A DNA stretch of 64,000 nucleotides, from the NCBI RefSeq assembly GCF_004214795.1, contig NZ_CP035928.1, forward strand, positions 1,116,001-1,180,000. Direction: 5' to 3'. Shown one piece after another: positions 1 to 64,000 of this stretch. The position numbers and the translations under genes are program-made. How positions within the stretch are numbered: the first letter of the stretch is position 1; each line of letters starts with the position of its first letter. Under the pieces are notes generated by a model. That model had not been told where the DNA came from, did not search any database, and saw nothing but the letters and a program-made list of their open reading frames with translations. This DNA is from Malaciobacter pacificus (GTDB lineage Bacteria; Campylobacterota; Campylobacteria; Campylobacterales; Arcobacteraceae).

Positions 1-3000
1 CAAATGATTGGTCTAATAATGTTGATAATATACAATCAAGAGTTTCAAATTTTGAAAATATTAAATTAGGCGATGGCACAGTTATTAGTGGAGATGGAAC
101 TGTATTTGATAATGTTTCATTTCAGTTAAATACAGGAGAAAGCTCTACAACTTATGAAACAACAATTGCTGTATCAGTTTCTCAAAATGATACTGATGGA
201 AGTGAATTATTATCCAATGTAATTGTTGATATTCCAAGTAGTGTTTCATCAGTTAAAGACTTAAACGGAAATGAATTAACAATTATTGATGGAAAAGTTG
301 AGATTCAAGTTAATTCTGGTGAAACTTTAAATATAGTATTAGTATCAAGTGAAGAACTAAGTCCAAGTGAAATAAATTCAATTTCTGGAAGTGTATCTAC
401 AACAGAAACTTCTACAAATGATATTGATATAGCAACTACCGTTGTTGGCCATGACGTTTCAGATATTAATGATAGTGATGATACAGCAAATACAATAGAT
501 GAAAATGTTGCAGATGGAACATACACAGGAGTAACACTAGAAGCAACAGATGCAGATGGAGAAACTGTAACTTACTCATTACCTGATGATGTACCATTTA
601 GTATAGATGAAAATGGAAGAATTGTAACTGATGGTGAAATAGATTATGAAACACAAGATAGTTATACGTTTACAGTAACAGCAACAAGTGCAGATGGAAC
701 ATCAACGACTAAAGATATTACTATAAATGTAAATGATTTAGAAGAAGATTTGACAGCAGATGGCGTTAATATAGATATTAGTGTGGTTAGTTCAAATGTT
801 GAAGTTGTTGAAAACTTATCACCAAGTGTAACAAGACTTGATGATATTGAAAATGTAACTACTTTAGCTATGGATGGTGATAGTACATATGAATTTGATA
901 ATATGAATAGCGCACTATATACATCAAGTAACAATATTAATGATTATGTTGAAGTAAATACTAATTCAAATACAATTGCTACATATAGTGGTGATGATGT
1001 AATAAATGTAGATGGTTCACAAAATAGTGCAATTGATGCCGGAGAAGGAAACAATAGAATAGATATAGATGGAAATTCCCAAGCTATTTATGTTGGTGCA
1101 GGAGATGACTCTATTCGTGTAGGTGGCACTGCAAATAGTGCTATTGATTTACATGATGGGAATAATATTATAGATATAACAAATAATTCTTCTAATATCT
1201 ACTCAGGTTCAGGTAGTGATTCTATTTATGTTGGTGGGACAGTTAATGGATCAATTGGCTCTGGAGCAGGAGATGATACAATAGAGGTTTCAAGAGTAAC
1301 TGGGAATATTGATGCAAATGAAGGAAATGATTCTATAGTTGTAAATAATTATGTTAATGGATCAGTATATTTAGGTGGTGGAGATGATAATTTAAATATT
1401 GATGGTTATGTCAGTGGAAATATTGCAGCAGGTACTGGAAACGATATAGTTGATGTAGATGGTTATGTCAATGGAAGTATAGATTTACAAGATGGAAATG
1501 ATATTTTACATGTTGGAAATTATGTTCAAGGAAATATTTACGGTGCAGAAGGAAATGATATCATTATCCATGATGGTCAAGTGAAAAACTCAATTGATGG
1601 TGGAACTGGTACAGACTCTATTTTACTTAATAATTACACAGCAAATGATTGGTCTAATAATGTTGATAATATACAATCAAGAGTTTCAAATTTTGAAAAT
1701 ATTAAATTAGGCGATGGCACAGTTATTAGTGGAGATGGAACTGTATTTGATAATGTTTCATTTCAGTTAAATACAGGAGAAAGCTCTACAACTTATGAAA
1801 CAACAATTGCTGTATCAGTTTCTCAAAATGATACTGATGGAAGTGAAACTATTACATCAGTTGTAATAAAAGTTGAAAATTTACCAGAAGATGCAGTTAT
1901 AACTCAAAATGGAGTTGAAATCACTCCAGTTGATGGAACATATACTTTAGATACAAGTGATTTAAGTGATGTAAAAATTACTTCATCAACTGAATTAGTT
2001 AGTGATGGTGATGGTGGATTAAAAATCTCAGTTGAAGCAACTTCTACTGAATCAAATGGTGGTGAAGAAGCTATTCAAACAGCAGTATTAGTTGATGGTA
2101 TTGTTGAAGGTATTTATTATGAAACATCATCTGGATTAAGTGGTTATACAGATGAAAATGGTAACTTCAACTTTAGAGCAGGGGATGATGTAATATTTAG
2201 CGTTGGTGGAGTTACACTTGGTACTGCAACAGCTTCAGATATAGCGTCTGGACAAACATTCTTACAAGATATAGCAGATGTTGACAGAACAGATTTAAAT
2301 GATGAATATCTAGAAAATATGGCAGTATTCTTACAATCAATTGATACAGCAGATAGTGGAGATAATATTGTAATAACTCAAGCTATGCATGATGCTTTAG
2401 CAGATGTAAATATTGATTTAACAACTGCAAGTGAAGAAGATATTAAATCTCTAATTGAGTCAATTGGTGGAACTTATGTTGATGAAGATGATGCTATGTC
2501 TCACGTTCAAGAGATGCTTGAAGAGTATGCTGGAATGGAAGCTTCAGAGTTTGATGAAAGAGTTGAAGATGATGAAGATATAATAAGTGCAACTTTAGGA
2601 AAAGAGCCACAAAGCGGTATTGAGTATACAACTAGTTCAGGAATTAGTGGTATTACAGGTGAAGATGGTATATTTGAATATAATGATGGTGATGAAATCA
2701 CATTCATGCAAAATGGAGAAGTTTTATCAACTATAGATTCATCTGCTATTGGAAATGATTCAATGATTACATTTAATGAACTTGAAACATTAAATCAAAC
2801 AGAAATAGACTTTGATGATTTAGAGTTAGACTTTGATAATCTAAGCGAAATTTTAGATAGTGAAGATAATACTGTTTTTGAAAAAGATATTGATGAAGAA
2901 ACTGAATTATCAATAGGAGATATGTTAACAAGTGATGAAGTTGATGAGAGTTTATCAAATCTTTTAGGTGAAACGGAAGAGGATAAAAATATTACTAAAC

Positions 3001-3146
3001 TAGATGAATTAAAAACAGAAGATACTACAAATGAAAGTACCGATTCATCTGGAGAATATTGTCCATTTAAAGTATTAGAAGAGAGTTCAAGTAATTTAAT
3101 TGCAAATATAGAAATTGATGATTCAATACAAACTGATGATAATTAA
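1..3146 (+). CDS. C-terminal part of a giant RTX/cadherin-type adhesin (5' end outside window)
   Basis: The frame is open from base 3 to the TAA at 3144-3146 with no stop, so the visible 1047 codons are only the tail of a larger surface protein. In order: an end-of-array linker (bases 1-206), an Ig-like stretch, a cadherin-like domain (about 470-745, ending TITINVNDLEED), then about eleven acidic Gly/Asp repeats of 18-19 residues (bases about 990-1620) of the form GxGDDxIxV. These look like doubled, degenerate RTX calcium-binding nonapeptides. The linker and Ig-like stretch then recur, followed by two copies of a 'GIYYETSSGLSGYTDENGNF' type module (about 2110 and 2620) and a very acidic tail. 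Such proteins are normally secreted by a type I system and act in adhesion or biofilm formation; that role is inference. A TTG at 750 is an internal Leu, not a start. Confidence 0.85.
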   Translation, partial: NDWSNNVDNIQSRVSNFENIKLGDGTVISGDGTVFDNVSFQLNTGESSTTYETTIAVSVSQNDTDGSELLSNVIVDIPSSVSSVKDLNGNELTIIDGKVEIQVNSGETLNIVLVSSEELSPSEINSISGSVSTTETSTNDIDIATTVVGHDVSDINDSDDTANTIDENVADGTYTGVTLEATDADGETVTYSLPDDVPFSIDENGRIVTDGEIDYETQDSYTFTVTATSADGTSTTKDITINVNDLEEDLTADGVNIDISVVSSNVEVVENLSPSVTRLDDIENVTTLAMDGDSTYEFDNMNSALYTSSNNINDYVEVNTNSNTIATYSGDDVINVDGSQNSAIDAGEGNNRIDIDGNSQAIYVGAGDDSIRVGGTANSAIDLHDGNNIIDITNNSSNIYSGSGSDSIYVGGTVNGSIGSGAGDDTIEVSRVTGNIDANEGNDSIVVNNYVNGSVYLGGGDDNLNIDGYVSGNIAAGTGNDIVDVDGYVNGSIDLQDGNDILHVGNYVQGNIYGAEGNDIIIHDGQVKNSIDGGTGTDSILLNNYTANDWSNNVDNIQSRVSNFENIKLGDGTVISGDGTVFDNVSFQLNTGESSTTYETTIAVSVSQNDTDGSETITSVVIKVENLPEDAVITQNGVEITPVDGTYTLDTSDLSDVKITSSTELVSDGDGGLKISVEATSTESNGGEEAIQTAVLVDGIVEGIYYETSSGLSGYTDENGNFNFRAGDDVIFSVGGVTLGTATASDIASGQTFLQDIADVDRTDLNDEYLENMAVFLQSIDTADSGDNIVITQAMHDALADVNIDLTTASEEDIKSLIESIGGTYVDEDDAMSHVQEMLEEYAGMEASEFDERVEDDEDIISATLGKEPQSGIEYTTSSGISGITGEDGIFEYNDGDEITFMQNGEVLSTIDSSAIGNDSMITFNELETLNQTEIDFDDLELDFDNLSEILDSEDNTVFEKDIDEETELSIGDMLTSDEVDESLSNLLGETEEDKNITKLDELKTEDTTNESTDSSGEYCPFKVLEESSSNLIANIEIDDSIQTDDN
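1642..1847 (+). repeat. Exact in-frame duplicate of bases 1-206 inside the adhesin gene
   Basis: Bases 1642-1847 match bases 1-206 without a difference that I can see, at an offset of 1641 bp (547 codons, in frame). The match ends abruptly after the codons for DTDGSE; beyond it the two copies encode different Ig-like domains. This is the repeat unit of a modular adhesin, kept identical by recent duplication or gene conversion. Confidence 0.9.
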
Positions 3147-3149
3147 ATA

Positions 3150-3175
3150 AAAACCCCACATAAAGTGGGGTTTTT
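3150..3175 (+). terminator. Rho-independent terminator of the adhesin gene
   Basis: Arms AAAACCCCAC (3150-3159) and GTGGGGTTTT (3165-3174) form a perfect 10-bp stem with a 5-nt loop ending in a T-run, 3 bases after the adhesin stop codon. Confidence 0.92.
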
Positions 3176-3200
3176 AAGAAAAAATGAATAATAGTTTATA

Positions 3201-3206
3201 TATAAT
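3201..3206 (+). promoter_or_regulatory. -10 element of the tRNA-Glu promoter
   Basis: A perfect TATAAT sits 11 bases before the first base of the tRNA and just downstream of the adhesin terminator. No clear -35 is visible, as is usual for sigma-70-type promoters in Campylobacterota. Confidence 0.7.
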
Positions 3207-3217
3207 TCTTTTTTTTT

Positions 3218-3293
3218 GACCCTGTCGTCTAGTGGCCAAGGACGTCAGGATTTCCTCCTGAAAACGGATGTTCAAATCATCCCGGGGTCGCCA
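3218..3293 (+). tRNA. tRNA-Glu (anticodon TTC), CCA encoded
   Basis: A full 76-nt cloverleaf can be drawn. Acceptor GACCCTG pairs with CGGGGTC (one T-G pair). The D arm is GTCT...GGAC, anticodon stem TCAGG/CCTGA, variable loop AAAC, T arm GGATG/CATCC with loop TTCAAAT, discriminator G and genomic CCA. The anticodon loop reads A-T-TTC-C-T, which by position gives Glu. Base 37 is C, where tRNA-Glu normally has A. The backbone (GTCTAGTGGCC, AAGGAC) is typical of tRNA-Glu. The flanking region to the right carries an integrase remnant, so this tRNA may have served as an integration site. Confidence 0.88.
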
Positions 3294-3380
3294 TTGATTT
3301 AAAGGGCTCTTGTGAGCTAATTACTATAATCTTGTCAACTATAATATTAATTTAAAAATTAAATTTAACAGTTAAAAACT

Positions 3381-4577
3381 TTATTCAATATCAGGCATCA
3401 ACTCAGGGAATATTTTCATCGCAAAATGTGCATTAAATTTAATTCTAATATCTCCTCTTGGACTATCTGATTGAATGTAGTTTCTCTCTAAAAGTTCTTT
3501 CATAAGTTTTGATGCTGCTGTTTGTTTTGTACCTATGATTTTTTCTACTTCACCTCTTTTTATAGTTCCTTTTATTAGTAGTTCTTTTAAAAGTCTATCT
3601 GTATTCTTAGGTAGAGGCTCTATCCTATACATTTTCTTTTTAGAAAACTCCACATAGTTTTCTATTCTTAAAGATAATTCTTTTATTCCAAGAACTGATT
3701 TCATATAATTAATTTGATCTATTGCAATATCAAGCATAAAATTAACTAATTCATATAAACCTTTATTTGTAAGATTTCCTCTTCCATCATAATCACTAGT
3801 TCTAATTTCATCAGCTTTGGCTAAAAGTGATTTATATTTAGAATTATCCCTTGCAAGTCCTCTTGAGATATTCCATAATCCATATCCCTCAATTCCAATA
3901 AATTTAATCAATGTATCAAGTAATAATCTTGAAGTTCTTCCATTCCCATCTAAAAAAGGGTGTATCCATACAAATCTATGATGAGAAGAAAAAATATTTA
4001 TAATCTTTTTTGCTTTTAATCCATGTTTTATAGATGTATTATATGCATTATTATAATCACTTAGCGTATTCTCTATTTCTTGATATGGTACAGCAATATG
4101 AGAACCAATTTGAACATCCATATTTCTAAGTTCCCCTGGAATCATATTTATATCTTTTTCATCTTTCTTAATCTTTAAAAAAGACTCCATTCCTTCATAA
4201 GTATAAAAGTTTTTATGTATTTGTTTTTGAAATTGTGTATCAAAAGGTGTTTTATCAAAACTTAGTTCTTTTTCCAATTGAATTTGAGTTTGAATATATG
4301 CAAGTGATAAATATTGTAATTGTTTTTCTTTTGTATCTTTTGAGAACTCTTTTTTCATTGCTTTTTCAATATTTATAGGGTGAGTTCCTTCTGATTCTAT
4401 TCTATTTGAATAATAACTATTAGTTACTCTTAGTAAATTTTTAATTTCATCTATTACAACATCATTATAGCCACCTAATAGCTTTGGACTTTCAATACAA
4501 ATATATTCAGCTTTTTCTAAAAGTTCATCACTAAACGATCCATCTAGTTGTATTGGTGCTAATGGTGAAAATTGCAA
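3381..4577 (-). CDS. Fic family protein with C-terminal winged helix
   Basis: A 398-residue protein with the Fic core motif HPFLDGNGRTSR (about residues 205-216), which carries the catalytic His and the nucleotide-binding Gly-Asn-Gly-Arg. Fic enzymes usually transfer AMP from ATP to target hydroxyls. An N-terminal stretch SNRIESEG (about residue 60) resembles the inhibitory S/T-xxx-E-G/N motif of self-regulated Fic proteins, though the residue after Glu is Ser. The C-terminal 70 residues (RLLKELLIKG...GEVEKIIGTKQTAASKLMKELLERNYI) read as a winged helix, so it may also bind DNA. It is a single gene between tRNA-Glu and an integrase remnant, which suggests accessory DNA. Targets are unknown. 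Confidence 0.9.
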   Translation of the reverse strand: MQFSPLAPIQLDGSFSDELLEKAEYICIESPKLLGGYNDVVIDEIKNLLRVTNSYYSNRIESEGTHPINIEKAMKKEFSKDTKEKQLQYLSLAYIQTQIQLEKELSFDKTPFDTQFQKQIHKNFYTYEGMESFLKIKKDEKDINMIPGELRNMDVQIGSHIAVPYQEIENTLSDYNNAYNTSIKHGLKAKKIINIFSSHHRFVWIHPFLDGNGRTSRLLLDTLIKFIGIEGYGLWNISRGLARDNSKYKSLLAKADEIRTSDYDGRGNLTNKGLYELVNFMLDIAIDQINYMKSVLGIKELSLRIENYVEFSKKKMYRIEPLPKNTDRLLKELLIKGTIKRGEVEKIIGTKQTAASKLMKELLERNYIQSDSPRGDIRIKFNAHFAMKIFPELMPDIE

Positions 4578-4639
4578 TATAATTCCTTTTTAATTTACTT
4601 ACTTAAAAGTATAACATATATTGTGAAAAAACAAATAAA

Positions 4640-4745
4640 AAGTGTAACTAATTTTGAAATTATATTTATTTCTATAACATCTATATTATGGTGTTTATAA
4701 GATATTTTATTTGTTTAATTTACTTAGATAAGTGTAACTAATTTT
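4640..4745. repeat. Pair of 16-bp direct repeats upstream of the Fic gene
   Basis: AAGTGTAACTAATTTT occurs at 4640-4655 and 4730-4745, 90 bp apart. The second copy is preceded by TTAATTTACTTA, which also occurs at about 4590 at the Fic start. The repeats may be operator sites for the Fic winged helix or debris from the recombination that truncated the integrase; the sequence does not decide. Confidence 0.55.
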
Positions 4746-4749
4746 AAAA

Positions 4750-4887
4750 CTATAGTTTTTGAATTTTAAATATTGGTGTGCCATTTATAGCTAAATGACT
4801 TGCAAAGGTATGTCTTAGTGAGTGAAATACAATTTTATTTTTTCTATCATTTTTATCAATATCATCATTAAAAAGGTTTTGTATGTA
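4750..4887 (-). pseudogene. Tyrosine recombinase (phage-type integrase) remnant
   Basis: The minus strand encodes about 45 residues ending in FHSLRHTFASHLAINGTP-IFKIQKL and a stop. HxLRHTFAS is the conserved box II of tyrosine recombinases, holding the catalytic H-x-x-R. The frame carries several stops upstream of YIQNLF and ends before the LGH and catalytic Tyr region, so it is a decayed fragment. Together with tRNA-Glu 1.5 kb away it suggests a lost or shrunken integrative element. Confidence 0.82.
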
Positions 4888-4925
4888 CTATTATTCTTAA
4901 AATCTTTCTTAATATTTATTACTAA

Positions 4926-6489
4926 CTTAACTTTCGCACCTAAAACCAAGCAATTTTCCAGTCACATCTCTTAATAGATCAATGATAGCTGTAAAATCCT
5001 CATTTCTATTGACAACTTCTTCAATTTTTGCAATCTCATCTAAAATAGCTAAAAATGCTTGCATAGCTATTGCTAGAGTATGAAGTTCACATTCTAAATC
5101 TTTAAACAATCCACCAATTGTTTTAGGTTCATTGCTGATACGATTTATATAGCTAACAACATTGTATGTAAAAAAAGATAGTGTAATTCTGGCTATCAAA
5201 GCTTCATAGATTCGATTCTCTTCTTTTCCGAATCCAAAGTGTTCACGAAGTTCTTTATACCCTTGTTCTATATCCCATCGTCTTTTATAAATATCTATAA
5301 TCTCTTCATCACTAAGTATAAGATTGGTTGATACGATTGGTATTAAATTCTCTTTTGTTTTTATAAAAACAATTTTTAATTTACCAGCTTTTTTATGTTC
5401 AACTATGGTTGAAAAATACTCAAACTTTATCTTTTTGCCATATTGACCCATCTTGATAGATTTAAGCTTTTTAAATTTGTTATAGATGCCATCAAGGGTC
5501 TTTTTCTCTCCTGTAAAATTCCATATCCTGTCATTGTTTACCATTCTTGAAATGACTTGCAATCCAAGTTCATTCATAGTTTCTATAAATACAGGTTTAG
5601 AATACCAGCTATCTACAAGCAGATAATCTGCATATATACCACTAGCTACTGCTCTTTTAATCATCTCTATAGCAATTTGTGATTTCCCTTTTAAGCTTTC
5701 CAATCTTCGCTTATGTGCATTGGTTCGATGATCAATAATATTTGTAAACTCTTCTATCTTTACCCTTGCATAACTGTTCATAGCAATTGCAAAGTCCAAC
5801 ATAAAATTTGAATAACCATCACTATAGTTTAGTGATACAACATTTACACCTCTGATTTTTCTCTTTGCTTTATTGCTCCAAAGGTTGTCACAACTTCCCT
5901 CTATATTTTTACCAACTTTATCTTCAACAGTATCATCAAGTATAAGAACTCTTACTAGCTTTGAATCTTGCACTTTATGAAGTAGTGATAAGATCTTTAA
6001 AGAACTAAGAGATAATAGTTTTCTCCAATTATAAGAAGTATTGGAAAGTAATCGATAATATACATCTTTTTTGAAACTATCATTACTTTGATCCATAAAG
6101 GTTGATATTTTTTTATTCATAACCAGCATATATACAAAATGTAATACAACCATATGAACAGCAACTCCCTCTTTTTTAGAAAAATTGCTCTTGGTTAAAA
6201 TAGTTTTCATATTTAACAAACGTAATGTTTCATAGATTGGATTTTTTAACTTATCGTTTATAATACCGATGATCTTGGATTCTATCTGCATTCTTACCCT
6301 TTAATATAATAGATATTATAGCTAAAAGTGCCTATTTAAGGGCTTTATTGAGAGTTCAAAATAGAAAAATATCATAGAAAAACAACTAAATTATTTTTAT
6401 GTCAACAAGGATAAGATTATTAACTAAAGGAGTAATGTTTTAGGGAGATTTAGCTACAATTTTAATCAATTTAACGTGCGAAAGTTAAG
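4926..6489 (-). mobile_element. Insertion sequence ISa, copy 1 (IS4-like, 1564 bp), no target duplication
   Basis: The element is bounded by the perfect 14-bp terminal inverted repeat CTTAACTTTCGCAC (4926-4939) and its complement (6476-6489). It has one transposase gene and about 185 bp of non-coding sequence at its promoter end (6292-6476). Length, ends and product are the same as copies at 21617 and 24189. Unlike them its flanks do not match: ATTACTAA on the left, TAAATATG on the right. The left neighbour is an integrase fragment and the right neighbour a GGDEF fragment, so this copy appears to sit on a deletion or recombination junction. Confidence 0.93.
4927..6291 (-). CDS. IS4-like DDE transposase (ISa copy 1)
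   Basis: A 454-residue transposase with the DDE pattern: LILDDTVEDK (about residue 117), LLVDSWYSK (about 226) and the C-terminal YKRRWDIEQGYKELREHFG (about 335-353), which matches the IS4 signature Y-x2-R-x3-E, with Arg at the usual terminal Lys position. The last codons (Cys-Glu-Ser-stop) lie inside the terminal inverted repeat. AAAGGG precedes the ATG by 5 bases and a TATAAT lies upstream inside the element. The protein is identical to the two other copies in this window, which argues for recent spread and an active enzyme. Confidence 0.93.
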   Translation of the reverse strand: MQIESKIIGIINDKLKNPIYETLRLLNMKTILTKSNFSKKEGVAVHMVVLHFVYMLVMNKKISTFMDQSNDSFKKDVYYRLLSNTSYNWRKLLSLSSLKILSLLHKVQDSKLVRVLILDDTVEDKVGKNIEGSCDNLWSNKAKRKIRGVNVVSLNYSDGYSNFMLDFAIAMNSYARVKIEEFTNIIDHRTNAHKRRLESLKGKSQIAIEMIKRAVASGIYADYLLVDSWYSKPVFIETMNELGLQVISRMVNNDRIWNFTGEKKTLDGIYNKFKKLKSIKMGQYGKKIKFEYFSTIVEHKKAGKLKIVFIKTKENLIPIVSTNLILSDEEIIDIYKRRWDIEQGYKELREHFGFGKEENRIYEALIARITLSFFTYNVVSYINRISNEPKTIGGLFKDLECELHTLAIAMQAFLAILDEIAKIEEVVNRNEDFTAIIDLLRDVTGKLLGFRCES

Positions 6490-6490
6490 T

Positions 6491-6628
6491 AAATATGTTA
6501 CTGTTTCTATTGGTGTTAATCATATTTTTGCCAAAAACATTCAAAACCCTGATATATTTTATAAACAAAGTGATGATTTACTATATGAAGCAAAAGAGTT
6601 TGGAAGAAATCAAATTCGACATAATTAA
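6491..6628 (+). pseudogene. C-terminal fragment of a GGDEF diguanylate cyclase
   Basis: Directly after ISa copy 1 the plus strand reads KYVTVSIGVN...DDLLYEAKEFGRNQIRHN and a stop. This is the final 45 residues of a GGDEF domain (the VSIGV strand and the AD-x-LYEAK-x-GRN helix). The GGDEF signature itself and everything before it are missing. There is no start codon or ribosome site, so this is a severed gene tail. Confidence 0.85.
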
Positions 6629-6714
6629 AAAATTATATTTGATATTATATTCATTCGATTTTTAGCTTCTATTAGATAATATATATACACTTAAGATTAA
6701 TTTATGGATAAATA

Positions 6715-7749
6715 ATGACTGTTAAAATAGACTTACCAAATAATAATTCATATGATATATTTATTGAAGAACTAAAAGAGTTATACTTTGATACAAAAGT
6801 AGTTGTTGTAACTAACCCAACAGTTAGTGGATTTCATTTAGATTATTTAAAATCTAAATTAGACGCAAAAGAGTTTAGTATTGTTACTATTCCTGATGGT
6901 GAAGAGTATAAAAATATGCAAACAATTGATATGATACTAGAACACTGTTTCGAGCATAGACTAGATAGAAAGTCTTTACTTATTGCATTTGGTGGTGGTG
7001 TTATTGGAGATATGACAGGTTTTGCTGCTTCAATTTATCAAAGGGGAATTAACTTTGTTCAAATCCCTACAACACTACTTTCTCAAGTTGATGCAAGTGT
7101 TGGTGGTAAAACTGGAATCAATAATAAATTTGGAAAAAATCTTATTGGTGCTTTTCATCAGCCACAAGCTGTTTATATTGACCCATTTATGTTAAAAACT
7201 CTTCCAAAAAGAGAGTTTGGTGCAGGTGTTGCTGAGATTGTTAAGATGGCTGTAACTTTTAATAAAGATTTCTTTGAGTGGTTAGAACAGAATGATTTAA
7301 ATGTTGAAGAAAATGTTCAAATAGCAATTGCAAAATCAGTTGAAACAAAAGCCTACGTTGTATCACAAGATGAAAAAGAACATGGAATTAGAGCTGCATT
7401 AAACTATGGACATACGTTTGGTCATGTTGTAGAAAATGAAACAAATTATGACACATATTTACATGGTGAAGCTGTTGGTATTGGTATGATGATGGCAAAT
7501 GCACTTGCTGTTAAACTTGGTCTTATGACAAGTGATGAAGAGAATAGGGTAAAAGTATTATTAGAAAAATATGATATACCAACAACTTATAAAATTAAAG
7601 ATGTTGAAGATTTCTATGAACATTTTTTCTTAGATAAAAAATCACTTGATAACAAAATCAAATTTATTTTACCTATAGGTATTGGTGATTGTAAAATCAC
7701 TGATGAAGTTTCAAAAGATGATGTTATTGAAATATTAAAAGGGTTCTAA
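6715..7749 (+). CDS. aroB: 3-dehydroquinate synthase
   Basis: A 344-residue enzyme of the shikimate pathway that converts DAHP to 3-dehydroquinate using NAD and a divalent metal. Visible family signatures: GGGVIGDMTGFAAS, the PTTLLSQVDASVGGKTGIN loop, NLIGAFHQP, and the metal-binding region with NYGHTFGHVVE and HGEAVGIGM. Length is normal for AroB. It begins an operon-like run in which the next gene starts directly after the AroB stop codon. Confidence 0.97.
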   Translation: MTVKIDLPNNNSYDIFIEELKELYFDTKVVVVTNPTVSGFHLDYLKSKLDAKEFSIVTIPDGEEYKNMQTIDMILEHCFEHRLDRKSLLIAFGGGVIGDMTGFAASIYQRGINFVQIPTTLLSQVDASVGGKTGINNKFGKNLIGAFHQPQAVYIDPFMLKTLPKREFGAGVAEIVKMAVTFNKDFFEWLEQNDLNVEENVQIAIAKSVETKAYVVSQDEKEHGIRAALNYGHTFGHVVENETNYDTYLHGEAVGIGMMMANALAVKLGLMTSDEENRVKVLLEKYDIPTTYKIKDVEDFYEHFFLDKKSLDNKIKFILPIGIGDCKITDEVSKDDVIEILKGF

Positions 7750-9486
7750 GTGCTAAATAAAATTCTAGTTTTAGTTTTTTTATCTACTTTGGGTTTTTCA
7801 GCTCAAAATGTAGATATTATTGATAGTAAAGATAAAGCTGAGATAAAACAAATTGAGCAACAAATTATCGAGCAAAAATATGCACAAGCCCAAAAAGAAT
7901 TAGAAGAGCAAAAAGCTCAAGAGATTGCAGAAAAAAAAGCTCAAGAACTTGATATGCAAAATCTTGCACAAATAGAGCTTTTAAAAAATAAAATTGGAAC
8001 AATAGAGAATGGATTAAAGAATAATATTTTACTAAAAAGATATTCGAACTATGTATCTTATAGTAAAATATCATCAGAACTAGCCACTTTAGAAGCTTCT
8101 TTAAAGAAAAAAAGAAATGTTTCTGATGAACAAATCTATCAACTGCATAATAAAATTAGAGTTAAACAAAATGAGTTAGAACTAATTGAAGAGTATAGAG
8201 GTTCACCAATTGGAGGACTAATTAATCCTCCTGAGATTGAAAAATATGAGCATATATCTAATCCCTTTGGAATAATAAATGCTCTTTCTCAAATTAAAAA
8301 ATTAGAAAATAATCAAAAACAATTTAAAGAATTGGAAAAAGATTTAGAGAAATTAACAGCACTTTTGGATGAAGAGTTATTACTTTATTTAGAGTTGTTT
8401 AATTTAGATCAACAGGCACTATATAAAGAAAAAATCACTTTTTTAGATAAACAAAAAAAAGACTTTAATATGGTTTTAGAAATTGTATCAACTACAGAAG
8501 AAGTTTATACAAGAAAAATTGAACAAGTAATTTTAGAGATTAAAAATCAAATCCAAGACCAAGGACAAAAAATATTAGTTATTTTAACTATTATTGTTGT
8601 TTTATCAATTCTTGCATTTTTAGTAAAATTAACACTTAAAAAGTATTTCTCTCAAAATGAGAGTTACTATATGACAAATAAGATTATTAACTTTACAGTT
8701 GTTTTCTTAATTGTTATGGTTTTACTTTTCTCATACATTGATAATGTTTCATACCTAGTTACAATCCTAGGATTTGCATCAGCTGGTATTGCAATTGCAT
8801 TAAAAGATTGGTTTATGTCTATATTTGGTTGGATGGTAATTGTAACATCTGGTTCTATCCAAGTTGGAGATAGAATTAAAGTTATGAGAAATGGTGTTGA
8901 AACAGTTGGTGATGTTTTAGATATTTCATTATTTAAAATTACTATTAGAGAAGATATTACACTTACTTCATATACAGTAAATAGAAGAACAGGAAGAATT
9001 TTTTTCATACCAAATAACTACATTTTCTCTGAAATGATTGCAAACTATACACACTCAGGATTAAGAACTGTTTGGGATGGAATTGATATTACAATTACTT
9101 TTGATTCAAACCATAAAAAAGCTCAAAAAATCGCTAGGGATATTTTAAAGCACTACTCAAAAGGTTATACTGATATTACTAGAAAACAATTATCAAAAAT
9201 GAGAAGTAAATATCAATTAAGAGCAACGGGAGTTGAACCTAGAGTATTTACTTTTGTTGAACCTCACGGTATTGTAATTTCATCATGGTATTTAACAAAC
9301 TCTTATGCAGCATTAGTATTAAGAAGTACTATGAGTCCAGAGATACTTGAAGCTTTTATGAAAGAACCAGATATTCATATAGCATACCCAACTCAACAAA
9401 TTAATATTAATGATACGCAAAACGCATATGGACCTTCTAGAGCAAAAGTTATAAAAGAGCTAGAAGATGAAATTATTCAAAGATAG
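7750..9486 (+). CDS. MscS-family mechanosensitive channel with long periplasmic coiled coil
   Basis: A 578-residue protein starting with GTG immediately after the aroB stop. An N-terminal signal peptide (LNKILVLVFLSTLGFSAQ) is followed by about 240 residues of Glu/Gln/Lys-rich coiled coil. Then come about three membrane segments (near residues 275-295, 312-330 and 335-352) and the MscS core, with the Gly/Ala-rich pore helix GFASAGIAIALKDWF and the beta domain GSIQVGDRIKVMRNGVETVGDV. It should release solutes on membrane tension. The extended N-terminus resembles large MscK-like channels, but its role cannot be read here. Confidence 0.9.
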   Translation: MLNKILVLVFLSTLGFSAQNVDIIDSKDKAEIKQIEQQIIEQKYAQAQKELEEQKAQEIAEKKAQELDMQNLAQIELLKNKIGTIENGLKNNILLKRYSNYVSYSKISSELATLEASLKKKRNVSDEQIYQLHNKIRVKQNELELIEEYRGSPIGGLINPPEIEKYEHISNPFGIINALSQIKKLENNQKQFKELEKDLEKLTALLDEELLLYLELFNLDQQALYKEKITFLDKQKKDFNMVLEIVSTTEEVYTRKIEQVILEIKNQIQDQGQKILVILTIIVVLSILAFLVKLTLKKYFSQNESYYMTNKIINFTVVFLIVMVLLFSYIDNVSYLVTILGFASAGIAIALKDWFMSIFGWMVIVTSGSIQVGDRIKVMRNGVETVGDVLDISLFKITIREDITLTSYTVNRRTGRIFFIPNNYIFSEMIANYTHSGLRTVWDGIDITITFDSNHKKAQKIARDILKHYSKGYTDITRKQLSKMRSKYQLRATGVEPRVFTFVEPHGIVISSWYLTNSYAALVLRSTMSPEILEAFMKEPDIHIAYPTQQININDTQNAYGPSRAKVIKELEDEIIQR

Positions 9487-9509
9487 AAAAATTAAGGAAT
9501 AAGATTTTA

Positions 9510-10778
9510 ATGAACTTTTCAAGCAATAAACCAAAGGTATACTTTAAAACTTTTGGTTGTAGAACAAATGTTTTTGATACTCAAGTTATGATGAGTAATT
9601 TAAAAGATTTTGAAATAACACAAGATGAAAAAAATGCAGATGTTGTTGTAATAAATTCATGTACAGTTACAAATGGAGCAGATAGCACAGCTCGTGGTTA
9701 TATTAATGGTCTTAAAAAACTTCCAAAAGACCCAAGGGTTGTTTTTACAGGTTGTGGTGTTTGGACTAAGGGTGAAACTCTTTTTAAAGAAGATAAAATT
9801 GATTCACTTTTTGGACATAGTGAAAAAGAGAATATTAATGAACTTCTAAAAAAAGAAGAGAGATTTTTTCAAGCAGGTGATTTAGAGCATATTGATGAAA
9901 CTATTGTTGAAGAGTTTGTAGGAAAAAGTAGGGCATTTATTAAAATTCAAGAAGGATGTGACTTTAGATGCTCATATTGTATTATTCCTTATGTAAGAGG
10001 TGATGCAAGAAGCTATAAAGAAGATAAAATCTTAGAGCAAGTTACAACACTAGCTGCAAATGGTTTTGGTGAATTTATTTTAACTGGAACAAATGTAGGA
10101 AGTTATGGTAAAAAACAACACACTTCTTTAGCAAAACTTCTTAAAAAAATGTCTCAAATAAAAGGTGTTAGACGTATAAGAATGGGAAGTATTGAACCTA
10201 TTCAAATTGATGATGAATTTAAAGAGATTATTAATGAGCCATTTATGGCAAAACATCTTCATATCGCACTGCAACACACATCAAAAGATATGTTAAAAAT
10301 CATGAATAGAAGAAATAAAGTATTATCAGACTTAGAACTTTTTGAATTTTTAAGAGACAATGGTTATGCTTTAGGAACAGATTTTATAGTTGGACATCCA
10401 GGTGAAACAGATCAAATTTGGGCAGAAGCTATGGAAAATCTACATAGATTCCCATTAACTCATGTACATGCTTTCACTTACTCAAAAAGAGATGGAACAC
10501 CAAGTGCAACAATGAAACCTGAAATTAAAGGTGATATTGCAAAAATCAGATACAATGAATTAACATCAATAATTGAACAAAAAAATATAGATTTTAGAAA
10601 AAGCAATAATAAAACATTGGAAGTTTTAATAGAACAAGAAAAAAATGGAAAGTATATAGGTTTAGATCAATTCTTTAATCAAATAGAAGTAGATTCGCCA
10701 GTTGACTTAGTTGGTGATTGGATTTTTATTGATGATTATGAAGTAAAGAGTGATAAAAATGTTGCAAAATTCAAATAA
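9510..10778 (+). CDS. mtaB: tRNA methylthiotransferase of the MtaB type
   Basis: A 422-residue radical-SAM enzyme of the MiaB/MtaB family. The N-terminal UPF0004 domain starts KVYFKTFGCRTNVFDTQ and has further cysteines in VVINSCTVTNGAD and TGCGVW to hold one iron-sulfur cluster. The SAM cluster motif is EGCDFRCSYCIIPYVRGDARS (CxxxCxxC). The CRTN start and TNGAD context fit MtaB, which methylthiolates t6A37 of tRNA, rather than MiaB. The end of the gene overlaps the start of the FtsH-like ATPase gene. Confidence 0.9.
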   Translation: MNFSSNKPKVYFKTFGCRTNVFDTQVMMSNLKDFEITQDEKNADVVVINSCTVTNGADSTARGYINGLKKLPKDPRVVFTGCGVWTKGETLFKEDKIDSLFGHSEKENINELLKKEERFFQAGDLEHIDETIVEEFVGKSRAFIKIQEGCDFRCSYCIIPYVRGDARSYKEDKILEQVTTLAANGFGEFILTGTNVGSYGKKQHTSLAKLLKKMSQIKGVRRIRMGSIEPIQIDDEFKEIINEPFMAKHLHIALQHTSKDMLKIMNRRNKVLSDLELFEFLRDNGYALGTDFIVGHPGETDQIWAEAMENLHRFPLTHVHAFTYSKRDGTPSATMKPEIKGDIAKIRYNELTSIIEQKNIDFRKSNNKTLEVLIEQEKNGKYIGLDQFFNQIEVDSPVDLVGDWIFIDDYEVKSDKNVAKFK

Positions 10779-12231
10779 CAATAAAAATATTGATAAAAAT
10801 TTTAAACTAATGGCTTTATCAGCAGTTGTTCTGCTGGTTTTATTTTTATACACTATTTATAAAAGTAGTTCTCATATTCAAGATAGCTCTTATTATATTG
10901 GAGTTATTTTTCTTTTTTTCTTGCTTTTTTTAGCATTACTTTTAAAAGCAAATCAAGAAAAAGTAAGAAAGTTTTTAAATAAAAACAAGTCTACAAAATC
11001 TGCATTTAATGAAGAGTTGCTCAAATCAAGAGCATCTGTTTCAAATGAAGAGTTAAGTACAAATATATCTTCTGTATCTTCAAATGTATCTTTTAAAGAT
11101 ATTGCTGGAATTAATGAAATTAAAGAAGAACTTGAAGAGATAGTTGACTTTTTAAATGAACCAAACAAATACTTAAAACATGGTGTTAAATTACCAAAAG
11201 GTGTTTTACTAGTAGGTCCTCCTGGTGTTGGTAAAACTTTAATTGCAAGAGCTGTTGCAGGTGAAGCTGATGTACCATTTTTTTATCAAAGTGGTGCTAG
11301 TTTTGTACAAATCTATGTTGGTATGGGTGCTAAGAAGGTGAGAGAACTATTTGCAAAAGCAAAACAAAGTGCTCCAGCTATTGTATTTATTGATGAAATT
11401 GATGCAGTTGGAAAAGCTAGAAGTGGTAAATCAAATGATGAAAGAGAATCAACACTAAATGAACTATTAACTCAAATGGATGGATTTGATGGTGATAGTG
11501 GTGTTATTGTAATTGCTGCAACAAATAAGATTGAAGTTTTAGATGATGCACTTTTAAGAGCTGGAAGATTTGATAGAAGATTACATGTAGGACTTCCAAA
11601 TGTTGATGATAGAAGAAAAATATTAGAACTATATTTAAATGGTAAAAATCATGAATTAGATTTAGAAAAGCTTGTAAATAGTACGGCTGGATTTAGTTCT
11701 GCTGCACTTGCTACACTTATAAATGAAGCTATGTTAAATATGATAAAAAGAAGTTCAAAAATTTTAGATATGGATGACATAGAAGTTGCTAAAAATAAAC
11801 TTGAATTTGGTAAAAAACAAGTTAAGATTTTAGATGAGAAACAAAAAGAGATATTATCTATTTATCAAGCTAGTAAGGCATATATTTCTAAATCAAAAGT
11901 AGCATTATTTGATGAAGGAGTTTCAAAGATAAACTCAACTTATCCATCATATCAAGAACTTTGTGAAAATATCAAAAGAGATTTAGCTGGAATCATTGGT
12001 GTTGAAGTTTTAAAAAAAGAGAAGTATGCAATAAGTGAAAAAGACTTACAAAATGCAAAAAAAACTGCCACAGATATAGTTGAAACTTATGATATGGCTA
12101 ATAATGTTGATGATTTATTAGATGATATTAAAAATATCCTTCGAGCAGAATTATCACAAAATAGTGCAGAAGTTAATAGACTTAAAAATATTATGATTCA
12201 AAATGAGGTAATAACAACTGATGATATCTAA
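10759..12231 (+). CDS. FtsH-like AAA ATPase lacking the protease zinc site
   Basis: About 490 residues with two N-terminal membrane helices (about residues 17-36 and 46-64). The AAA module is a close FtsH relative: DIAGINEIKEELEEIVDFL, Walker A GPPGVGKT, pore loop around FVQIYVGMGA, Walker B IVFIDEIDA and the second region of homology ATNKIEVLDDALLRAGRFDRR. Where FtsH has AYHEAGHA this protein reads IYQASKAYI, so the HEXXH zinc site is gone, and the remaining protease-like region is shortened. It is therefore probably an unfoldase or assembly factor. The start is placed at ATG 10759 because AAAGAG lies 8 bases upstream; a GTG at 10750 is the alternative. It overlaps mtaB upstream and bioV downstream. 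Confidence 0.88.
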   Translation: MLQNSNNNKNIDKNFKLMALSAVVLLVLFLYTIYKSSSHIQDSSYYIGVIFLFFLLFLALLLKANQEKVRKFLNKNKSTKSAFNEELLKSRASVSNEELSTNISSVSSNVSFKDIAGINEIKEELEEIVDFLNEPNKYLKHGVKLPKGVLLVGPPGVGKTLIARAVAGEADVPFFYQSGASFVQIYVGMGAKKVRELFAKAKQSAPAIVFIDEIDAVGKARSGKSNDERESTLNELLTQMDGFDGDSGVIVIAATNKIEVLDDALLRAGRFDRRLHVGLPNVDDRRKILELYLNGKNHELDLEKLVNSTAGFSSAALATLINEAMLNMIKRSSKILDMDDIEVAKNKLEFGKKQVKILDEKQKEILSIYQASKAYISKSKVALFDEGVSKINSTYPSYQELCENIKRDLAGIIGVEVLKKEKYAISEKDLQNAKKTATDIVETYDMANNVDDLLDDIKNILRAELSQNSAEVNRLKNIMIQNEVITTDDI

Positions 12232-12736
12232 AAGATTCTTTAGTGGATTTTGTTTTAAAAATGAGTCAGAGCTTTTTAGTGAGTATTTAATTCAAAATGA
12301 TTTTACAGTTAGTGGATTTTCATATGGAGCTATTAAAGCTTTTGAAGAGGTATTAAATTCTAAGCAAAGAGTAGATAAACTTCAGCTTTTCTCACCAGCT
12401 TTTTTTCAAACACAAGATAAAAAATACAAAAGAATGCAACTAATGTTTTTTAAAAAAGATTCAGACTCTTATTGTAAAAACTTTTTAAAAAATGTGGTAA
12501 ATCCTACAAATACAAATATAGATAAATATTTTAGTATGGGAACTTATGAAGAGCTTGAGGAGTTACTAAACTATGAATGGAGTGAAGAAAAACTTCAAGA
12601 ATTAGTAAATAGAGGAACTAAAATAGAAGTCTATTTAGGAAGTGAGGATAAAATCATTGACCCACTAAAAGCTAAAGAGTTTTTTTTAAATTATTCAACA
12701 ACATATTATATAAAAAAGAAAGGACATATTTTATGA
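12221..12736 (+). CDS. bioV: Pimelyl-ACP methyl ester esterase, BioV type
   Basis: A 171-residue small alpha/beta hydrolase. The pattern SGFCFKNESELF at the start, the nucleophile elbow GFSYGA (about residues 32-37), LFSPAFF and the terminal GHIL histidine match BioV, described in Helicobacter as the enzyme that removes the methyl ester from pimeloyl-ACP before biotin ring assembly. An Asp before the His (EDKIIDP) can complete the triad. It overlaps the ATPase gene by 11 bp upstream and mog by 4 bp downstream, so translation is likely coupled. Biotin-ring genes are not in this window. Confidence 0.85.
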   Translation: MISKRFFSGFCFKNESELFSEYLIQNDFTVSGFSYGAIKAFEEVLNSKQRVDKLQLFSPAFFQTQDKKYKRMQLMFFKKDSDSYCKNFLKNVVNPTNTNIDKYFSMGTYEELEELLNYEWSEEKLQELVNRGTKIEVYLGSEDKIIDPLKAKEFFLNYSTTYYIKKKGHIL

Positions 12737-13272
12737 GTAAAGAAATTGCAAAAATTGGAATTATAACAGCAAGTGATAGAGCAAGTAAAGGTATTTATGA
12801 AGATATATCTGGAAAAGCTATTGAAGATACAATGAATGATTATTTAACATCTCCTTGGGAAGCAGTATATAGATGTATTGAAGATGACCAAACAACTATT
12901 GAAAATACTTTAAAAGATTTAGTAGATAATGAAGGTTGTTGTTTAGTAGTAACAACAGGTGGTACAGGACCAGCAGCTCGTGATGTGACTCCAGAAGCAA
13001 CAGAAGCTGTATGTGATAGAATGATGCCAGGTTTTGGTGAGCTTATGAGAGCAGAATCATTAAAGTTTGTACCAACAGCAATTCTTTCAAGACAAACAGC
13101 AGGACTTAGAGGAAGCTCTTTAATCGTAAATCTTCCAGGAAAACCAAAATCTATTAGAGAGTGTTTAGATGCAGTTTTCCCTGCAATTCCATATTGTATT
13201 GATTTAATGGAAGGACCATTTTTAGAGTGTAATGAAGAGGTTATAAAACCTTTTAGACCAAAGAAAAAATAG
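12733..13272 (+). CDS. mog: Molybdopterin adenylyltransferase
   Basis: A 179-residue MogA-type protein that adenylates molybdopterin before molybdenum insertion. The motifs GIITASDRASKGIYED at the N-terminus, VVTTGGTGPAARDVTPEAT and the later SLIVNLPGKPKSIRECLDAVFPAIPYCIDL are characteristic. Length is typical. The start ATG overlaps the bioV stop as ATGA. Confidence 0.96.
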   Translation: MSKEIAKIGIITASDRASKGIYEDISGKAIEDTMNDYLTSPWEAVYRCIEDDQTTIENTLKDLVDNEGCCLVVTTGGTGPAARDVTPEATEAVCDRMMPGFGELMRAESLKFVPTAILSRQTAGLRGSSLIVNLPGKPKSIRECLDAVFPAIPYCIDLMEGPFLECNEEVIKPFRPKKK

Positions 13273-13281
13273 ACAATTTTT

Positions 13282-14616
13282 ATGTTGAAATATTTATTTC
13301 CATTAGTTTTATCACTAGTAAGTTATTTTCTTGCTAGTTTAGCTTTTGGAGTAAGTCACTCAATTTTACTAGCTATTATTGTATTACTTGTTGTCCTTTG
13401 GACTAATGAGGCTTTACCTTTAGGTGTAGTCTCTTTATTGCCTATTTTATTGTTTCCTTCTTTTGATATTTTAAGTACAAATGAAACAACTGCAAACTAT
13501 TCTAACTCTATTATTTTTTTATTTTTGGGTGGTTTTATGATTGCAATTGCAACTGAAAAGACTAATCTACATAAATTTGTATCCAATAAACTTTTAACAC
13601 TATTTCCAGCTACCACAAGGGGTGTTATATATTCATTATCTTTTACCTCTGCATTTTTAAGTTCACTTATTTCAAATACAACAACAGCACTACTTTTAAT
13701 TCCTGTTGCAATGTTTTTAACTAATGATTCAAAACTAAAGTTTAGATTAGTTCTAGCAATTGCTTATGGAGCGAGTATTGGAGGTATTATTACTCCTATA
13801 GGTACTCCTCCAAATCTTATTTTGATGGGCTTTATGGAACAAAATGCAATGGAGAATATATCTTTTATTAATTGGATGCTTTTAACAGCCCCTTTAGCAT
13901 TAATAATGTTGCTAATCATTCCTTTTATATTATCTCTTGGGGTTAAAGAGTTAAAGTTTGATGTTGATTTAAAAAATAAGATGATTTTAAATACTGAGCA
14001 AAAAAGACTTTTATATATTTTAGCTTCATTAATTGTTTTATTATTTGCAAACTCTAAAATTGAGCCATTTTATTCAGGCCTTGGAATGAATGAAAAAGTA
14101 ATATTATTATCTTATGGTCTTTTAATGTTTTTACCAAAAATTGGTTTTTTAACTTGGGAAGATACTAAAAAAATTCCTTATGAAATTATATTTTTATTTG
14201 GTGCAGGTTTTTCAATCGCAGCTGCTTTTTCACAAACAGGTTTAGCTAATGAAATTGCAAATTATTTAATGGAACTAACAAATCTTCCAATAATATTTTT
14301 AGTTTTATTAGTTGCTACCTTAATTACATTTACAACAGAAATTACATCAAATACTGCATTAATTTCTATTGCTTTACCAATTATTTACTCTTTAAGTAAT
14401 GCAGCAAATATTGATCCAACTTTTATTCTTTTAGTTGCAACAATTTGTGCTTCTTATGCATTTATGCTTCCAATAGCAACACCACCAAATGCAATAGCTA
14501 TGAGTAGTGGAGCAGTTAAGGTAAAAGATATGGCAAAGTTTGGGTTTATTTTTAATATTATAGGTATTTTATCCATTACATTTATTGCCCTTATTTATTG
14601 GCAGAATTATTTATAA
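13282..14616 (+). CDS. DASS/SLC13-family sodium:anion symporter
   Basis: A 444-residue integral membrane protein with about 11-12 hydrophobic segments. Both SNT-type sodium-site motifs of the divalent anion:sodium symporter family are present: SNTTTALLLIPVAMFL in the first half and the TSNTALISIALPI region in the second, plus GGIITPIGTPPNLILMG and LPIATPPNAIAMSSGA. Family substrates are di- or tricarboxylates or sulfate; the sequence does not decide which. It starts 9 bp after mog with no strong ribosome site. Confidence 0.9.
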   Translation: MLKYLFPLVLSLVSYFLASLAFGVSHSILLAIIVLLVVLWTNEALPLGVVSLLPILLFPSFDILSTNETTANYSNSIIFLFLGGFMIAIATEKTNLHKFVSNKLLTLFPATTRGVIYSLSFTSAFLSSLISNTTTALLLIPVAMFLTNDSKLKFRLVLAIAYGASIGGIITPIGTPPNLILMGFMEQNAMENISFINWMLLTAPLALIMLLIIPFILSLGVKELKFDVDLKNKMILNTEQKRLLYILASLIVLLFANSKIEPFYSGLGMNEKVILLSYGLLMFLPKIGFLTWEDTKKIPYEIIFLFGAGFSIAAAFSQTGLANEIANYLMELTNLPIIFLVLLVATLITFTTEITSNTALISIALPIIYSLSNAANIDPTFILLVATICASYAFMLPIATPPNAIAMSSGAVKVKDMAKFGFIFNIIGILSITFIALIYWQNYL

Positions 14617-14620
14617 AAAT

Positions 14621-14642
14621 ATTATAGCCTTTTGGCTATAAT
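14621..14642 (+). promoter_or_regulatory. mutS2 promoter with -10 embedded in a perfect hairpin
   Basis: ATTATAGCC and GGCTATAAT (14621-14629, 14634-14642) form a perfect 9-bp inverted repeat with a TTTT loop. Its right arm ends in TATAAT (14637-14642), exactly 6 bases before the mutS2 ATG at 14649. No Shine-Dalgarno sequence lies between. A TATAAT at this distance would start transcription at about the A of the ATG, giving a leaderless message. The hairpin could also act as a weak terminator for the transporter gene. Confidence 0.6.
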
Positions 14643-14648
14643 CCTGCC

Positions 14649-16853
14649 ATGCAAAATATTTTAAAAAAACTAGATTTACAAGATTATATTGACTCATTTT
14701 CAAAACTATTAGCTAGAGAAAAACCCATAGTTTTAGAAGGTGATATTAATATACATTATAATTTAATTAATGAACTTTCAAAGTATGATATCAAACAACC
14801 AGAAACAGTAGCATCTTTAGATACAGCATTAATTCATATACAAAAACAAGGTATCTTAAAAATAGATGATATTTATGAGTTTATAAAAATCATCAAATAT
14901 TTTTTATACTTAAAAAGATTTAACTTTGAAGGTAAATTAGCCCAATGGATTGATAAAATTATCATTCCTTCTGATATTTCAAAAATAACTGATTACTTTG
15001 ATGAAAAAGCAAATTTAAGAGATGGTATTAATGAGGATTATGACAATATTAAATATGCAATTTCTAAAAATAAAGAAGAGATAAAACAGAGTTTATATAA
15101 GACAATCAACTCTTCAAAAGTTAGAAGTTATTTAGTTGATTCTCAGGTTCATTATATAAATAGTGAAGAGTGTTTATTAGTTAGAGGGGGTTTTAATCAT
15201 GTATTGAAAGCTTCTGTAATTCATAGGTCAAATTCAGGTTTTTTCTATGTAGTTCCCCATAGTGTTAGTGAACTAAAGCAAAGACAAAGTGATTTAAAAA
15301 ATAAACAAGAAGAGATTATTTTAAAAGTTTGTAAAGAGATTAGTAGTTTATTTGAAAAAAACTTACTATTTTTAAAATTCTTAAATAAAGAGTTTGATAG
15401 ATTTGACCATTATCAAGCAAGATTATTCTTTGCTAAAATAGGAGATAAAAATTTTATTATTCCATCTAAAAAGAATCAAAATAAATTAGTAAACTTTTCT
15501 CACCCAGCACTGCATGATCCAAAACCAATCACAATCGATTTTACTAAATCAGTTGTAATGATAACAGGAGTTAATGCAGGTGGTAAAACAATGATGTTAA
15601 AGTCAATATTATCAGCTGTATTTTTATCAAAATATTTAATTCCTTATAAGGCAAGTAAAGAAACAGTTGTTGGAAATTTTAAATCAATAAATGCAGTTTT
15701 AGATGATCCTCAAAGTGTTAAAAATGATATTTCAACTTTTGCTGGACGTATGGTTGAGTTTTCTAAACTTTTTGCTACTAAAAGTGCAATAGTTGGAGTT
15801 GATGAGATTGAACTTGGAACTGATTCAGATGAAGCAGCAAGTTTGTTTAAAGTAATAATTGAAGATTTAATTCAAAGAGATATTAAAATAATTATCACTA
15901 CTCACCATAAAAGATTAGCTTCACTAATGGCTGCAAATGAAAATGTAGAGTTAATAGCTGCACTTTATGATGAAGAAAATCAAAAACCAACTTATGAGTT
16001 TTTACAAGGAACTATTGGTAGGTCTTATGCTTTTGAAACTGCAAGTAGATATGGAATACCTTTAAGTGTAGTAAAAAGAGCAAAAGAGGTTTATGGTGAC
16101 GATAAAGATAAGTTAAATGATTTAATTGAAAGAAGTAGTTCATTAGAGAGAGATTATCAGTTAAAACTAAAAGCTTTAGAAGATGAAATATCTAAAATGC
16201 AAAGATTAACTAAAAATCTTGAAGAGCAAAAAGAGAAGCTGGATGAACATATTTACTCAGAAAAATCTAAACTTCATAAAGAGTATAAAGATGCTAGGGA
16301 TGAGGCTAAAAAGGCTATCAAAGCAAAATTAGTAAAAGAGTCACATCAGCATTTAAATGTAGCACATAAAAAAGCAAGTGAGATTAAAACGCAAAAAGTT
16401 CAAGATGTAGGTGAGCTTAAAGTAGGAGATAGAGTTAAATATAGAAATACAAAAGGAAGTATTGTATCAATAAAAGGAAAAAAAGCATTTATTGAAAATG
16501 ATATGGGAATGAAAGTTCAAGTAATGCTAGCTGATTTAACTAGAAGTGGAAATCCAATTGTTCCAAAAGTAAAACCTAAAAAAGCAACTGTTACTGTTCA
16601 AAGACCAGATTCTGGTCATGTAAAACTTGATTTACATGGACAAAGAGCAGATGAAGCAATTGAAAACTTAGATAAGTTTTTATCTGATGCACTTATTGCT
16701 GGATTTGATGAAGTTTTAGTATATCATGGAATAGGAACAGGAAAACTTGCATATGCTGTAAAAGAGTTCTTAAGAACACATCCAAGTGTAAGAGGTTTTG
16801 AAGATGCACCTGCAAATCAAGGTGGATTTGGAGCAAAAATTATAAAGCTTTAG
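14649..16853 (+). CDS. mutS2: Endonuclease MutS2
   Basis: A 734-residue MutS2 protein. The clamp and lever region is followed by an ATPase with Walker A TGVNAGGKTMMLKS, the ABC-like signature area DDPQSVKNDISTFAGRM and Walker B VGVDEIELGTDSDEAA, then a coiled coil (about residues 480-580). A C-terminal Smr endonuclease domain starts at LDLHGQRADEAIENLDKFL and includes VYHGIGTGKLAYAVKEFL. In Helicobacter the homologue suppresses homologous recombination; in other bacteria it rescues collided ribosomes. The -10 is 6 bases before the ATG, suggesting a leaderless transcript. Confidence 0.96.
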   Translation: MQNILKKLDLQDYIDSFSKLLAREKPIVLEGDINIHYNLINELSKYDIKQPETVASLDTALIHIQKQGILKIDDIYEFIKIIKYFLYLKRFNFEGKLAQWIDKIIIPSDISKITDYFDEKANLRDGINEDYDNIKYAISKNKEEIKQSLYKTINSSKVRSYLVDSQVHYINSEECLLVRGGFNHVLKASVIHRSNSGFFYVVPHSVSELKQRQSDLKNKQEEIILKVCKEISSLFEKNLLFLKFLNKEFDRFDHYQARLFFAKIGDKNFIIPSKKNQNKLVNFSHPALHDPKPITIDFTKSVVMITGVNAGGKTMMLKSILSAVFLSKYLIPYKASKETVVGNFKSINAVLDDPQSVKNDISTFAGRMVEFSKLFATKSAIVGVDEIELGTDSDEAASLFKVIIEDLIQRDIKIIITTHHKRLASLMAANENVELIAALYDEENQKPTYEFLQGTIGRSYAFETASRYGIPLSVVKRAKEVYGDDKDKLNDLIERSSSLERDYQLKLKALEDEISKMQRLTKNLEEQKEKLDEHIYSEKSKLHKEYKDARDEAKKAIKAKLVKESHQHLNVAHKKASEIKTQKVQDVGELKVGDRVKYRNTKGSIVSIKGKKAFIENDMGMKVQVMLADLTRSGNPIVPKVKPKKATVTVQRPDSGHVKLDLHGQRADEAIENLDKFLSDALIAGFDEVLVYHGIGTGKLAYAVKEFLRTHPSVRGFEDAPANQGGFGAKIIKL

Positions 16854-16959
16854 TATAAGTATAAATTATAATTTTAAATTAATTAAAACTTATATATTAA
16901 TTCAAAATTAATATAAGAAAAGTTAATATTATATTCAATAAAATAAATAAGGAAATTTT

Positions 16960-17601
16960 ATGAATAAAAAAATATTAACTACTTTAGTAGTATTAAGTTC
17001 AACAATTTATCTAAATGGTATGGATATTACTAAAGCTCCTACTCCAAAAAAAGAAAAAGCCAAAACAGATTTAGGGCTTTATGTAACTGCTACAGAAGCT
17101 TCAAAGTATTTAGAAGCTAATAAATCATCGATTTTAATAGATGTTAGAAGTCCAGGGGAATTAAAGTTTATTGGTGCAGCAAGTAGAATGGATATACATG
17201 TGCCTTTAATGTTAGTTGATCCAAGTAAGTATAATCCTAAAAAAGGTGGTTATGCAATGAAAAAAAATAAATATGCTGTTGAAGAGATTGTTTTTGAATT
17301 AAACAATAAAAAAGTTAAAAAAGATGAAGCTATATTTGTTACTTGTAGATCTGGTTCTACAAGAGCAGCACCTATTGTAAATGCACTAGCAAAAAAAGGT
17401 TATACAAATGTATGGACATTAGTTGATGGCTATGAGGGTGGAAAAGCTAAAGATGGACAATTTAAGGGTGAAAGAGTTGTTGATGGTTGGCTTCATAGTG
17501 GCTTAGATTGGAGTTGGAAAGTTTCTGAGGAAAAACTATGGTTTGAGTGTAAATATAAAGAATTGTTTTCAAAAGAGGACAAACTAAAGTGTAATATGTA
17601 A
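16960..17601 (+). CDS. Periplasmic rhodanese-like protein
   Basis: A 213-residue protein with a signal peptide (KKILTTLVVLSSTIYLNGMD) and one rhodanese domain. The active-site loop is CRSGSTRA with the catalytic Cys (about residue 129). The domain begins LGLYVTATEASKYLEANKSSILIDVRSPGELKFIG. It is likely a periplasmic sulfurtransferase or thiosulfate/polysulfide-handling protein; the donor is unknown. AAGGA precedes the ATG. The region 16854-16959 is AT-rich with an imperfect palindrome at about 16889-16918 and otherwise shows nothing clear. Confidence 0.88.
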   Translation: MNKKILTTLVVLSSTIYLNGMDITKAPTPKKEKAKTDLGLYVTATEASKYLEANKSSILIDVRSPGELKFIGAASRMDIHVPLMLVDPSKYNPKKGGYAMKKNKYAVEEIVFELNNKKVKKDEAIFVTCRSGSTRAAPIVNALAKKGYTNVWTLVDGYEGGKAKDGQFKGERVVDGWLHSGLDWSWKVSEEKLWFECKYKELFSKEDKLKCNM

Positions 17602-17671
17602 AAATTTGTATAAATAAGTAAACATTTTTCCCTTTTTCCGTTATAATAACAAAATAATAATGGAGTATAAT

Positions 17672-19624
17672 GTGAGTGAAACAATTCTAAAAAAAGAGAA
17701 CAGTGTCTTAAAATTGATAAAATATGGGGCATTAATTTCAATAATAATTGTTTCACTTCTTATAACAATACTTTTCGTAAAAGAAAAAAATGATCTTTTG
17801 TCTTCTGATATAAAGAAGATAGAAGAGAATTATTTATCTTTAAATAACAGAACTATCGAAAATCTTGTAAATAAAATATATAACTTAATTGAATTAGAAA
17901 AAGATTTTGAAAAAGAAGACTTTAATTCAGAAATAAAAGAAGAAGTAACTCAAGCTTATTCTTTAATCTTATCCCTTTATAATGAAAAAATAAATCAAAA
18001 AGAGTTTTCTCAAGAAAAATTTATAGGAAGTATAAAAAATGCTTTAAGAGATATTAGATTTAATAATGATGGATATCTTTTTTTATATACTATGGATGGA
18101 AAAAATATCTTCAATGGGGAATTTCCAGCAATTGAAGGAAAAAATTTATGGGAACATAAAGATTCAAAAGGTACTTTTTTATTAAAAGAGATGTATAGTA
18201 TTTTAAAAAATAAAGATGAGACTTTTTATGAATGGTTTTGGAAAGAAAAACCTAGTGATAAATTAGAATATAAAAAAATAGGTTTTTTTAAAAGAATACC
18301 TGAACTAAATATGTTTATTGGTGCAGGTTATTATGAAAAAAACTTGAAGAAACGAACTCAAACGAGAATTTTAAAAAAACTAAATAGTCTTAAATTAAAA
18401 GAACCTGAACACATTTTTATTTATGATTTAAAAGGGACATGTTTAGTTAACCCTAAAAAAGAGCTAATAGGAACTAATAGATACAATGTACAAAGTGAAG
18501 ATGGAAAATTTATTTTAAGAGATTTGATTGATTTCTCTATTAAAAATAAAGAGGGCTTTATCCAATACAATTCAACAGTTAAATTAAATGAATCATTGAT
18601 TTCTAATGACAAAATATCTTTTGTAAAACTATATGAAGATTGGAATTGGATGATAGGAAGTGGTTTTTATTTAGAAGAGCTTAAAAAAAGGATTATTGAA
18701 AAAAAAGAAGATTTAATTATTTCTAATAAAAAAACTATTAATGAAATAATTTTAATAGCTATAATAACTACATTTTTGATGATAATAGTATCTTTTTACT
18801 TATCAAATATTATCAATAATATCTTTCTTGATTATAAAAAAAGAATTGATTTAGAGATGAATAATACCCTTGAAAAAGAAAAACTTCTAATGCAACAATC
18901 TAAAATGGCAACAATGGGTGAAATGATAGCTAGTATTGCCCATCAATGGAAACAACCTTTAAATTTAATTTCAATCTCTAATGGTTTATTAAAAATAAAT
19001 AATCAAGAAAAAGGTTTTTCAACACTGCAAGAAATTACTAATGCTATAGATAATATTGATAATTCAGTACATAACTTATCTCAAACTATTGATGATTTTA
19101 AAAATTTCTTTAGTCCAAATAAAGAGAAAGTTACATTTAATATTCTAGATGCAGTTGAAGATACATTTAAACTAATTAATACACAATTTAAAAATAATGA
19201 TATAGTTATAATTAAAAATATAAAAGATATTGAGTTATTTGGTTATAAAAACGAATTGTTACAAGTACTTATAAATATATTAAAAAATTCAAAAGAAGCA
19301 TTAGTTGAAAATTCTAATTTATTAAATAAATACATTTTTATAACAGTAGAAAATAATCAAAATAAAGTTACTATTAAAATAAAAGATAATGCAGGTGGAG
19401 TTTCAAAAGAGAACCTAAATAAAGTTTTTGATGCATATTTTACTACTAAAGAGAAAAGTGGTGGAACAGGTATTGGGTTATATATTTGTAAACAAATAAT
19501 CGAAACTAGTATGAAAGGTGAAATTTTAGTTTCAAATGTCGAATATAAATATGAAAATGAGAATCATTTGGGTGCAGAATTTAAAATAATAATTCCAATA
19601 AATTTAGATAAAGATATAAAATGA
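17672..19624 (+). CDS. Membrane histidine kinase with periplasmic Cache domains
   Basis: About 650 residues. Membrane helix 1 (LIKYGALISIIIVSLLITILF) is followed by a roughly 330-residue periplasmic region with two Cache repeats (IRFNNDGYLFLYTMDGKN... and EPEHIFIYDLKGTCLVNP...DWNWMIGSGFYLEEL). Helix 2 (EIILIAIITTFLMIIVSFYL) leads to a HisKA core with H-box MGEMIASIAHQWKQPLN, N-box NILKNSKEAL, and G-boxes DNAGGVSKENLNKVFDAYFTTKE and GGTGIGLYICKQI. Cache domains usually bind small metabolites. GTG 17672 is preferred over ATG 17660 because GGAG at 17662-17665 is correctly spaced for it. The stop overlaps the next gene's ATG (ATGA), so it is co-expressed with the binding-protein/GGDEF gene. Confidence 0.9.
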   Translation: MSETILKKENSVLKLIKYGALISIIIVSLLITILFVKEKNDLLSSDIKKIEENYLSLNNRTIENLVNKIYNLIELEKDFEKEDFNSEIKEEVTQAYSLILSLYNEKINQKEFSQEKFIGSIKNALRDIRFNNDGYLFLYTMDGKNIFNGEFPAIEGKNLWEHKDSKGTFLLKEMYSILKNKDETFYEWFWKEKPSDKLEYKKIGFFKRIPELNMFIGAGYYEKNLKKRTQTRILKKLNSLKLKEPEHIFIYDLKGTCLVNPKKELIGTNRYNVQSEDGKFILRDLIDFSIKNKEGFIQYNSTVKLNESLISNDKISFVKLYEDWNWMIGSGFYLEELKKRIIEKKEDLIISNKKTINEIILIAIITTFLMIIVSFYLSNIINNIFLDYKKRIDLEMNNTLEKEKLLMQQSKMATMGEMIASIAHQWKQPLNLISISNGLLKINNQEKGFSTLQEITNAIDNIDNSVHNLSQTIDDFKNFFSPNKEKVTFNILDAVEDTFKLINTQFKNNDIVIIKNIKDIELFGYKNELLQVLINILKNSKEALVENSNLLNKYIFITVENNQNKVTIKIKDNAGGVSKENLNKVFDAYFTTKEKSGGTGIGLYICKQIIETSMKGEILVSNVEYKYENENHLGAEFKIIIPINLDKDIK

Positions 19625-21621
19625 AAAAAAACTTATTATATTTAATACTTATATTTTTTACTACTTTTTTAAGTGCCAATGAAAAAGTTGTGTTACAGCT
19701 AAAATGGTTTCATCAGTTTCAATTTGCAGGGTATTATGCTGCAAAAGAGAAAGGTTTTTATGATGAAGTTGGTTTAGATGTACAAATTAAACAAAGAGAT
19801 TTAAAATATAATAATATTGATGAAGTAATAAATGGAAATGCTCAGTATGGTATTGCTGATTCTATTTTAATTTTATATAGACTAAAACAACAGCCTGTAG
19901 TTATTATTTCTCCTATTTTTCAACACTCTCCTAGTGTTTTTATATCTCTAAAGAAAAATAAAATTTCTTCAGTTTATGAGTTAAATAATAAAAATGTTCT
20001 TTTTTATCCAAGTGATACTGATGGTTTTTCTCTTCTTGCAATGATTAAAAACTTTGATATAGATGTAAATTTAATTAGAGAAAGATATAAAAATGATTAT
20101 GTAAGACTTATTAATAATGAAGTTGATGTAATGCCTGCATATATTACAAATGAGCCATTTTTATTTAAGCAAAAAGGTTATGATGTAAATATTATAAATC
20201 CTACTAATTATGGTTTTGATATGTATGGAGATATACTTTTTACAAATGAAGATGAAGCAAGAAATCATCCTAAAAGAGTAGAAAAGTTTAAAGAAGCAAC
20301 ACTTAAAGGTTGGAAATATGCTTTAGAAAATAAAGAAGAGATAATAAAGCTTATAAGTGAAAAATATACTAAAGAAAAATCTATTGAACACTTAAGATAT
20401 GAAGCAGATGCAATTGAATCATTAATTAATATGAATGCTACACCACTTGGATATTTAGACCAAGGAAGAATTAGATACATAAGTGAGATGTATAAATATT
20501 ATGGTTTAACTCAATCAAAAATAGATTTAAATAACTTTCTATTTGAAGAAATTTCAAAAGATGATAAGAAAATAATATTAAATAATGAAGAGATTAAATA
20601 TTTAAAAGATAATCCTATTTTAAAGGTTTATAATTTTAACTCTTTTCCTCCATATAATTTTAATATGAATAATCATCCAAAAGGTTTTGTGATTGATTAT
20701 ATGGAACTATTTGGAAAAATCTTAGGTGTTAAAATAGAATTTATTCAAAATGTGTCATGGAAAGATTCATTTAATATGCTTAATAATAATCAGCTTGATA
20801 TTCTTCCAAATATAGCAATAAACGAAAAAAGAGAAGAGATTATAGATTTTACAAATTTTTCATTAGTCAATTTTCAAATGAGTTTAGGTGTAAATAAACA
20901 GTCAACTATTAAAACTTTAGAAGACTTAAAAAATAAAAAAGTTTCTGTTTTAAAAAATTCTTTTTTAGAAAATATATTAAAAAACAATTATCCCGAAATT
21001 CAATTATATACTACAGAAACAATAAAAGAGGCTATAGAAGCAGTTGCATCAAATAAAGTTGATGCAGTTGTAGATAATTTATCTACAATTGAGTATTTTA
21101 TAAATAAAAATTGGTTAAGTAATATAAAAACTATAGTTGTAAAAGAGAACAATATACAAACTATAACGCCTTTGCATATGGGTGTAAAAAAGGATAACTT
21201 AATTCTAAAATCAATTTTAGAAAAAGTTAATGAACAAATACCAGAAAAAGAGATTAGAAAATTAGTAGATAAATGGCTAAAGAATAGTTTTTATGAAGAG
21301 ATAAAATTAACTCAAATACAGCAAGATTATTTATCAAATAAAAGGAATATTAATTATTGTATTAATTCTAATTTAATGCCTATTGAAAAGATAGAAAATG
21401 GTAATTTAACGGGAATAACTTCTGAATATATAAATATTTTTAAAGAAAAATTGAATGTAAATTTCAATTATGTATCAACTAAGTCACTTAAAGAAGGTTT
21501 AGATAAATTATTAACACTTGATTGTGATTTAGCTACATTTATTCAAAATACAGATGAAAAAAATAAATTAGTTAATCTATCTGATTCACATTTTTCTTTC
21601 CCTTTTGTTTTAGTTACTTAA
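19621..21621 (+). pseudogene. Binding-protein/PAS/GGDEF sensor, 5' piece (split by ISa copy 2)
   Basis: A signal peptide (KKNLLYLILIFFTTFLSANE) is followed by an NMT1/ThiY-like binding domain (VVLQLKWFHQFQFAGYYAAKEKGFYDE, about residues 22-290), one complete SBP_bac_3-like domain (LKDNPILKVYNFNSFPPYNF... to WLKNSF, about 325-560) and the start of a second (YLSNKRNINYCINSNLMP). Native sequence ends at 21616; the final codons are ISa. Deleting ISa copies 2 and 3 and one copy of each target duplication joins 19621-21616, 23188-24188 and 25761-26123 into 3360 bp: 1119 codons plus a stop, fully in frame. The intact product would be a membrane diguanylate cyclase sensing a periplasmic ligand. The truncated protein lacks any membrane anchor and output domain. 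It overlaps the kinase gene by 4 bp. Confidence 0.9.
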
Positions 21622-23180
21622 CTTTCGCACGTTAAATTGATTAAAATTGTAGCTAAATCTCCCTAAAACATTACTCCTTTAGTTAATAATCTTATCCTTG
21701 TTGACATAAAAATAATTTAGTTGTTTTTCTATGATATTTTTCTATTTTGAACTCTCAATAAAGCCCTTAAATAGGCACTTTTAGCTATAATATCTATTAT
21801 ATTAAAGGGTAAGAATGCAGATAGAATCCAAGATCATCGGTATTATAAACGATAAGTTAAAAAATCCAATCTATGAAACATTACGTTTGTTAAATATGAA
21901 AACTATTTTAACCAAGAGCAATTTTTCTAAAAAAGAGGGAGTTGCTGTTCATATGGTTGTATTACATTTTGTATATATGCTGGTTATGAATAAAAAAATA
22001 TCAACCTTTATGGATCAAAGTAATGATAGTTTCAAAAAAGATGTATATTATCGATTACTTTCCAATACTTCTTATAATTGGAGAAAACTATTATCTCTTA
22101 GTTCTTTAAAGATCTTATCACTACTTCATAAAGTGCAAGATTCAAAGCTAGTAAGAGTTCTTATACTTGATGATACTGTTGAAGATAAAGTTGGTAAAAA
22201 TATAGAGGGAAGTTGTGACAACCTTTGGAGCAATAAAGCAAAGAGAAAAATCAGAGGTGTAAATGTTGTATCACTAAACTATAGTGATGGTTATTCAAAT
22301 TTTATGTTGGACTTTGCAATTGCTATGAACAGTTATGCAAGGGTAAAGATAGAAGAGTTTACAAATATTATTGATCATCGAACCAATGCACATAAGCGAA
22401 GATTGGAAAGCTTAAAAGGGAAATCACAAATTGCTATAGAGATGATTAAAAGAGCAGTAGCTAGTGGTATATATGCAGATTATCTGCTTGTAGATAGCTG
22501 GTATTCTAAACCTGTATTTATAGAAACTATGAATGAACTTGGATTGCAAGTCATTTCAAGAATGGTAAACAATGACAGGATATGGAATTTTACAGGAGAG
22601 AAAAAGACCCTTGATGGCATCTATAACAAATTTAAAAAGCTTAAATCTATCAAGATGGGTCAATATGGCAAAAAGATAAAGTTTGAGTATTTTTCAACCA
22701 TAGTTGAACATAAAAAAGCTGGTAAATTAAAAATTGTTTTTATAAAAACAAAAGAGAATTTAATACCAATCGTATCAACCAATCTTATACTTAGTGATGA
22801 AGAGATTATAGATATTTATAAAAGACGATGGGATATAGAACAAGGGTATAAAGAACTTCGTGAACACTTTGGATTCGGAAAAGAAGAGAATCGAATCTAT
22901 GAAGCTTTGATAGCCAGAATTACACTATCTTTTTTTACATACAATGTTGTTAGCTATATAAATCGTATCAGCAATGAACCTAAAACAATTGGTGGATTGT
23001 TTAAAGATTTAGAATGTGAACTTCATACTCTAGCAATAGCTATGCAAGCATTTTTAGCTATTTTAGATGAGATTGCAAAAATTGAAGAAGTTGTCAATAG
23101 AAATGAGGATTTTACAGCTATCATTGATCTATTAAGAGATGTGACTGGAAAATTGCTTGGTTTTAGGTGCGAAAGTTAAG
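21617..23180 (+). mobile_element. Insertion sequence ISa, copy 2 (1564 bp), TSD TTAGTTA
   Basis: The terminal repeats CTTAACTTTCGCAC (21617-21630) and complement (23167-23180) bound the same element as at 4926. TTAGTTA immediately precedes (21610-21616) and follows (23181-23187) it, a 7-bp target duplication. The transposase runs in the same direction as the interrupted gene. Non-coding 21631-21814 holds the transposase promoter (TATAAT at 21786-21791). Confidence 0.96.
21815..23179 (+). CDS. IS4-like DDE transposase (ISa copy 2)
   Basis: A 454-residue transposase identical in sequence to those at 4927-6291 and 24190-25554. The DDE residues lie in LILDDTVEDK, LLVDSWYSK and RRWDIEQGYKELR. A TATAAT 24 bases upstream of the ATG and AAAGGG at 21804-21809 give it its own promoter and ribosome site. 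The stop codon is inside the right inverted repeat. Confidence 0.94.
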   Translation: MQIESKIIGIINDKLKNPIYETLRLLNMKTILTKSNFSKKEGVAVHMVVLHFVYMLVMNKKISTFMDQSNDSFKKDVYYRLLSNTSYNWRKLLSLSSLKILSLLHKVQDSKLVRVLILDDTVEDKVGKNIEGSCDNLWSNKAKRKIRGVNVVSLNYSDGYSNFMLDFAIAMNSYARVKIEEFTNIIDHRTNAHKRRLESLKGKSQIAIEMIKRAVASGIYADYLLVDSWYSKPVFIETMNELGLQVISRMVNNDRIWNFTGEKKTLDGIYNKFKKLKSIKMGQYGKKIKFEYFSTIVEHKKAGKLKIVFIKTKENLIPIVSTNLILSDEEIIDIYKRRWDIEQGYKELREHFGFGKEENRIYEALIARITLSFFTYNVVSYINRISNEPKTIGGLFKDLECELHTLAIAMQAFLAILDEIAKIEEVVNRNEDFTAIIDLLRDVTGKLLGFRCES

Positions 23181-24188
23181 TTAGTTACAAAACTTGATAA
23201 AACTTTTATCTCTTCTTTAAAGTTTTTGGATGGCAAAAAAATTGCATATGTGGATGAGATATACAAAGAAATGCTGATAAAAAAATACCCACAAATAGAG
23301 TTTATAAAAGTTGATTCATTAAAAGAAGGATTAAATAAAGTTAATAACGATGATTTTTTTGGTTTAGTTGAAATTCTTCCTGTTGTGGGACATGAAATAC
23401 AAAAAGACTTTTCAAATAGTCTTAAAATATCAAAAGAGATTTTTAATAATATTAATATTTCAATTGCTAGTTCTAGAAATAATTTAATATTAAATGATAT
23501 TGTTAATAAATTACTTAATTCTATTACAAATGAAAATAAAGAAAAGATGCTTAATAATTGGATTTCTATTAACTATGAAAAAGAGATTAATTATGAAAAA
23601 GTTTTAATTATTGGGTCTGTTTTTATACTAGTTCTTATTATTATTTCTTTTAAAAATAGACAAATCAATAATCTTAATACTCAGATGAAAAAATATATTG
23701 ATATTGTTGATAAAAATATTTTAACATCATCAACTGATTTAGATGGTAATATTACTAAGGTTTCTGAAGCTTTTTGTGAAATAAGTGGATATACAAAAGA
23801 TGAATTAATAGGTCGTAATCATAGAATAATAAGACATCCAGATATGAATGATTCTACTTATAAGCACTTATGGGAAACAATAACTCGTGGAAAGACATGG
23901 AAAGGTGAGATAAAAAATCTTAAAAAGAATAAAGAACATTATTGGGTAGAAGCATCTATATCTCCAATGTTTAATAAAAATAAAGAGATTATTGGATACA
24001 CAGCTATTAGAGTTGATATTACTGATAAAAAAAGAATAGAAGAGATCTCAATAACTGATGGACTAACAAATATTTATAATAGAAGATATTTCGATGATGC
24101 CTTTCCAAATATAATTAACAATGCAAAAAGAAAAGATGAATTATTAGCCTTTTTATTTATGGATTTCGATCATTTTAAACAATATAAT
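23181..24188 (+). pseudogene. Binding-protein/PAS/GGDEF sensor, middle piece
   Basis: The fragment lies between ISa copies 2 and 3. It continues the second SBP_bac_3-like domain (VTKLDKTFISSLKFLDGKKIAYVDEIYKE...), crosses a membrane helix (KVLIIGSVFILVLIIISF), and contains an Aer/CetB-type PAS domain (STDLDGNITKVSEAFCEISGYTKDELIG, RIIRHPDMNDSTYKHLWETI, HYWVEASISPMF). It then enters GGDEF (ITDGLTNIYNRRYFDD, FLFMDFDHFKQYN). An apparent ORF from 23157 borrows a start inside the IS. The first seven bases are the duplicated target. Confidence 0.9.
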
Positions 24189-25752
24189 CTTAACTTTCGC
24201 ACCTAAAACCAAGCAATTTTCCAGTCACATCTCTTAATAGATCAATGATAGCTGTAAAATCCTCATTTCTATTGACAACTTCTTCAATTTTTGCAATCTC
24301 ATCTAAAATAGCTAAAAATGCTTGCATAGCTATTGCTAGAGTATGAAGTTCACATTCTAAATCTTTAAACAATCCACCAATTGTTTTAGGTTCATTGCTG
24401 ATACGATTTATATAGCTAACAACATTGTATGTAAAAAAAGATAGTGTAATTCTGGCTATCAAAGCTTCATAGATTCGATTCTCTTCTTTTCCGAATCCAA
24501 AGTGTTCACGAAGTTCTTTATACCCTTGTTCTATATCCCATCGTCTTTTATAAATATCTATAATCTCTTCATCACTAAGTATAAGATTGGTTGATACGAT
24601 TGGTATTAAATTCTCTTTTGTTTTTATAAAAACAATTTTTAATTTACCAGCTTTTTTATGTTCAACTATGGTTGAAAAATACTCAAACTTTATCTTTTTG
24701 CCATATTGACCCATCTTGATAGATTTAAGCTTTTTAAATTTGTTATAGATGCCATCAAGGGTCTTTTTCTCTCCTGTAAAATTCCATATCCTGTCATTGT
24801 TTACCATTCTTGAAATGACTTGCAATCCAAGTTCATTCATAGTTTCTATAAATACAGGTTTAGAATACCAGCTATCTACAAGCAGATAATCTGCATATAT
24901 ACCACTAGCTACTGCTCTTTTAATCATCTCTATAGCAATTTGTGATTTCCCTTTTAAGCTTTCCAATCTTCGCTTATGTGCATTGGTTCGATGATCAATA
25001 ATATTTGTAAACTCTTCTATCTTTACCCTTGCATAACTGTTCATAGCAATTGCAAAGTCCAACATAAAATTTGAATAACCATCACTATAGTTTAGTGATA
25101 CAACATTTACACCTCTGATTTTTCTCTTTGCTTTATTGCTCCAAAGGTTGTCACAACTTCCCTCTATATTTTTACCAACTTTATCTTCAACAGTATCATC
25201 AAGTATAAGAACTCTTACTAGCTTTGAATCTTGCACTTTATGAAGTAGTGATAAGATCTTTAAAGAACTAAGAGATAATAGTTTTCTCCAATTATAAGAA
25301 GTATTGGAAAGTAATCGATAATATACATCTTTTTTGAAACTATCATTACTTTGATCCATAAAGGTTGATATTTTTTTATTCATAACCAGCATATATACAA
25401 AATGTAATACAACCATATGAACAGCAACTCCCTCTTTTTTAGAAAAATTGCTCTTGGTTAAAATAGTTTTCATATTTAACAAACGTAATGTTTCATAGAT
25501 TGGATTTTTTAACTTATCGTTTATAATACCGATGATCTTGGATTCTATCTGCATTCTTACCCTTTAATATAATAGATATTATAGCTAAAAGTGCCTATTT
25601 AAGGGCTTTATTGAGAGTTCAAAATAGAAAAATATCATAGAAAAACAACTAAATTATTTTTATGTCAACAAGGATAAGATTATTAACTAAAGGAGTAATG
25701 TTTTAGGGAGATTTAGCTACAATTTTAATCAATTTAACGTGCGAAAGTTAAG
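24189..25752 (-). mobile_element. Insertion sequence ISa, copy 3 (1564 bp), TSD AATATAAT
   Basis: Ends CTTAACTTTCGCAC (24189-24202) and complement (25739-25752). AATATAAT occurs directly on both sides (24181-24188 and 25753-25760), an 8-bp target duplication. The element is inverted relative to copy 2, so the pair forms a 1.56-kb inverted repeat around a 1-kb gene segment. Confidence 0.96.
24190..25554 (-). CDS. IS4-like DDE transposase (ISa copy 3)
   Basis: The third copy of the 454-residue transposase, with the same sequence, DDE motifs and stop codon inside the terminal repeat as the other two. It is transcribed against the interrupted sensor gene, so it cannot supply transcription to the regulator and kinase downstream. 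Confidence 0.94.
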   Translation of the reverse strand: MQIESKIIGIINDKLKNPIYETLRLLNMKTILTKSNFSKKEGVAVHMVVLHFVYMLVMNKKISTFMDQSNDSFKKDVYYRLLSNTSYNWRKLLSLSSLKILSLLHKVQDSKLVRVLILDDTVEDKVGKNIEGSCDNLWSNKAKRKIRGVNVVSLNYSDGYSNFMLDFAIAMNSYARVKIEEFTNIIDHRTNAHKRRLESLKGKSQIAIEMIKRAVASGIYADYLLVDSWYSKPVFIETMNELGLQVISRMVNNDRIWNFTGEKKTLDGIYNKFKKLKSIKMGQYGKKIKFEYFSTIVEHKKAGKLKIVFIKTKENLIPIVSTNLILSDEEIIDIYKRRWDIEQGYKELREHFGFGKEENRIYEALIARITLSFFTYNVVSYINRISNEPKTIGGLFKDLECELHTLAIAMQAFLAILDEIAKIEEVVNRNEDFTAIIDLLRDVTGKLLGFRCES

Positions 25753-26123
25753 AATATAATGATAATTATGGACATCAAAAAGGTGATGATGTTTTAATAA
25801 AAGTAGCAGAATGTTTACAAAATAATTTAAATCGTTCTTCTGATTATAGCTTTAGATTAGGTGGAGAAGAGTTTGCTGTTGTTTATCAAGCAAAAACAAA
25901 AGAGGCTGCTTTATCATTTGCTAATAAATTAAGAGAAAGTATAGAGGACTTAAAAATTAAACATGAATTTAGTAGTGTTAGTTCTTATATTACAGTATCT
26001 ATGGGACTTATATGTAAAAATGCCAATGATATAATTGTTGATGAAGTATATAAACAAGCAGATGACTTACTTTATGAAGCTAAGAAAAATGGAAGAAACA
26101 GAGTTTGTGTTGAAAATATATGA
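25753..26123 (+). pseudogene. Binding-protein/PAS/GGDEF sensor, 3' piece with GGEEF site
   Basis: After the 8-bp target duplication the frame resumes as DNYGHQKGDDVLIKVAECL and carries an intact catalytic GGEEF. An RxxD inhibitory site (RSSD) lies exactly five residues before it, and the piece ends LYEAKKNGRNRVCVENI. The separated piece lacks the first half of the cyclase domain and a start codon, so it is silent unless the IS elements leave. The stop is 16 bp before the next response regulator. Confidence 0.9.
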
Positions 26124-26139
26124 TATTTGAAAGGAATAT

Positions 26140-26814
26140 ATGGTCTTTCTTAAGCAAAATATTTTGATTATAGAAGATGAGTTAGAAACTTTAGAGCTTA
26201 TGGTAGAAATTTTTGAATCTAAATTTTCAAAGGTATTTACTGCGGTTGATGGTTATGATGCTATTGAAGTGTTTAAAAATAATAAAATAGATGTTGTACT
26301 ATGTGATGTTAATATCCCTAAATTAAATGGGCTTGAAACTATAATTAAGATACGAGAGGTTGATTATAGTGTACCAATTATAATAATTACAGCATATTCT
26401 GATACAGAAACTTTACTTAAGGCCTCAAATTGTAATGTACAAGGATATATTTTAAAACCTATGAAGTTTGAAGACATTCAGTATATTCTAAAAAAAGTAT
26501 ATCAACATCAAAATAATGAGTATCATAATGGGCGAATTAGTATTAACTCTTCAATCATATTAGATACTGTTAATTCAGAGTTTATGTTTGAAGGAAACAG
26601 TGTAAAACTTACACTAAAAGAATTAGAATTTTTGAAATTACTTATAAAAAAAAGAGGTTCAGCAGTTCATTATTCAATAATTGAAAGAGTAGTTTGGAAT
26701 GATAATGTTATGTCAAGTACTAGTTTACGAACTTTAGTTAAAAATATTAGAAAAAAAATATCTTATGATATTGTAGAAAATGTACCTAAAGTTGGATACA
26801 AAGTAAATATTTAA
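26140..26814 (+). CDS. OmpR-type response regulator
   Basis: 224 residues. The receiver domain has the acidic pair in ILIIEDELE, phospho-acceptor Asp in VVLCDVNIPKLNG (about residue 57), the switch Thr in IIIITAYSD and Lys in GYILKPMKFED. The C-terminal winged helix is LTLKELEFLKLLIKKRG...SLRTLVKNIRKKI...VPKVGYKVNI. AAGGA precedes the ATG. It lies 16 bp after the GGDEF stop and 15 bp before a PAS kinase, its likely partner; the Cache kinase at 17672 is another possible donor. Both ISa insertions upstream may be polar on it. Confidence 0.93.
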   Translation: MVFLKQNILIIEDELETLELMVEIFESKFSKVFTAVDGYDAIEVFKNNKIDVVLCDVNIPKLNGLETIIKIREVDYSVPIIIITAYSDTETLLKASNCNVQGYILKPMKFEDIQYILKKVYQHQNNEYHNGRISINSSIILDTVNSEFMFEGNSVKLTLKELEFLKLLIKKRGSAVHYSIIERVVWNDNVMSSTSLRTLVKNIRKKISYDIVENVPKVGYKVNI

Positions 26815-26829
26815 TTAGATTGGGAAAGT

Positions 26830-28413
26830 GTGAAAGAAGAACATTATTTAAGAAAAGAGTTATATGAAAAAATAAATAAAGACTCTACAATTTTTGATTT
26901 TTTAGAAAAAAACTCTTTAGATGGAGTTTGGTATTGGGATTTAGAAAACTCTGAGAATGAATGGATGAGTCCTAGATTTTGGGAGGTTTTAGGATATGAA
27001 GCTAATGAAAAAGAGCATTTAGTTTCCCAATGGCAAGAGTTGATTTTTGATGAAGATTTAGAAAAAGCTACTAAAAACTATAAAAAACATTATGTTGATA
27101 TGACTCATCCTTATGACCATGTTGTAAGATATAGACATAAAAAAGGTCATACAGTATGGATTAGATGTAGAGGTAATATTCTTAGAAATAAAGATGGTAA
27201 ACCTATTCGTATGATAGGGATTCACAATGATATTACACAGCAAAAAATTGCTGAAGAGGATTTAATTAAAAAAAATAATGAATTAAAAGCTATTTTAGAT
27301 AGTTCATTAAGTGGAATAATGGCTTTTGATCCTTTTTATGATGAAAAAGGTGAAATTGTTGATTTTATATTTACAATGATGAATAAAGAGGCTTGTAAAA
27401 TAGTAAAATTAAAAGAAGAAGAGATTATTAATCAAAGATTGTCTAAGATTATTAGTGGAAACTTTAAACCTTTAGACTCATTAAATGGACAAACTCTTTT
27501 TGAAAATTATAAGGAAGTTGTTTTAACTGGTAAATCAAAAAAATTAGAATTCTATTTTGAAAGTGATGGGATAAAAGAATGGTTTAGAAATAAAGTTGTA
27601 AAAAATAATGATGGATTTGTATGTACTTTTGAAGTAATAACTCAAGAAAAAGAGTTACAACAAAAATTAGAACAAAAAGTAAAAGAAGAGGTTGAAAAAC
27701 AAAGAGATCAAGAGAAAATTCTTTTACAACAATCAAAAATGGCAGCTATGGGAGAGATGATAGGAGCAATTGCACATAATTGGAGACAACCTTTGAACAC
27801 TTTATCTCTTCAGTGTATAGATTTAATTAATCAATTTGAAAACTCAAATTTAAATAAAAATTATCTTACTAAGTGGATTCAAAGAATAGATAAGCAATTA
27901 ACTTTTATGTCTAATACAATTGACGATTTTAGAAATTTTTATAAACCAAAAGAAGAGTTTAAGAAGATAAATCTAAAAGATACTATTTTAAAAATAGTAT
28001 CTTTAATTAAATATGAATTAAATTCAAATGGTATAAAAGTAAAGATAGATATTTCAGATTCTATTTTTTTAGTGTGTTTAGAGAATCAACTTCACCAATC
28101 AATAATAAATATTTTATTAAATGCAAAAGATGCAATATTATTAAATAATATGGAAAATAAAGAGATTGAAATTTGTGCTACAAAAAATAGTATTTCAACT
28201 GTTTTAACTATAGAAGATTCAGGTGGTGGTATAAAAGATAGTGATATTTTAAAAAGAATATTTGAGCTATACTTTACCACAAAGCAAAACTCTAACGGTA
28301 CAGGTGTTGGATTATATATGACAAAAATAATAATTGAACAAAACTTAAATGGAAAAATTGAAGTGGAGAATATTAATAAAGGTCTTAGATTTAAAATAGA
28401 AATTCCTCACTAA
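26830..28413 (+). CDS. Cytoplasmic PAS histidine kinase
   Basis: A 527-residue kinase with a GTG start and no membrane helix. PAS 1 is of the PAS_3 type (LDGVWYWDLENSENEWMSPRFWEVLGYE...IRMIGIHNDITQQK, about residues 30-140); PAS 2 follows (LDSSLSGIMAFDPFYDEKGEIVDFIF, about 155-280). After a short coiled coil comes the H-box MGEMIGAIAHNWRQPLN and an ATPase domain with NILLNAKDAI, EDSGGGIKDSD and NGTGVGLYMTKIII. It is probably the partner of the regulator 15 bp upstream. The signal is intracellular and not identifiable from sequence. Confidence 0.92.
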   Translation: MKEEHYLRKELYEKINKDSTIFDFLEKNSLDGVWYWDLENSENEWMSPRFWEVLGYEANEKEHLVSQWQELIFDEDLEKATKNYKKHYVDMTHPYDHVVRYRHKKGHTVWIRCRGNILRNKDGKPIRMIGIHNDITQQKIAEEDLIKKNNELKAILDSSLSGIMAFDPFYDEKGEIVDFIFTMMNKEACKIVKLKEEEIINQRLSKIISGNFKPLDSLNGQTLFENYKEVVLTGKSKKLEFYFESDGIKEWFRNKVVKNNDGFVCTFEVITQEKELQQKLEQKVKEEVEKQRDQEKILLQQSKMAAMGEMIGAIAHNWRQPLNTLSLQCIDLINQFENSNLNKNYLTKWIQRIDKQLTFMSNTIDDFRNFYKPKEEFKKINLKDTILKIVSLIKYELNSNGIKVKIDISDSIFLVCLENQLHQSIINILLNAKDAILLNNMENKEIEICATKNSISTVLTIEDSGGGIKDSDILKRIFELYFTTKQNSNGTGVGLYMTKIIIEQNLNGKIEVENINKGLRFKIEIPH

Positions 28414-28471
28414 AACTCACAAAAACATCACTTTTTTTATGTACTATTAAATAAATAATAAAAGGAGTTTT

Positions 28472-29707
28472 ATGTTTGGTGCAATTTCAAATAAAGAATT
28501 GGAACTAATAGATAACTATTTTGATCAATTTGTAAAATTTATTTCTTATGAAAAAAATGAGTTTGATTACATAGAATCCACAGGTAATAAAAAGCTTGAT
28601 GAAATGTTAAAAAAATGGAATCAAGATATAAGAGAAGTTGATAAAAGAAATAAAGAAGATATGAGAGTTTTAGGTGAGATAGTTCTTACAGCTGATAAAG
28701 TTGATCAAGGTATATTTTCTTCTCGAATAAACTCTAATAGTTCAACTCCAACAATCCTTACATTAAAAACAACAATTAATAAAATGCTTGCAAGTATCGA
28801 TGACTCTACAAAAAGAATTTTAAGAGTTGTTAGTAGTTATACAAATGATGATTTTACTGATAGTATAAAAGTAATTGACAAATATAAAGAAGATATGAAA
28901 CTTTTGATGGAGAGTATTAATAAGCTAGGAAAAGTACTTAGTGATAATGCAAGAATAAATTTTCAAAATGGTGAAACTTTAGAAAAAAATGCAAATGTAA
29001 TGAATAGTTCAATGACTAATCTTTCACAAAAAGCAAATGAACAAGCAGCATCTTTAGAACAAACAGCAGCAGCTGTTGAAGAGATTACTAGTATTACTAG
29101 AAATAATGCTCAAAATGCAGTTAAAATGGCATCTTTAGGTCAAACTGTTAAAGAATCAGTTTTTTCAGGTGAAGAACTAGCTTCTAAAACAGTTGTTTCT
29201 ATGGAAGAAATTAATCAAAAAGTAAACTCAATTAATGAAGCAATTATTGTAATAGATCAAATTGCATTCCAAACAAATATACTTTCACTTAATGCAGCAG
29301 TTGAAGCAGCAACAGCAGGTGAAGCAGGGAAAGGTTTTGCTGTAGTTGCACAGGAAGTTAGAAACTTGGCTTCAAGAAGTGCAGAGGCTGCAAGGGAAAT
29401 TAAAAATCTTGTTGAAGAAGCTACCTCAAAAGCAAATGATGGAAAGATAGTTTCATCAGATATGATTGAGGGATATAAAAAATTAAATGAAAATATTTCT
29501 GAAACAATTCATATAATTGAGGATGTATCAAAAGCTTCAAATGAACAAATGACAGGAATAGAGCAAATAAATGATGCTGTTAATATGCTAGATAGAGTTA
29601 CTCAAGAAAATGCAAATGATTCAAATCAAATAAAATTAATTGCTCAAGAAGTATCAAAACTTGCACATGAATTATTAATTGATTCAAAAACAAAAAAATT
29701 TAACTAA
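28472..29707 (+). CDS. Soluble methyl-accepting chemotaxis protein
   Basis: 411 residues with no membrane segment. An N-terminal helical region ([24 protein letters not shown]...) precedes a HAMP-like linker. The signalling domain has the hairpin tip [51 protein letters not shown]. The helices Ala/Gln-rich around [16 protein letters not shown] are likely methylation regions. It should couple to CheA/CheW in the cytoplasm. The next gene, 12 bp downstream, encodes a PAS protein, an arrangement like the split Aer pair CetA/CetB of Campylobacter, though CetA is membrane-bound and this receptor is not. AAAGGAG precedes the ATG. Confidence 0.93.
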
Positions 29708-29719
29708 AGGATGATAAAT

Positions 29720-30121
29720 ATGTCTATAGGCAAAGAAACAGTTTTAGATAAAAATGCATTTTTAGTTAGTGAAACTGATGCAAGGGGAATAATAAGATTT
29801 GCAAATGATGATTTCTGTAAAGTTGCAGAATATTCATTAAATGAATTACTAGGACAACCTCATAGTATGGTTAGGCATAAAGATATGCCCAAAAAAGCAT
29901 TTAAATCACTATGGGATACTGTTCAAAAAGGAGAAATTTGGACAGGATATGTAAAAAATGCAACAAAAAGTGGTGGTTATTATTGGGTATTTGCAACGGT
30001 ATATCCATTTGAAAGTAGTGATGGTTCAAAAGGTTATTTATCTTGTCGAAAAAGAGCTAATCTAGAAGAGATACAAAAAGCTGAGAACCTGTATGATATT
30101 TGGAGAAAAGAAGAGAACTAA
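29720..30121 (+). CDS. Stand-alone Aer/CetB-like PAS protein
   Basis: About 133 residues consisting of one PAS domain: FLVSETDARGIIRFANDDFCKVAEYSLNELLGQPHSMVRHKDMPKKAFKSLWDTVQKGEIWTGYVKN...YYWVFATVYPF. The pattern matches the Aer/CetB group, whose PAS binds FAD in characterised members. ATG 29720 is chosen because AAAGGA lies about 9 bases upstream; ATG 29711 directly abuts the ribosome site. With the soluble receptor just upstream it probably reports redox state to chemotaxis; that is inference from architecture. Confidence 0.85.
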   Translation: MSIGKETVLDKNAFLVSETDARGIIRFANDDFCKVAEYSLNELLGQPHSMVRHKDMPKKAFKSLWDTVQKGEIWTGYVKNATKSGGYYWVFATVYPFESSDGSKGYLSCRKRANLEEIQKAENLYDIWRKEEN

Positions 30122-30141
30122 TTTTCTCCTATCATATAGTT

Positions 30142-30531
30142 TTAATTATTTAAAATTGATTTAACAAACTCTTCCATTGTTTTATTTGCCATATCGTTTG
30201 GTGCTTCTAAAAAATTTAATATAAATTTATCTTCTAATTCACAAACACCAATACTTCTAGGTCGAACTGCTAATACTTCAGGAGTTGGTAACTCTTTACC
30301 AAAACAAAATACTATATTTTTAGCAGATTTAATAGCAGGATTTATTTCTCCATTTACGCAGCTTGTGTGATTATATTGGTCAAAAATAGCTATAAAAGAG
30401 ATTACGGGGTGATTATCAATTTTTTCTTTTAAATGATTAATGATTTCATCCACGTTTTTATATTTTAATTCATTTTTATTATATTCAATTTCAAATATAT
30501 GGTACTTTTCTTTAAATATTTTTTGTTTCAT
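30142..30531 (-). CDS. Conserved-looking protein of unknown function
   Basis: 129 residues, soluble, no signal peptide. I do not recognise the family with confidence. Features: FIAIFDQYNHTSCVNGEINPAIKSAKNIVFCFGKELPTPEVLAVRPRSIGVCELEDKFILNFLEAPNDMANK, with three cysteines and an alpha/beta pattern. It is transcribed with the upstream membrane-anchored protein gene, whose stop is adjacent, so the two may work together. It is convergent with the PAS gene. Confidence 0.75.
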   Translation of the reverse strand: MKQKIFKEKYHIFEIEYNKNELKYKNVDEIINHLKEKIDNHPVISFIAIFDQYNHTSCVNGEINPAIKSAKNIVFCFGKELPTPEVLAVRPRSIGVCELEDKFILNFLEAPNDMANKTMEEFVKSILNN

Positions 30532-31080
30532 TTACTTTCCTTTTAGTGATATGAATGAGTTTATTGCACATTCCATTCTTTCTTCAACATCTCTTGTATC
30601 AACAAAACTATAATCAGTTTGGATTTTGTATATTAGTTTATTATCATATTTAAAATCAAACATTAAATAACCAGCATACTCTTTAGCTTTGTCATTGTTT
30701 TTACCTTTATCCTCTTTATCATTCTCATATAGATAATACTCTATTAACACTTTTTTCGTATCTGTAGAGTCTGTAGGTTTTGCGTATCTATCAATCACAC
30801 TTGTCAATAATCTATCTAAGTCTTCAATATAAACACTTTGCTTTATATTGCTTTTCATATATTTAGAATATTCTATATTTGATTTAATGATATAGTTTTT
30901 ATTAAGTAATGCATCAATTCCTTCTTTTACTGGTCCTTGTGCAAAAACTCTTTCAAAAGTAGTTGTCTTAGCTTGGCATGCAAGTCTTTTTATTTTTAAA
31001 CTTTTAGTAGATTCTTTATATATTGCATAAAAAATTACTGAAAATACAACAATTATTATTAGTGGTAAAATTTTTTTCAT
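30532..31080 (-). CDS. Membrane-anchored periplasmic protein, unknown function
   Basis: 182 residues. An uncleaved-looking N-terminal anchor (KKILPLIIIVVFSVIFYAIY) is followed by a charged soluble domain. No family is recognised. The motif RVFAQGPVKEGIDALLNKNYIIKSNIEYSKYMKSNI and two cysteines are visible. It forms a two-gene unit with the unknown protein immediately downstream; AGGAG precedes its ATG. Confidence 0.75.
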   Translation of the reverse strand: MKKILPLIIIVVFSVIFYAIYKESTKSLKIKRLACQAKTTTFERVFAQGPVKEGIDALLNKNYIIKSNIEYSKYMKSNIKQSVYIEDLDRLLTSVIDRYAKPTDSTDTKKVLIEYYLYENDKEDKGKNNDKAKEYAGYLMFDFKYDNKLIYKIQTDYSFVDTRDVEERMECAINSFISLKGK

Positions 31081-31166
31081 AATTCTCCTTATTTTTAAAG
31101 GAAAATTATAATAGATAAATTATTAGAGTTTCATAAAATAAAGTTATGTTTATATATAACTTTATC

Positions 31167-34100
31167 TTATAATTTTTTTATTTCTAAATCAATATTTAAA
31201 GTTTTTGATGTTGAATCTTTTTGTTTAAGTGCCTTACTAACTTTAACTTGTTTTACAGAAATACCTTTTTGTTTTACAAGATACTCTTTAATATTAATAG
31301 CTCTAATCTTTGCAATCTTTTCTAACTCTTCAGTTTTTACATCTTGCTTGTTTATAATAAATGACTCAAGAGCTTTTTTATAGGTTTTTATATTTATTTT
31401 ATTATCTGTTGTATGAGTGTTTTTTAACTCTTTAACTTTTTTGTCATAATCTTTATAAATCTCTTCTAATAGTTCTAAATACTTTTCATCATAGTTTTTA
31501 ATATTTTTATTAGGTAATTCATTATTAACTATTTTTATAAATTTATTGTTTTTTAATGCAAGTAAATCTTTTTGGTTTTCATATGATGGAATAATTTCTA
31601 ATACTAAGTTTGGACGTTTTGTTAAGATTTTATTTATTTTATCTAGTGTTTCTCTTTGTATAGGAGTAATTTCACTCTCTCCATAATTAAAGTCTACACT
31701 ATTGATTTCATTTGCATCAAATCCAAATATAGCTCCAAGTAGTGAAAATGGTGCTGTTAGTGCCTTTGTAATTAAATTTACAAATTCTTTAAATACAATT
31801 GGAGCAATAGAAAATTGTGGGTCATCAACATTACCACTTATAGGTAGGTTTAAATCTATAACCCCACTTGTATCTTGAAGTAGGGCGATTGCTAGTTCTA
31901 AGGGTAGAGAAACAGCATCTTTACTTTCAACTTTGTTTCCAAGTTCTAATTGCTTTATTACTACATTGTTTTGTGCTTTTAAGTTTGAACTTTGAATGTT
32001 ATAGTTTAAGTCTAAATCTAGCTTACCACTTTTTAACTCTCTTCCTATAAATTTACCTGTATAAGGTGTGAAGTTTTTCATGGCAATATTTTTAAACACC
32101 ATATTAATATCTGTTAAAAGTTTTATACTGTTTGGATTTACAACCCCTGTTATATTTGTAGTACCATATTCATCAACAACACCTCTTACTTGAAGTTTTG
32201 TTTTACTTTGAATATCACTTTTAAACTCACTAATACTTCCATTTAGTTTTGAGACAGTTGTTTTAAATGGTATTGGTAAGTTTTTATCTTCAAAGTTTAA
32301 TTTTGCATTTCTAATAGTAATAGGACCAATATCAATTTTTTTACCATTTGAGTTCTCTTTAGTTGTCTTTTTTTCTACTTCATTTTTTACCTCATCCTTA
32401 GTAGAATTAGATTTAGGTAATATTACACTTATTATTGGTCTATTCACAGTTGTTTTATTAACTTTTAGTAGACTATTTGAATTATAGATTCCACTCACAC
32501 TTAAATCAATATTATTAGCTAAGATATTTGTTTTATCCTTAGTATTAAGAAAATTAACTTTAGGTTGAACAACCCTTAAAGAGTTTATATTTAATCTACT
32601 TCCTTTTTGAGACAATTTATTTACATATACTTGTAAGTCTTGGGCTTTTAAGGAAATGTTGTTTTTTTTGTCATAAAAGTTAATATCTGGTCTTGAAAGC
32701 TTAATTGTTTTTATATCTATATTTGAGCCATTTAATATAAGAGAGTTTAAATCAACATTAGTTGATTTTACTCCTATAGTCATATTATTGATTCTATCTT
32801 TTAAATCTAAGTTCGGTGTACCTAATGATATTTTAGAAATATTGATTTTAGAACCATTGATTTTTAAATTAGATGCATCTATTTTTGTTTGTTTCGATTT
32901 AATATTTAGTTTAGATTTTAATTCATCAAAATTTAAATTTGCTAATGTTGTATTTACAGAATTGATATCTATATTAGAACCATCAATATTTATCTTACTA
33001 ACATTAATACTATTTTTAGCACTACTTAGTTTAATAGAAGATTTATCTTTAACATTTAAATTATCACTATTTAGTTTTATACTATTGATTGCTATTTTGT
33101 TGTTTTTTAAATCTAATTTATCCATATTTATAGATATTAATTCATCTAAAATAGTTAATCTATTTTTATTATCTTCAAAATTAAAATTAGAAGCTTTTAG
33201 ATTAATATTTGATAAATCTATGTTTGAACCATCTAGATTAAATCTATTAATTTTAATTGTATTTTTACTATTAATTACTAAAGAGTTAATCTTATCTGTA
33301 TAGTTTGTATTTATATTCTCTAATATAGAATTAGAAACTTTAACAATCCAAGGCTTAGTCTCCTTTATGGGTTCTTCATCTTTTGTTGGTTGACTTTTTA
33401 CTAAATTAGCTAAATTAATTCCATCTTTAGAGTTTAGAACTTTTACATTTAGAGTATTTACAGTTGGTGTATCAACTAAGATTTCTTGTTTATCTAAATC
33501 AAATTTAAAGTTTTTAATATCTAGTTTTTTCAGGCTTACTGTATTTAATTCATTTTGAATTACATTTAAGTTATTGATATTAAAAATTGTTGAGTTTAAA
33601 ACTACATCTGTTTTTTTAGTAGTATCAATATTAAAATCCATTCCTAGATTAATATTTGCCTCTTTATTTAAATTAAAATTAAAACTACTCATATCATAGT
33701 CTAATAACTCTTTAACCCTTAAGTCTTCAATATTAGCTTTACCATACATCTTAAATGGTATTAATCTAAACGCACCTTCTATTGAAAGATTAGTAAATTC
33801 GTTTATTTTTAGTTTTAAATCATTTGATGATAAAGAGTTATTAAAAGTTCCCACATCTCTTAGTTTATAATTTATATCATTTATACTAATTTTATATGGT
33901 TCTTTATCTTTTAGTTTTGTAAAATCAATTTTTGAGTTTTCCAAAAAGATTTTAGATACTAAGAACTCTATTTGTGAGCTTGATTCATCTTTAGGTTCTT
34001 CTTGTACTTCTTGAGTTGGTTTTACTAGTTTAGCAACATTGAAGCTTCCATCTTTTTCTTCTATGATATTTAAATATAGCTTTTCTAGTTTTACTTCTTG

Positions 34101-34388
34101 TATATTCGCATGTAAGTCACTGATTGAAGCAATTAAACCCAAATCTAAAGTTAGTTTATCAAATGATGCAATCGTTTCTTCATTTGTTAGTTTATAGTTA
34201 TAAAGTCTTGCAGTTAAAGAGTAGGGGTTGAATTCTACTTTTTCAATACTACTTTTTGCTGTAAGATTTGCATCTAGATTTTTTATTAATTGATCTTTTA
34301 AAACAACAGGTATAAGCTTAAATCCAATGGTAGTATATATTGCTAATATAAAGCAAAGCCACCAAAATGTTTTTTCTATTTTTCCCAT
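31167..34388 (-). CDS. DUF748/AsmA-like envelope protein with internal repeats
   Basis: 1073 residues. An N-terminal membrane anchor (WWLCFILAIYTTIGFKLIPVVL) is followed by the DUF748 start (LTAKSSIEKVEFNPYSLTARLYNYKL). The central part (about residues 360-640) is a run of roughly six 47-residue repeats with a LNGSNIDIxxIxLxxPxxNFxDxKNxI pattern. A second DUF748/AsmA region follows (GPITIRNAKLNFEDKNLPIPF... VVDEYGTTNITGVVNP). The C-terminus has an OmpA-like stretch (ITPIQRETLDKINKILTKRPNLVLEI). AsmA-like proteins form long hydrophobic grooves bridging inner and outer membranes for lipid transport; that role is inferred. It is divergent from the DUF1853 gene. Confidence 0.88.
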   Translation of the reverse strand: MGKIEKTFWWLCFILAIYTTIGFKLIPVVLKDQLIKNLDANLTAKSSIEKVEFNPYSLTARLYNYKLTNEETIASFDKLTLDLGLIASISDLHANIQEVKLEKLYLNIIEEKDGSFNVAKLVKPTQEVQEEPKDESSSQIEFLVSKIFLENSKIDFTKLKDKEPYKISINDINYKLRDVGTFNNSLSSNDLKLKINEFTNLSIEGAFRLIPFKMYGKANIEDLRVKELLDYDMSSFNFNLNKEANINLGMDFNIDTTKKTDVVLNSTIFNINNLNVIQNELNTVSLKKLDIKNFKFDLDKQEILVDTPTVNTLNVKVLNSKDGINLANLVKSQPTKDEEPIKETKPWIVKVSNSILENINTNYTDKINSLVINSKNTIKINRFNLDGSNIDLSNINLKASNFNFEDNKNRLTILDELISINMDKLDLKNNKIAINSIKLNSDNLNVKDKSSIKLSSAKNSINVSKINIDGSNIDINSVNTTLANLNFDELKSKLNIKSKQTKIDASNLKINGSKINISKISLGTPNLDLKDRINNMTIGVKSTNVDLNSLILNGSNIDIKTIKLSRPDINFYDKKNNISLKAQDLQVYVNKLSQKGSRLNINSLRVVQPKVNFLNTKDKTNILANNIDLSVSGIYNSNSLLKVNKTTVNRPIISVILPKSNSTKDEVKNEVEKKTTKENSNGKKIDIGPITIRNAKLNFEDKNLPIPFKTTVSKLNGSISEFKSDIQSKTKLQVRGVVDEYGTTNITGVVNPNSIKLLTDINMVFKNIAMKNFTPYTGKFIGRELKSGKLDLDLNYNIQSSNLKAQNNVVIKQLELGNKVESKDAVSLPLELAIALLQDTSGVIDLNLPISGNVDDPQFSIAPIVFKEFVNLITKALTAPFSLLGAIFGFDANEINSVDFNYGESEITPIQRETLDKINKILTKRPNLVLEIIPSYENQKDLLALKNNKFIKIVNNELPNKNIKNYDEKYLELLEEIYKDYDKKVKELKNTHTTDNKINIKTYKKALESFIINKQDVKTEELEKIAKIRAINIKEYLVKQKGISVKQVKVSKALKQKDSTSKTLNIDLEIKKL

Positions 34389-34479
34389 AATTAAATCTTC
34401 TTAAATTTTGTATTTTATAATTATTGTAGTATATTATCCTTACTTAGTTATTAAATAAAGAGAGATTTAATTATATATT

Positions 34480-35280
34480 ATGACCAGTATAAAAGAACAG
34501 TTTATTGGATTTTACAGCACTCCAAAGCTATTTAGCACTATAAAAAATATAGAACAGTTTGAATTTGAAACTATAGATATAAGTAGTATAGATATAAATA
34601 TACAAATAAATCAAAGACTACCACTAGGAAAAAGAATAGAGTATTTTTTTGAAGAGTATTTAAAACATGTAAGTAGATATAAACTACTATATAAGAATAT
34701 TCAAGTAATAGAAGATAAAAACACTTTAGGTGAGATTGATTTTATACTATATGATAAAGAAAAAGAGAAATACTTACATACAGAACTAGTATACAAATAC
34801 TACTTATATGATGAAAGCTTTGAAAATGAGATTAATAGATATATAGGACCAAATAGAGATGATACGCTATTAAAAAAACTAGACAAGCTGTATACTAAAC
34901 AGTTTCCACTTCTATATAGTAATAAAACAAAAGAGTATATAGATATAGATTATAGCAATGTATATCAAAATAGTTGTTTTAAAGCTAATATATATTTACC
35001 ATATAAAAAAGAGCCAAAACTAGGTTTAGTAAATAAAGAGTGTATAAAAGGCTTTTATATAAATATAGAAAAATTTAAGTGTGAAGAGAAATTTAAATCA
35101 TATAAATACTACATGCCACATAGATATGATTGGGTAAGTGATATACCAAAAGACATAGAGTATAAAACTTATGAAGATATAGTACAGGAGATAGAGTATT
35201 TTATAAGTTTAGGAAAATCACCACTTATATGGCTAAAAAATGATGAGGTCTACCAAGAGTTTTTTATAACATGGTGGTAG
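34480..35280 (+). CDS. DUF1853 family protein
   Basis: 266 residues, soluble. The pattern LPLGKRIEYFFEEYLKH...LLYKNIQVIEDKNTLGEIDFILYD...LHTELVYKYYL matches DUF1853. The GEIDFIL...HTELVYK arrangement (E-x-D and E-x-x-x-K) resembles PD-(D/E)xK nuclease folds, so a nuclease-like core is possible. The function of the family is not established. A GAGAG precedes the ATG at a long distance. Confidence 0.8.
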   Translation: MTSIKEQFIGFYSTPKLFSTIKNIEQFEFETIDISSIDINIQINQRLPLGKRIEYFFEEYLKHVSRYKLLYKNIQVIEDKNTLGEIDFILYDKEKEKYLHTELVYKYYLYDESFENEINRYIGPNRDDTLLKKLDKLYTKQFPLLYSNKTKEYIDIDYSNVYQNSCFKANIYLPYKKEPKLGLVNKECIKGFYINIEKFKCEEKFKSYKYYMPHRYDWVSDIPKDIEYKTYEDIVQEIEYFISLGKSPLIWLKNDEVYQEFFITWW

Positions 35281-35346
35281 CAGTAGGTTAAATAGAGAAT
35301 AAAAGATTATTAGATACAATCCGTTTATATAAAGGATAGATATATT

Positions 35347-36447
35347 ATGACAGTTATAGAGTTATTTCAAAAATTATTGAGATTTAAATCAGTTACTCCT
35401 GATGATGATGGAGCATTTGATTTTATAGAAGAGTATTTAGGTGATACTTGGAAATGTATTAGTGTAGATATGGAAGGTGTTAAAAATAGATTTTATTATA
35501 AAAAATTTAATGACAACCCTCAACACCTATGTTTTGCTGGACATATAGATGTAGTACCACCTGGAAAGGGATGGGAAGTTGACCCATTTGCAGCTGATAT
35601 TATAGATGGAGTTATAACTGCTAGGGGGACTCAAGATATGAAAAGTGGAGATGCTGCTTTTTTATATGCTTGTAAACATGCAGAAAATTTTGATGGAACA
35701 CTAAGTATTTTAATGACTTCTGATGAAGAGGGTGAAGGAACTTATGGAACTATAAAGATGTTAGAACATCTAAGAGAAATAGATTTTATTCCTCAATACG
35801 CAGTAGTAGCAGAACCAACTTGTGAAGAAGTATTTGGAGATGCTATTAAAGTAGGTAGACGTGGTAGTATAAATGGATATATTACTATTAAAGGTAAACA
35901 AGGACATGCAGCTTATCCAGAAAAGTGTATAAATCCAGTTCATAATTTCGCTGAGGTACTACCAAAAATTGCAGGACATAATTTAGATAATGGAGATGAA
36001 TATTTTGCTCCATCTAAAATGGTAATTACTGATATCAGAGGTGGTATGGAAGTTACAAATGTAACTCCAAATGAGTTAAAACTAATGTTTAATGTAAGAA
36101 ACTCTACAAATACTACAAGGGAATCGGTAGAAGCATTTATCCATGAAAAACTAAAAGGTTTAGAGTATGACTTTAGAACAACTCAAGGTTCTTTTCCCTT
36201 TGTAACAAATAAAGAATCAAAAGTAGTAAAAGCTATGGAAGAATCAATTTTAAAAGTTTTAGGAATTAAAACAAAACACTCAACTCATGGTGGAACTAGT
36301 GATGCTAGATATTTTGGTAGCTTTGGAATTGAAGCTATTGAATTTGGTGTTATAAATGACACTATACATAGTGTTGGTGAGAGAACAACAGTTAAAGAAG
36401 TAGAGGGTCTTTGTAAAGTATATGAAGATTTAATCAAAAGTTTTTAA
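35347..36447 (+). CDS. dapE: Succinyl-diaminopimelate desuccinylase
   Basis: 366 residues of the M20 metallopeptidase fold. Metal and catalytic motifs are visible: AGHIDVVPPGKGW (His and Asp), TRGTQDMKSG (bridging Asp), LMTSDEEGEGTYG (Glu-Glu), the AVVAEPT Glu, and STHGGTSDARYF near the C-terminus. GRRGSINGYITIKGKQGHAAYPEKCINP is typical of DapE. It removes succinate from N-succinyl-L,L-diaminopimelate for lysine and peptidoglycan synthesis. AAAGGA lies upstream of the ATG. Confidence 0.96.
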   Translation: MTVIELFQKLLRFKSVTPDDDGAFDFIEEYLGDTWKCISVDMEGVKNRFYYKKFNDNPQHLCFAGHIDVVPPGKGWEVDPFAADIIDGVITARGTQDMKSGDAAFLYACKHAENFDGTLSILMTSDEEGEGTYGTIKMLEHLREIDFIPQYAVVAEPTCEEVFGDAIKVGRRGSINGYITIKGKQGHAAYPEKCINPVHNFAEVLPKIAGHNLDNGDEYFAPSKMVITDIRGGMEVTNVTPNELKLMFNVRNSTNTTRESVEAFIHEKLKGLEYDFRTTQGSFPFVTNKESKVVKAMEESILKVLGIKTKHSTHGGTSDARYFGSFGIEAIEFGVINDTIHSVGERTTVKEVEGLCKVYEDLIKSF

Positions 36448-36486
36448 TAATGATAAATTTACTTTACATTTTTAATTAAATATCTT

Positions 36487-36512
36487 ATAATGATAACTAA
36501 AATTATCATTAT
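36487..36512. promoter_or_regulatory. Probable HipB operator: perfect 10-bp inverted repeat
   Basis: ATAATGATAA (36487-36496) and TTATCATTAT (36503-36512) are perfect complements separated by 6 bp, ending 11 bases before the probable hipA start. A further ATAATGATAA half-site lies at 36447-36456, exactly 40 bp upstream of the left arm. HipB-type repressors bind such dyads in front of their own operon. Confidence 0.65.
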
Positions 36513-36523
36513 GAGTGAAAAAT

Positions 36524-37732
36524 ATGGAAGATATAAAAGTAAAAGTAGACTCAAAAGAGGTAGGAAAACTTTTTTTTGAAAAAGAAAAAAATCAATATGG
36601 ATTTAACTATACAGTTGATTTTAAACCTATCTCCCTAATTATGCCCTATAGATCATCATCTTATATTTGGAGTTATAAACTTCATCCTATTTTTGATATG
36701 AATATGCCTGAGGGGTATTTATTTGAATTATTTAAAAAGTATCTTACTAAGAGTTATGGATATATAGATGATTTTTTAGTCTTTTCTCACATATGCTCAA
36801 ATATTCAAGGAAGACTTAGCTATGAAACTAAAACTAAATCCAAAGAGTTTTTATCATTTGATTTAAATGAAGTTTTACAAAATGATAGCAGTGATACTTT
36901 TACTAAAATTGTAACTGCATTTTTAGATAAAAATGCAATATCAGGAGTTCAGCCAAAATCACTTGCTATATTAAAAGATAAAGAGAGTATCTCTTCAAAA
37001 GAGTATATTATAAAAACTTGGGGTGAAGAGTATCAACAACTTGCATTAAATGAATATTTTTGTTTAAAAGCAATTGAAAAATCAAGTGTGAAAATACCAA
37101 ATATACAATTATCAAAAAACAATAAATTTTTATTGGTTGAGAGATTTAATTATGCAAAAGAAAATAATAGTTTTTTAGGTTTTGAAGAAATTTTAACTTT
37201 AGTTGGTAAAAACAAAGATGAAAAATACTCAGGAAGTTATGAACAAATAGCAAAAGTAATATATAGTGTAAGTACCCAAAAACTTGAAGATATGAGGAGT
37301 TTATATAAAGTGATAGTTATGAATTATTTACTTAAAAATGGTGATGCACATCTTAAAAACTTTGGTGTTTTATACGATAAAGATTTCTCAAAAATATGGT
37401 TTAGTCCAGCCTATGATGTAGTAAATACAGTTGCTTATTTTTATAATGATCGACCAGCACTTACAATGAATGGAAAAAAAATATGGTTTGGTAAAAAAGA
37501 GCTTATAAAATTTGGAGTTCAAAACTGCTATCTAAAACAAAATGAAGCAACAAAATTTTATGAAGATTGTATAAATTCTTTAAAAGAATCAATTAATGAG
37601 TTAAAAGAGTATATCTCAATAAATAAAAAGTTTGAAAATATTGGTCAAAAAATGATTGATTGTTGGGAATTATCTCTTGATGAAAAAAGTTATAAGGAGA
37701 TTCCAAATGAAATTACACGAAATTGGAAGTGA
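36524..37732 (+). CDS. hipA: HipA-type serine/threonine kinase toxin
   Basis: About 402 residues. A HipA N-terminal region (VGKLFFEKEKNQYGFNYTVDF... PIFDMNMPEGYL) is followed by the kinase core: glycine loop NAISGVQPKSLAI (about residues 145-157), catalytic loop MNYLLKNGDAHLKNFGVLYD (Asp and Asn) and the metal-binding SPAYDVVNT. E. coli HipA phosphorylates GltX and causes persistence; targets of this branch are unknown. ATG 36524 is preferred; GTG 36515 is an alternative. The antitoxin follows the toxin here, overlapping by 26 bp, whereas the E. coli order is hipBA. Confidence 0.9.
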   Translation: MEDIKVKVDSKEVGKLFFEKEKNQYGFNYTVDFKPISLIMPYRSSSYIWSYKLHPIFDMNMPEGYLFELFKKYLTKSYGYIDDFLVFSHICSNIQGRLSYETKTKSKEFLSFDLNEVLQNDSSDTFTKIVTAFLDKNAISGVQPKSLAILKDKESISSKEYIIKTWGEEYQQLALNEYFCLKAIEKSSVKIPNIQLSKNNKFLLVERFNYAKENNSFLGFEEILTLVGKNKDEKYSGSYEQIAKVIYSVSTQKLEDMRSLYKVIVMNYLLKNGDAHLKNFGVLYDKDFSKIWFSPAYDVVNTVAYFYNDRPALTMNGKKIWFGKKELIKFGVQNCYLKQNEATKFYEDCINSLKESINELKEYISINKKFENIGQKMIDCWELSLDEKSYKEIPNEITRNWK

Positions 37733-37946
37733 AATAAAAAGACTAAGAATCCAAAAAAATCTTACACAAGAGGAACTTGCAACAAAAAGTGGAATTAGTA
37801 GAGTAACACTTGGAAAAGTTGAAAGGGGAGAGTTAGGTAATACAAGTGTAAAAACATTGGATATAATATTATCAAACCTAAATCAAGAGATAGAGTTTAA
37901 ATCTAATATAGGATTTGGTTTACCAAATTTAGATGAATTAAAATAA
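37707..37946 (+). CDS. hipB: HipB-like XRE-family antitoxin/repressor
   Basis: 79 residues containing one helix-turn-helix of the Cro/XRE type: IKRLRIQKNLTQEELATKSGISRVTLGKVERGELGNTSVKTLDIILSNL. AAGGAGA just upstream fixes the start at 37707; a longer reading from 37656 lies wholly inside hipA and has no ribosome site. It should bind HipA and the dyad at 36487-36512. It overlaps the hipA end by 26 bp, so synthesis is coupled. Confidence 0.9.
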   Translation: MKLHEIGSEIKRLRIQKNLTQEELATKSGISRVTLGKVERGELGNTSVKTLDIILSNLNQEIEFKSNIGFGLPNLDELK

Positions 37947-37956
37947 AGGAGTTTAG

Positions 37957-38481
37957 ATGAAAAAAATTTTATGTACTTTAGGATTAACTGCAAGTTTTTT
38001 ATTTGCAAATAACTTTACACTTACAAGTAGTGATTTAAAAGGTCAATTAACAAATACTCAAGTATTTAATGGCTTTGGATGTGAGGGTGAAAATATTTCA
38101 CCACAATTATCTTGGAGTGATGCACCAAAGGGAACAAAATCATTTGCATTAACTGTTTATGACCCAGATGCACCAACTGGTTCAGGGTGGTGGCATTGGA
38201 TTGTATTTGATATCCCTAAAAGTAAAACAACTTTAGAAACAGGTTTTGGAAATAAAGAACAAAAAGATGTAGTTCAAAGTATGACTGATTTTGGAAAAAC
38301 TGGATTTGGTGGAGCTTGTCCTCCAGTAGGAGATAAACCTCACAGATATATTTTTACTATTCATGCCCTTGATGTTGAAAAACTTGGACTTGATGAAAAA
38401 GCAGATTCAGCACTTGTTGGTTATTACTTAAACGCTCATACTATTGGAAAATCTTCACTTATTTCATATTATGGAAGATAA
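37957..38481 (+). CDS. YbhB/YbcL-family PEBP-like periplasmic protein
   Basis: 174 residues with a signal peptide (KKILCTLGLTASFLFANNF). The phosphatidylethanolamine-binding-protein core is clear: FNGFGCEGENISPQLSWSDAPKGTKSFALTVYDPDAPTGSGWWHWIVFDIP, then FGGACPPVGDKPHRYIFTIHALD. The bacterial family has no settled function. It starts 10 bp after hipB, possibly on the same transcript, with AAAGGAG before the ATG. Confidence 0.9.
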   Translation: MKKILCTLGLTASFLFANNFTLTSSDLKGQLTNTQVFNGFGCEGENISPQLSWSDAPKGTKSFALTVYDPDAPTGSGWWHWIVFDIPKSKTTLETGFGNKEQKDVVQSMTDFGKTGFGGACPPVGDKPHRYIFTIHALDVEKLGLDEKADSALVGYYLNAHTIGKSSLISYYGR

Positions 38482-39121
38482 AAAAAGATTTAATCTTGAT
38501 AGATTAAAAGAGCTAGAGTCAGAATTTTTGCATCAATATCCAACTGGATTTGAAGATGCAAAATTCTTCCCTACTATGAAAAAGTTCAATCCCCAAAAGC
38601 TTGAAATTTTTGCAAAAGAGAATTTAAATAAAGAGTGTTTTTCTAATCCTAATTTAGTAATTGACTCATATTTTAAAGTTATCCAAAAATCAGTTTTAGT
38701 CTCACTTTTTGATAAGTTAAAACTAAAAGATATGATAAGCTCACTAAATTCATATGAAAAAGATATGTTAAGTATTGAAATTTATGAGTTACTTTATGGA
38801 AATAAAAAAGAGGGTTTTGAAGGATTAGTTGAGTTTTTAGCTCAATACAATCTTTCAAAATGGACAATTATAAGTGTTGTACCATACTACTTAAATAGGC
38901 ATGATGAGTATTTTATAAAACCAACCACTACAAAAAATATTATTAAATATCTTAAAATAGATGAAATTACATATAAACCAAAACCTAGCTATGAGTTTTA
39001 TAAAAACTATAAAGAAATCTTAGATGAAACAAAGTTATTGCTTAATAAAAATCTTTCATTTGATAATGCAGCATATACAGGTTTTTTCAAAGTAGCTATT
39101 GAAATATGTGATGTTGAGTGA
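38471..39121 (+). CDS. Protein of unknown function
   Basis: About 216 residues, soluble and helical; no family recognised. It begins MEDKKRFNLDRLKELESEFLHQYPTGFEDAKFFPTMKKFNPQKL and later has YKPKPSYEFYKNYKEILDETKLLLNKNLSFDNAAYTGFFKVA. ATG 38471 overlaps the PEBP gene by 11 bp and is chosen over a TTG at 38444 that would extend the overlap. Coding is supported by length, codon use like its neighbours and the tight packing. Confidence 0.72.
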   Translation: MEDKKRFNLDRLKELESEFLHQYPTGFEDAKFFPTMKKFNPQKLEIFAKENLNKECFSNPNLVIDSYFKVIQKSVLVSLFDKLKLKDMISSLNSYEKDMLSIEIYELLYGNKKEGFEGLVEFLAQYNLSKWTIISVVPYYLNRHDEYFIKPTTTKNIIKYLKIDEITYKPKPSYEFYKNYKEILDETKLLLNKNLSFDNAAYTGFFKVAIEICDVE

Positions 39122-39196
39122 TCTATTTAGTCATAATAAACTTGATATTAAGATTATGGTAAAATGCATTCCTAAATAAAAAGTAAAAGGAATTCA

Positions 39197-39544
39197 ATGG
39201 AACAATTACCTAACTGTCCAAAATGTGGAGGAGAATATACATACGAAGATGGAGATTTATTTATCTGTCCTGAGTGTGCACATGAATGGTCACAAGATGC
39301 ATCATTAGCAGCTGATGAAGATGCTTTAGTAGTAAAAGATGCAAATGGAACACTACTTCAAGATGGAGATGATGTTACAGTTATTAAAGATTTAAAAGTT
39401 AAGGGTAGTTCTTCTGGAATTAAAGTTGGTACTAAAATCAAAGGTATTAGACTAGTTGATGGTCACGATGGACACAATATTGATTGTAAGGTACCAGGTG
39501 TTGGTGCTATTAAATTAAAACAAGAGTTTGTAAAGAAGTCTTAA
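39197..39544 (+). CDS. yjdM: PhnA/YjdM family zinc-ribbon protein
   Basis: 115 residues. The N-terminal zinc ribbon [28 protein letters not shown] (two CxxC pairs) is followed by the PhnA domain [30 protein letters not shown]...[22 protein letters not shown]. Despite the old name 'alkylphosphonate utilisation', a direct role in phosphonate use is not supported for this family. AAAAGGAA precedes the ATG. Confidence 0.95.
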
Positions 39545-39546
39545 TT

Positions 39547-40383
39547 ATGATACAGTTCATTTCCAAGGAAAACATAAAAATGCCAAACATGATATATGGC
39601 ACTGCTTGGAAGAAAGAACAAACAACACAACTTGTAAAAACAGCTATCAATACTGGCTTTAAAGGCATTGATACTGCTTGTCAACCAAAACATTACAGGG
39701 AAGACTTAGTAGGAATTGCCCTAAAAGAGTGTTTTGGTGATGGTTTAAACCCAAATGATATTTTTATTCAAACTAAATTCACACCTTTAAGTGGACAAGA
39801 CCAAAACAATATGCCCTATAAAGCAAGTGATAGTCTAAAAGTTCAAGTAGAAAAATCATTTGAAACTTCAAAGAAAAATTTAGGAGTTGATTTTATTGAC
39901 TCTTATATCCTTCACTCTCCTATTTTTCCTCTAGCTCACACAATAACAGCGTGGGAAAAAATGCAAGAGTTTTATTATAATAGAGAAGTAGGGCAACTAG
40001 GAATCTCAAATTGCTATGATTTAGAAACTTTACAATACTTATATAATAACTGTGAAGTAAAACCAAGTATTGTTCAAAATAGATTTTATAATCACACAGA
40101 TTATGATAAAAATATTAGAGCTTGGTGTAATGATATGGGAATTATTTATCAAAGTTTTTGGTCACTTACTGCTAATCCACACTTGTTAAATAGTGATATT
40201 ATTATAAGTTTATCTTTAAAATATAAAAAGACAGCAGAGCAAATATTTTATAAATATTTAAATAGTGTAAATATCCTTCCTCTAAATGGAACAACTTCAC
40301 AAAAACATATGACTGAAGATTTAGATATTCATAATTTTACTTTAGAAGAAAATGAAATATCTTCTATAAACAAAATTCTGTAA
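39547..40383 (+). CDS. Aldo/keto reductase
   Basis: 278 residues of the AKR fold: FKGIDTACQPKHYREDLVGIALKECF (Asp and a shifted Tyr), FIQTKF (Lys), VDFIDSYILHSP (His), and GQLGISNCYDLETL. It should reduce carbonyls with NADPH; the substrate is unknown. The usual DTAxxYGNE spacing is altered here, so the catalytic Tyr may sit in HYRED. It lies 2 bp after yjdM and is convergent with the DsbC-like gene. Confidence 0.88.
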   Translation: MIQFISKENIKMPNMIYGTAWKKEQTTQLVKTAINTGFKGIDTACQPKHYREDLVGIALKECFGDGLNPNDIFIQTKFTPLSGQDQNNMPYKASDSLKVQVEKSFETSKKNLGVDFIDSYILHSPIFPLAHTITAWEKMQEFYYNREVGQLGISNCYDLETLQYLYNNCEVKPSIVQNRFYNHTDYDKNIRAWCNDMGIIYQSFWSLTANPHLLNSDIIISLSLKYKKTAEQIFYKYLNSVNILPLNGTTSQKHMTEDLDIHNFTLEENEISSINKIL

Positions 40384-40402
40384 GATAGAAAATCTATCTT
40401 AC
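40380..40402. terminator. Bidirectional hairpin between convergent genes
   Basis: GTAAGATAG (40380-40388) and CTATCTTAC (40394-40402) form a perfect 9-bp stem around AAAAT. The stem includes the stop codons of both the aldo/keto reductase and the DsbC-like gene, so it can end both transcripts. Confidence 0.7.
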
Positions 40403-41125
40403 ATTAATTCCATATTTTCTTAAAATATTAACCCAAACGATTTTATTACCTTTTAAGTCAAACATAGCAGGTGTTCCTTGAACTCCCATTTGTAAAGCTA
40501 GTTCAATATTTTCATCAAGTTTTTTTGATAGTTTCTCTTTTTGAGCTGGTTTAAATTTATGATTTTTAAACTCTTCATCTTTTGCAGTTACATTTAACAT
40601 AGCGTTTAATCTATCTTTAGCATTTTCTTGAGCCATTATAAATAGTGATAAATCATATGCGTTTTTATGAAAATCAAGTGGATAGTAGAAAACTCTTATT
40701 TTTACTTTATCTTCTATTTGAGGGAAATATGACTCAAATTTTCTACAATAAGGACACTCTGGATCTGTAAATAAGATATATTCATCACTTCCTGTTCCAA
40801 ATGTAAAGGCTTCTTTTCCTTTTAAGATTGAAACATCAACTGGCATTGTAAGTGGCATACCATTATTTACATCTAAAACATCACCTGAAATTAAGTATTT
40901 TTTATCTTTTGTTAAATAGACTGTATCAACTGCATTTTGGGCCTTAATATTTAAAATATAAACTGAATCTGCATCAAGTCCTTTAGTGATTGAAATACCA
41001 GATTTTTTAAATATATTTAAATTCTCCATCTGTTTTATTTGTGAGTCTGAAAGCTCTGTTTGAGCTAATAGTGAGCTTGTAATTAAAGATGAAGCTATAA
41101 TTAGTTTTTTTGTATTTTTAAGCAT
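40394..41125 (-). CDS. Periplasmic DsbC-like thiol:disulfide protein
   Basis: 243 residues. A signal peptide (NTKKLIIASSLITSSLLAQ) is followed by a short N-terminal domain and a thioredoxin fold with active site DPECPYCRKFESYF (CPYC) and the cis-Pro loop MGVQGTPAMF. Length and the N-terminal module fit a DsbC/DsbG-type isomerase or a thioredoxin-like oxidoreductase. The dimerisation domain is short, so isomerase versus reductase is not settled. Confidence 0.87.
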   Translation of the reverse strand: MLKNTKKLIIASSLITSSLLAQTELSDSQIKQMENLNIFKKSGISITKGLDADSVYILNIKAQNAVDTVYLTKDKKYLISGDVLDVNNGMPLTMPVDVSILKGKEAFTFGTGSDEYILFTDPECPYCRKFESYFPQIEDKVKIRVFYYPLDFHKNAYDLSLFIMAQENAKDRLNAMLNVTAKDEEFKNHKFKPAQKEKLSKKLDENIELALQMGVQGTPAMFDLKGNKIVWVNILRKYGINVR

Positions 41126-41183
41126 TTGTTATCCTAGTTAAAATTTGTAATATATTACTATTTATTTGTTAATCAAACGTAAA

Positions 41184-42335
41184 TTAAAGATCTTTTATTT
41201 GATTTTTCATCTGTTTTGCAGCAATTGCATAACCACCATTTGAAGAATCGATAAAGTGTATATGTTTACCATGTCTTTCAAAGATAAGACAAGTCATCAA
41301 TGCAGAGTTTGACTTATGAATTCCATAAATTATATTTCTCTTTTTATATTCATCTTCTAAAAAAGACTCAAGGGTTTTTAAATCTTTATTATTTATAGAA
41401 ATTACCATTCTAATCATATCATCAAACTTTTCAGTATCAGTTGTTCTTAAAATCCTATTTTTATAATCACCCCAGTTACCTTTACTCATCAAGTATTTAC
41501 CTAAAATATTTTCAATATAAATTTTAAAAAAATTAAATAATTTACCTATTTTGCTTTTTGAAAATAATGAAGCTTCAGCATTTAAAACCATAGGATTAAA
41601 ACTAAGATTTAGTTTAGAATCATCTAAAATAGGGTGTCTTAAATCATATGAACCTGTAATCTCTTCTATTTTTAATAATATATTTTTATAGATTTTTTTT
41701 GAACTATCTTCATCTTTTAATGATTTTATCAAAATTGATAAAGTCTCATCTTTTGGTGAGGGAATATCTTGCCATCTACACTCTAAACCCTCAAAGTCAG
41801 ATTCATAATCAATATGAGTAAAATCTTTTACACTATATTTTTCTTCATCTTTTTTAATTAATTCTTCTGCTAATTCTAAACCATTACCTCTAATAATTGC
41901 TTGTGAATGCTCTTTTGATAAAGATAATTTAGAGATTTCAATTTTTGCTCCAAGTTCTTTTATCTCTTTTACACTAATTATTCCAATTCTAAGATTTAAA
42001 TCAAAATTAGTTTTTGCTTTACTTTTTGTATCTACTAAAACTTTTTTAGCTTCATTTACTATGGAATTAGGTATTAAAACACTAGCCCCATCTCCACCAA
42101 AACAAAAGGGTAAATCAAGTTTTCTATTTATATTTAAAATACCTATTATCAATAGTGATGCTACAAAATTAACTTGTTTGTACATTCCAGTTTCAATTGC
42201 TTTTGTTGAGTTTTTTATATCACTTACAACAACAAACCAATCATCTGGTATCTCTTTAAAATATTTATCTTCAGTAATATCAGAAAAATTTGTAAAAGTT
42301 TTTAAATCTTTGTAAAAATCAATTGTTTGTTTCAT
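41184..42335 (-). CDS. DUF3095 protein with class III cyclase-like signatures
   Basis: 383 residues, soluble. DUF3095 pattern: DDWFVVVSDIKNSTKAIETGMYKQVNFVASLLIIGILN, then DLPFCFGGDGASVLIP. The SDIKNST and FGGDGA boxes resemble the metal-binding Asp motif and GD loop of class III nucleotide cyclases, but I see no other confirmed catalytic set. The C-terminal part (CLIFERHGKHIHFIDSSNGGYAIAAKQMK) is an unassigned domain. The gene overlaps the AEC transporter gene by 4 bp, in one operon with it and the HxlR regulator. Confidence 0.8.
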   Translation of the reverse strand: MKQTIDFYKDLKTFTNFSDITEDKYFKEIPDDWFVVVSDIKNSTKAIETGMYKQVNFVASLLIIGILNINRKLDLPFCFGGDGASVLIPNSIVNEAKKVLVDTKSKAKTNFDLNLRIGIISVKEIKELGAKIEISKLSLSKEHSQAIIRGNGLELAEELIKKDEEKYSVKDFTHIDYESDFEGLECRWQDIPSPKDETLSILIKSLKDEDSSKKIYKNILLKIEEITGSYDLRHPILDDSKLNLSFNPMVLNAEASLFSKSKIGKLFNFFKIYIENILGKYLMSKGNWGDYKNRILRTTDTEKFDDMIRMVISINNKDLKTLESFLEDEYKKRNIIYGIHKSNSALMTCLIFERHGKHIHFIDSSNGGYAIAAKQMKNQIKDL

Positions 42336-43231
42336 ACTAAAATCCTAAATACAACGGCTGTTGTTAAAAATGAGATTAAAATACCATAGCCAACAATAGC
42401 AGAGCTTAATCTTGGAGCAAGACCTGCCATTGAAGCAATTGCTCCTGCTGTTATCATTGGAGCCATGGCTGCTTCCATAATTGATACAATTGATGCTTGA
42501 TTGTTCCATCCAAATATTAAACAAATTCCAAAGGCAATAATTGGAGCTATAATAAGTTTTATAATTAAAGCCACACTAAAAGGTTTGACATCCTCTTTTG
42601 GTAATTTTAATTGAAGTTGTAAACCAACTGCTACAAGAGCAACTGGTACAATTGTACTTGCAAATGATTCTAAAACCTTTGTAATAGTAACGTTAAACTC
42701 AACTCCCATTAAAAATAGAGCAATAACAAGTGAAATAAATGGTGGGAAAGTTAATACTTTCATAGTTATGATTTTAAAACTTATTTCACTTTTATTTGAA
42801 TAATATGATGCTATAAATGTACCATAAGTAGCTAAAGCTATAAAAGTTCCCAATTGGTCATAAACTAAAACATAAGGAAGTGCAGATTCTCCCATATAAG
42901 CGTTTATTATAGGAATACCCATAAATGATGAATTTGTCAAAATTGATACAAGTAAAAGTGAACCAGTTATCTCTTTTGAAAAGTTAAAAAACCTACTAAC
43001 TCCTAATACAATAAATACACTTATAGTCATAACAAGCCATGAAATTACTATTGGAATTATAGTATCCATAGAAAATGTTAGTTTTGGAATTTGAAGTAAA
43101 ATCATAGCTGGAAGAGAAATATAAATCACAAACAAGTTTAATATAGCAGGAGCTTCTTTTGAGAATATTTTTAATCTATTTAAGCCATAACCAATAGCAA
43201 TGGCTAATAAAATTAGTATAAAATTTTCCAT
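42332..43231 (-). CDS. AEC-family transporter (auxin efflux carrier type)
   Basis: 299 residues with about ten hydrophobic segments. The typical start (FILILLAIAIGYGLNRLKIFSKEAPAILNLFVIYISLPAMIL) and the mid-protein SFMGIPIINAYMGESALPYVLVYDQLG motif are of the AEC/mdcF family, which carries organic acids in known cases. It sits between the HxlR regulator (1 bp gap) and the DUF3095 gene (4 bp overlap). Confidence 0.9.
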   Translation of the reverse strand: MENFILILLAIAIGYGLNRLKIFSKEAPAILNLFVIYISLPAMILLQIPKLTFSMDTIIPIVISWLVMTISVFIVLGVSRFFNFSKEITGSLLLVSILTNSSFMGIPIINAYMGESALPYVLVYDQLGTFIALATYGTFIASYYSNKSEISFKIITMKVLTFPPFISLVIALFLMGVEFNVTITKVLESFASTIVPVALVAVGLQLQLKLPKEDVKPFSVALIIKLIIAPIIAFGICLIFGWNNQASIVSIMEAAMAPMITAGAIASMAGLAPRLSSAIVGYGILISFLTTAVVFRILV

Positions 43232-43232
43232 A

Positions 43233-43610
43233 TTAAATATTACTTGCCAAGTCTATATCACAGCAGTTTTCATCTGTAATTTTCCCATGTTCTTTAACAT
43301 ACTCAATTCCCCATGCATACATACTTTGTAAAACTGGAGCTAAATCTTTTCCACTTTTTGTAAGACTATAAACTACTTTTGGTGGAACTTCAGCAAATAC
43401 TTCTCTATTTATAATATTTTTTTCTTCAAGCTCTTTTAACTTTATAGTCAAGGTTTTTTGAGTTATTTCACTTATAATTTCATGAAGTTCTTTAAATCTC
43501 TTTTCTCCATCTAAAAGATGCCAAATAATGGCTAATTTCCATCTGTCGTTAAAAATATCTAAAGTTACTGCAACTGAACATTTGTATTCTTTATCATTTA
43601 CTAAGTACAT
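43233..43610 (-). CDS. HxlR-family transcriptional regulator
   Basis: 125 residues with the HxlR winged helix: CSVAVTLDIFNDRWKLAIIWHLLDGEKRFKELHEII-SEITQKTLTIKLKELEEKNII, then the wing VPPKVVYSLTKSGKDLAPVL. A Cys near the N-terminus (KEYKCSV) is at the position of redox-sensing cysteines in this family, and further cysteines end the protein (DENCCDIDL). It probably controls its own operon and the divergent nitroreductases. Confidence 0.92.
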   Translation of the reverse strand: MYLVNDKEYKCSVAVTLDIFNDRWKLAIIWHLLDGEKRFKELHEIISEITQKTLTIKLKELEEKNIINREVFAEVPPKVVYSLTKSGKDLAPVLQSMYAWGIEYVKEHGKITDENCCDIDLASNI

Positions 43611-43657
43611 ATCAATCCTTTGATTTTTGATTATAACATATTAAAAATAAATTTCTA

Positions 43658-43679
43658 TTACTTACCTAAAGTAAAGTAA
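43658..43679. promoter_or_regulatory. Candidate HxlR operator between divergent genes
   Basis: TTACTTACC followed by TAAAGTAAAGTAA contains the overlapping dyads TTAC-N5-GTAA (43662-43674) and TTACTT/AAGTAA (43658-43663, 43674-43679). It is placed 48-69 bp upstream of hxlR and before the nitroreductase promoter. Confidence 0.45.
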
Positions 43680-43805
43680 GAAACAATTAAGTATATAAGA
43701 TATATAATTTTCAAACTTAAAGAAGTATACTCTGTTCATGACATTTTTAAAGGTGATTTAGATATAAATAATGATCTAGAGAATTTTATTATATAAGGAA
43801 TTAAT

Positions 43806-44441
43806 ATGGAAAAAACATTTATTGAGGCTATGGATTTTAGACATGCATGTAAGATTTTTGATGAGACTAAAAAAGTAAGTAATGAAGATATAAATTTTAT
43901 TTTAGATGTTGGTAGAAAATCACCTTCATCTTTTGGTATGGAGCCATGGAAGTTTTTAGTTATAACAAATGAAGAGTTAAAAGCAAAAATTAGACCATTT
44001 TGTTGGGATCAACCACAAATTACTACTTGTTCTCATTTGATTATAGTTCTTGCTGCAATTGAGGGTGTTAAACCAGAATCTGGAATTCCTATGAGAAAAT
44101 TTAGTAGAAGAGAAATGCCACAAGAGAAAAAAGATTTTTATATTAAACTTTATACTGACCATTTAACTGGAACTAAAACTTTATTAAATGATGAAAATGT
44201 TTATTACTGGACTTCAAAACAAACATATATTGCTTTAGGAAATATGATGACAGCAGCAGCTATTAGGGGAATTGATACTTGTCCTATTGAAGGATTTGAA
44301 AAAGAAAAAGTTGAAGAGGTTTTAGGTGTGGATACAAATAAATATCAACTATCTGTAGTATTACCTGTTGGTTATAGAATAAATCCACAATCAACACAAT
44401 TAAGAGAAAAGTTAGAAGACGTAGTTGAATATATAAAATAA
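43806..44441 (+). CDS. NAD(P)H nitroreductase (copy A)
   Basis: 211 residues of the FMN-dependent nitroreductase fold: DFRHACKIFDETKKVSNEDINFILDVGRKSPSSFGMEPWKFLVITN, then TYIALGNMMTAAAIRGIDTCPIEGFEKEKVEEVLGV and a conserved VVLPVGYR. Close in type to NfsB/NfnB. It is the first of two tandem paralogues, divergent from an HxlR regulator, a usual layout for redox or electrophile-responsive flavoenzymes. AAGGAA precedes the ATG. Confidence 0.92.
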   Translation: MEKTFIEAMDFRHACKIFDETKKVSNEDINFILDVGRKSPSSFGMEPWKFLVITNEELKAKIRPFCWDQPQITTCSHLIIVLAAIEGVKPESGIPMRKFSRREMPQEKKDFYIKLYTDHLTGTKTLLNDENVYYWTSKQTYIALGNMMTAAAIRGIDTCPIEGFEKEKVEEVLGVDTNKYQLSVVLPVGYRINPQSTQLREKLEDVVEYIK

Positions 44442-44521
44442 AACTATTATTTTGTTTTTCGCTATTTAGTAGCATTATTAATGTAGTAAAATATAATCAA
44501 AAAATTAGAAAGGATTAAAAT

Positions 44522-45151
44522 ATGGAAAAGAGTTTTATGGAAGCTATGGATTTTAGACATGCGTGTAAGATTTTTGATGAAACAAAAAAAGTTAGTGATG
44601 AAGATTTAGCATACATAATAGAAGCAGGTCGAAAATCTCCCTCATCATTTGGAATGGAACCATGGAAGTTTTTAGTTATTACAAATGAAGAGTTAAAAGC
44701 TAAAATTAGACCATATTGTTGGGACCAACCACAAATTACAACATGTTCACATTTGATTATTGTTCTTGCTGCTATTGAAGAAGTTAAAGTTGAATCTGGA
44801 CTTGTGAAAAAGAAACTTGGAAGAAAAGGTTTCCCTGAAGATAAACTAGAGTTCTATGTTGGTATTTATGGTTCTCATTTAAAAGATGTATTAAGTAGTG
44901 ATGATAATATTTACTCTTGGACAGCAAGACAAACATATATTGCTTTAGGAAATATGATGACTGGTGCTGCTGCTAGAGGAATTGATACTTGTCCAATTGA
45001 AGGATTTGAAAAAGAGAATGTTGAAAAAGTTTTAGAAATTGATACTACTAAATATCAAGTATCAGTTATTTTACCAATTGGATATAGAATTGAACCACAA
45101 TCTACTTTTGTAAGAGAACCAGTTGAGAATATAGTTGAATATATAAAATAA
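44522..45151 (+). CDS. NAD(P)H nitroreductase (copy B)
   Basis: 209 residues, a clear paralogue of the gene 80 bp upstream. The first 80 residues are nearly the same (DFRHACKIFDETKKVSDED, SPSSFGMEPWKFLVITNEELKAKIRPYCWDQPQITTCSHLIIVLAAIE). The middle part (residues 85-130) has diverged, which may change substrate range. It has its own promoter-like AAAATATAATC at about 44489 and AAAGGA before the ATG. Confidence 0.92.
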   Translation: MEKSFMEAMDFRHACKIFDETKKVSDEDLAYIIEAGRKSPSSFGMEPWKFLVITNEELKAKIRPYCWDQPQITTCSHLIIVLAAIEEVKVESGLVKKKLGRKGFPEDKLEFYVGIYGSHLKDVLSSDDNIYSWTARQTYIALGNMMTGAAARGIDTCPIEGFEKENVEKVLEIDTTKYQVSVILPIGYRIEPQSTFVREPVENIVEYIK

Positions 45152-45160
45152 TAAATTAAA

Positions 45161-45184
45161 AGAAGAATACACTTGTATTCTTCT
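45161..45184 (+). terminator. Hairpin after the nitroreductases
   Basis: AGAAGAATAC and GTATTCTTCT form a perfect 10-bp stem with an ACTT loop, 9 bases after the stop codon. There is no long T-run after it, but A-rich DNA precedes it. It separates the nitroreductases from the regulated FIST promoter. Confidence 0.7.
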
Positions 45185-45213
45185 AAAATGATACTTTTTA
45201 AAAAAAAAATTCC

Positions 45214-45250
45214 AAAATGATACTTTTCTTATACTTTTTAATTATATAAT
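45214..45250 (+). promoter_or_regulatory. Regulated promoter module A (FIST operon)
   Basis: AAAATGATACTTTT, 3 bp, ATACTTT, 7 bp, TATAAT. The two ATACTTT boxes (45220 and 45231) are 11 bp apart, one helical turn, and the nearer begins 14 bp before the -10 (45245-45250). A further AAAATGATACTTTT lies at 45185-45198. Modules with identical spacing lie at 48958-48994 and, on the other strand, 55105-55141. The layout is that of an OmpR-family activator site overlapping the -35 region. Confidence 0.75.
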
Positions 45251-45280
45251 TAATAATGATAAATATAAAGGATTTAAAAT

Positions 45281-46348
45281 ATGAGAGAAGGTGTATACTA
45301 TCCTTGTTTTAAAGATTTTTTAAAAACTAATCAAGATAAAACAAACAAACAATTTGTACTTATAGCAGAATATAGTGATTTTAAAATGGAATATTTAGAT
45401 AACTATAAAGGCGATATTATGGGTGCTATTGTACCATTTATTGTTTATAATACTGAATATTACAATAAGGGTGTTATTGTATTTGAATTAGATGAAAATA
45501 GTGATTTTCTTTTTGTTGAAGATATGACTAATTTAAATCAAGAAAAAGTCGAATCCCTTGAAATTAGTTCTGCAATTGTTATTCTTGATGGTTTAAGTCC
45601 AAATATTACTATGTTTTTAGATGATTTATTTGAATTTCTTCCTGAAAATACTCAAATAGTGGGTGGAGGTGCTGGAAAAATGACTTTTGAACAAGATCCT
45701 GTGATTTTTTCAAAAGAGAATGGAATTCATAATAATGCTGCACTAATTGTAAAGCTTTCAAATAAAATAAATATTGGAATAGAAAATGGATGGCAATATT
45801 TAGAAGGTCCATTTATTACAACAAGTTCTGAAAAAAATGTATTAAAAACTTTAAATTTTAGAAATGCATTTGAAGTTTATAAAGAGATTGTTGAAAAAGA
45901 TAGTGGTATGGTTTTTAATGATAAAAATTTCTTTGATATTGCAAAATCATATCCTCTTGGTATTGTAAAATACGATAAAGAGATTATAGTTAGAGATCCA
46001 ATACTAGTTGATGAAAATAATAATTTAGTTTTAGTTGGTGATATTCCTCAGAACTCAACTATTCAAATATTAAAAGGTGAAGAAGATAAATTAATTGAGT
46101 CTTCAGCAAAAGCTGTAAATCATGCTATAAAAGATATAAACAGTAAAAGTAGCTTAATAGTTTTTGATTGTATATCAAGAAGTATATATTTAGGAGATAA
46201 ATTTGTTCAAGAGTTAGAAGGTATGAAAAATAACACTGTGTTCAATACTAAATTATGTGGGGCTTTAACTTTAGGAGAAATCGCAAATAATGGTGATGAA
46301 TATATAACATTTTATAATAAATCTTGTGTTGTTGGTGTTATATGTTAG
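45281..46348 (+). CDS. FIST-domain signal sensor protein
   Basis: 355 residues with FIST N and C regions: IVPFIVYNTEYYNKGVIVFELDENSD, LPENTQIVGGGAGKMTFEQDPVIFSKENG, GWQYLEGPFITTSSEKNVLKTLNFRNAFEVYKEIVE, and CGALTLGEIANNGDEYITFYNKSCVVGVIC at the end. FIST domains are thought to sense small ligands and usually sit upstream of kinases or cyclases. No membrane segment is seen. It overlaps the histidine kinase gene by 7 bp, so it is the likely input protein of that kinase. AAAGGA precedes the ATG. Confidence 0.9.
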   Translation: MREGVYYPCFKDFLKTNQDKTNKQFVLIAEYSDFKMEYLDNYKGDIMGAIVPFIVYNTEYYNKGVIVFELDENSDFLFVEDMTNLNQEKVESLEISSAIVILDGLSPNITMFLDDLFEFLPENTQIVGGGAGKMTFEQDPVIFSKENGIHNNAALIVKLSNKINIGIENGWQYLEGPFITTSSEKNVLKTLNFRNAFEVYKEIVEKDSGMVFNDKNFFDIAKSYPLGIVKYDKEIIVRDPILVDENNNLVLVGDIPQNSTIQILKGEEDKLIESSAKAVNHAIKDINSKSSLIVFDCISRSIYLGDKFVQELEGMKNNTVFNTKLCGALTLGEIANNGDEYITFYNKSCVVGVIC

Positions 46349-47841
46349 TAGAACAACTATCAACAGCATATAAGTGTCATAGCTCTATTGGAAATAGTAT
46401 AAATTTAAAAGAGATGATAACAGAGGTTATTAAAACATTTATATCTGAGTCTTATGCAATTTATGGGGAGTTCTATCAAAAAGAGGAAGAGTCTTTAAAA
46501 AAAATAGTTAGTTTTGGAAAACTATCTAATTTTGATATTAAAAATTATGATAGTTATACAAAACCAATGTCATTAATTACAGAAGAAAAAATTAATATAA
46601 TAAAGATGAATTTAGATCAAGGTATTATTTTCTTAGTTTCTAAAAACAAAAATGCAGACTGTTCATTTTTTTATTCTATGTTTGAAAGTTTAATTCCAAG
46701 ATTAAATTTAAGTATATCATCATGTATTAATTATGAAAAGTTGTTAGTATCATATGATTTAGTAAAAAAGCAAAAAATCGAACTTCAAAAAGCTAATAAA
46801 ACAAAAGATGAGTTTTTAGCTAACATGAGTCATGAATTAAAAACTCCTCTAAATTCAATTTTATTATTATCAACACTTATGTCTAAAAATAAAGATGATA
46901 AATATGATGAAAAGACATTGAAAAATATGGATATTATTAAAAAATGTTCATTAGAATTAATGGATTTAATTAATGATATTTTAGATATTTCACAATTAGA
47001 AGCAGGAAAGGTTTCTATTCATAATGAATCTATAGATTTAAAAGTCATTATAGAAGATATTTATGCTTCAATGAAAGAGATGACACTTAATAAAAATATA
47101 GATTTGATAATGGATTTTAAAGGTAATCATTTTACTATGATTTCTGATAAAAGAAGAATTAGACAGATTATTAAAAATTTAGTAAGTAATGCAATTAAGT
47201 TTACCTCTGAAGGATATGTTAAAATAACTTTAACAGAATTATTTGATAGATATCAAATCGATATTGAAGATACTGGTATTGGTTTAGATAATGATAAGTT
47301 AGAACAAATTTTTGACAGATTTAAACAAGCTGATGGCTCAACAACTAGAAAATATGGTGGAACAGGTCTTGGCTTGTCTATTTCAAAAGAGTTAGCGATA
47401 TTATTAAATGGTGATATTTTAGTAAAGAGTCAAAAGAATAAAGGTAGCATATTCACTTTTGAAATAACTAAACAAAAAGAAGATAACGTAATAAAATCTT
47501 TTATAAAAAATGATGATAAATTAAATGGTGAAAATAATAATATTAAAACAAATATTATTGTATATCTTAAAGATACAATTGAGCAATTTAAACTAACTAT
47601 TAAGTTGAAAAAGTGTGATTATCATACTTTTGCTGCTTTAAATGAAGAAAGCTTTATTACTTATTTAGAAAAATTAAAAGATGAAAAGGCAGTAATTTTA
47701 ATTGATGAAAGAGTTAAAGATTTTGAAAATATAATAAAATTAATAAATGATCTTAATTATAAAAAGATAATTACTGTTACTAATAATATTGAGCTAGATG
47801 AGAGTTTATTAAATAAAATTGAAAAATTGATAAAAGGTTAA
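46342..47841 (+). CDS. Histidine kinase with degenerate C-terminal receiver-like domain
   Basis: About 499 residues, cytoplasmic. After an N-terminal region of unclear fold (1-150, possibly GAF-like) comes HisKA FLANMSHELKTPLNSILLLSTLM (phospho-His in the H-box). The ATPase domain has NAIKFT, EDTGIGLDNDKLEQIFDRFKQADGSTTRKYGGTGLGLSISKELA. The last about 100 residues (NIIVYLKDTIEQFKLTIKLKKCDYHTFAALNEESFITYLEKL...AVILIDERVKDFENIIKLINDL) have receiver-like alternation but no acidic pocket. ATG 46342 overlaps the FIST stop; a longer start at 46324 lies inside the FIST gene. This kinase belongs to the hybrid-kinase sequence type, unlike the HQWKQPL kinases nearby. Confidence 0.88.
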   Translation: MLVEQLSTAYKCHSSIGNSINLKEMITEVIKTFISESYAIYGEFYQKEEESLKKIVSFGKLSNFDIKNYDSYTKPMSLITEEKINIIKMNLDQGIIFLVSKNKNADCSFFYSMFESLIPRLNLSISSCINYEKLLVSYDLVKKQKIELQKANKTKDEFLANMSHELKTPLNSILLLSTLMSKNKDDKYDEKTLKNMDIIKKCSLELMDLINDILDISQLEAGKVSIHNESIDLKVIIEDIYASMKEMTLNKNIDLIMDFKGNHFTMISDKRRIRQIIKNLVSNAIKFTSEGYVKITLTELFDRYQIDIEDTGIGLDNDKLEQIFDRFKQADGSTTRKYGGTGLGLSISKELAILLNGDILVKSQKNKGSIFTFEITKQKEDNVIKSFIKNDDKLNGENNNIKTNIIVYLKDTIEQFKLTIKLKKCDYHTFAALNEESFITYLEKLKDEKAVILIDERVKDFENIIKLINDLNYKKIITVTNNIELDESLLNKIEKLIKG

Positions 47842-47843
47842 TA

Positions 47844-48959
47844 ATGAATGATAAATTTAATATCTTAATTGTTGATGATATTCAAGAGAATATTTACACA
47901 TTGGAGTTGTTAATAAGTGATAATTTTGATGTTAATATTTATAGTGCTTTAAGTGCAAGTGATGCTATGAAAGTTTTACTTGAACATCCAATTGATTTAA
48001 TCCTAAGTGATGTTCAAATGCCAGATATAAATGGTTTTGAGTTTGCACAATATTTAAAAGATGTAGAGATTACGAAAAATATACCAATAATATTTATTAC
48101 AGGTATTTTTGATAAAGATGAATATAAAGCCAAGGGTTATGATGTGGGGGCAATAGAATATATTACTAAGCCAATTGACAATACATTACTGCTGTCTAAA
48201 TTAAAAATTTATATTGATGTTTATAATAGATTAAAGATAAAAAATTTGGAATTAAATAAATCTAATGCTTTGTTAATCCAAAGTAGTAAAATGGCTACTA
48301 TTGGGGAGATGTTAGGGGTTATATCTCATCAGTTAAAACAACCTTTGAATTTAATATCTTTGTATTGTGATGATATGCATTATTCTTATAAAACTGATGA
48401 TTTAAATGATGATTTTATGAATGACTTTAAAGTAAATACTAAAGAGCAAATAAATTATATGAATAAGACTATAAATGGCTTTTTAGAGTTTTTTAATCCC
48501 AATAAGAAAAAAGAAAAATTTAATATAAATAAAGCTGTTATAGAATCAACTGTACTATTAAAAGATAAGTTAAAAACTATTGGTACTCATTTAGAATATG
48601 ATATTGATGAATCTTTGAATTGTTATGGTGTAGAAATGGAAATTTCACAAGTTGTATTAAATATTATTAATAATGCACTAGATGTGTTTCAAGAAAAGAG
48701 TATTGAAAACTCATTAATAGAAATAAAAAGTTTTAAAAGTGGTGATAAAATAGTATTAACTATCGAAGATAATGCTGGTGGTGTGGAAAATAATCAAATT
48801 GAGAATCTATTTGATGCATATTACACTACAAAAGAAGAGGGCACTGGAATAGGCTTATATATGGCTAAATTAATTATTGAGAATAGTTTTAATGGGAAGA
48901 TTGAAGTTAAAAATAGTGACAAAGGTTTAAAATTTATAATTTTTTTAAATAGTTATTAA
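47844..48959 (+). CDS. Receiver-histidine kinase
   Basis: 371 residues. N-terminal receiver: FNILIVDDIQENIYTLELL, phospho-Asp in LILSDVQMPDINGFEF, Thr in IIFITGIFD, Lys in IEYITKPID. It is followed by a helix and a kinase core with H-box MATIGEMLGVISHQLKQPLNLISLYCDD, NIINNALDVF, EDNAGGVENNQIENLFDAYYTTKE and GTGIGLYMAKLII. It is probably the relay partner of the FIST/kinase pair: the receiver can take phosphate and its His can pass it on. It begins 2 bp after the kinase gene. Confidence 0.92.
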   Translation: MNDKFNILIVDDIQENIYTLELLISDNFDVNIYSALSASDAMKVLLEHPIDLILSDVQMPDINGFEFAQYLKDVEITKNIPIIFITGIFDKDEYKAKGYDVGAIEYITKPIDNTLLLSKLKIYIDVYNRLKIKNLELNKSNALLIQSSKMATIGEMLGVISHQLKQPLNLISLYCDDMHYSYKTDDLNDDFMNDFKVNTKEQINYMNKTINGFLEFFNPNKKKEKFNINKAVIESTVLLKDKLKTIGTHLEYDIDESLNCYGVEMEISQVVLNIINNALDVFQEKSIENSLIEIKSFKSGDKIVLTIEDNAGGVENNQIENLFDAYYTTKEEGTGIGLYMAKLIIENSFNGKIEVKNSDKGLKFIIFLNSY

Positions 48960-48994
48960 AATGATACTTTTTCAATACTTTATCTCTATATAAT
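48958..48994 (+). promoter_or_regulatory. Regulated promoter module B (regulator 49027)
   Basis: AAAATGATACTTTT, TCA, ATACTTT, ATCTCTA, TATAAT. The boxes at 48964 and 48975 are 11 bp apart and the nearer begins 14 bp before the -10 (48989-48994), as in modules A and C. The module begins inside the stop codon of the upstream kinase gene. Confidence 0.75.
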
Positions 48995-49026
48995 TATTAT
49001 AATAACTATATAGGAGGTAATTAAAC

Positions 49027-49719
49027 ATGAATAGTATTTTTATTGATATTAATAATTCTGTATCAACTAAATCAGTTTTAATTATTAGTCATGATGTAAA
49101 TTTTATTGAAAATATAAAAGAAAATAATGATACTAAACTTAATATTTCATACTATAGTGAAAATAAATATAAGTTAGTAAATAATGTTATTAATAGTTTT
49201 GATTTAATAGTGTTTGATAATGAAAATAATGATTTAGAATCTTTTGTAAATAGCTTTAAAGATAGTCATAATTATGAAATAAATATTCCTTTAATTATTT
49301 TAGAAAAAAATATTAGCAAAGAACAATCTTTGTACAAATATAGTAATGCTTTTTTAGTTTTACAAAAACCTGTTTCTTTAGATAGTTTAATTGTTAATAT
49401 CGATTTATCTTTAAATTTTTTAAGCATAAATAAGAAAAAACAGTTTGAGGATGGATTCTATTTTGATATTAATAGGGAATTGTTGTTTAAAGGAAAAGAA
49501 CTAATTAAATTAACTAAAACTGAAAGAAAACTTGTTAAACTTTTAGCTGAAAATGTTAATAACTTAGTTACATATGAAGATATTGCTCAAGAAGTTTGGA
49601 GAGGTAAGAATTTTTCTATATACTCTTTACGTAATGTTGTAAAGCATATTAGAGAAAAAACAAGCGATGCATTTTTAAAAAACTCATCAAATAGAGGTTA
49701 TGTAATTAATACAGTTTAA
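49027..49719 (+). CDS. OmpR-type regulator with altered receiver pocket
   Basis: 230 residues. The receiver-like half reads VLIISHDVNFIENI where active receivers have an acidic pair, keeps an Asp at the phosphorylation position (DLIVFDNENND), has Glu in place of the switch Thr (PLIILEKNIS) and keeps Lys-Pro (VLQKPVSLDS). The winged helix is intact: KLTKTERKLVKLLAENVNNLVTYEDIAQEVW, SIYSLRNVVKHIREK, NRGYVINTV. Such regulators often work without phosphorylation. A strong TAGGAGG precedes the ATG, and promoter module B lies upstream. Confidence 0.88.
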   Translation: MNSIFIDINNSVSTKSVLIISHDVNFIENIKENNDTKLNISYYSENKYKLVNNVINSFDLIVFDNENNDLESFVNSFKDSHNYEINIPLIILEKNISKEQSLYKYSNAFLVLQKPVSLDSLIVNIDLSLNFLSINKKKQFEDGFYFDINRELLFKGKELIKLTKTERKLVKLLAENVNNLVTYEDIAQEVWRGKNFSIYSLRNVVKHIREKTSDAFLKNSSNRGYVINTV

Positions 49720-49745
49720 GCTTTTTGATTTTTAATCAAAAGCTT
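49717..49745. terminator. Bidirectional terminator between convergent genes
   Basis: TAAGCTTTTTGATT and AATCAAAAGCTTA pair around a TTT loop with one bulge, directly at the stop of the regulator gene and just before the stop of the kinase gene on the other strand. T-runs lie within the stem on both strands. Confidence 0.7.
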
Positions 49746-49747
49746 AA

Positions 49748-50782
49748 TTATTTCTCTATTTCAATTTTTATTTCAGTATTATTTTTAAAACTACTAATAT
49801 AGATTTGTCCATTAAGTTTTTTTTCAATAATTGTTTTACAAATATATAAACCAAGTCCTGTACCATTTCTATCGTTTTTTGTTGAGAAATATGGATTAAA
49901 AACATGTTCAATTATATCTTTAGAAATACCACCTGCATTGTCCTTTAAAACTATAGTTTGAGACTTTTCATTTTCATCAATTATTATAGAGATATTTTTG
50001 TAAATGATGTTATTTTCTATAAATGCATCTTTTGAATTATTTAAAATATTTAAAATTACTTGAATTAAATCATTTTTATATAAAAAAATCTTTGATAAAT
50101 TATTTTTCTTTTCTAACTTAATTTTTATATCATTAGAGTCTAAATCTGAGTGTATCATTTTTATGACTAATTTAGTTATTTCATATAAATCTATATACTC
50201 TTTATTTTTCTCTTTTGAAAAAAAGTTTCTAAAATCATCAATTGTATTTGACATATATACTATTTGATTATTTATATCATTTAGACTATTTTCAATTGAT
50301 TCTTTATCTAATCTGTTTGTATGGTTCCTAAAATATATTTTTGAAACTATTGATGATAAAGTATTTAAAGGTTGTCTCCATTGATGTGCAATCATAGAGA
50401 TCATCTCACCCATTGCAGAGTGTTTAGATTTCGTAATTAGAAGTTTCTCTTTTTCTTTGAGCTCTGAAAGATTTAAAATATATGCTACTTTATTTCTTTT
50501 ATCTAAATCAATTATTTTAATTAAAACAGGAATTGTTTCTCCATTTTTTGTGATAATATTTAATTCTTGATATGTTTTAGATTCATATTTTATATATTTG
50601 GTATTAATATTAGGTATTAGTACTCCAGTTACTAAATTACCAATAAGTTCATTTTTACTTTCATATTTTAAAATCTCTACTAAGGATTGATTTATATCTG
50701 TTATAAAACCATCTTTTATAAGAATAATTCCTTCAATGGAATTATTTAAAATATTATTAAGAAGTTCTTTGTTACTTTTCAT
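49748..50782 (-). CDS. Soluble PAS histidine kinase
   Basis: 344 residues. One PAS domain (ILNNSIEGIILIKDGFITDINQSLVEILKYESKNELIGNLVTGVLIP...ETIPVLIKIIDLDKRNKVAYILNLSELKEKE) is followed by the H-box MGEMISMIAHQWRQPLNTLSSIVSKIYF and an ATPase domain (NILNNSKDAF, KDNAGGISKDIIEHVFNPYFSTKN, NGTGLGLYICKTIIE). No membrane helix. It is divergent from the regulator at 50864, whose start is 81 bp away; the two are probably cognate. Confidence 0.92.
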   Translation of the reverse strand: MKSNKELLNNILNNSIEGIILIKDGFITDINQSLVEILKYESKNELIGNLVTGVLIPNINTKYIKYESKTYQELNIITKNGETIPVLIKIIDLDKRNKVAYILNLSELKEKEKLLITKSKHSAMGEMISMIAHQWRQPLNTLSSIVSKIYFRNHTNRLDKESIENSLNDINNQIVYMSNTIDDFRNFFSKEKNKEYIDLYEITKLVIKMIHSDLDSNDIKIKLEKKNNLSKIFLYKNDLIQVILNILNNSKDAFIENNIIYKNISIIIDENEKSQTIVLKDNAGGISKDIIEHVFNPYFSTKNDRNGTGLGLYICKTIIEKKLNGQIYISSFKNNTEIKIEIEK

Positions 50783-50863
50783 TTTTAATCTTTTTTGATT
50801 ATTTATTTGATATTTTAATTTAAATATTATATCATAAGAAATAAGACAATAAAAAAGGTAAAT

Positions 50864-51604
50864 ATGATTGATTATATATATTTAGAGAAATATTGTAAAA
50901 ACCTTAAAGTTTTATATGTAGAAGATGATAAATATAGTGCAAAAAAAGTAAAAGAACTACTTGATGAAATTTTTCCTAATGTAGTTTTAGCAAAAAATGG
51001 GGACGAAGCATTAAAATTATTTTTAGATTATAAAAGAGATACAGACTGTTTTTATGATTTAGTAATTACAGATATAAAAATGCCAAAACTAGATGGTATT
51101 TCTTTAAGTAAAAAAATATTAGAACAAAATAAAAAACAAGAAATTATTATTATTTCAGCTCACAGTGAAACAAATTATTTTTTAGAATTAATAAATTTAG
51201 GAATAAGTAATTTTATTTTGAAGCCTATAGATTACAATGATTTTATAAATATGGTTTATAAAATTACTAAATCTATTTATGAATCAAAAAATATAAATTC
51301 TACTAAGCCAACTTCTATCAAACTTGGTGAAGATTTATATTGGGATTTACAATTTAAAGTTTTAGTAAATAATCATAAAGAGGTGAAATTAACTAAAAAA
51401 GAGTTTCTTTTAATCAATCTACTTCTTAGTGTCAAAAATAAAACTTTTTCTAATGAAGAAATATTAAATAAAATTTGGTTAGATAATGAAACTACATCCA
51501 ATGTTACAAATTTAAAAAATACTATATCTCGATTAAGAAAAAAAGTTATTAGCTTAAATATTGAAAATATTTATGGATTTGGGTATAAGATAACCCAAGA
51601 TTAG
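50864..51604 (+). CDS. OmpR-type response regulator
   Basis: 246 residues. Receiver: LKVLYVEDDKYSAKKVKELL, phospho-Asp in LVITDIKMPKLDGISL, Ser in IIIISAHSE, Lys in NFILKPIDYND. Winged helix: KLTKKEFLLINLLLSVKNKTFSNEEILNKIW, TNLKNTISRLRKK, NIYGFGYKITQD. It is a close paralogue of the IS-split regulator (55098-52879), with the same C-terminal pattern. It is divergent from the PAS kinase and overlaps the REC-PAS gene by 4 bp tail to tail. Confidence 0.93.
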   Translation: MIDYIYLEKYCKNLKVLYVEDDKYSAKKVKELLDEIFPNVVLAKNGDEALKLFLDYKRDTDCFYDLVITDIKMPKLDGISLSKKILEQNKKQEIIIISAHSETNYFLELINLGISNFILKPIDYNDFINMVYKITKSIYESKNINSTKPTSIKLGEDLYWDLQFKVLVNNHKEVKLTKKEFLLINLLLSVKNKTFSNEEILNKIWLDNETTSNVTNLKNTISRLRKKVISLNIENIYGFGYKITQD

Positions 51605-52866
51605 CTAAAAAAACTCTTTTTATTACTTGAGCCTAATTTACTCTCTAAATCATTAATTACATCTTCAAGATTAGTTATTTTCTCATTTAATCTTAATTCA
51701 TTATTTTTATAAATATCTATTGTATTTTTATTATGCTCTAATGTTTCATTACAAAGTTCAATTTTTTCAAATAATTCATTTTTCTCATGTTTGAGATGCT
51801 TAATTAATTTTAATAAGTTTTCAATTTCCTCATTTTTTTGTTTAATTAAATTTAGTCTTCCAGACTGATTATTTAATTGACTCTTTTCATATGATTCTAA
51901 TTGATTTAATAATGCTTTTTTATTATTTTCTAATTCTTCAATTCTTAAGTTTAATGTAGAAATATATTTTTTAAGCTCAACTATTTCTTCATGACTTTTT
52001 TTATTATCTTCTGATATTGAATAAGCTTTTTTCTTAAATTGAACTATATTTTGAATAATTTTCTTATTTAACTCTTTTTTCTCTTTCTCTTCATCTGTTA
52101 CTTGATATCTAATTGCTAAGTACTCTAAGACATCTTTATTATTTAAATCATATATTGGCATATAAATAGTTTTAAGATAAATCAAATCATTGTTTTTATC
52201 AATAGATTTTAAGGTACCTTCCCAAATTTTTCCTTCTTTAAACTTTTCTTTGATATCATCGATAATCTCTGCTGAAACAGAAGAATCAATAATTGTAGTA
52301 AAATCTTTATCAATATATTCATCAGAAGATTTTCCTAACAAATCACAAAAATTATCATTTATATAGGTTATTTTATTTAATTTATTGATTTTTGTAATAT
52401 AAGTAATTTGTTCTATGGTTTTTAAATATACTTCTAGCTCTGATTGTTTTTGCATCAAAGAAGATTTTAAATATATTTTTTCACATGTTTTATATACTAC
52501 TTTTGTCATTGTTTCCATATCTAAAGGTTTAATTAAATAATTAACTACACCTAGTTCTATAGATTTTAATAAAACGTTAGATTCATTTCTAGCTGTAATA
52601 AATATAACTGGAATTTCAGTATCAACTTCTCTGATTTTCTCAAGCATATCTATACCATCCATTTTGGGCATATTTATATCACTAATGATTAAATCATAAT
52701 TGTTTTTATTGCTTTGAAATGCTAAAAAACCTTCTAGCCCATTTTCAAAGGAATCGACATTTTTAAAAATTCTTTTAAATATTTTTTGAGAAATTTCTCT
52801 TGCTTGTAGTTCATCTTCAACATACAATATATTTAAGCTTTTTACAAATTCTTTTAGTTTTTCCAT
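51601..52866 (-). CDS. Receiver-PAS-coiled-coil signalling protein
   Basis: 421 residues. The N-terminal receiver has all key residues (LNILYVEDELQAREISQKIF, LIISDINMPKMDGIDMLEKI, PVIFITARNESN, VNYLIKPLDMETM). A PAS domain follows (ITKINKLNKITYINDNFCDLLGKSSDEYIDKDF, YLKTIYMPIYDLNNKDVLEYLAIRYQVTDEE, about residues 150-270), and the last 150 residues are a long coiled coil. There is no kinase, cyclase or DNA-binding output, so it may act as a scaffold or adaptor. It lies 12 bp after the split regulator on the same strand and its expression may suffer from the ISb insertion. Confidence 0.9.
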   Translation of the reverse strand: MEKLKEFVKSLNILYVEDELQAREISQKIFKRIFKNVDSFENGLEGFLAFQSNKNNYDLIISDINMPKMDGIDMLEKIREVDTEIPVIFITARNESNVLLKSIELGVVNYLIKPLDMETMTKVVYKTCEKIYLKSSLMQKQSELEVYLKTIEQITYITKINKLNKITYINDNFCDLLGKSSDEYIDKDFTTIIDSSVSAEIIDDIKEKFKEGKIWEGTLKSIDKNNDLIYLKTIYMPIYDLNNKDVLEYLAIRYQVTDEEKEKKELNKKIIQNIVQFKKKAYSISEDNKKSHEEIVELKKYISTLNLRIEELENNKKALLNQLESYEKSQLNNQSGRLNLIKQKNEEIENLLKLIKHLKHEKNELFEKIELCNETLEHNKNTIDIYKNNELRLNEKITNLEDVINDLESKLGSSNKKSFFS

Positions 52867-52878
52867 ATTAGATTCTCA

Positions 52879-53080
52879 CTATTTATTTATACTTATTTTA
52901 TAACCAAGTCCATATATATTGTTTATATTTAAGTTGATATATTTCTTTTTTAATCGAGAGATAAGATTTTTTAAATTAGCTATATAATCTCTATCATCAT
53001 AAGTTTCTTGCCAAATTTCATTTATTATTTCATCAATAGTAAAAATTTTACTAGGATCTTTTATTAAAAGATTTATTAAT
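52879..53080 (-). pseudogene. 3' piece of a response regulator split by ISb
   Basis: The minus strand reads LINLLIKDPSKIFTIDEIINEIWQETYDDRDYIANLKNLISRLKKKYINLNINNIYGLGYKISINK then stop: the winged helix of an OmpR-type regulator. Joining 55098-54578 to 53080-52879 (one copy of the 4-bp target duplication kept) gives 723 bp, 240 codons plus stop. The junction KKELLLINLLIKD matches KKEFLLINLLLSV of the paralogue at 50864. Confidence 0.9.
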
Positions 53081-54573
53081 GAGCCACTTGCAGATTATAA
53101 AAAACAACCCGTAATTTAAGCTGATTTAAATTTTAAAAAGTTGAATCAAACTTCAGATAAGTTATAATTTTTTACTACAAAAATTTAACAGAAGAGCGAT
53201 TCAACTTATGGAAATTATTCTACCAAAAATATCTTCAAGTCTATCTAAAATGTGGACTAAGGTTTTAAATCTTGAAAATTCACTTTTTCCTTCTTTGAAA
53301 AGAGAGCTTCAATTAGAAGAGTTGTCAAATAAAGAGCAAAAGCTTATTAAGATATTAGACTTTGCTGCGATTGAAAAAAATATCACTGTCGTATCTATTA
53401 CAAACACTCCAAAGCATAGAGAAGAGATTGCACGAGCATTTATTGCAAAGAGTGTTTACAATATCCAAACAACCAGAGACCTTATCGATAGACTTCATAG
53501 TGATAGAACGCTGAGGATCTTGTGTGGGTGGAGATATAAAAACGATATTCCAAGTGAGTCTAAATTTAGTAGAGTCTTTAAGGAGCTCAGTGAGCTTAAA
53601 ATTGCACAAAAGACGCATGAGCAGTTTGTGAAGGAGTATCTAAGGGATACACTCTTTTTTTATAATGCAAGTGATGCAACAAAAATACCACTGAGAGAAA
53701 AACCTGTAAAAGTAGAAAAAGAAAAGTTTAAACCAAAAAGAAGAGGACGACCTAAAAAAGGTGAAACAAGAGAGCCTAAAACACCCAGTATCTTGCAGCA
53801 ACAAGAAGATATGAAAACCACAAAGCAGATGCTATCTTTGGTATCAACGCAGTGTGGAGTTGGAAGAAAACAGAATTCCAAAGGCAACTTTGAAACATGG
53901 ATAGGAGGGAAACTCCATATCAGTGTAGTAGATGGAGATATCCCTATTACTGCTATTTATTCAGGGGCAAATGTTCATGATAGCTCAGTAGCACTTCCTC
54001 TTATAAACGAGACAAGCAAAAAAGTATCATATCTTTATGACTTACAAGATGCAGGATACGACAGCAATATTATCAGAGATTTTTCCAAAAAACTAAATCA
54101 TAGACCGCTTATTGATATCAATCCGAAGAACTCCAAAGAGTTAAAAGGAAAAATTCAACTTATAAAAGATGAAAAAAAGAAATTTAAAATTCTAAACCTT
54201 ACTCAAAGTTTAGATACCCATCACTATAACCAAAGAAGTATGGTTGAGAGAGTCAATAAATACCTCAAAGAAGACTTTGGATGCAGTAATATTTATTATA
54301 AAGGAGCTACAAAAGTAGCTTCTGTTTTAGCATTTGGTATTTTATCAGTTTGTATTCATCAGAGTTTGAAACTGGTAACATAACTTTTAGCTAAAAACAC
54401 TAAAAATTAGCCATTTTTAAAACTCAACCATCAAGCACGCACCCAATAATAGTTTTTTATCTAAAATTGACCCATAAAGCGGTAAAATGATTAAAAGTTT
54501 AAAAGATCTGCTTGATAAGCTTAGTAGGTTTACAAATTCACTAGTTTATGATGGTGGAATTTGCAAGCGGCTC
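53081..54573 (+). mobile_element. Insertion sequence ISb (IS5/IS1182-like, 1493 bp), TSD TAAT
   Basis: The ends GAGCCACTTGCAGAT (53081-53095) and the complement of GAGCCGCTTGCAAAT (54559-54573) are 15-bp inverted repeats with two mismatches. TAAT flanks both sides (53077-53080 and 54574-54577). One transposase gene is present. Its GC content is visibly higher than the surroundings. 54384-54558 is non-coding. Confidence 0.9.
53208..54383 (+). CDS. IS5/IS1182-like transposase (ISb)
   Basis: 391 residues. An N-terminal helical DUF772-like domain (NIQTTRDLIDRLHSDRTLRILCGWRYKNDIPSESKFSRVFKELSE) is followed by a basic linker (KPKRRGRPKKGETREPK) and a DDE core: FYNASDATKIP, YLYDLQDAGYDSNIIRDF (Asp) and YNQRSMVERVNKYLKEDFG (Glu). 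Full length with no stop, so possibly active. It runs opposite to the interrupted regulator gene. The codon and base usage differs from neighbours, fitting recent arrival. Confidence 0.9.
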   Translation: MEIILPKISSSLSKMWTKVLNLENSLFPSLKRELQLEELSNKEQKLIKILDFAAIEKNITVVSITNTPKHREEIARAFIAKSVYNIQTTRDLIDRLHSDRTLRILCGWRYKNDIPSESKFSRVFKELSELKIAQKTHEQFVKEYLRDTLFFYNASDATKIPLREKPVKVEKEKFKPKRRGRPKKGETREPKTPSILQQQEDMKTTKQMLSLVSTQCGVGRKQNSKGNFETWIGGKLHISVVDGDIPITAIYSGANVHDSSVALPLINETSKKVSYLYDLQDAGYDSNIIRDFSKKLNHRPLIDINPKNSKELKGKIQLIKDEKKKFKILNLTQSLDTHHYNQRSMVERVNKYLKEDFGCSNIYYKGATKVASVLAFGILSVCIHQSLKLVT

Positions 54574-54577
54574 TAAT

Positions 54578-55098
54578 AATAACTCTTTTTTTGTAAGTTT
54601 TAACTCTTTTTCATTTTCTAGTAAAGTTTTTTTATTTACATCCCAATATAAATTATTACCTAAATTTATAATATTGTGTTCTTTTACTTTTAAATAGTAG
54701 TTAAACTCTTTTTTTAAAACATTATCTATAACTTCTAATAAGTTATCTAAATCAATAGGTTTTAATATATAATTATCAATATCTAATTGTATTGCTTTTA
54801 GCATCTTATCAGGTTCACTTCGAGCTGTTACAAAGATAAATGGAATCGTATTGTTTTCACTTCTAATTCTCTCTAAAAACTCTATACCATCCATTTTAGG
54901 CATATTAATATCACTAATAATTAAACTAATTTTATCATGTATTGTATTCATTATTTCACATGCTTCTGTACCATTAGAAGCAGTGTATATCTTGTTAAAA
55001 AACTTACTTAATATTGACTGAAGTTTTTTTGAAGTTGATTGATCATCTTCTATATAAAGTATGTTTACATTTTTTTTATATTCATTTAAATTTTTCAT
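54578..55098 (-). pseudogene. 5' piece of a response regulator split by ISb (receiver intact)
   Basis: The receiver is complete: VNILYIEDDQSTSKKLQSIL, phospho-Asp in LIISDINMPKMDGIEFL, Thr in PFIFVTARSEPD, Lys in NYILKPIDLDN. The frame reads on to KLTKKELLL and then into ISb, adding about 10 foreign residues (EPLANSTIIN) and a stop at 54541. A 185-residue receiver-only protein could still be made and could act as a phosphate sink. Promoter module C lies immediately upstream; its TATAAT ends 6 bases before the ATG. Confidence 0.9.
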
Positions 55099-55104
55099 GT
55101 CTTT

Positions 55105-55141
55105 ATTATATTATTAAAAAGTATCATAAAAGTATCATTTT
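55105..55141 (-). promoter_or_regulatory. Regulated promoter module C (split regulator)
   Basis: On the minus strand: AAAATGATACTTTT, ATG, ATACTTT, TTAATAA, TATAAT. The boxes are 11 bp apart and the nearer begins 14 bp before the -10, the same geometry as modules A and B. TATAAT ends at 55105 and the ATG is at 55098, leaving 6 bases, so the transcript may be leaderless. Confidence 0.75.
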
Positions 55142-55155
55142 ATTGATTTTATTTA

Positions 55156-56064
55156 TTATAAATCCAAATTGCCAAGTAATTCAGAGCTTAAAAGTGCTGA
55201 TTCAAGATTATTATAGTTGAAATAATCACCACAAATACCTAGATTTTTATCTTCATTTAAATAATATGGAATATCAAGTGATGTTTTTGCAAAGGCAAAT
55301 TTCCATAAATGAGGAATTATAGTTAGTTTTTCTAACTCTTTTTTTATTTCTTCACTAAAACTATTTAAAAATCTATCACTGATTTCTTCCTTTGAGAATT
55401 GATTTAAACTATTTGCAAAATCTTTTGTAGAGTGAATCACATATGAGTTAAAATCTTTATAGAAATATTTTCTTGAATTATCAATAATATCTTCAACATT
55501 TTCATTTTCAAATATCTTTGAAATATTTTCAATTTTTTTATTATTTGAGTAAAGAATTAGTGTAAATACAGAATCATAACTTACAGTTTGTAGTTGAGAT
55601 TTAATACTATCTTCTAAAGTTATATCCATTTGAAGTATTTGAGTTGCTGGAATTGTTAGAAATAGTTTATCAAATCCTTCAAAACTATTTCCATTTTCAT
55701 CTTTTAAATTCCATTTGTTATCTACTAACTTTGCACTAGTTATTTTTGTATTTGTTTTTAAATCTTTATCATCTATTAAAAACTTGCATATTTTATTTAT
55801 TCCCTCTTTGGGAAAAAACTCATCATACCTAGCTCTTAAAACTGCATTTTTAGATAAATCTAGACAAAACTCTTTTAAATCTTCAGTTATAGGAAGAAGT
55901 CTTGAAGTACCGTGGTCTATAAACTTATCACCAATATACTTAGTACTCAATCGTCCTCCAACTCCCCTTGATTTTTCAAAAATAGTAATATCATCAAATC
56001 TTAATCTTAAATTATCATATAAGTTACATCCACTAAAACCTGCACCAATAATTGCTATTTTCAT
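55156..56064 (-). CDS. FAD-dependent amine-oxidase-like (renalase-type) oxidoreductase
   Basis: 302 residues. The N-terminal Rossmann fold has MKIAIIGAGFSGCNLYDNL (GxGxxG) and the flavoprotein motif IFEKSRGVGGRLSTKYIGDKFIDHGTSRLLP. The C-terminal end NLGICGDYFNYNNLESALLSSELLG is the FAD-binding tail. Length and the RGVGGR box fit the renalase/NAD(P)-binding oxidoreductase group. The substrate is unknown. It lies 8 bp downstream of the ABC1 kinase gene. Confidence 0.88.
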   Translation of the reverse strand: MKIAIIGAGFSGCNLYDNLRLRFDDITIFEKSRGVGGRLSTKYIGDKFIDHGTSRLLPITEDLKEFCLDLSKNAVLRARYDEFFPKEGINKICKFLIDDKDLKTNTKITSAKLVDNKWNLKDENGNSFEGFDKLFLTIPATQILQMDITLEDSIKSQLQTVSYDSVFTLILYSNNKKIENISKIFENENVEDIIDNSRKYFYKDFNSYVIHSTKDFANSLNQFSKEEISDRFLNSFSEEIKKELEKLTIIPHLWKFAFAKTSLDIPYYLNEDKNLGICGDYFNYNNLESALLSSELLGNLDL

Positions 56065-56072
56065 TTTATTCC

Positions 56073-57632
56073 TTATTTCCTATAAACTAATCTTATTATT
56101 GCTATTATGAAGATTCCTAATGAAATCTCTTTTAAATCTTTGTCATATAAAAGTGTAAATATTGATATAAAAATTAGTGCTAATGATAAAATAATAGGTC
56201 TGATAAAATCTTTAATCTCTTTTGCTATCCATTCTAATTGATTATTAGAAACTTCAATTTTAAGCTCACCTTTATTGGCTTGTTTTATAACTGATTTTAA
56301 ATCTTTTACAAAAAATGGAATATCTTTTATCTCATCTTTTATTGTTTCAATAATACTATCTTTTGCTCCAAGAGCTTTTGGAAGATTATCTTTTAAGATA
56401 GGTAAAATATCTTTTACACCATTGAAGTTTTCAATATATGTAGTTCCAAGACCTTCGATAATAGCACTAACTCTAAGTATATAAATTGCATCACTTGGAA
56501 GTTTAAATGGCATTTTTCGTGTACTTTCAAGTACTTCAAAAGCTAGTTGTTGCATTGATTCACTATTTAAATTATCATTTGAAAAAATCTCAAACATCTT
56601 TTCTGTAAACTCTGCAAGCTCACTAGTTGGAGCTTCATAGGCAATTGTTCCAAGTCTTTTTGAAGCACTAATATATAATTCATAATCTTTTTCATTTGCT
56701 GCTTTAATTAGTTCAATAATAGCTATTCTTATATCATTTGGTACACTTTTTACCATACCAAAATCCAAAAAAATTATCTCACCATTTTTTGAAATAAGTA
56801 TATTTCCTGGATGTGGATCAGCGTGAAAATAGCCTTTTATTAACATTTGAGTTGTATAAAAGTTTACAAGAGTTGAGATGATTTGTTTAAAATCAATTTT
56901 ATGTTTGAAAATATTTTCTTTATCATCAAACCTAAAACCTTCTTCAAAACTCATCACTATGGCATCATCACAACAAAGTTCAGGGTAGGGTATTGGAAAC
57001 TTGATTTTTTCATTTGCATAAACATAAGAGAACTTTTGTAAATTAACTAACTCTTGAGTTAAACTAACTTCTTGCATAATCATTACACTAAATTCACTAA
57101 TTACTGCTTCTATAGAGTTTTTTGTGTAGTGAGAAAATAAAGGTTTAAATAAAAAATTAAAAAAATTTATGATTTTAATATCAGCACTAACTTGGGATTT
57201 AATACCTTTTCTTCTTAGTTTAACTGCAACTTTAGTTCCATCATGTAAAAAAGCAATATGAACTTGACCAATTGAGGCACAAGCTATTGGATTTTCATGA
57301 AATATTTTGAATGTATTTTTATGAAATGCCTTATTAAATATTTCATTGAAATTTTTATCAGACATCTTTGGTAGCTGGTCATGTAATTGCCTTAACTCAT
57401 CTAAATACTCTTGCGAAAAGAAATCAGCTCTTGTGGCTAAAACTTGAGCAAGTTTTATAAATGAAGCTCCAAGATATGTAATAGTATCTTTTAAAGCTTT
57501 TGGTTTAAGTGGTTTTAATCCTAAAAAACTCTCTTTTCTTTTAATTACCAAATAGACTGTAAGTAAAAATAAAAAGACTTGATATACTCTTTTAGGAGAG
57601 TAGTAGGATAATTTTTTAAAAAAAGTATCTAT
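56073..57632 (-). CDS. ABC1/UbiB-type atypical kinase, possible ATA start
   Basis: At least 492 residues from TTG 57551. ABC1 motifs: YLGASFIKLAQVLATRADFFSQEYLDELRQLHDQLP (the KxGQ box reads KLAQ), ACASIGQVHIAFLHDGTKVAVKLRRKGI, YFHADPHPGNILISKNGEIIFLDFGMVK (catalytic Asp and DFG), and one or two C-terminal membrane helices. UbiB-type proteins support quinone synthesis or lipid metabolism. The frame is open above 57551 and encodes IDTFFKKLSYYSPKRVYQVFLFLLTVYL, a plausible genuine N-terminus with a membrane segment, but no ATG, GTG or TTG is available there. An ATA at 57632-57630, overlapping the upstream stop (ATAG) 7-8 bases after AGAGGA, is the best candidate start. The first about 27 residues are therefore uncertain. 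Confidence 0.82.
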   Translation of the reverse strand: MDTFFKKLSYYSPKRVYQVFLFLLTVYLVIKRKESFLGLKPLKPKALKDTITYLGASFIKLAQVLATRADFFSQEYLDELRQLHDQLPKMSDKNFNEIFNKAFHKNTFKIFHENPIACASIGQVHIAFLHDGTKVAVKLRRKGIKSQVSADIKIINFFNFLFKPLFSHYTKNSIEAVISEFSVMIMQEVSLTQELVNLQKFSYVYANEKIKFPIPYPELCCDDAIVMSFEEGFRFDDKENIFKHKIDFKQIISTLVNFYTTQMLIKGYFHADPHPGNILISKNGEIIFLDFGMVKSVPNDIRIAIIELIKAANEKDYELYISASKRLGTIAYEAPTSELAEFTEKMFEIFSNDNLNSESMQQLAFEVLESTRKMPFKLPSDAIYILRVSAIIEGLGTTYIENFNGVKDILPILKDNLPKALGAKDSIIETIKDEIKDIPFFVKDLKSVIKQANKGELKIEVSNNQLEWIAKEIKDFIRPIILSLALIFISIFTLLYDKDLKEISLGIFIIAIIRLVYRK

Positions 57633-57892
57633 TTTAAATCCTCTTTTAGTTTTTGTAAATCTTCTTTTGTAGCAACTCCAAGTTCATCTAAAATCTCTTT
57701 TATAGTAGTTTTAAGCTCTTCTTTAAATTTTTCATCACTCTGCTTTCCTTTTTGCTCAAGTGATTCTAAGAAACTTTTTACATCTTTTGTATCTAATTTT
57801 CCTTTTTCTTCTAGTTTTTTTAGTTCATCTTCAATTTTTTCTTTTAAAACTAATGCACCACCAAGTCCTGTAAATATAAGCTCTTTTAGCAT
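57629..57892 (-). CDS. Small coiled-coil protein, phasin-like
   Basis: 87 residues: KELIFTGLGGALVLKEKIEDELKKLEEKGKLDTKDVKSFLESLEQKGKQSDEKFKEELKTTIKEILDELGVATKEDLQKLKEDLK. A short hydrophobic start with a glycine turn is followed by amphipathic, highly charged helices, like the PhaF/PhaI-type phasin-related small proteins often found beside ABC1 kinases. Function is inferred only from this resemblance. Its stop overlaps the proposed kinase start by 2-4 bp. Confidence 0.8.
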   Translation of the reverse strand: MLKELIFTGLGGALVLKEKIEDELKKLEEKGKLDTKDVKSFLESLEQKGKQSDEKFKEELKTTIKEILDELGVATKEDLQKLKEDLK

Positions 57893-57967
57893 TTTTAGTC
57901 CTTTTTTTATTTATTTTATAATGATTAATGATATTTTGGTATGTTTAATTTGTAAGTTAGTTTTAAT

Positions 57968-59914
57968 TTAGAATGTATCTTTGTATTTTTCTCTAATATT
58001 TAAAAATTTATCTAAATTGGCAAAGAAAATATCTATTAATTGAGGATCAAAATGTTTTCCTTTTTCATTTTCTAAAAAAGTAAAAATATCTTTGTCTATC
58101 CAAGCTTTTTTATAACATCTATCACTTCCAAGAGCATCAAAAACATCACAAATAGCAGTAATTCTTCCATAAATACTAATTTCTTTTTTACTTAATCCAT
58201 ATGGATATCCACTACCATCCCATTTTTCATGATGCTCCTTTGCTATAATTGCAGCCATTTTTAATAAAGGTCTATCAGAACCTTTTAATAAATCATATCC
58301 TTTTATAGCGTGAGTTTTCATAAGTTCAAGTTCTGAATTATTAAGCTTTCCTGCTTTATGCAAAATAGAGTCTGGAATTGCCACTTTACCAATATCGTGC
58401 ATAGGACTTGCTTGTTTTAATAACTCACAATCCTCTTCTTTTAAGCCTACTAAATTAGCTAGTAAATAAGAGTACTCAGCAACTCTTTTTACATGATTTC
58501 CTGTTTCTTTACTTCTACTTTCTCCAATAGTTCCCATAGTAAAGATGATTTCTCTTTGAATATCTTCAATATCTTTATTTGCAGTTATATCTTTTCTAAC
58601 TGCACTATATCCTACATGTTTTCCTTTTGAATTAAAGTATGGCTCAAATTCAGCTTTAACCCAATAATACCCACCATCTTTTTTCTTATTTTTAACTTCA
58701 AGATTTACCTTTTCACCTTTTTTGAGTTTTTCCCAAAGATATCTAAAACTCTCTTTTGGCATATCAGGGTGTCTTATGATATTGTGATTTTTACCAATTA
58801 ACTCATGTTTTTTATAGCCACTAATTTTACAAAAAGCTTCACTTACATGAACTATTATTCCTTTTAAATCAGTTTTTGAAAAGATTACATTCTTGTCATA
58901 AATCTCCAAAAGTGAATTTAAATACTCTTTTTGTTTTCTAATTTTATGCGTTTTTATCTTGACTTTACTATTTAAATATTTCACATAGTTTCTATTGATT
59001 ATATATAAAGAAGTTAGAGTTATAATAATAATTAGTGTTATAATTGCAAAAAGAAAGTTTACTTCCATTTCACTTATTTTTGAAGTATCAATACTCTCTT
59101 TTTTTATAAAAAAGAAGAAATATCCCATATCCCCACCATGAAGATCTTTTATCTCATCTTTTACTACAAAATATTCATCAAATAAAAGGTAATCTTCTAT
59201 TTTTAAAAATTTATCTATTCCATAATTTTCTACTCTTTTCATAAGCTCTTTATTTGCATTTAAATTTGCAATATAATTTTTACCTATAAAAAGCTTTGTA
59301 AATGGTTCTATAAATCTATTTGTATACTCTTCATGTAATACAAATAAAGGTTCGATATTTTTATTTTTGAATTCTTGGGCAATAGAGTTGAATTTTGAAA
59401 TCATTTCAATCATTCCAATAAAATTTTTATTTTTATCATAAATTGGAAGCATTGTTTTGAAAGTCATATCAAATCTTCCAGTACTAATAGTTATCATTTC
59501 CCTTGGATTTTTTATCATATCAGCAATATCAAGTCTAGCAGCTGCTGCATTATCACCAATTTTATTGGTCCAACTTCTGTAAAAACTATAACCATTTTTA
59601 TCAATAATTTGAATCCATAAATTCTTATTATCACTAAAATGTTGAATATTTTTTAACTCTTCTTGGAAATTAATAAGATTTCTATCATTTTTTAAAAGAG
59701 CTTCTTTTACAGAATTATCTCTACTTATTAGGTATGTAATAGCTGAAGTATTACCTTTTTTCTTTGAAACTTCATCTGCAAATAACTTTTTAATTTCCTC
59801 TATTTTAGAGTTATAAATTTGAGTTTTTAAAGCTTTTTTCTCATTGTTGTAAAATAAAAATAATAAAAAAGTGATAACAAGTAGCAAAATAGATATTGAT
59901 ATTAGTCTTTTCAT
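57968..59914 (-). CDS. Membrane Cache-PAS-HD-GYP phosphodiesterase
   Basis: 648 residues. Two membrane helices (RLISISILLLVITFLLFLFY; INFLFAIITLIIIITLTSLYI region at about 285) enclose a Cache-like periplasmic domain. An Aer/CetB-type PAS follows (GIIVHVSEAFCKISGYKKHELIGKNHNIIRHPDMPKESFRYLWEKL), then an HD-GYP domain: KETGNHVKRVAEYS, MHDIGKVAIPDSIL, THAIKGYDLL, AKEHHEKWDGSGYPYGLSKKEISIYGRITAICDVFDAL. HD-GYP enzymes hydrolyse c-di-GMP, so this would oppose the cyclases elsewhere in the window. TATAAT lies 6 bases before the ATG with no ribosome site, so the message may be leaderless. Confidence 0.92.
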   Translation of the reverse strand: MKRLISISILLLVITFLLFLFYNNEKKALKTQIYNSKIEEIKKLFADEVSKKKGNTSAITYLISRDNSVKEALLKNDRNLINFQEELKNIQHFSDNKNLWIQIIDKNGYSFYRSWTNKIGDNAAAARLDIADMIKNPREMITISTGRFDMTFKTMLPIYDKNKNFIGMIEMISKFNSIAQEFKNKNIEPLFVLHEEYTNRFIEPFTKLFIGKNYIANLNANKELMKRVENYGIDKFLKIEDYLLFDEYFVVKDEIKDLHGGDMGYFFFFIKKESIDTSKISEMEVNFLFAIITLIIIITLTSLYIINRNYVKYLNSKVKIKTHKIRKQKEYLNSLLEIYDKNVIFSKTDLKGIIVHVSEAFCKISGYKKHELIGKNHNIIRHPDMPKESFRYLWEKLKKGEKVNLEVKNKKKDGGYYWVKAEFEPYFNSKGKHVGYSAVRKDITANKDIEDIQREIIFTMGTIGESRSKETGNHVKRVAEYSYLLANLVGLKEEDCELLKQASPMHDIGKVAIPDSILHKAGKLNNSELELMKTHAIKGYDLLKGSDRPLLKMAAIIAKEHHEKWDGSGYPYGLSKKEISIYGRITAICDVFDALGSDRCYKKAWIDKDIFTFLENEKGKHFDPQLIDIFFANLDKFLNIREKYKDTF

Positions 59915-59920
59915 TAGGCA

Positions 59921-59926
59921 ATTATA
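59921..59926 (-). promoter_or_regulatory. -10 element of a probable leaderless promoter
   Basis: On the minus strand GGCTATAAT is followed by 6 bases and the ATG of the HD-GYP gene, the same arrangement as at mutS2. The -10 is again inside a dyad (AGGC/GCCT, 59916-59930). An AAATGATACTTTTAATATAAT stretch about 30 bp upstream resembles one half of the promoter modules A-C but with different spacing. Confidence 0.55.
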
Positions 59927-59964
59927 GCCTAAGTTATTATTCTATTATATTAAAAGTATCATTT

Positions 59965-60246
59965 TTACCAAGGACCTTGGAATTTAATAACTTTATGTGT
60001 TACTTTACTTTTATGTTTCGTTTTTCGCCCTTGAACTCTTTTCCTCCATCTTTTAAAACCTTTTGGTGATATTAAACTTCTCATCTTTTTTTTCACCTGA
60101 TTCTCTGTTAATCCATAAAGCTCATAAATAGTATCAAAAGTTGTTCTATCTTGCCATGCCATTTCAATCAATCGATTTAAGTCATTTTCAGTATAGTTTT
60201 CATCTCTAATTTTATTTTTTTGTTTCTTTTCTTTTTTATAGTACAT
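59965..60246 (-). CDS. TIGR03643 (DUF2805) family protein
   Basis: About 93 residues. The family core is clear: LNRLIEMAWQDRTTFDTIYELYGLTENQVKKKMRSLISPKGFKRWRKRVQGRKTKH. It reads like a small helix-turn-helix protein with a basic tail; the function is not known. GGAG sits 5 bases before ATG 60246, so this start is preferred over one at 60273. Confidence 0.9.
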   Translation of the reverse strand: MYYKKEKKQKNKIRDENYTENDLNRLIEMAWQDRTTFDTIYELYGLTENQVKKKMRSLISPKGFKRWRKRVQGRKTKHKSKVTHKVIKFQGPW

Positions 60247-60403
60247 ATTTACTCCATGATAAATTAAAATCATATTTTAGATTTATATGAAGATTATTAA
60301 TAGGATAAAAATGTAAATTTATAAAATATTTTAATTTATTATTTTGTTGTAATTATAAATAAAAAATAGTATAATCAATATCTTAGAGAATAGGGAGAGC
60401 TGT

Positions 60404-63400
60404 TTGCTAAAATTAGTATTACTTTTAATTATTTTTTTCACAACTTTATTTGCTGATAACAAACTAACAAAGGTTAAGTTACAACTGCAATGGAAGTTTC
60501 AATATGAATTTGCAGGTTTTATAATGGCTAAAGAAAAAGGCTTTTATGAAGAACTTGGGATAGATGTAGATTTTATAGAGTTTGAGCCAGGAATGAACTT
60601 AGTAAAAGAGGTTATTGATGGAAACAAAGAGTTTGGAATATGGAACTCTTCAATAATTTCTGAATTTTTAAATGGACAAGATATTGTAATTCTAGCAAAC
60701 TACTTTAAGCGTTCACCTTTAGCACTTATCACAAGACCAGAAATAAAAATACCTTCTGACTTAATAGGTAAAACTATAATGGTACATGAGTATGATGCAA
60801 ATAGTGCTAATTATCAGCAAATGTTCAATATGTTTGATATAAAAAGAGAGAGTATTAATATCATAGATCCAGACTTCAAAAAAGTTGATTTTGATGGAAT
60901 TGATGCAATTTCAATATTTTTGACAAATGAAACATATAATTTTATTAAAAATTCTACTCCCTATAATATTTTAGACCCAAGTAATTATGGTGTTGAGTTT
61001 TCAGATATTAATCTTTTTACATCTGATGCATTTTCTAAACAAAATCCAAAATTGGTTAATGATTTCATAAAAGCATCTACAAGAGGTTGGAAGTATGCAA
61101 TTGATAATATAAATGAAACTGTAGATATTTTATATTCAAAATATAATAGTCAAAATAAAACAAAAGATGCACTTCTTTTTGAAGCCATTGAAAGTCAGAA
61201 GTTTATACTTTCAAAATATTATGAACTAGGAAAAGTTGAAGAAGATAAATTAAACAAAATGGCTAAACTATATATCGAACTTGGTTTAGCTGATAAACAA
61301 AGAAATATCTCATCAATGATTTATCCAAATAATATAAGTAATAGTTTATTAACAATAGAAGAATTAAAATTCATTAAAGATAATCCTGAAATAATTATAG
61401 GAAGCGATAATTCTTATGCTCCTTTAGATTTTTTATTAAATGGTGAGTCAACTGGATATAGTGTAGATTTAATTAAAATGATTTTAGAAGAGTATGGTTT
61501 TAAACTTAAATTTAAACCTTATGACAAATGGCATAATGCAGTCAATGATTTTTTAAAAAATGAAGTAAATATATTAACTTCAGTATTTCAATCCAATAAA
61601 TATGAAAAAAAAGCAAATACATCAATTCCATATCTAAGTGCACAAGATATTATATTAGTTAGAAAAGGTTATAATGAGATTACAAATGCATACGATTTAA
61701 GTGGAAAAACAATAGCTTTACCTAAGGATTATTCTTATTTAGATTTTTTAATTGAAAATGGAATTGAATTTAATCATTTAATAGTTGAAAATATGCAAGA
61801 GGCTGTAAATGCCGTTGCAAGTGGGAAAGCAGATGCAACTGTAGAATCAGATATAGTGATTGATTATATTATAGATAAAAATGGATATATAAATTTAAAA
61901 AAGATTTATACTATTTTTAATCCAAAAGTTGATAAATATCATAATTTTATATTTGTAGTAAATAAAGATAAACCAATTTTGAACTCTTTAATAAATAAGG
62001 GTATTAAAAATTTAAGTGTTTCAAAAAGAAGAGATTTAGCTTCTAAATGGCTTTATAATAATTTAAATGTTGTTGAAAAAATAAATTTATCTGAAACTGA
62101 AAAAGAGTTCATATCAAAAAAACCAGTTATAACAGTTAGTAATGAAATAGACTATCCACCTTTTGATTTTACTTTAGATAATCAAGCTGTTGGATATAGT
62201 ATTGATATGTTAAAACTTATTTCAAATAAAACAGGACTAGAGTTTGAATTTATAAATGGTTATAAATGGAATGAACTTCTTGAAATGTTTAAAGATAGAA
62301 AAATTGATATTTTACATACTCTTTCAAAAACAAGTGAACGTTCAAAATTAGGAATTTATTCTAAGCCTTATGTTTGGTTTAGAAGTAAGTTTATAACAAG
62401 AATTGATAACCCAGATATAAATGATATTGATGATTTAGAAAATAAAATTGTAGCTGTTGGAAAAAATTGGTCAATAGAAAAGTATTTGTATAAAAACCAT
62501 CCGAAAATAAAACTATTAGTTTTAGACTCTTTAGAATCAATTTTAAGTGCAGTATCAAATGGTGAGGCAGATGCTGCAATAATAGACGATTTAACTGCAA
62601 AATATAGTATAAAAAAGTATGGATATTATAATCTTAAAATCTCATCATGGTTTAGAAAATTTAATAATAATCAACCTTCATCTTATCATTTTTTAGTACA
62701 AGAAAATATGAGTGTATTAAGTGATATTTTAAATAAAGCAATTGAAAGTATAAGTGTAAAAGAGTTGAATGATTTAGAAAAAAAGTGGTTTGGAAATAGA
62801 CAAAGTGAATTAGATTTTCTATATTTAACTTCTGAAGAAAAAGAGTATTTAAATAATAAAAAAGTTATTAATATGTGTGTTGATCCAAATTGGATGCCTT
62901 TAGAATCAATTAATAATGGTAAACATCAAGGTATTGCAGCAGATATAATTAATTTAATAAAAGATAAAACAGGTTTAAATATTCAATTAAAACCAACTAA
63001 GAATTGGACTGAGAGTTTAATTAAGATTGAGCAAAGGGAATGTGATATTGTTTCTTTAATTATGAAAACAGAAAGTAGAAGTATATATTTAGATTTCACA
63101 AAACCTTACTTAAGATATCCTTTTGTAATTGCAACATTAAATAGTGAAATGTATATAGATAAAATTGATTCTATAATAGATAAAAAAATTGCATTAGTTA
63201 GAAATTATGCAATCTCAGATATTTTAAAAGTTAGATTCCCTAATAAAGAGTTTATAGAAGTTGAATCTATTCAAGAAGGTTTAGAGTTATTAAAAAAAGG
63301 TGAAGTTTATGCCTTTATTGATACCTTGGTATCTGTTGCATATAATATCCAGAAATATAACTATGTAGATATTAAGATTTCTGGAAAATCTGATTTAGTT

Positions 63401-64000
63401 TGGGATTTATCAATTGGTACACGTAATGATGAAGTATTTTTAAAATCAATTATGCAAAAAGCTTTAAATTTAATAACTCAAAAAGAGATACAAGATGCAT
63501 ATAATCAGTGGTTTCATGTAAAATTTGAACAATCTGTAGACTATTCGTCATTAATAAAATATCTTCTTATAGTAGTTGTTATAATTTTTGTTTCAGTCTT
63601 TATGATTAATAAGCTTTATAATGAAAAAAGAAAAACTCAAAAAGCATTAAATAATTTAAAAGAACTACAAAAAGAGTTAGAATTAAAAAATGAAGAACTA
63701 GAAAAAATATCAATAACTGATAAACTTACAAATATTTATAATCGCCACAAAATTGATGAAGTTTTAAAATATGAATTATTAAGATTTGCAAGAACAAAAC
63801 AATCTTTTGGTTTAATTATTGTTGATGTAGACTATTTTAAATCTGTAAATGATGAGTTTGGTCATAATGTTGGAGATAATGTTTTAGTATCGATTGTAGA
63901 TGTTATAAGAAATAACATAAGACAAACAGACATATTAGGAAGATGGGGAGGAGAAGAGTTTGTTATAATTGTCACTGAAACTACAAAAGAGGATATAGTT
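60404..64000 (+). CDS. Giant binding-protein/GGDEF membrane sensor (3' end outside window)
   Basis: The frame runs from TTG 60404 (AGGGAGAG just upstream) to the window end, 1199 codons, without a stop. A signal peptide (KLVLLLIIFFTTLFA) is followed by an NMT1/ThiY-like domain (VKLQLQWKFQYEFAGFIMAKEKGFYEELG) and three successive SBP_bac_3-like domains (starting near FIKDNPEIIIGSDNSYAPLDF, KKPVITVSNEIDYPPFDF, and KKVINMCVDPNWMPLE). A membrane helix (YLLIVVVIIFVSVFMI), a short coiled coil and a GGDEF domain complete it (SITDKLTNIYNRHKIDE, IIVDVDYFKSVNDEFGHNVGDN, RQTDILGRWGGEEF). RQTD lies five residues before GGEEF, an intact RxxD product-inhibition site. It is related in layout to the ISa-split gene at 19621 but has one more binding domain and no PAS. 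Confidence 0.92.
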   Translation, partial: MLKLVLLLIIFFTTLFADNKLTKVKLQLQWKFQYEFAGFIMAKEKGFYEELGIDVDFIEFEPGMNLVKEVIDGNKEFGIWNSSIISEFLNGQDIVILANYFKRSPLALITRPEIKIPSDLIGKTIMVHEYDANSANYQQMFNMFDIKRESINIIDPDFKKVDFDGIDAISIFLTNETYNFIKNSTPYNILDPSNYGVEFSDINLFTSDAFSKQNPKLVNDFIKASTRGWKYAIDNINETVDILYSKYNSQNKTKDALLFEAIESQKFILSKYYELGKVEEDKLNKMAKLYIELGLADKQRNISSMIYPNNISNSLLTIEELKFIKDNPEIIIGSDNSYAPLDFLLNGESTGYSVDLIKMILEEYGFKLKFKPYDKWHNAVNDFLKNEVNILTSVFQSNKYEKKANTSIPYLSAQDIILVRKGYNEITNAYDLSGKTIALPKDYSYLDFLIENGIEFNHLIVENMQEAVNAVASGKADATVESDIVIDYIIDKNGYINLKKIYTIFNPKVDKYHNFIFVVNKDKPILNSLINKGIKNLSVSKRRDLASKWLYNNLNVVEKINLSETEKEFISKKPVITVSNEIDYPPFDFTLDNQAVGYSIDMLKLISNKTGLEFEFINGYKWNELLEMFKDRKIDILHTLSKTSERSKLGIYSKPYVWFRSKFITRIDNPDINDIDDLENKIVAVGKNWSIEKYLYKNHPKIKLLVLDSLESILSAVSNGEADAAIIDDLTAKYSIKKYGYYNLKISSWFRKFNNNQPSSYHFLVQENMSVLSDILNKAIESISVKELNDLEKKWFGNRQSELDFLYLTSEEKEYLNNKKVINMCVDPNWMPLESINNGKHQGIAADIINLIKDKTGLNIQLKPTKNWTESLIKIEQRECDIVSLIMKTESRSIYLDFTKPYLRYPFVIATLNSEMYIDKIDSIIDKKIALVRNYAISDILKVRFPNKEFIEVESIQEGLELLKKGEVYAFIDTLVSVAYNIQKYNYVDIKISGKSDLVWDLSIGTRNDEVFLKSIMQKALNLITQKEIQDAYNQWFHVKFEQSVDYSSLIKYLLIVVVIIFVSVFMINKLYNEKRKTQKALNNLKELQKELELKNEELEKISITDKLTNIYNRHKIDEVLKYELLRFARTKQSFGLIIVDVDYFKSVNDEFGHNVGDNVLVSIVDVIRNNIRQTDILGRWGGEEFVIIVTETTKEDIV

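Follow-up and report, generated by a model that had tools for sequence, protein, structure and literature searches.

A stand-alone FIST protein paired with a histidine kinase, and an adjoining receiver-kinase, in Malaciobacter pacificus

Introduction

Pairs made of a FIST protein and a histidine kinase are already known in kind. In NosP/NosK, a pair that works with heme and NO, the FIST protein NosP sets the state of the kinase NosK (PMC12570481), and in VpsV/VpsS the FIST gene lies upstream of the gene for a cytoplasmic kinase (PMC4398556). FIST proteins are usually taken as NO or heme sensors after the example of NosP. A further precedent for the locus described here comes from pseudo-receivers, which are recognizable receiver domains missing at least one of the five active-site residues; in ShkA and CikA they inhibit HisKA (PMC12632262). 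No published pairing of FIST with Arcobacter kinases was found in the literature searched.

Here, we analyze a signaling locus in a 64,000-nt stretch of the Malaciobacter pacificus genome (the window; all coordinates below are positions within it). The genome around the window is a single contig of 2.66 Mb, and its relatives are Arcobacteraceae.

Results

Three overlapping or abutting genes encode a FIST protein and two kinases

The segment 45281-48959 contains three genes, all on the plus strand, that overlap or abut. The first (45281..46348) encodes a stand-alone FIST protein of 355 aa, which we propose to be an auxiliary cytoplasmic sensor. Membership of the family was judged by PF08495/PF10442, and both Pfam cut-offs were exceeded, with 55.6 bits for FIST N (cut-off, 23.2) and 85 bits for FIST_C (cut-off, 28.5). 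The only strong PDB fold matches of its AlphaFold2 model (pLDDT, 95.9) were to the FIST domain of human FBXO22 (8ua3 and others); phmmer and profile sequence searches against the PDB found no relative. The second gene (46342..47841) encodes HK1, a histidine kinase of 499 aa with His164 (HisKA, 60.7 bits; HATPase_c, 101 bits). The ATG at 46342, sharing bases with the FIST stop codon (ATGTTAG), is its likely start, and a TTG at 46324 was disfavored. The third gene, RHK2 (47844..48959), starts 2 nt past the HK1 stop and encodes a receiver (77 bits) fused to a second kinase (HATPase, 63.7 bits; HisKA, 24.7 bits, which is under the cut-off). All five receiver active-site residues of RHK2 (D11, D12, D56, T86, and K109) are present, as is His162, and they are conserved in 16 homologs. 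The gene calls, the Pfam domains, the ATGTTAG overlap, and the 2-nt gap bear out the first-pass annotation, which had described a FIST gene, a kinase gene, and a receiver-kinase gene in close succession, the last with a complete receiver ahead of its kinase.

Upstream of FIST lie two tandemly duplicated nitroreductase genes (43806-44441 and 44522-45151). A nitroreductase homolog remains beside RHK2 in genomes without FIST-HK1.

FIST and HK1 form a recurrent pair

The family survey covered 104 genomes and 34 stand-alone FIST genes of the window's clade. A partner-domain kinase adjoined FIST in 34 of the 34 cases, an adjacency far above chance, and in 33 of them it did so within 60 nt; in the remaining pair (G001) the two genes are parted by two others resembling an IS21-type insertion. 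Pairing of this kind extends beyond the family. Among 80 loci from at least 15 phyla, haloarchaea included, a same-strand gene was found no more than 100 nt downstream of 70 of 74 FIST genes (median gap, -1), and 66 of the 77 proteins encoded downstream of FIST carried the partner domain. FIST and HK1 are also missing together from the syntenic locus in three genomes (G004, G024, and G026), in which RHK2 and the homolog of the 49027 gene stay. The sequence comparisons thus argue for FIST-HK1 as a real pair with a strong link. The idea that FIST feeds HK1 gains from the universal adjacency and the common partner domain, but the statement that separate FIST input proteins so paired are uncommon does not agree with pairs in at least 15 phyla.

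Two variations on this layout were seen. On a Salinirubellus plasmid (L074 5917-9782), a haloarchaeal FIST gene overlaps a PAS kinase gene in a glycosyltransferase region. In some Campylobacterota (L144, L147, L148, and L150), FIST genes are duplicated in tandem, and the second FIST occupies the place directly downstream.

A partner domain at the N terminus of HK1

The HK1 segment ahead of the kinase core (46342..46815) is a domain of ∼150 to 170 residues with the consensus LYEIxxSIGxSLxLxxML...LRKLNCxxG...LPxFGxLxL...KLAxA. It had no Pfam match, and no GAF match was obtained at an E value of ≤10 for HK1 or nine relatives. Its AlphaFold2 model (pLDDT, 93.7) resembles GAF (TM of 0.57 to 4g3v), and the domain is predicted to be GAF-like in fold. 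An HMM built from 52 non-Campylobacterota FIST-neighbor proteins matched HK1 at an E value of 1.3e-7 and recovered all FIST-adjacent kinases of the clade among all open reading frames (ORFs) of 40 loci, the first other protein appearing at an E value of 0.01. In the reciprocal test, 39 of 58 targets were found, and the hits among 417 other ORFs numbered 2, of which one was a missed overlapping partner. FIST probably acts through this domain, because in the family it is carried on two kinase cores that are unrelated to each other (SHELKTPL and AHQWRQPL) and elsewhere it is also found on GGDEF, EAL, HD, and SpoIIE outputs.

Some partner-domain kinases stand alone. Twenty-four of the 58 in the family have no nearby FIST, 15 of them in genomes without such a FIST, and therefore the domain can work without FIST; these 24 orphan kinases rule out a domain exclusive to FIST neighbors. 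A good example is an HK1-RHK2 paralogue pair in the same genome (L224 3383-6125; C1 about 932517-935259), which has the same partner domain and no FIST. A FIST lost or decayed upstream of orphan HK1 paralogues was considered and rejected, as the gap carries no FIST signal; in the paralogue of the same genome it contains a cluster of four tRNA genes.

The window FIST lies far from NosP

We considered whether the window FIST is a NosP-type protein, with heme as its cofactor, NO as its signal, and HK1 as its target. The locus has a nosRPK-like layout, with a single-domain FIST beside a soluble kinase whose N terminus is unrecognized (PMC12570481), and FIST weakly matches the NosP profile. However, several features speak against this reading. 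First, on the NCBIfam model NF041558, which together with plasmid or family NosP-like proteins represented NosP in the comparison, the window FIST scored 27.1 bits against an equivalog cut-off of 450 bits. Second, the FIST tree, in which the NosP-like rows are distant NosP relatives only (three scored proteins and L078, 71 to 100 bits), parts the window clade from these proteins at 100/100. Third, the 11 members of the window's clade share no conserved histidine, and the near-invariant family histidine (76/78), that of the HGW motif, is Asn in the window FIST. Finally, no c-di-GMP output (GGDEF, EAL, or HD-GYP) was found among the ten neighbor genes scanned. The HGW histidine is near-invariant across phyla and has been lost in the window's clade and in some others of the family. 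Cys297 is invariant in the window's clade and almost invariant among the clade's relatives. Given the histidine pattern, a His-ligated heme in the window FIST is unlikely. NO or heme as its ligand appears doubtful, because the score is far below the NosP cut-off and the clade has no conserved histidine, and we regard a NosP-type function as improbable.

The same genome encodes two further FIST proteins in long frames of 659 and 634 aa (L001 and L002; C1 at about 384 kb and 105 kb, respectively). A piece of the second scored 114 bits on the NosP model.

The HK1 tail and the separable receiver-kinase

NCBIfam hybrid-kinase models align along HK1 to residue ∼475, which takes them into its C-terminal, pseudo-receiver-like tail (47545..47838). 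The tail had no Pfam receiver match, and its alignment to the receiver profile (hhalign E value of 0.004; probability, 8%) gives weak support for receiver ancestry. In all 17 homologs the beta-1 acid pair is absent and the beta-3 Asp (D455 in HK1) is present, which agrees with the earlier description of a receiver-like domain without an acidic pocket. HK1 therefore does not have the receiver with DD, D, T, and K by which a hybrid histidine kinase is recognized. By analogy with ShkA and CikA, it is plausible that the tail restrains or gates its own kinase.

RHK2 homologs were found in 46 of the 104 family genomes, several of them without FIST. At most RHK2 loci examined, an HK1-type kinase lies next door with varied sensor ends, and HK1-type kinases with other N termini stand beside RHK2 at six loci (L221, L226, L227, L229, L230, and L234). 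Where the partner of FIST is of the HK1 type (type A), RHK2 lies close downstream of HK1, the exception being G006, which has FIST-HK1 without RHK2; type-B FIST-kinase loci are also without RHK2. In G004, G024, and G026, the order is nitroreductase, RHK2, and 49027 homolog, with no FIST or HK1. Because FIST-HK1 occurs without RHK2 and RHK2 occurs without FIST, the operon is assembled from two modules, with RHK2 as a separable add-on. A single conserved three-gene relay, as the first-pass annotation had it, is not supported, since the modules are found apart. That annotation had also named conserved separation of the genes in relatives as a mark against its proposal; such separation exists to some extent for RHK2, whereas FIST-HK1 shows none of it.

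How the two kinases might work together can be read in several ways. FIST-HK1 and RHK2 may be separate systems that share an operon, with HK1 signaling elsewhere, for example, to the products of 50864 or 51601. FIST and a kinase do stand alone in type-B loci, and RHK2 is found without FIST or HK1, but kinases with the HK1 core neighbor RHK2 in most loci whatever their sensor ends, and RHK2 follows HK1 closely in the type-A loci other than G006; we consider this reading unlikely, and the neighborhood supports the earlier suggestion that the first kinase works with the receiver-kinase. Also of low probability is a linear phosphorelay from the HK1 His to the RHK2 Asp, from there to the RHK2 His, and then to an OmpR receiver, which would use the intact receiver and H-box of RHK2 and would suit an HK1 without an intact receiver of its own, but which is opposed by the absence of Hpt domains from the ten genes searched with Pfam, by the ATPase domain of RHK2, with which phosphate from the Asp is unneeded, and by RHK2 at loci without an adjacent HK1 (L220, L222, and L232). 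The Asp-to-His transfer inside RHK2 that had been proposed is unsupported, and direct gating of the RHK2 kinase by its receiver is simpler.

A putative tandem operator and the neighboring regulators

The pattern WTGATACTWTTNTAATACTWTT, with TATAAT at a fixed distance, occurs at three places: before the FIST operon, before the 49027 gene, and before the gene that starts at 55098. The first copy of this putative tandem, 11-bp-spaced operator, ATGATACTTTTCTTATACTTTT, is at 45217..45238 on the plus strand (TATAAT at 45245-45250), the second is at 48961..48982 on the plus strand (TATAAT at 48989-48994), and the third is at 55117..55138 on the minus strand. An OmpR-family regulator would be expected to bind an 11-bp-spaced direct repeat that replaces the -35 box. 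With up to 3 mismatches allowed, 11 of the 16 type-A FIST genes had the operator upstream compared to 0 of 17 type-B genes, and in 18 genomes the pattern gave 97 matches compared to 42 for the reversed control, both counts being based on a consensus drawn partly from the tested sites. At four more type-A loci, FIST shares an operon with a receiver-PAS gene that comes first, and in three of the four (L118, L132, and the G068 site) the box is ahead of that gene. Among 29 ORFs inspected downstream of operator matches, 11 had receivers and 6 were FIST operons. The operator and its TATAAT, at constant spacing, are also seen upstream of many Arcobacteraceae signaling genes (L110-L139), possibly a signaling-gene regulon.

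Several further signaling genes lie in the neighborhood. The 49027 gene (49027..49719, plus strand) encodes an OmpR-like regulator with a degenerate receiver and no Pfam receiver match; its homolog adjoins RHK2 also in relatives without FIST. It is followed by a syntenic PAS histidine kinase gene (49748..50782, minus strand) and by the gene for an intact OmpR-family response regulator with D70 and K120 (50864..51604, plus strand), a candidate output. A gene for a receiver-PAS-coiled-coil protein, recurrent beside RHK2, lies at 51601..52866 on the minus strand. Just before it, an insertion sequence has split another OmpR regulator: the N-terminal receiver part (54541..55098, minus strand) is parted from the C-terminal DNA-binding remnant (52882..53094, minus strand) by a DDE transposase gene (53208..54383, plus strand; Pfam DDE_Tnp_1/DUF772). 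The output of this regulator has therefore likely been lost in the window strain, which leaves 50864 and the atypical 49027. Of the receivers named earlier as possible outputs, 50864 is an intact OmpR candidate and 49027 is degenerate, and the OmpR regulator beside 51601, which had not been listed, is the broken one.

Discussion

The reading that we favor, at somewhat better than even probability, runs from FIST on the GAF-like domain of HK1 through HK1, the RHK2 receiver, and the RHK2 kinase to an OmpR regulator, with an autoregulatory loop through the operator. The separate cytoplasmic FIST would dock on HK1 at its N-terminal domain and might, like NosP with NosK, set the balance of HK1's kinase and phosphatase activities. 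The degenerate tail would be unusable for phosphotransfer and more likely gates the kinase. HK1 would then phosphorylate the intact receiver of RHK2, which would in turn switch RHK2's own kinase, and this kinase would phosphorylate an OmpR-type regulator of the neighborhood. Binding of such a regulator to the tandem operator copies that precede the FIST operon and 49027 would close the loop. Of this scheme, the sequences themselves show the order of the genes, their domains and active-site residues, the conserved partner domain, and the shared operator, whereas docking, the direction of transfer, the identity of the binding regulator, and a ligand other than heme/NO are inferred.

The most important part of the outcome is wider than the initial proposal: a sensor and kinase that pair up across many phyla, through a partner domain that Pfam does not contain. 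The relay is less certain. We give even chances to a more general view, in which an ancient bacterial and haloarchaeal two-gene module combines a non-NosP FIST, probably with a non-heme ligand, and a GAF-like domain dedicated to reading it out, which can be attached to kinases, cyclases, or phosphatases. The window clade, which is separate from NosP, has a wide distribution and is linked to a single partner domain. It offers a defined protein pair for finding the ligand and the interface, and the partner domain predicts FIST partners from sequence alone across at least 15 phyla.

Compared to described systems, the locus shows both likenesses and differences. Among solved structures, the predicted fold is seen only in the FIST domain of human FBXO22, which is an F-box substrate adaptor and not a kinase sensor. 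The VpsV/VpsS pair of Vibrio cholerae also has its FIST gene upstream of that of a cytoplasmic kinase; VpsS feeds a quorum-sensing phosphorelay, whereas the window has receiver-kinase and OmpR-type genes downstream. NosP/NosK(NahK) is similar in that a stand-alone FIST gene lies beside the gene for a soluble histidine kinase without a recognized N-terminal domain. There, FIST controls the kinase in trans; the window pair has the adjacency, and control is what we propose. Unlike NosP, the window FIST is far below the NosP cut-off and has no conserved histidine, no partner domain was found in L068-L070, the NosP-like kinases that were compared, and its neighbors are OmpR-type whereas those of NosP are often c-di-GMP genes. 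Finally, HK1 resembles the ShkA and CikA hybrid kinases in joining a HisKA kinase to what may be a nonfunctional receiver that could restrain it. It differs from them in lacking another, intact receiver on its own chain, a role that RHK2 may fill.
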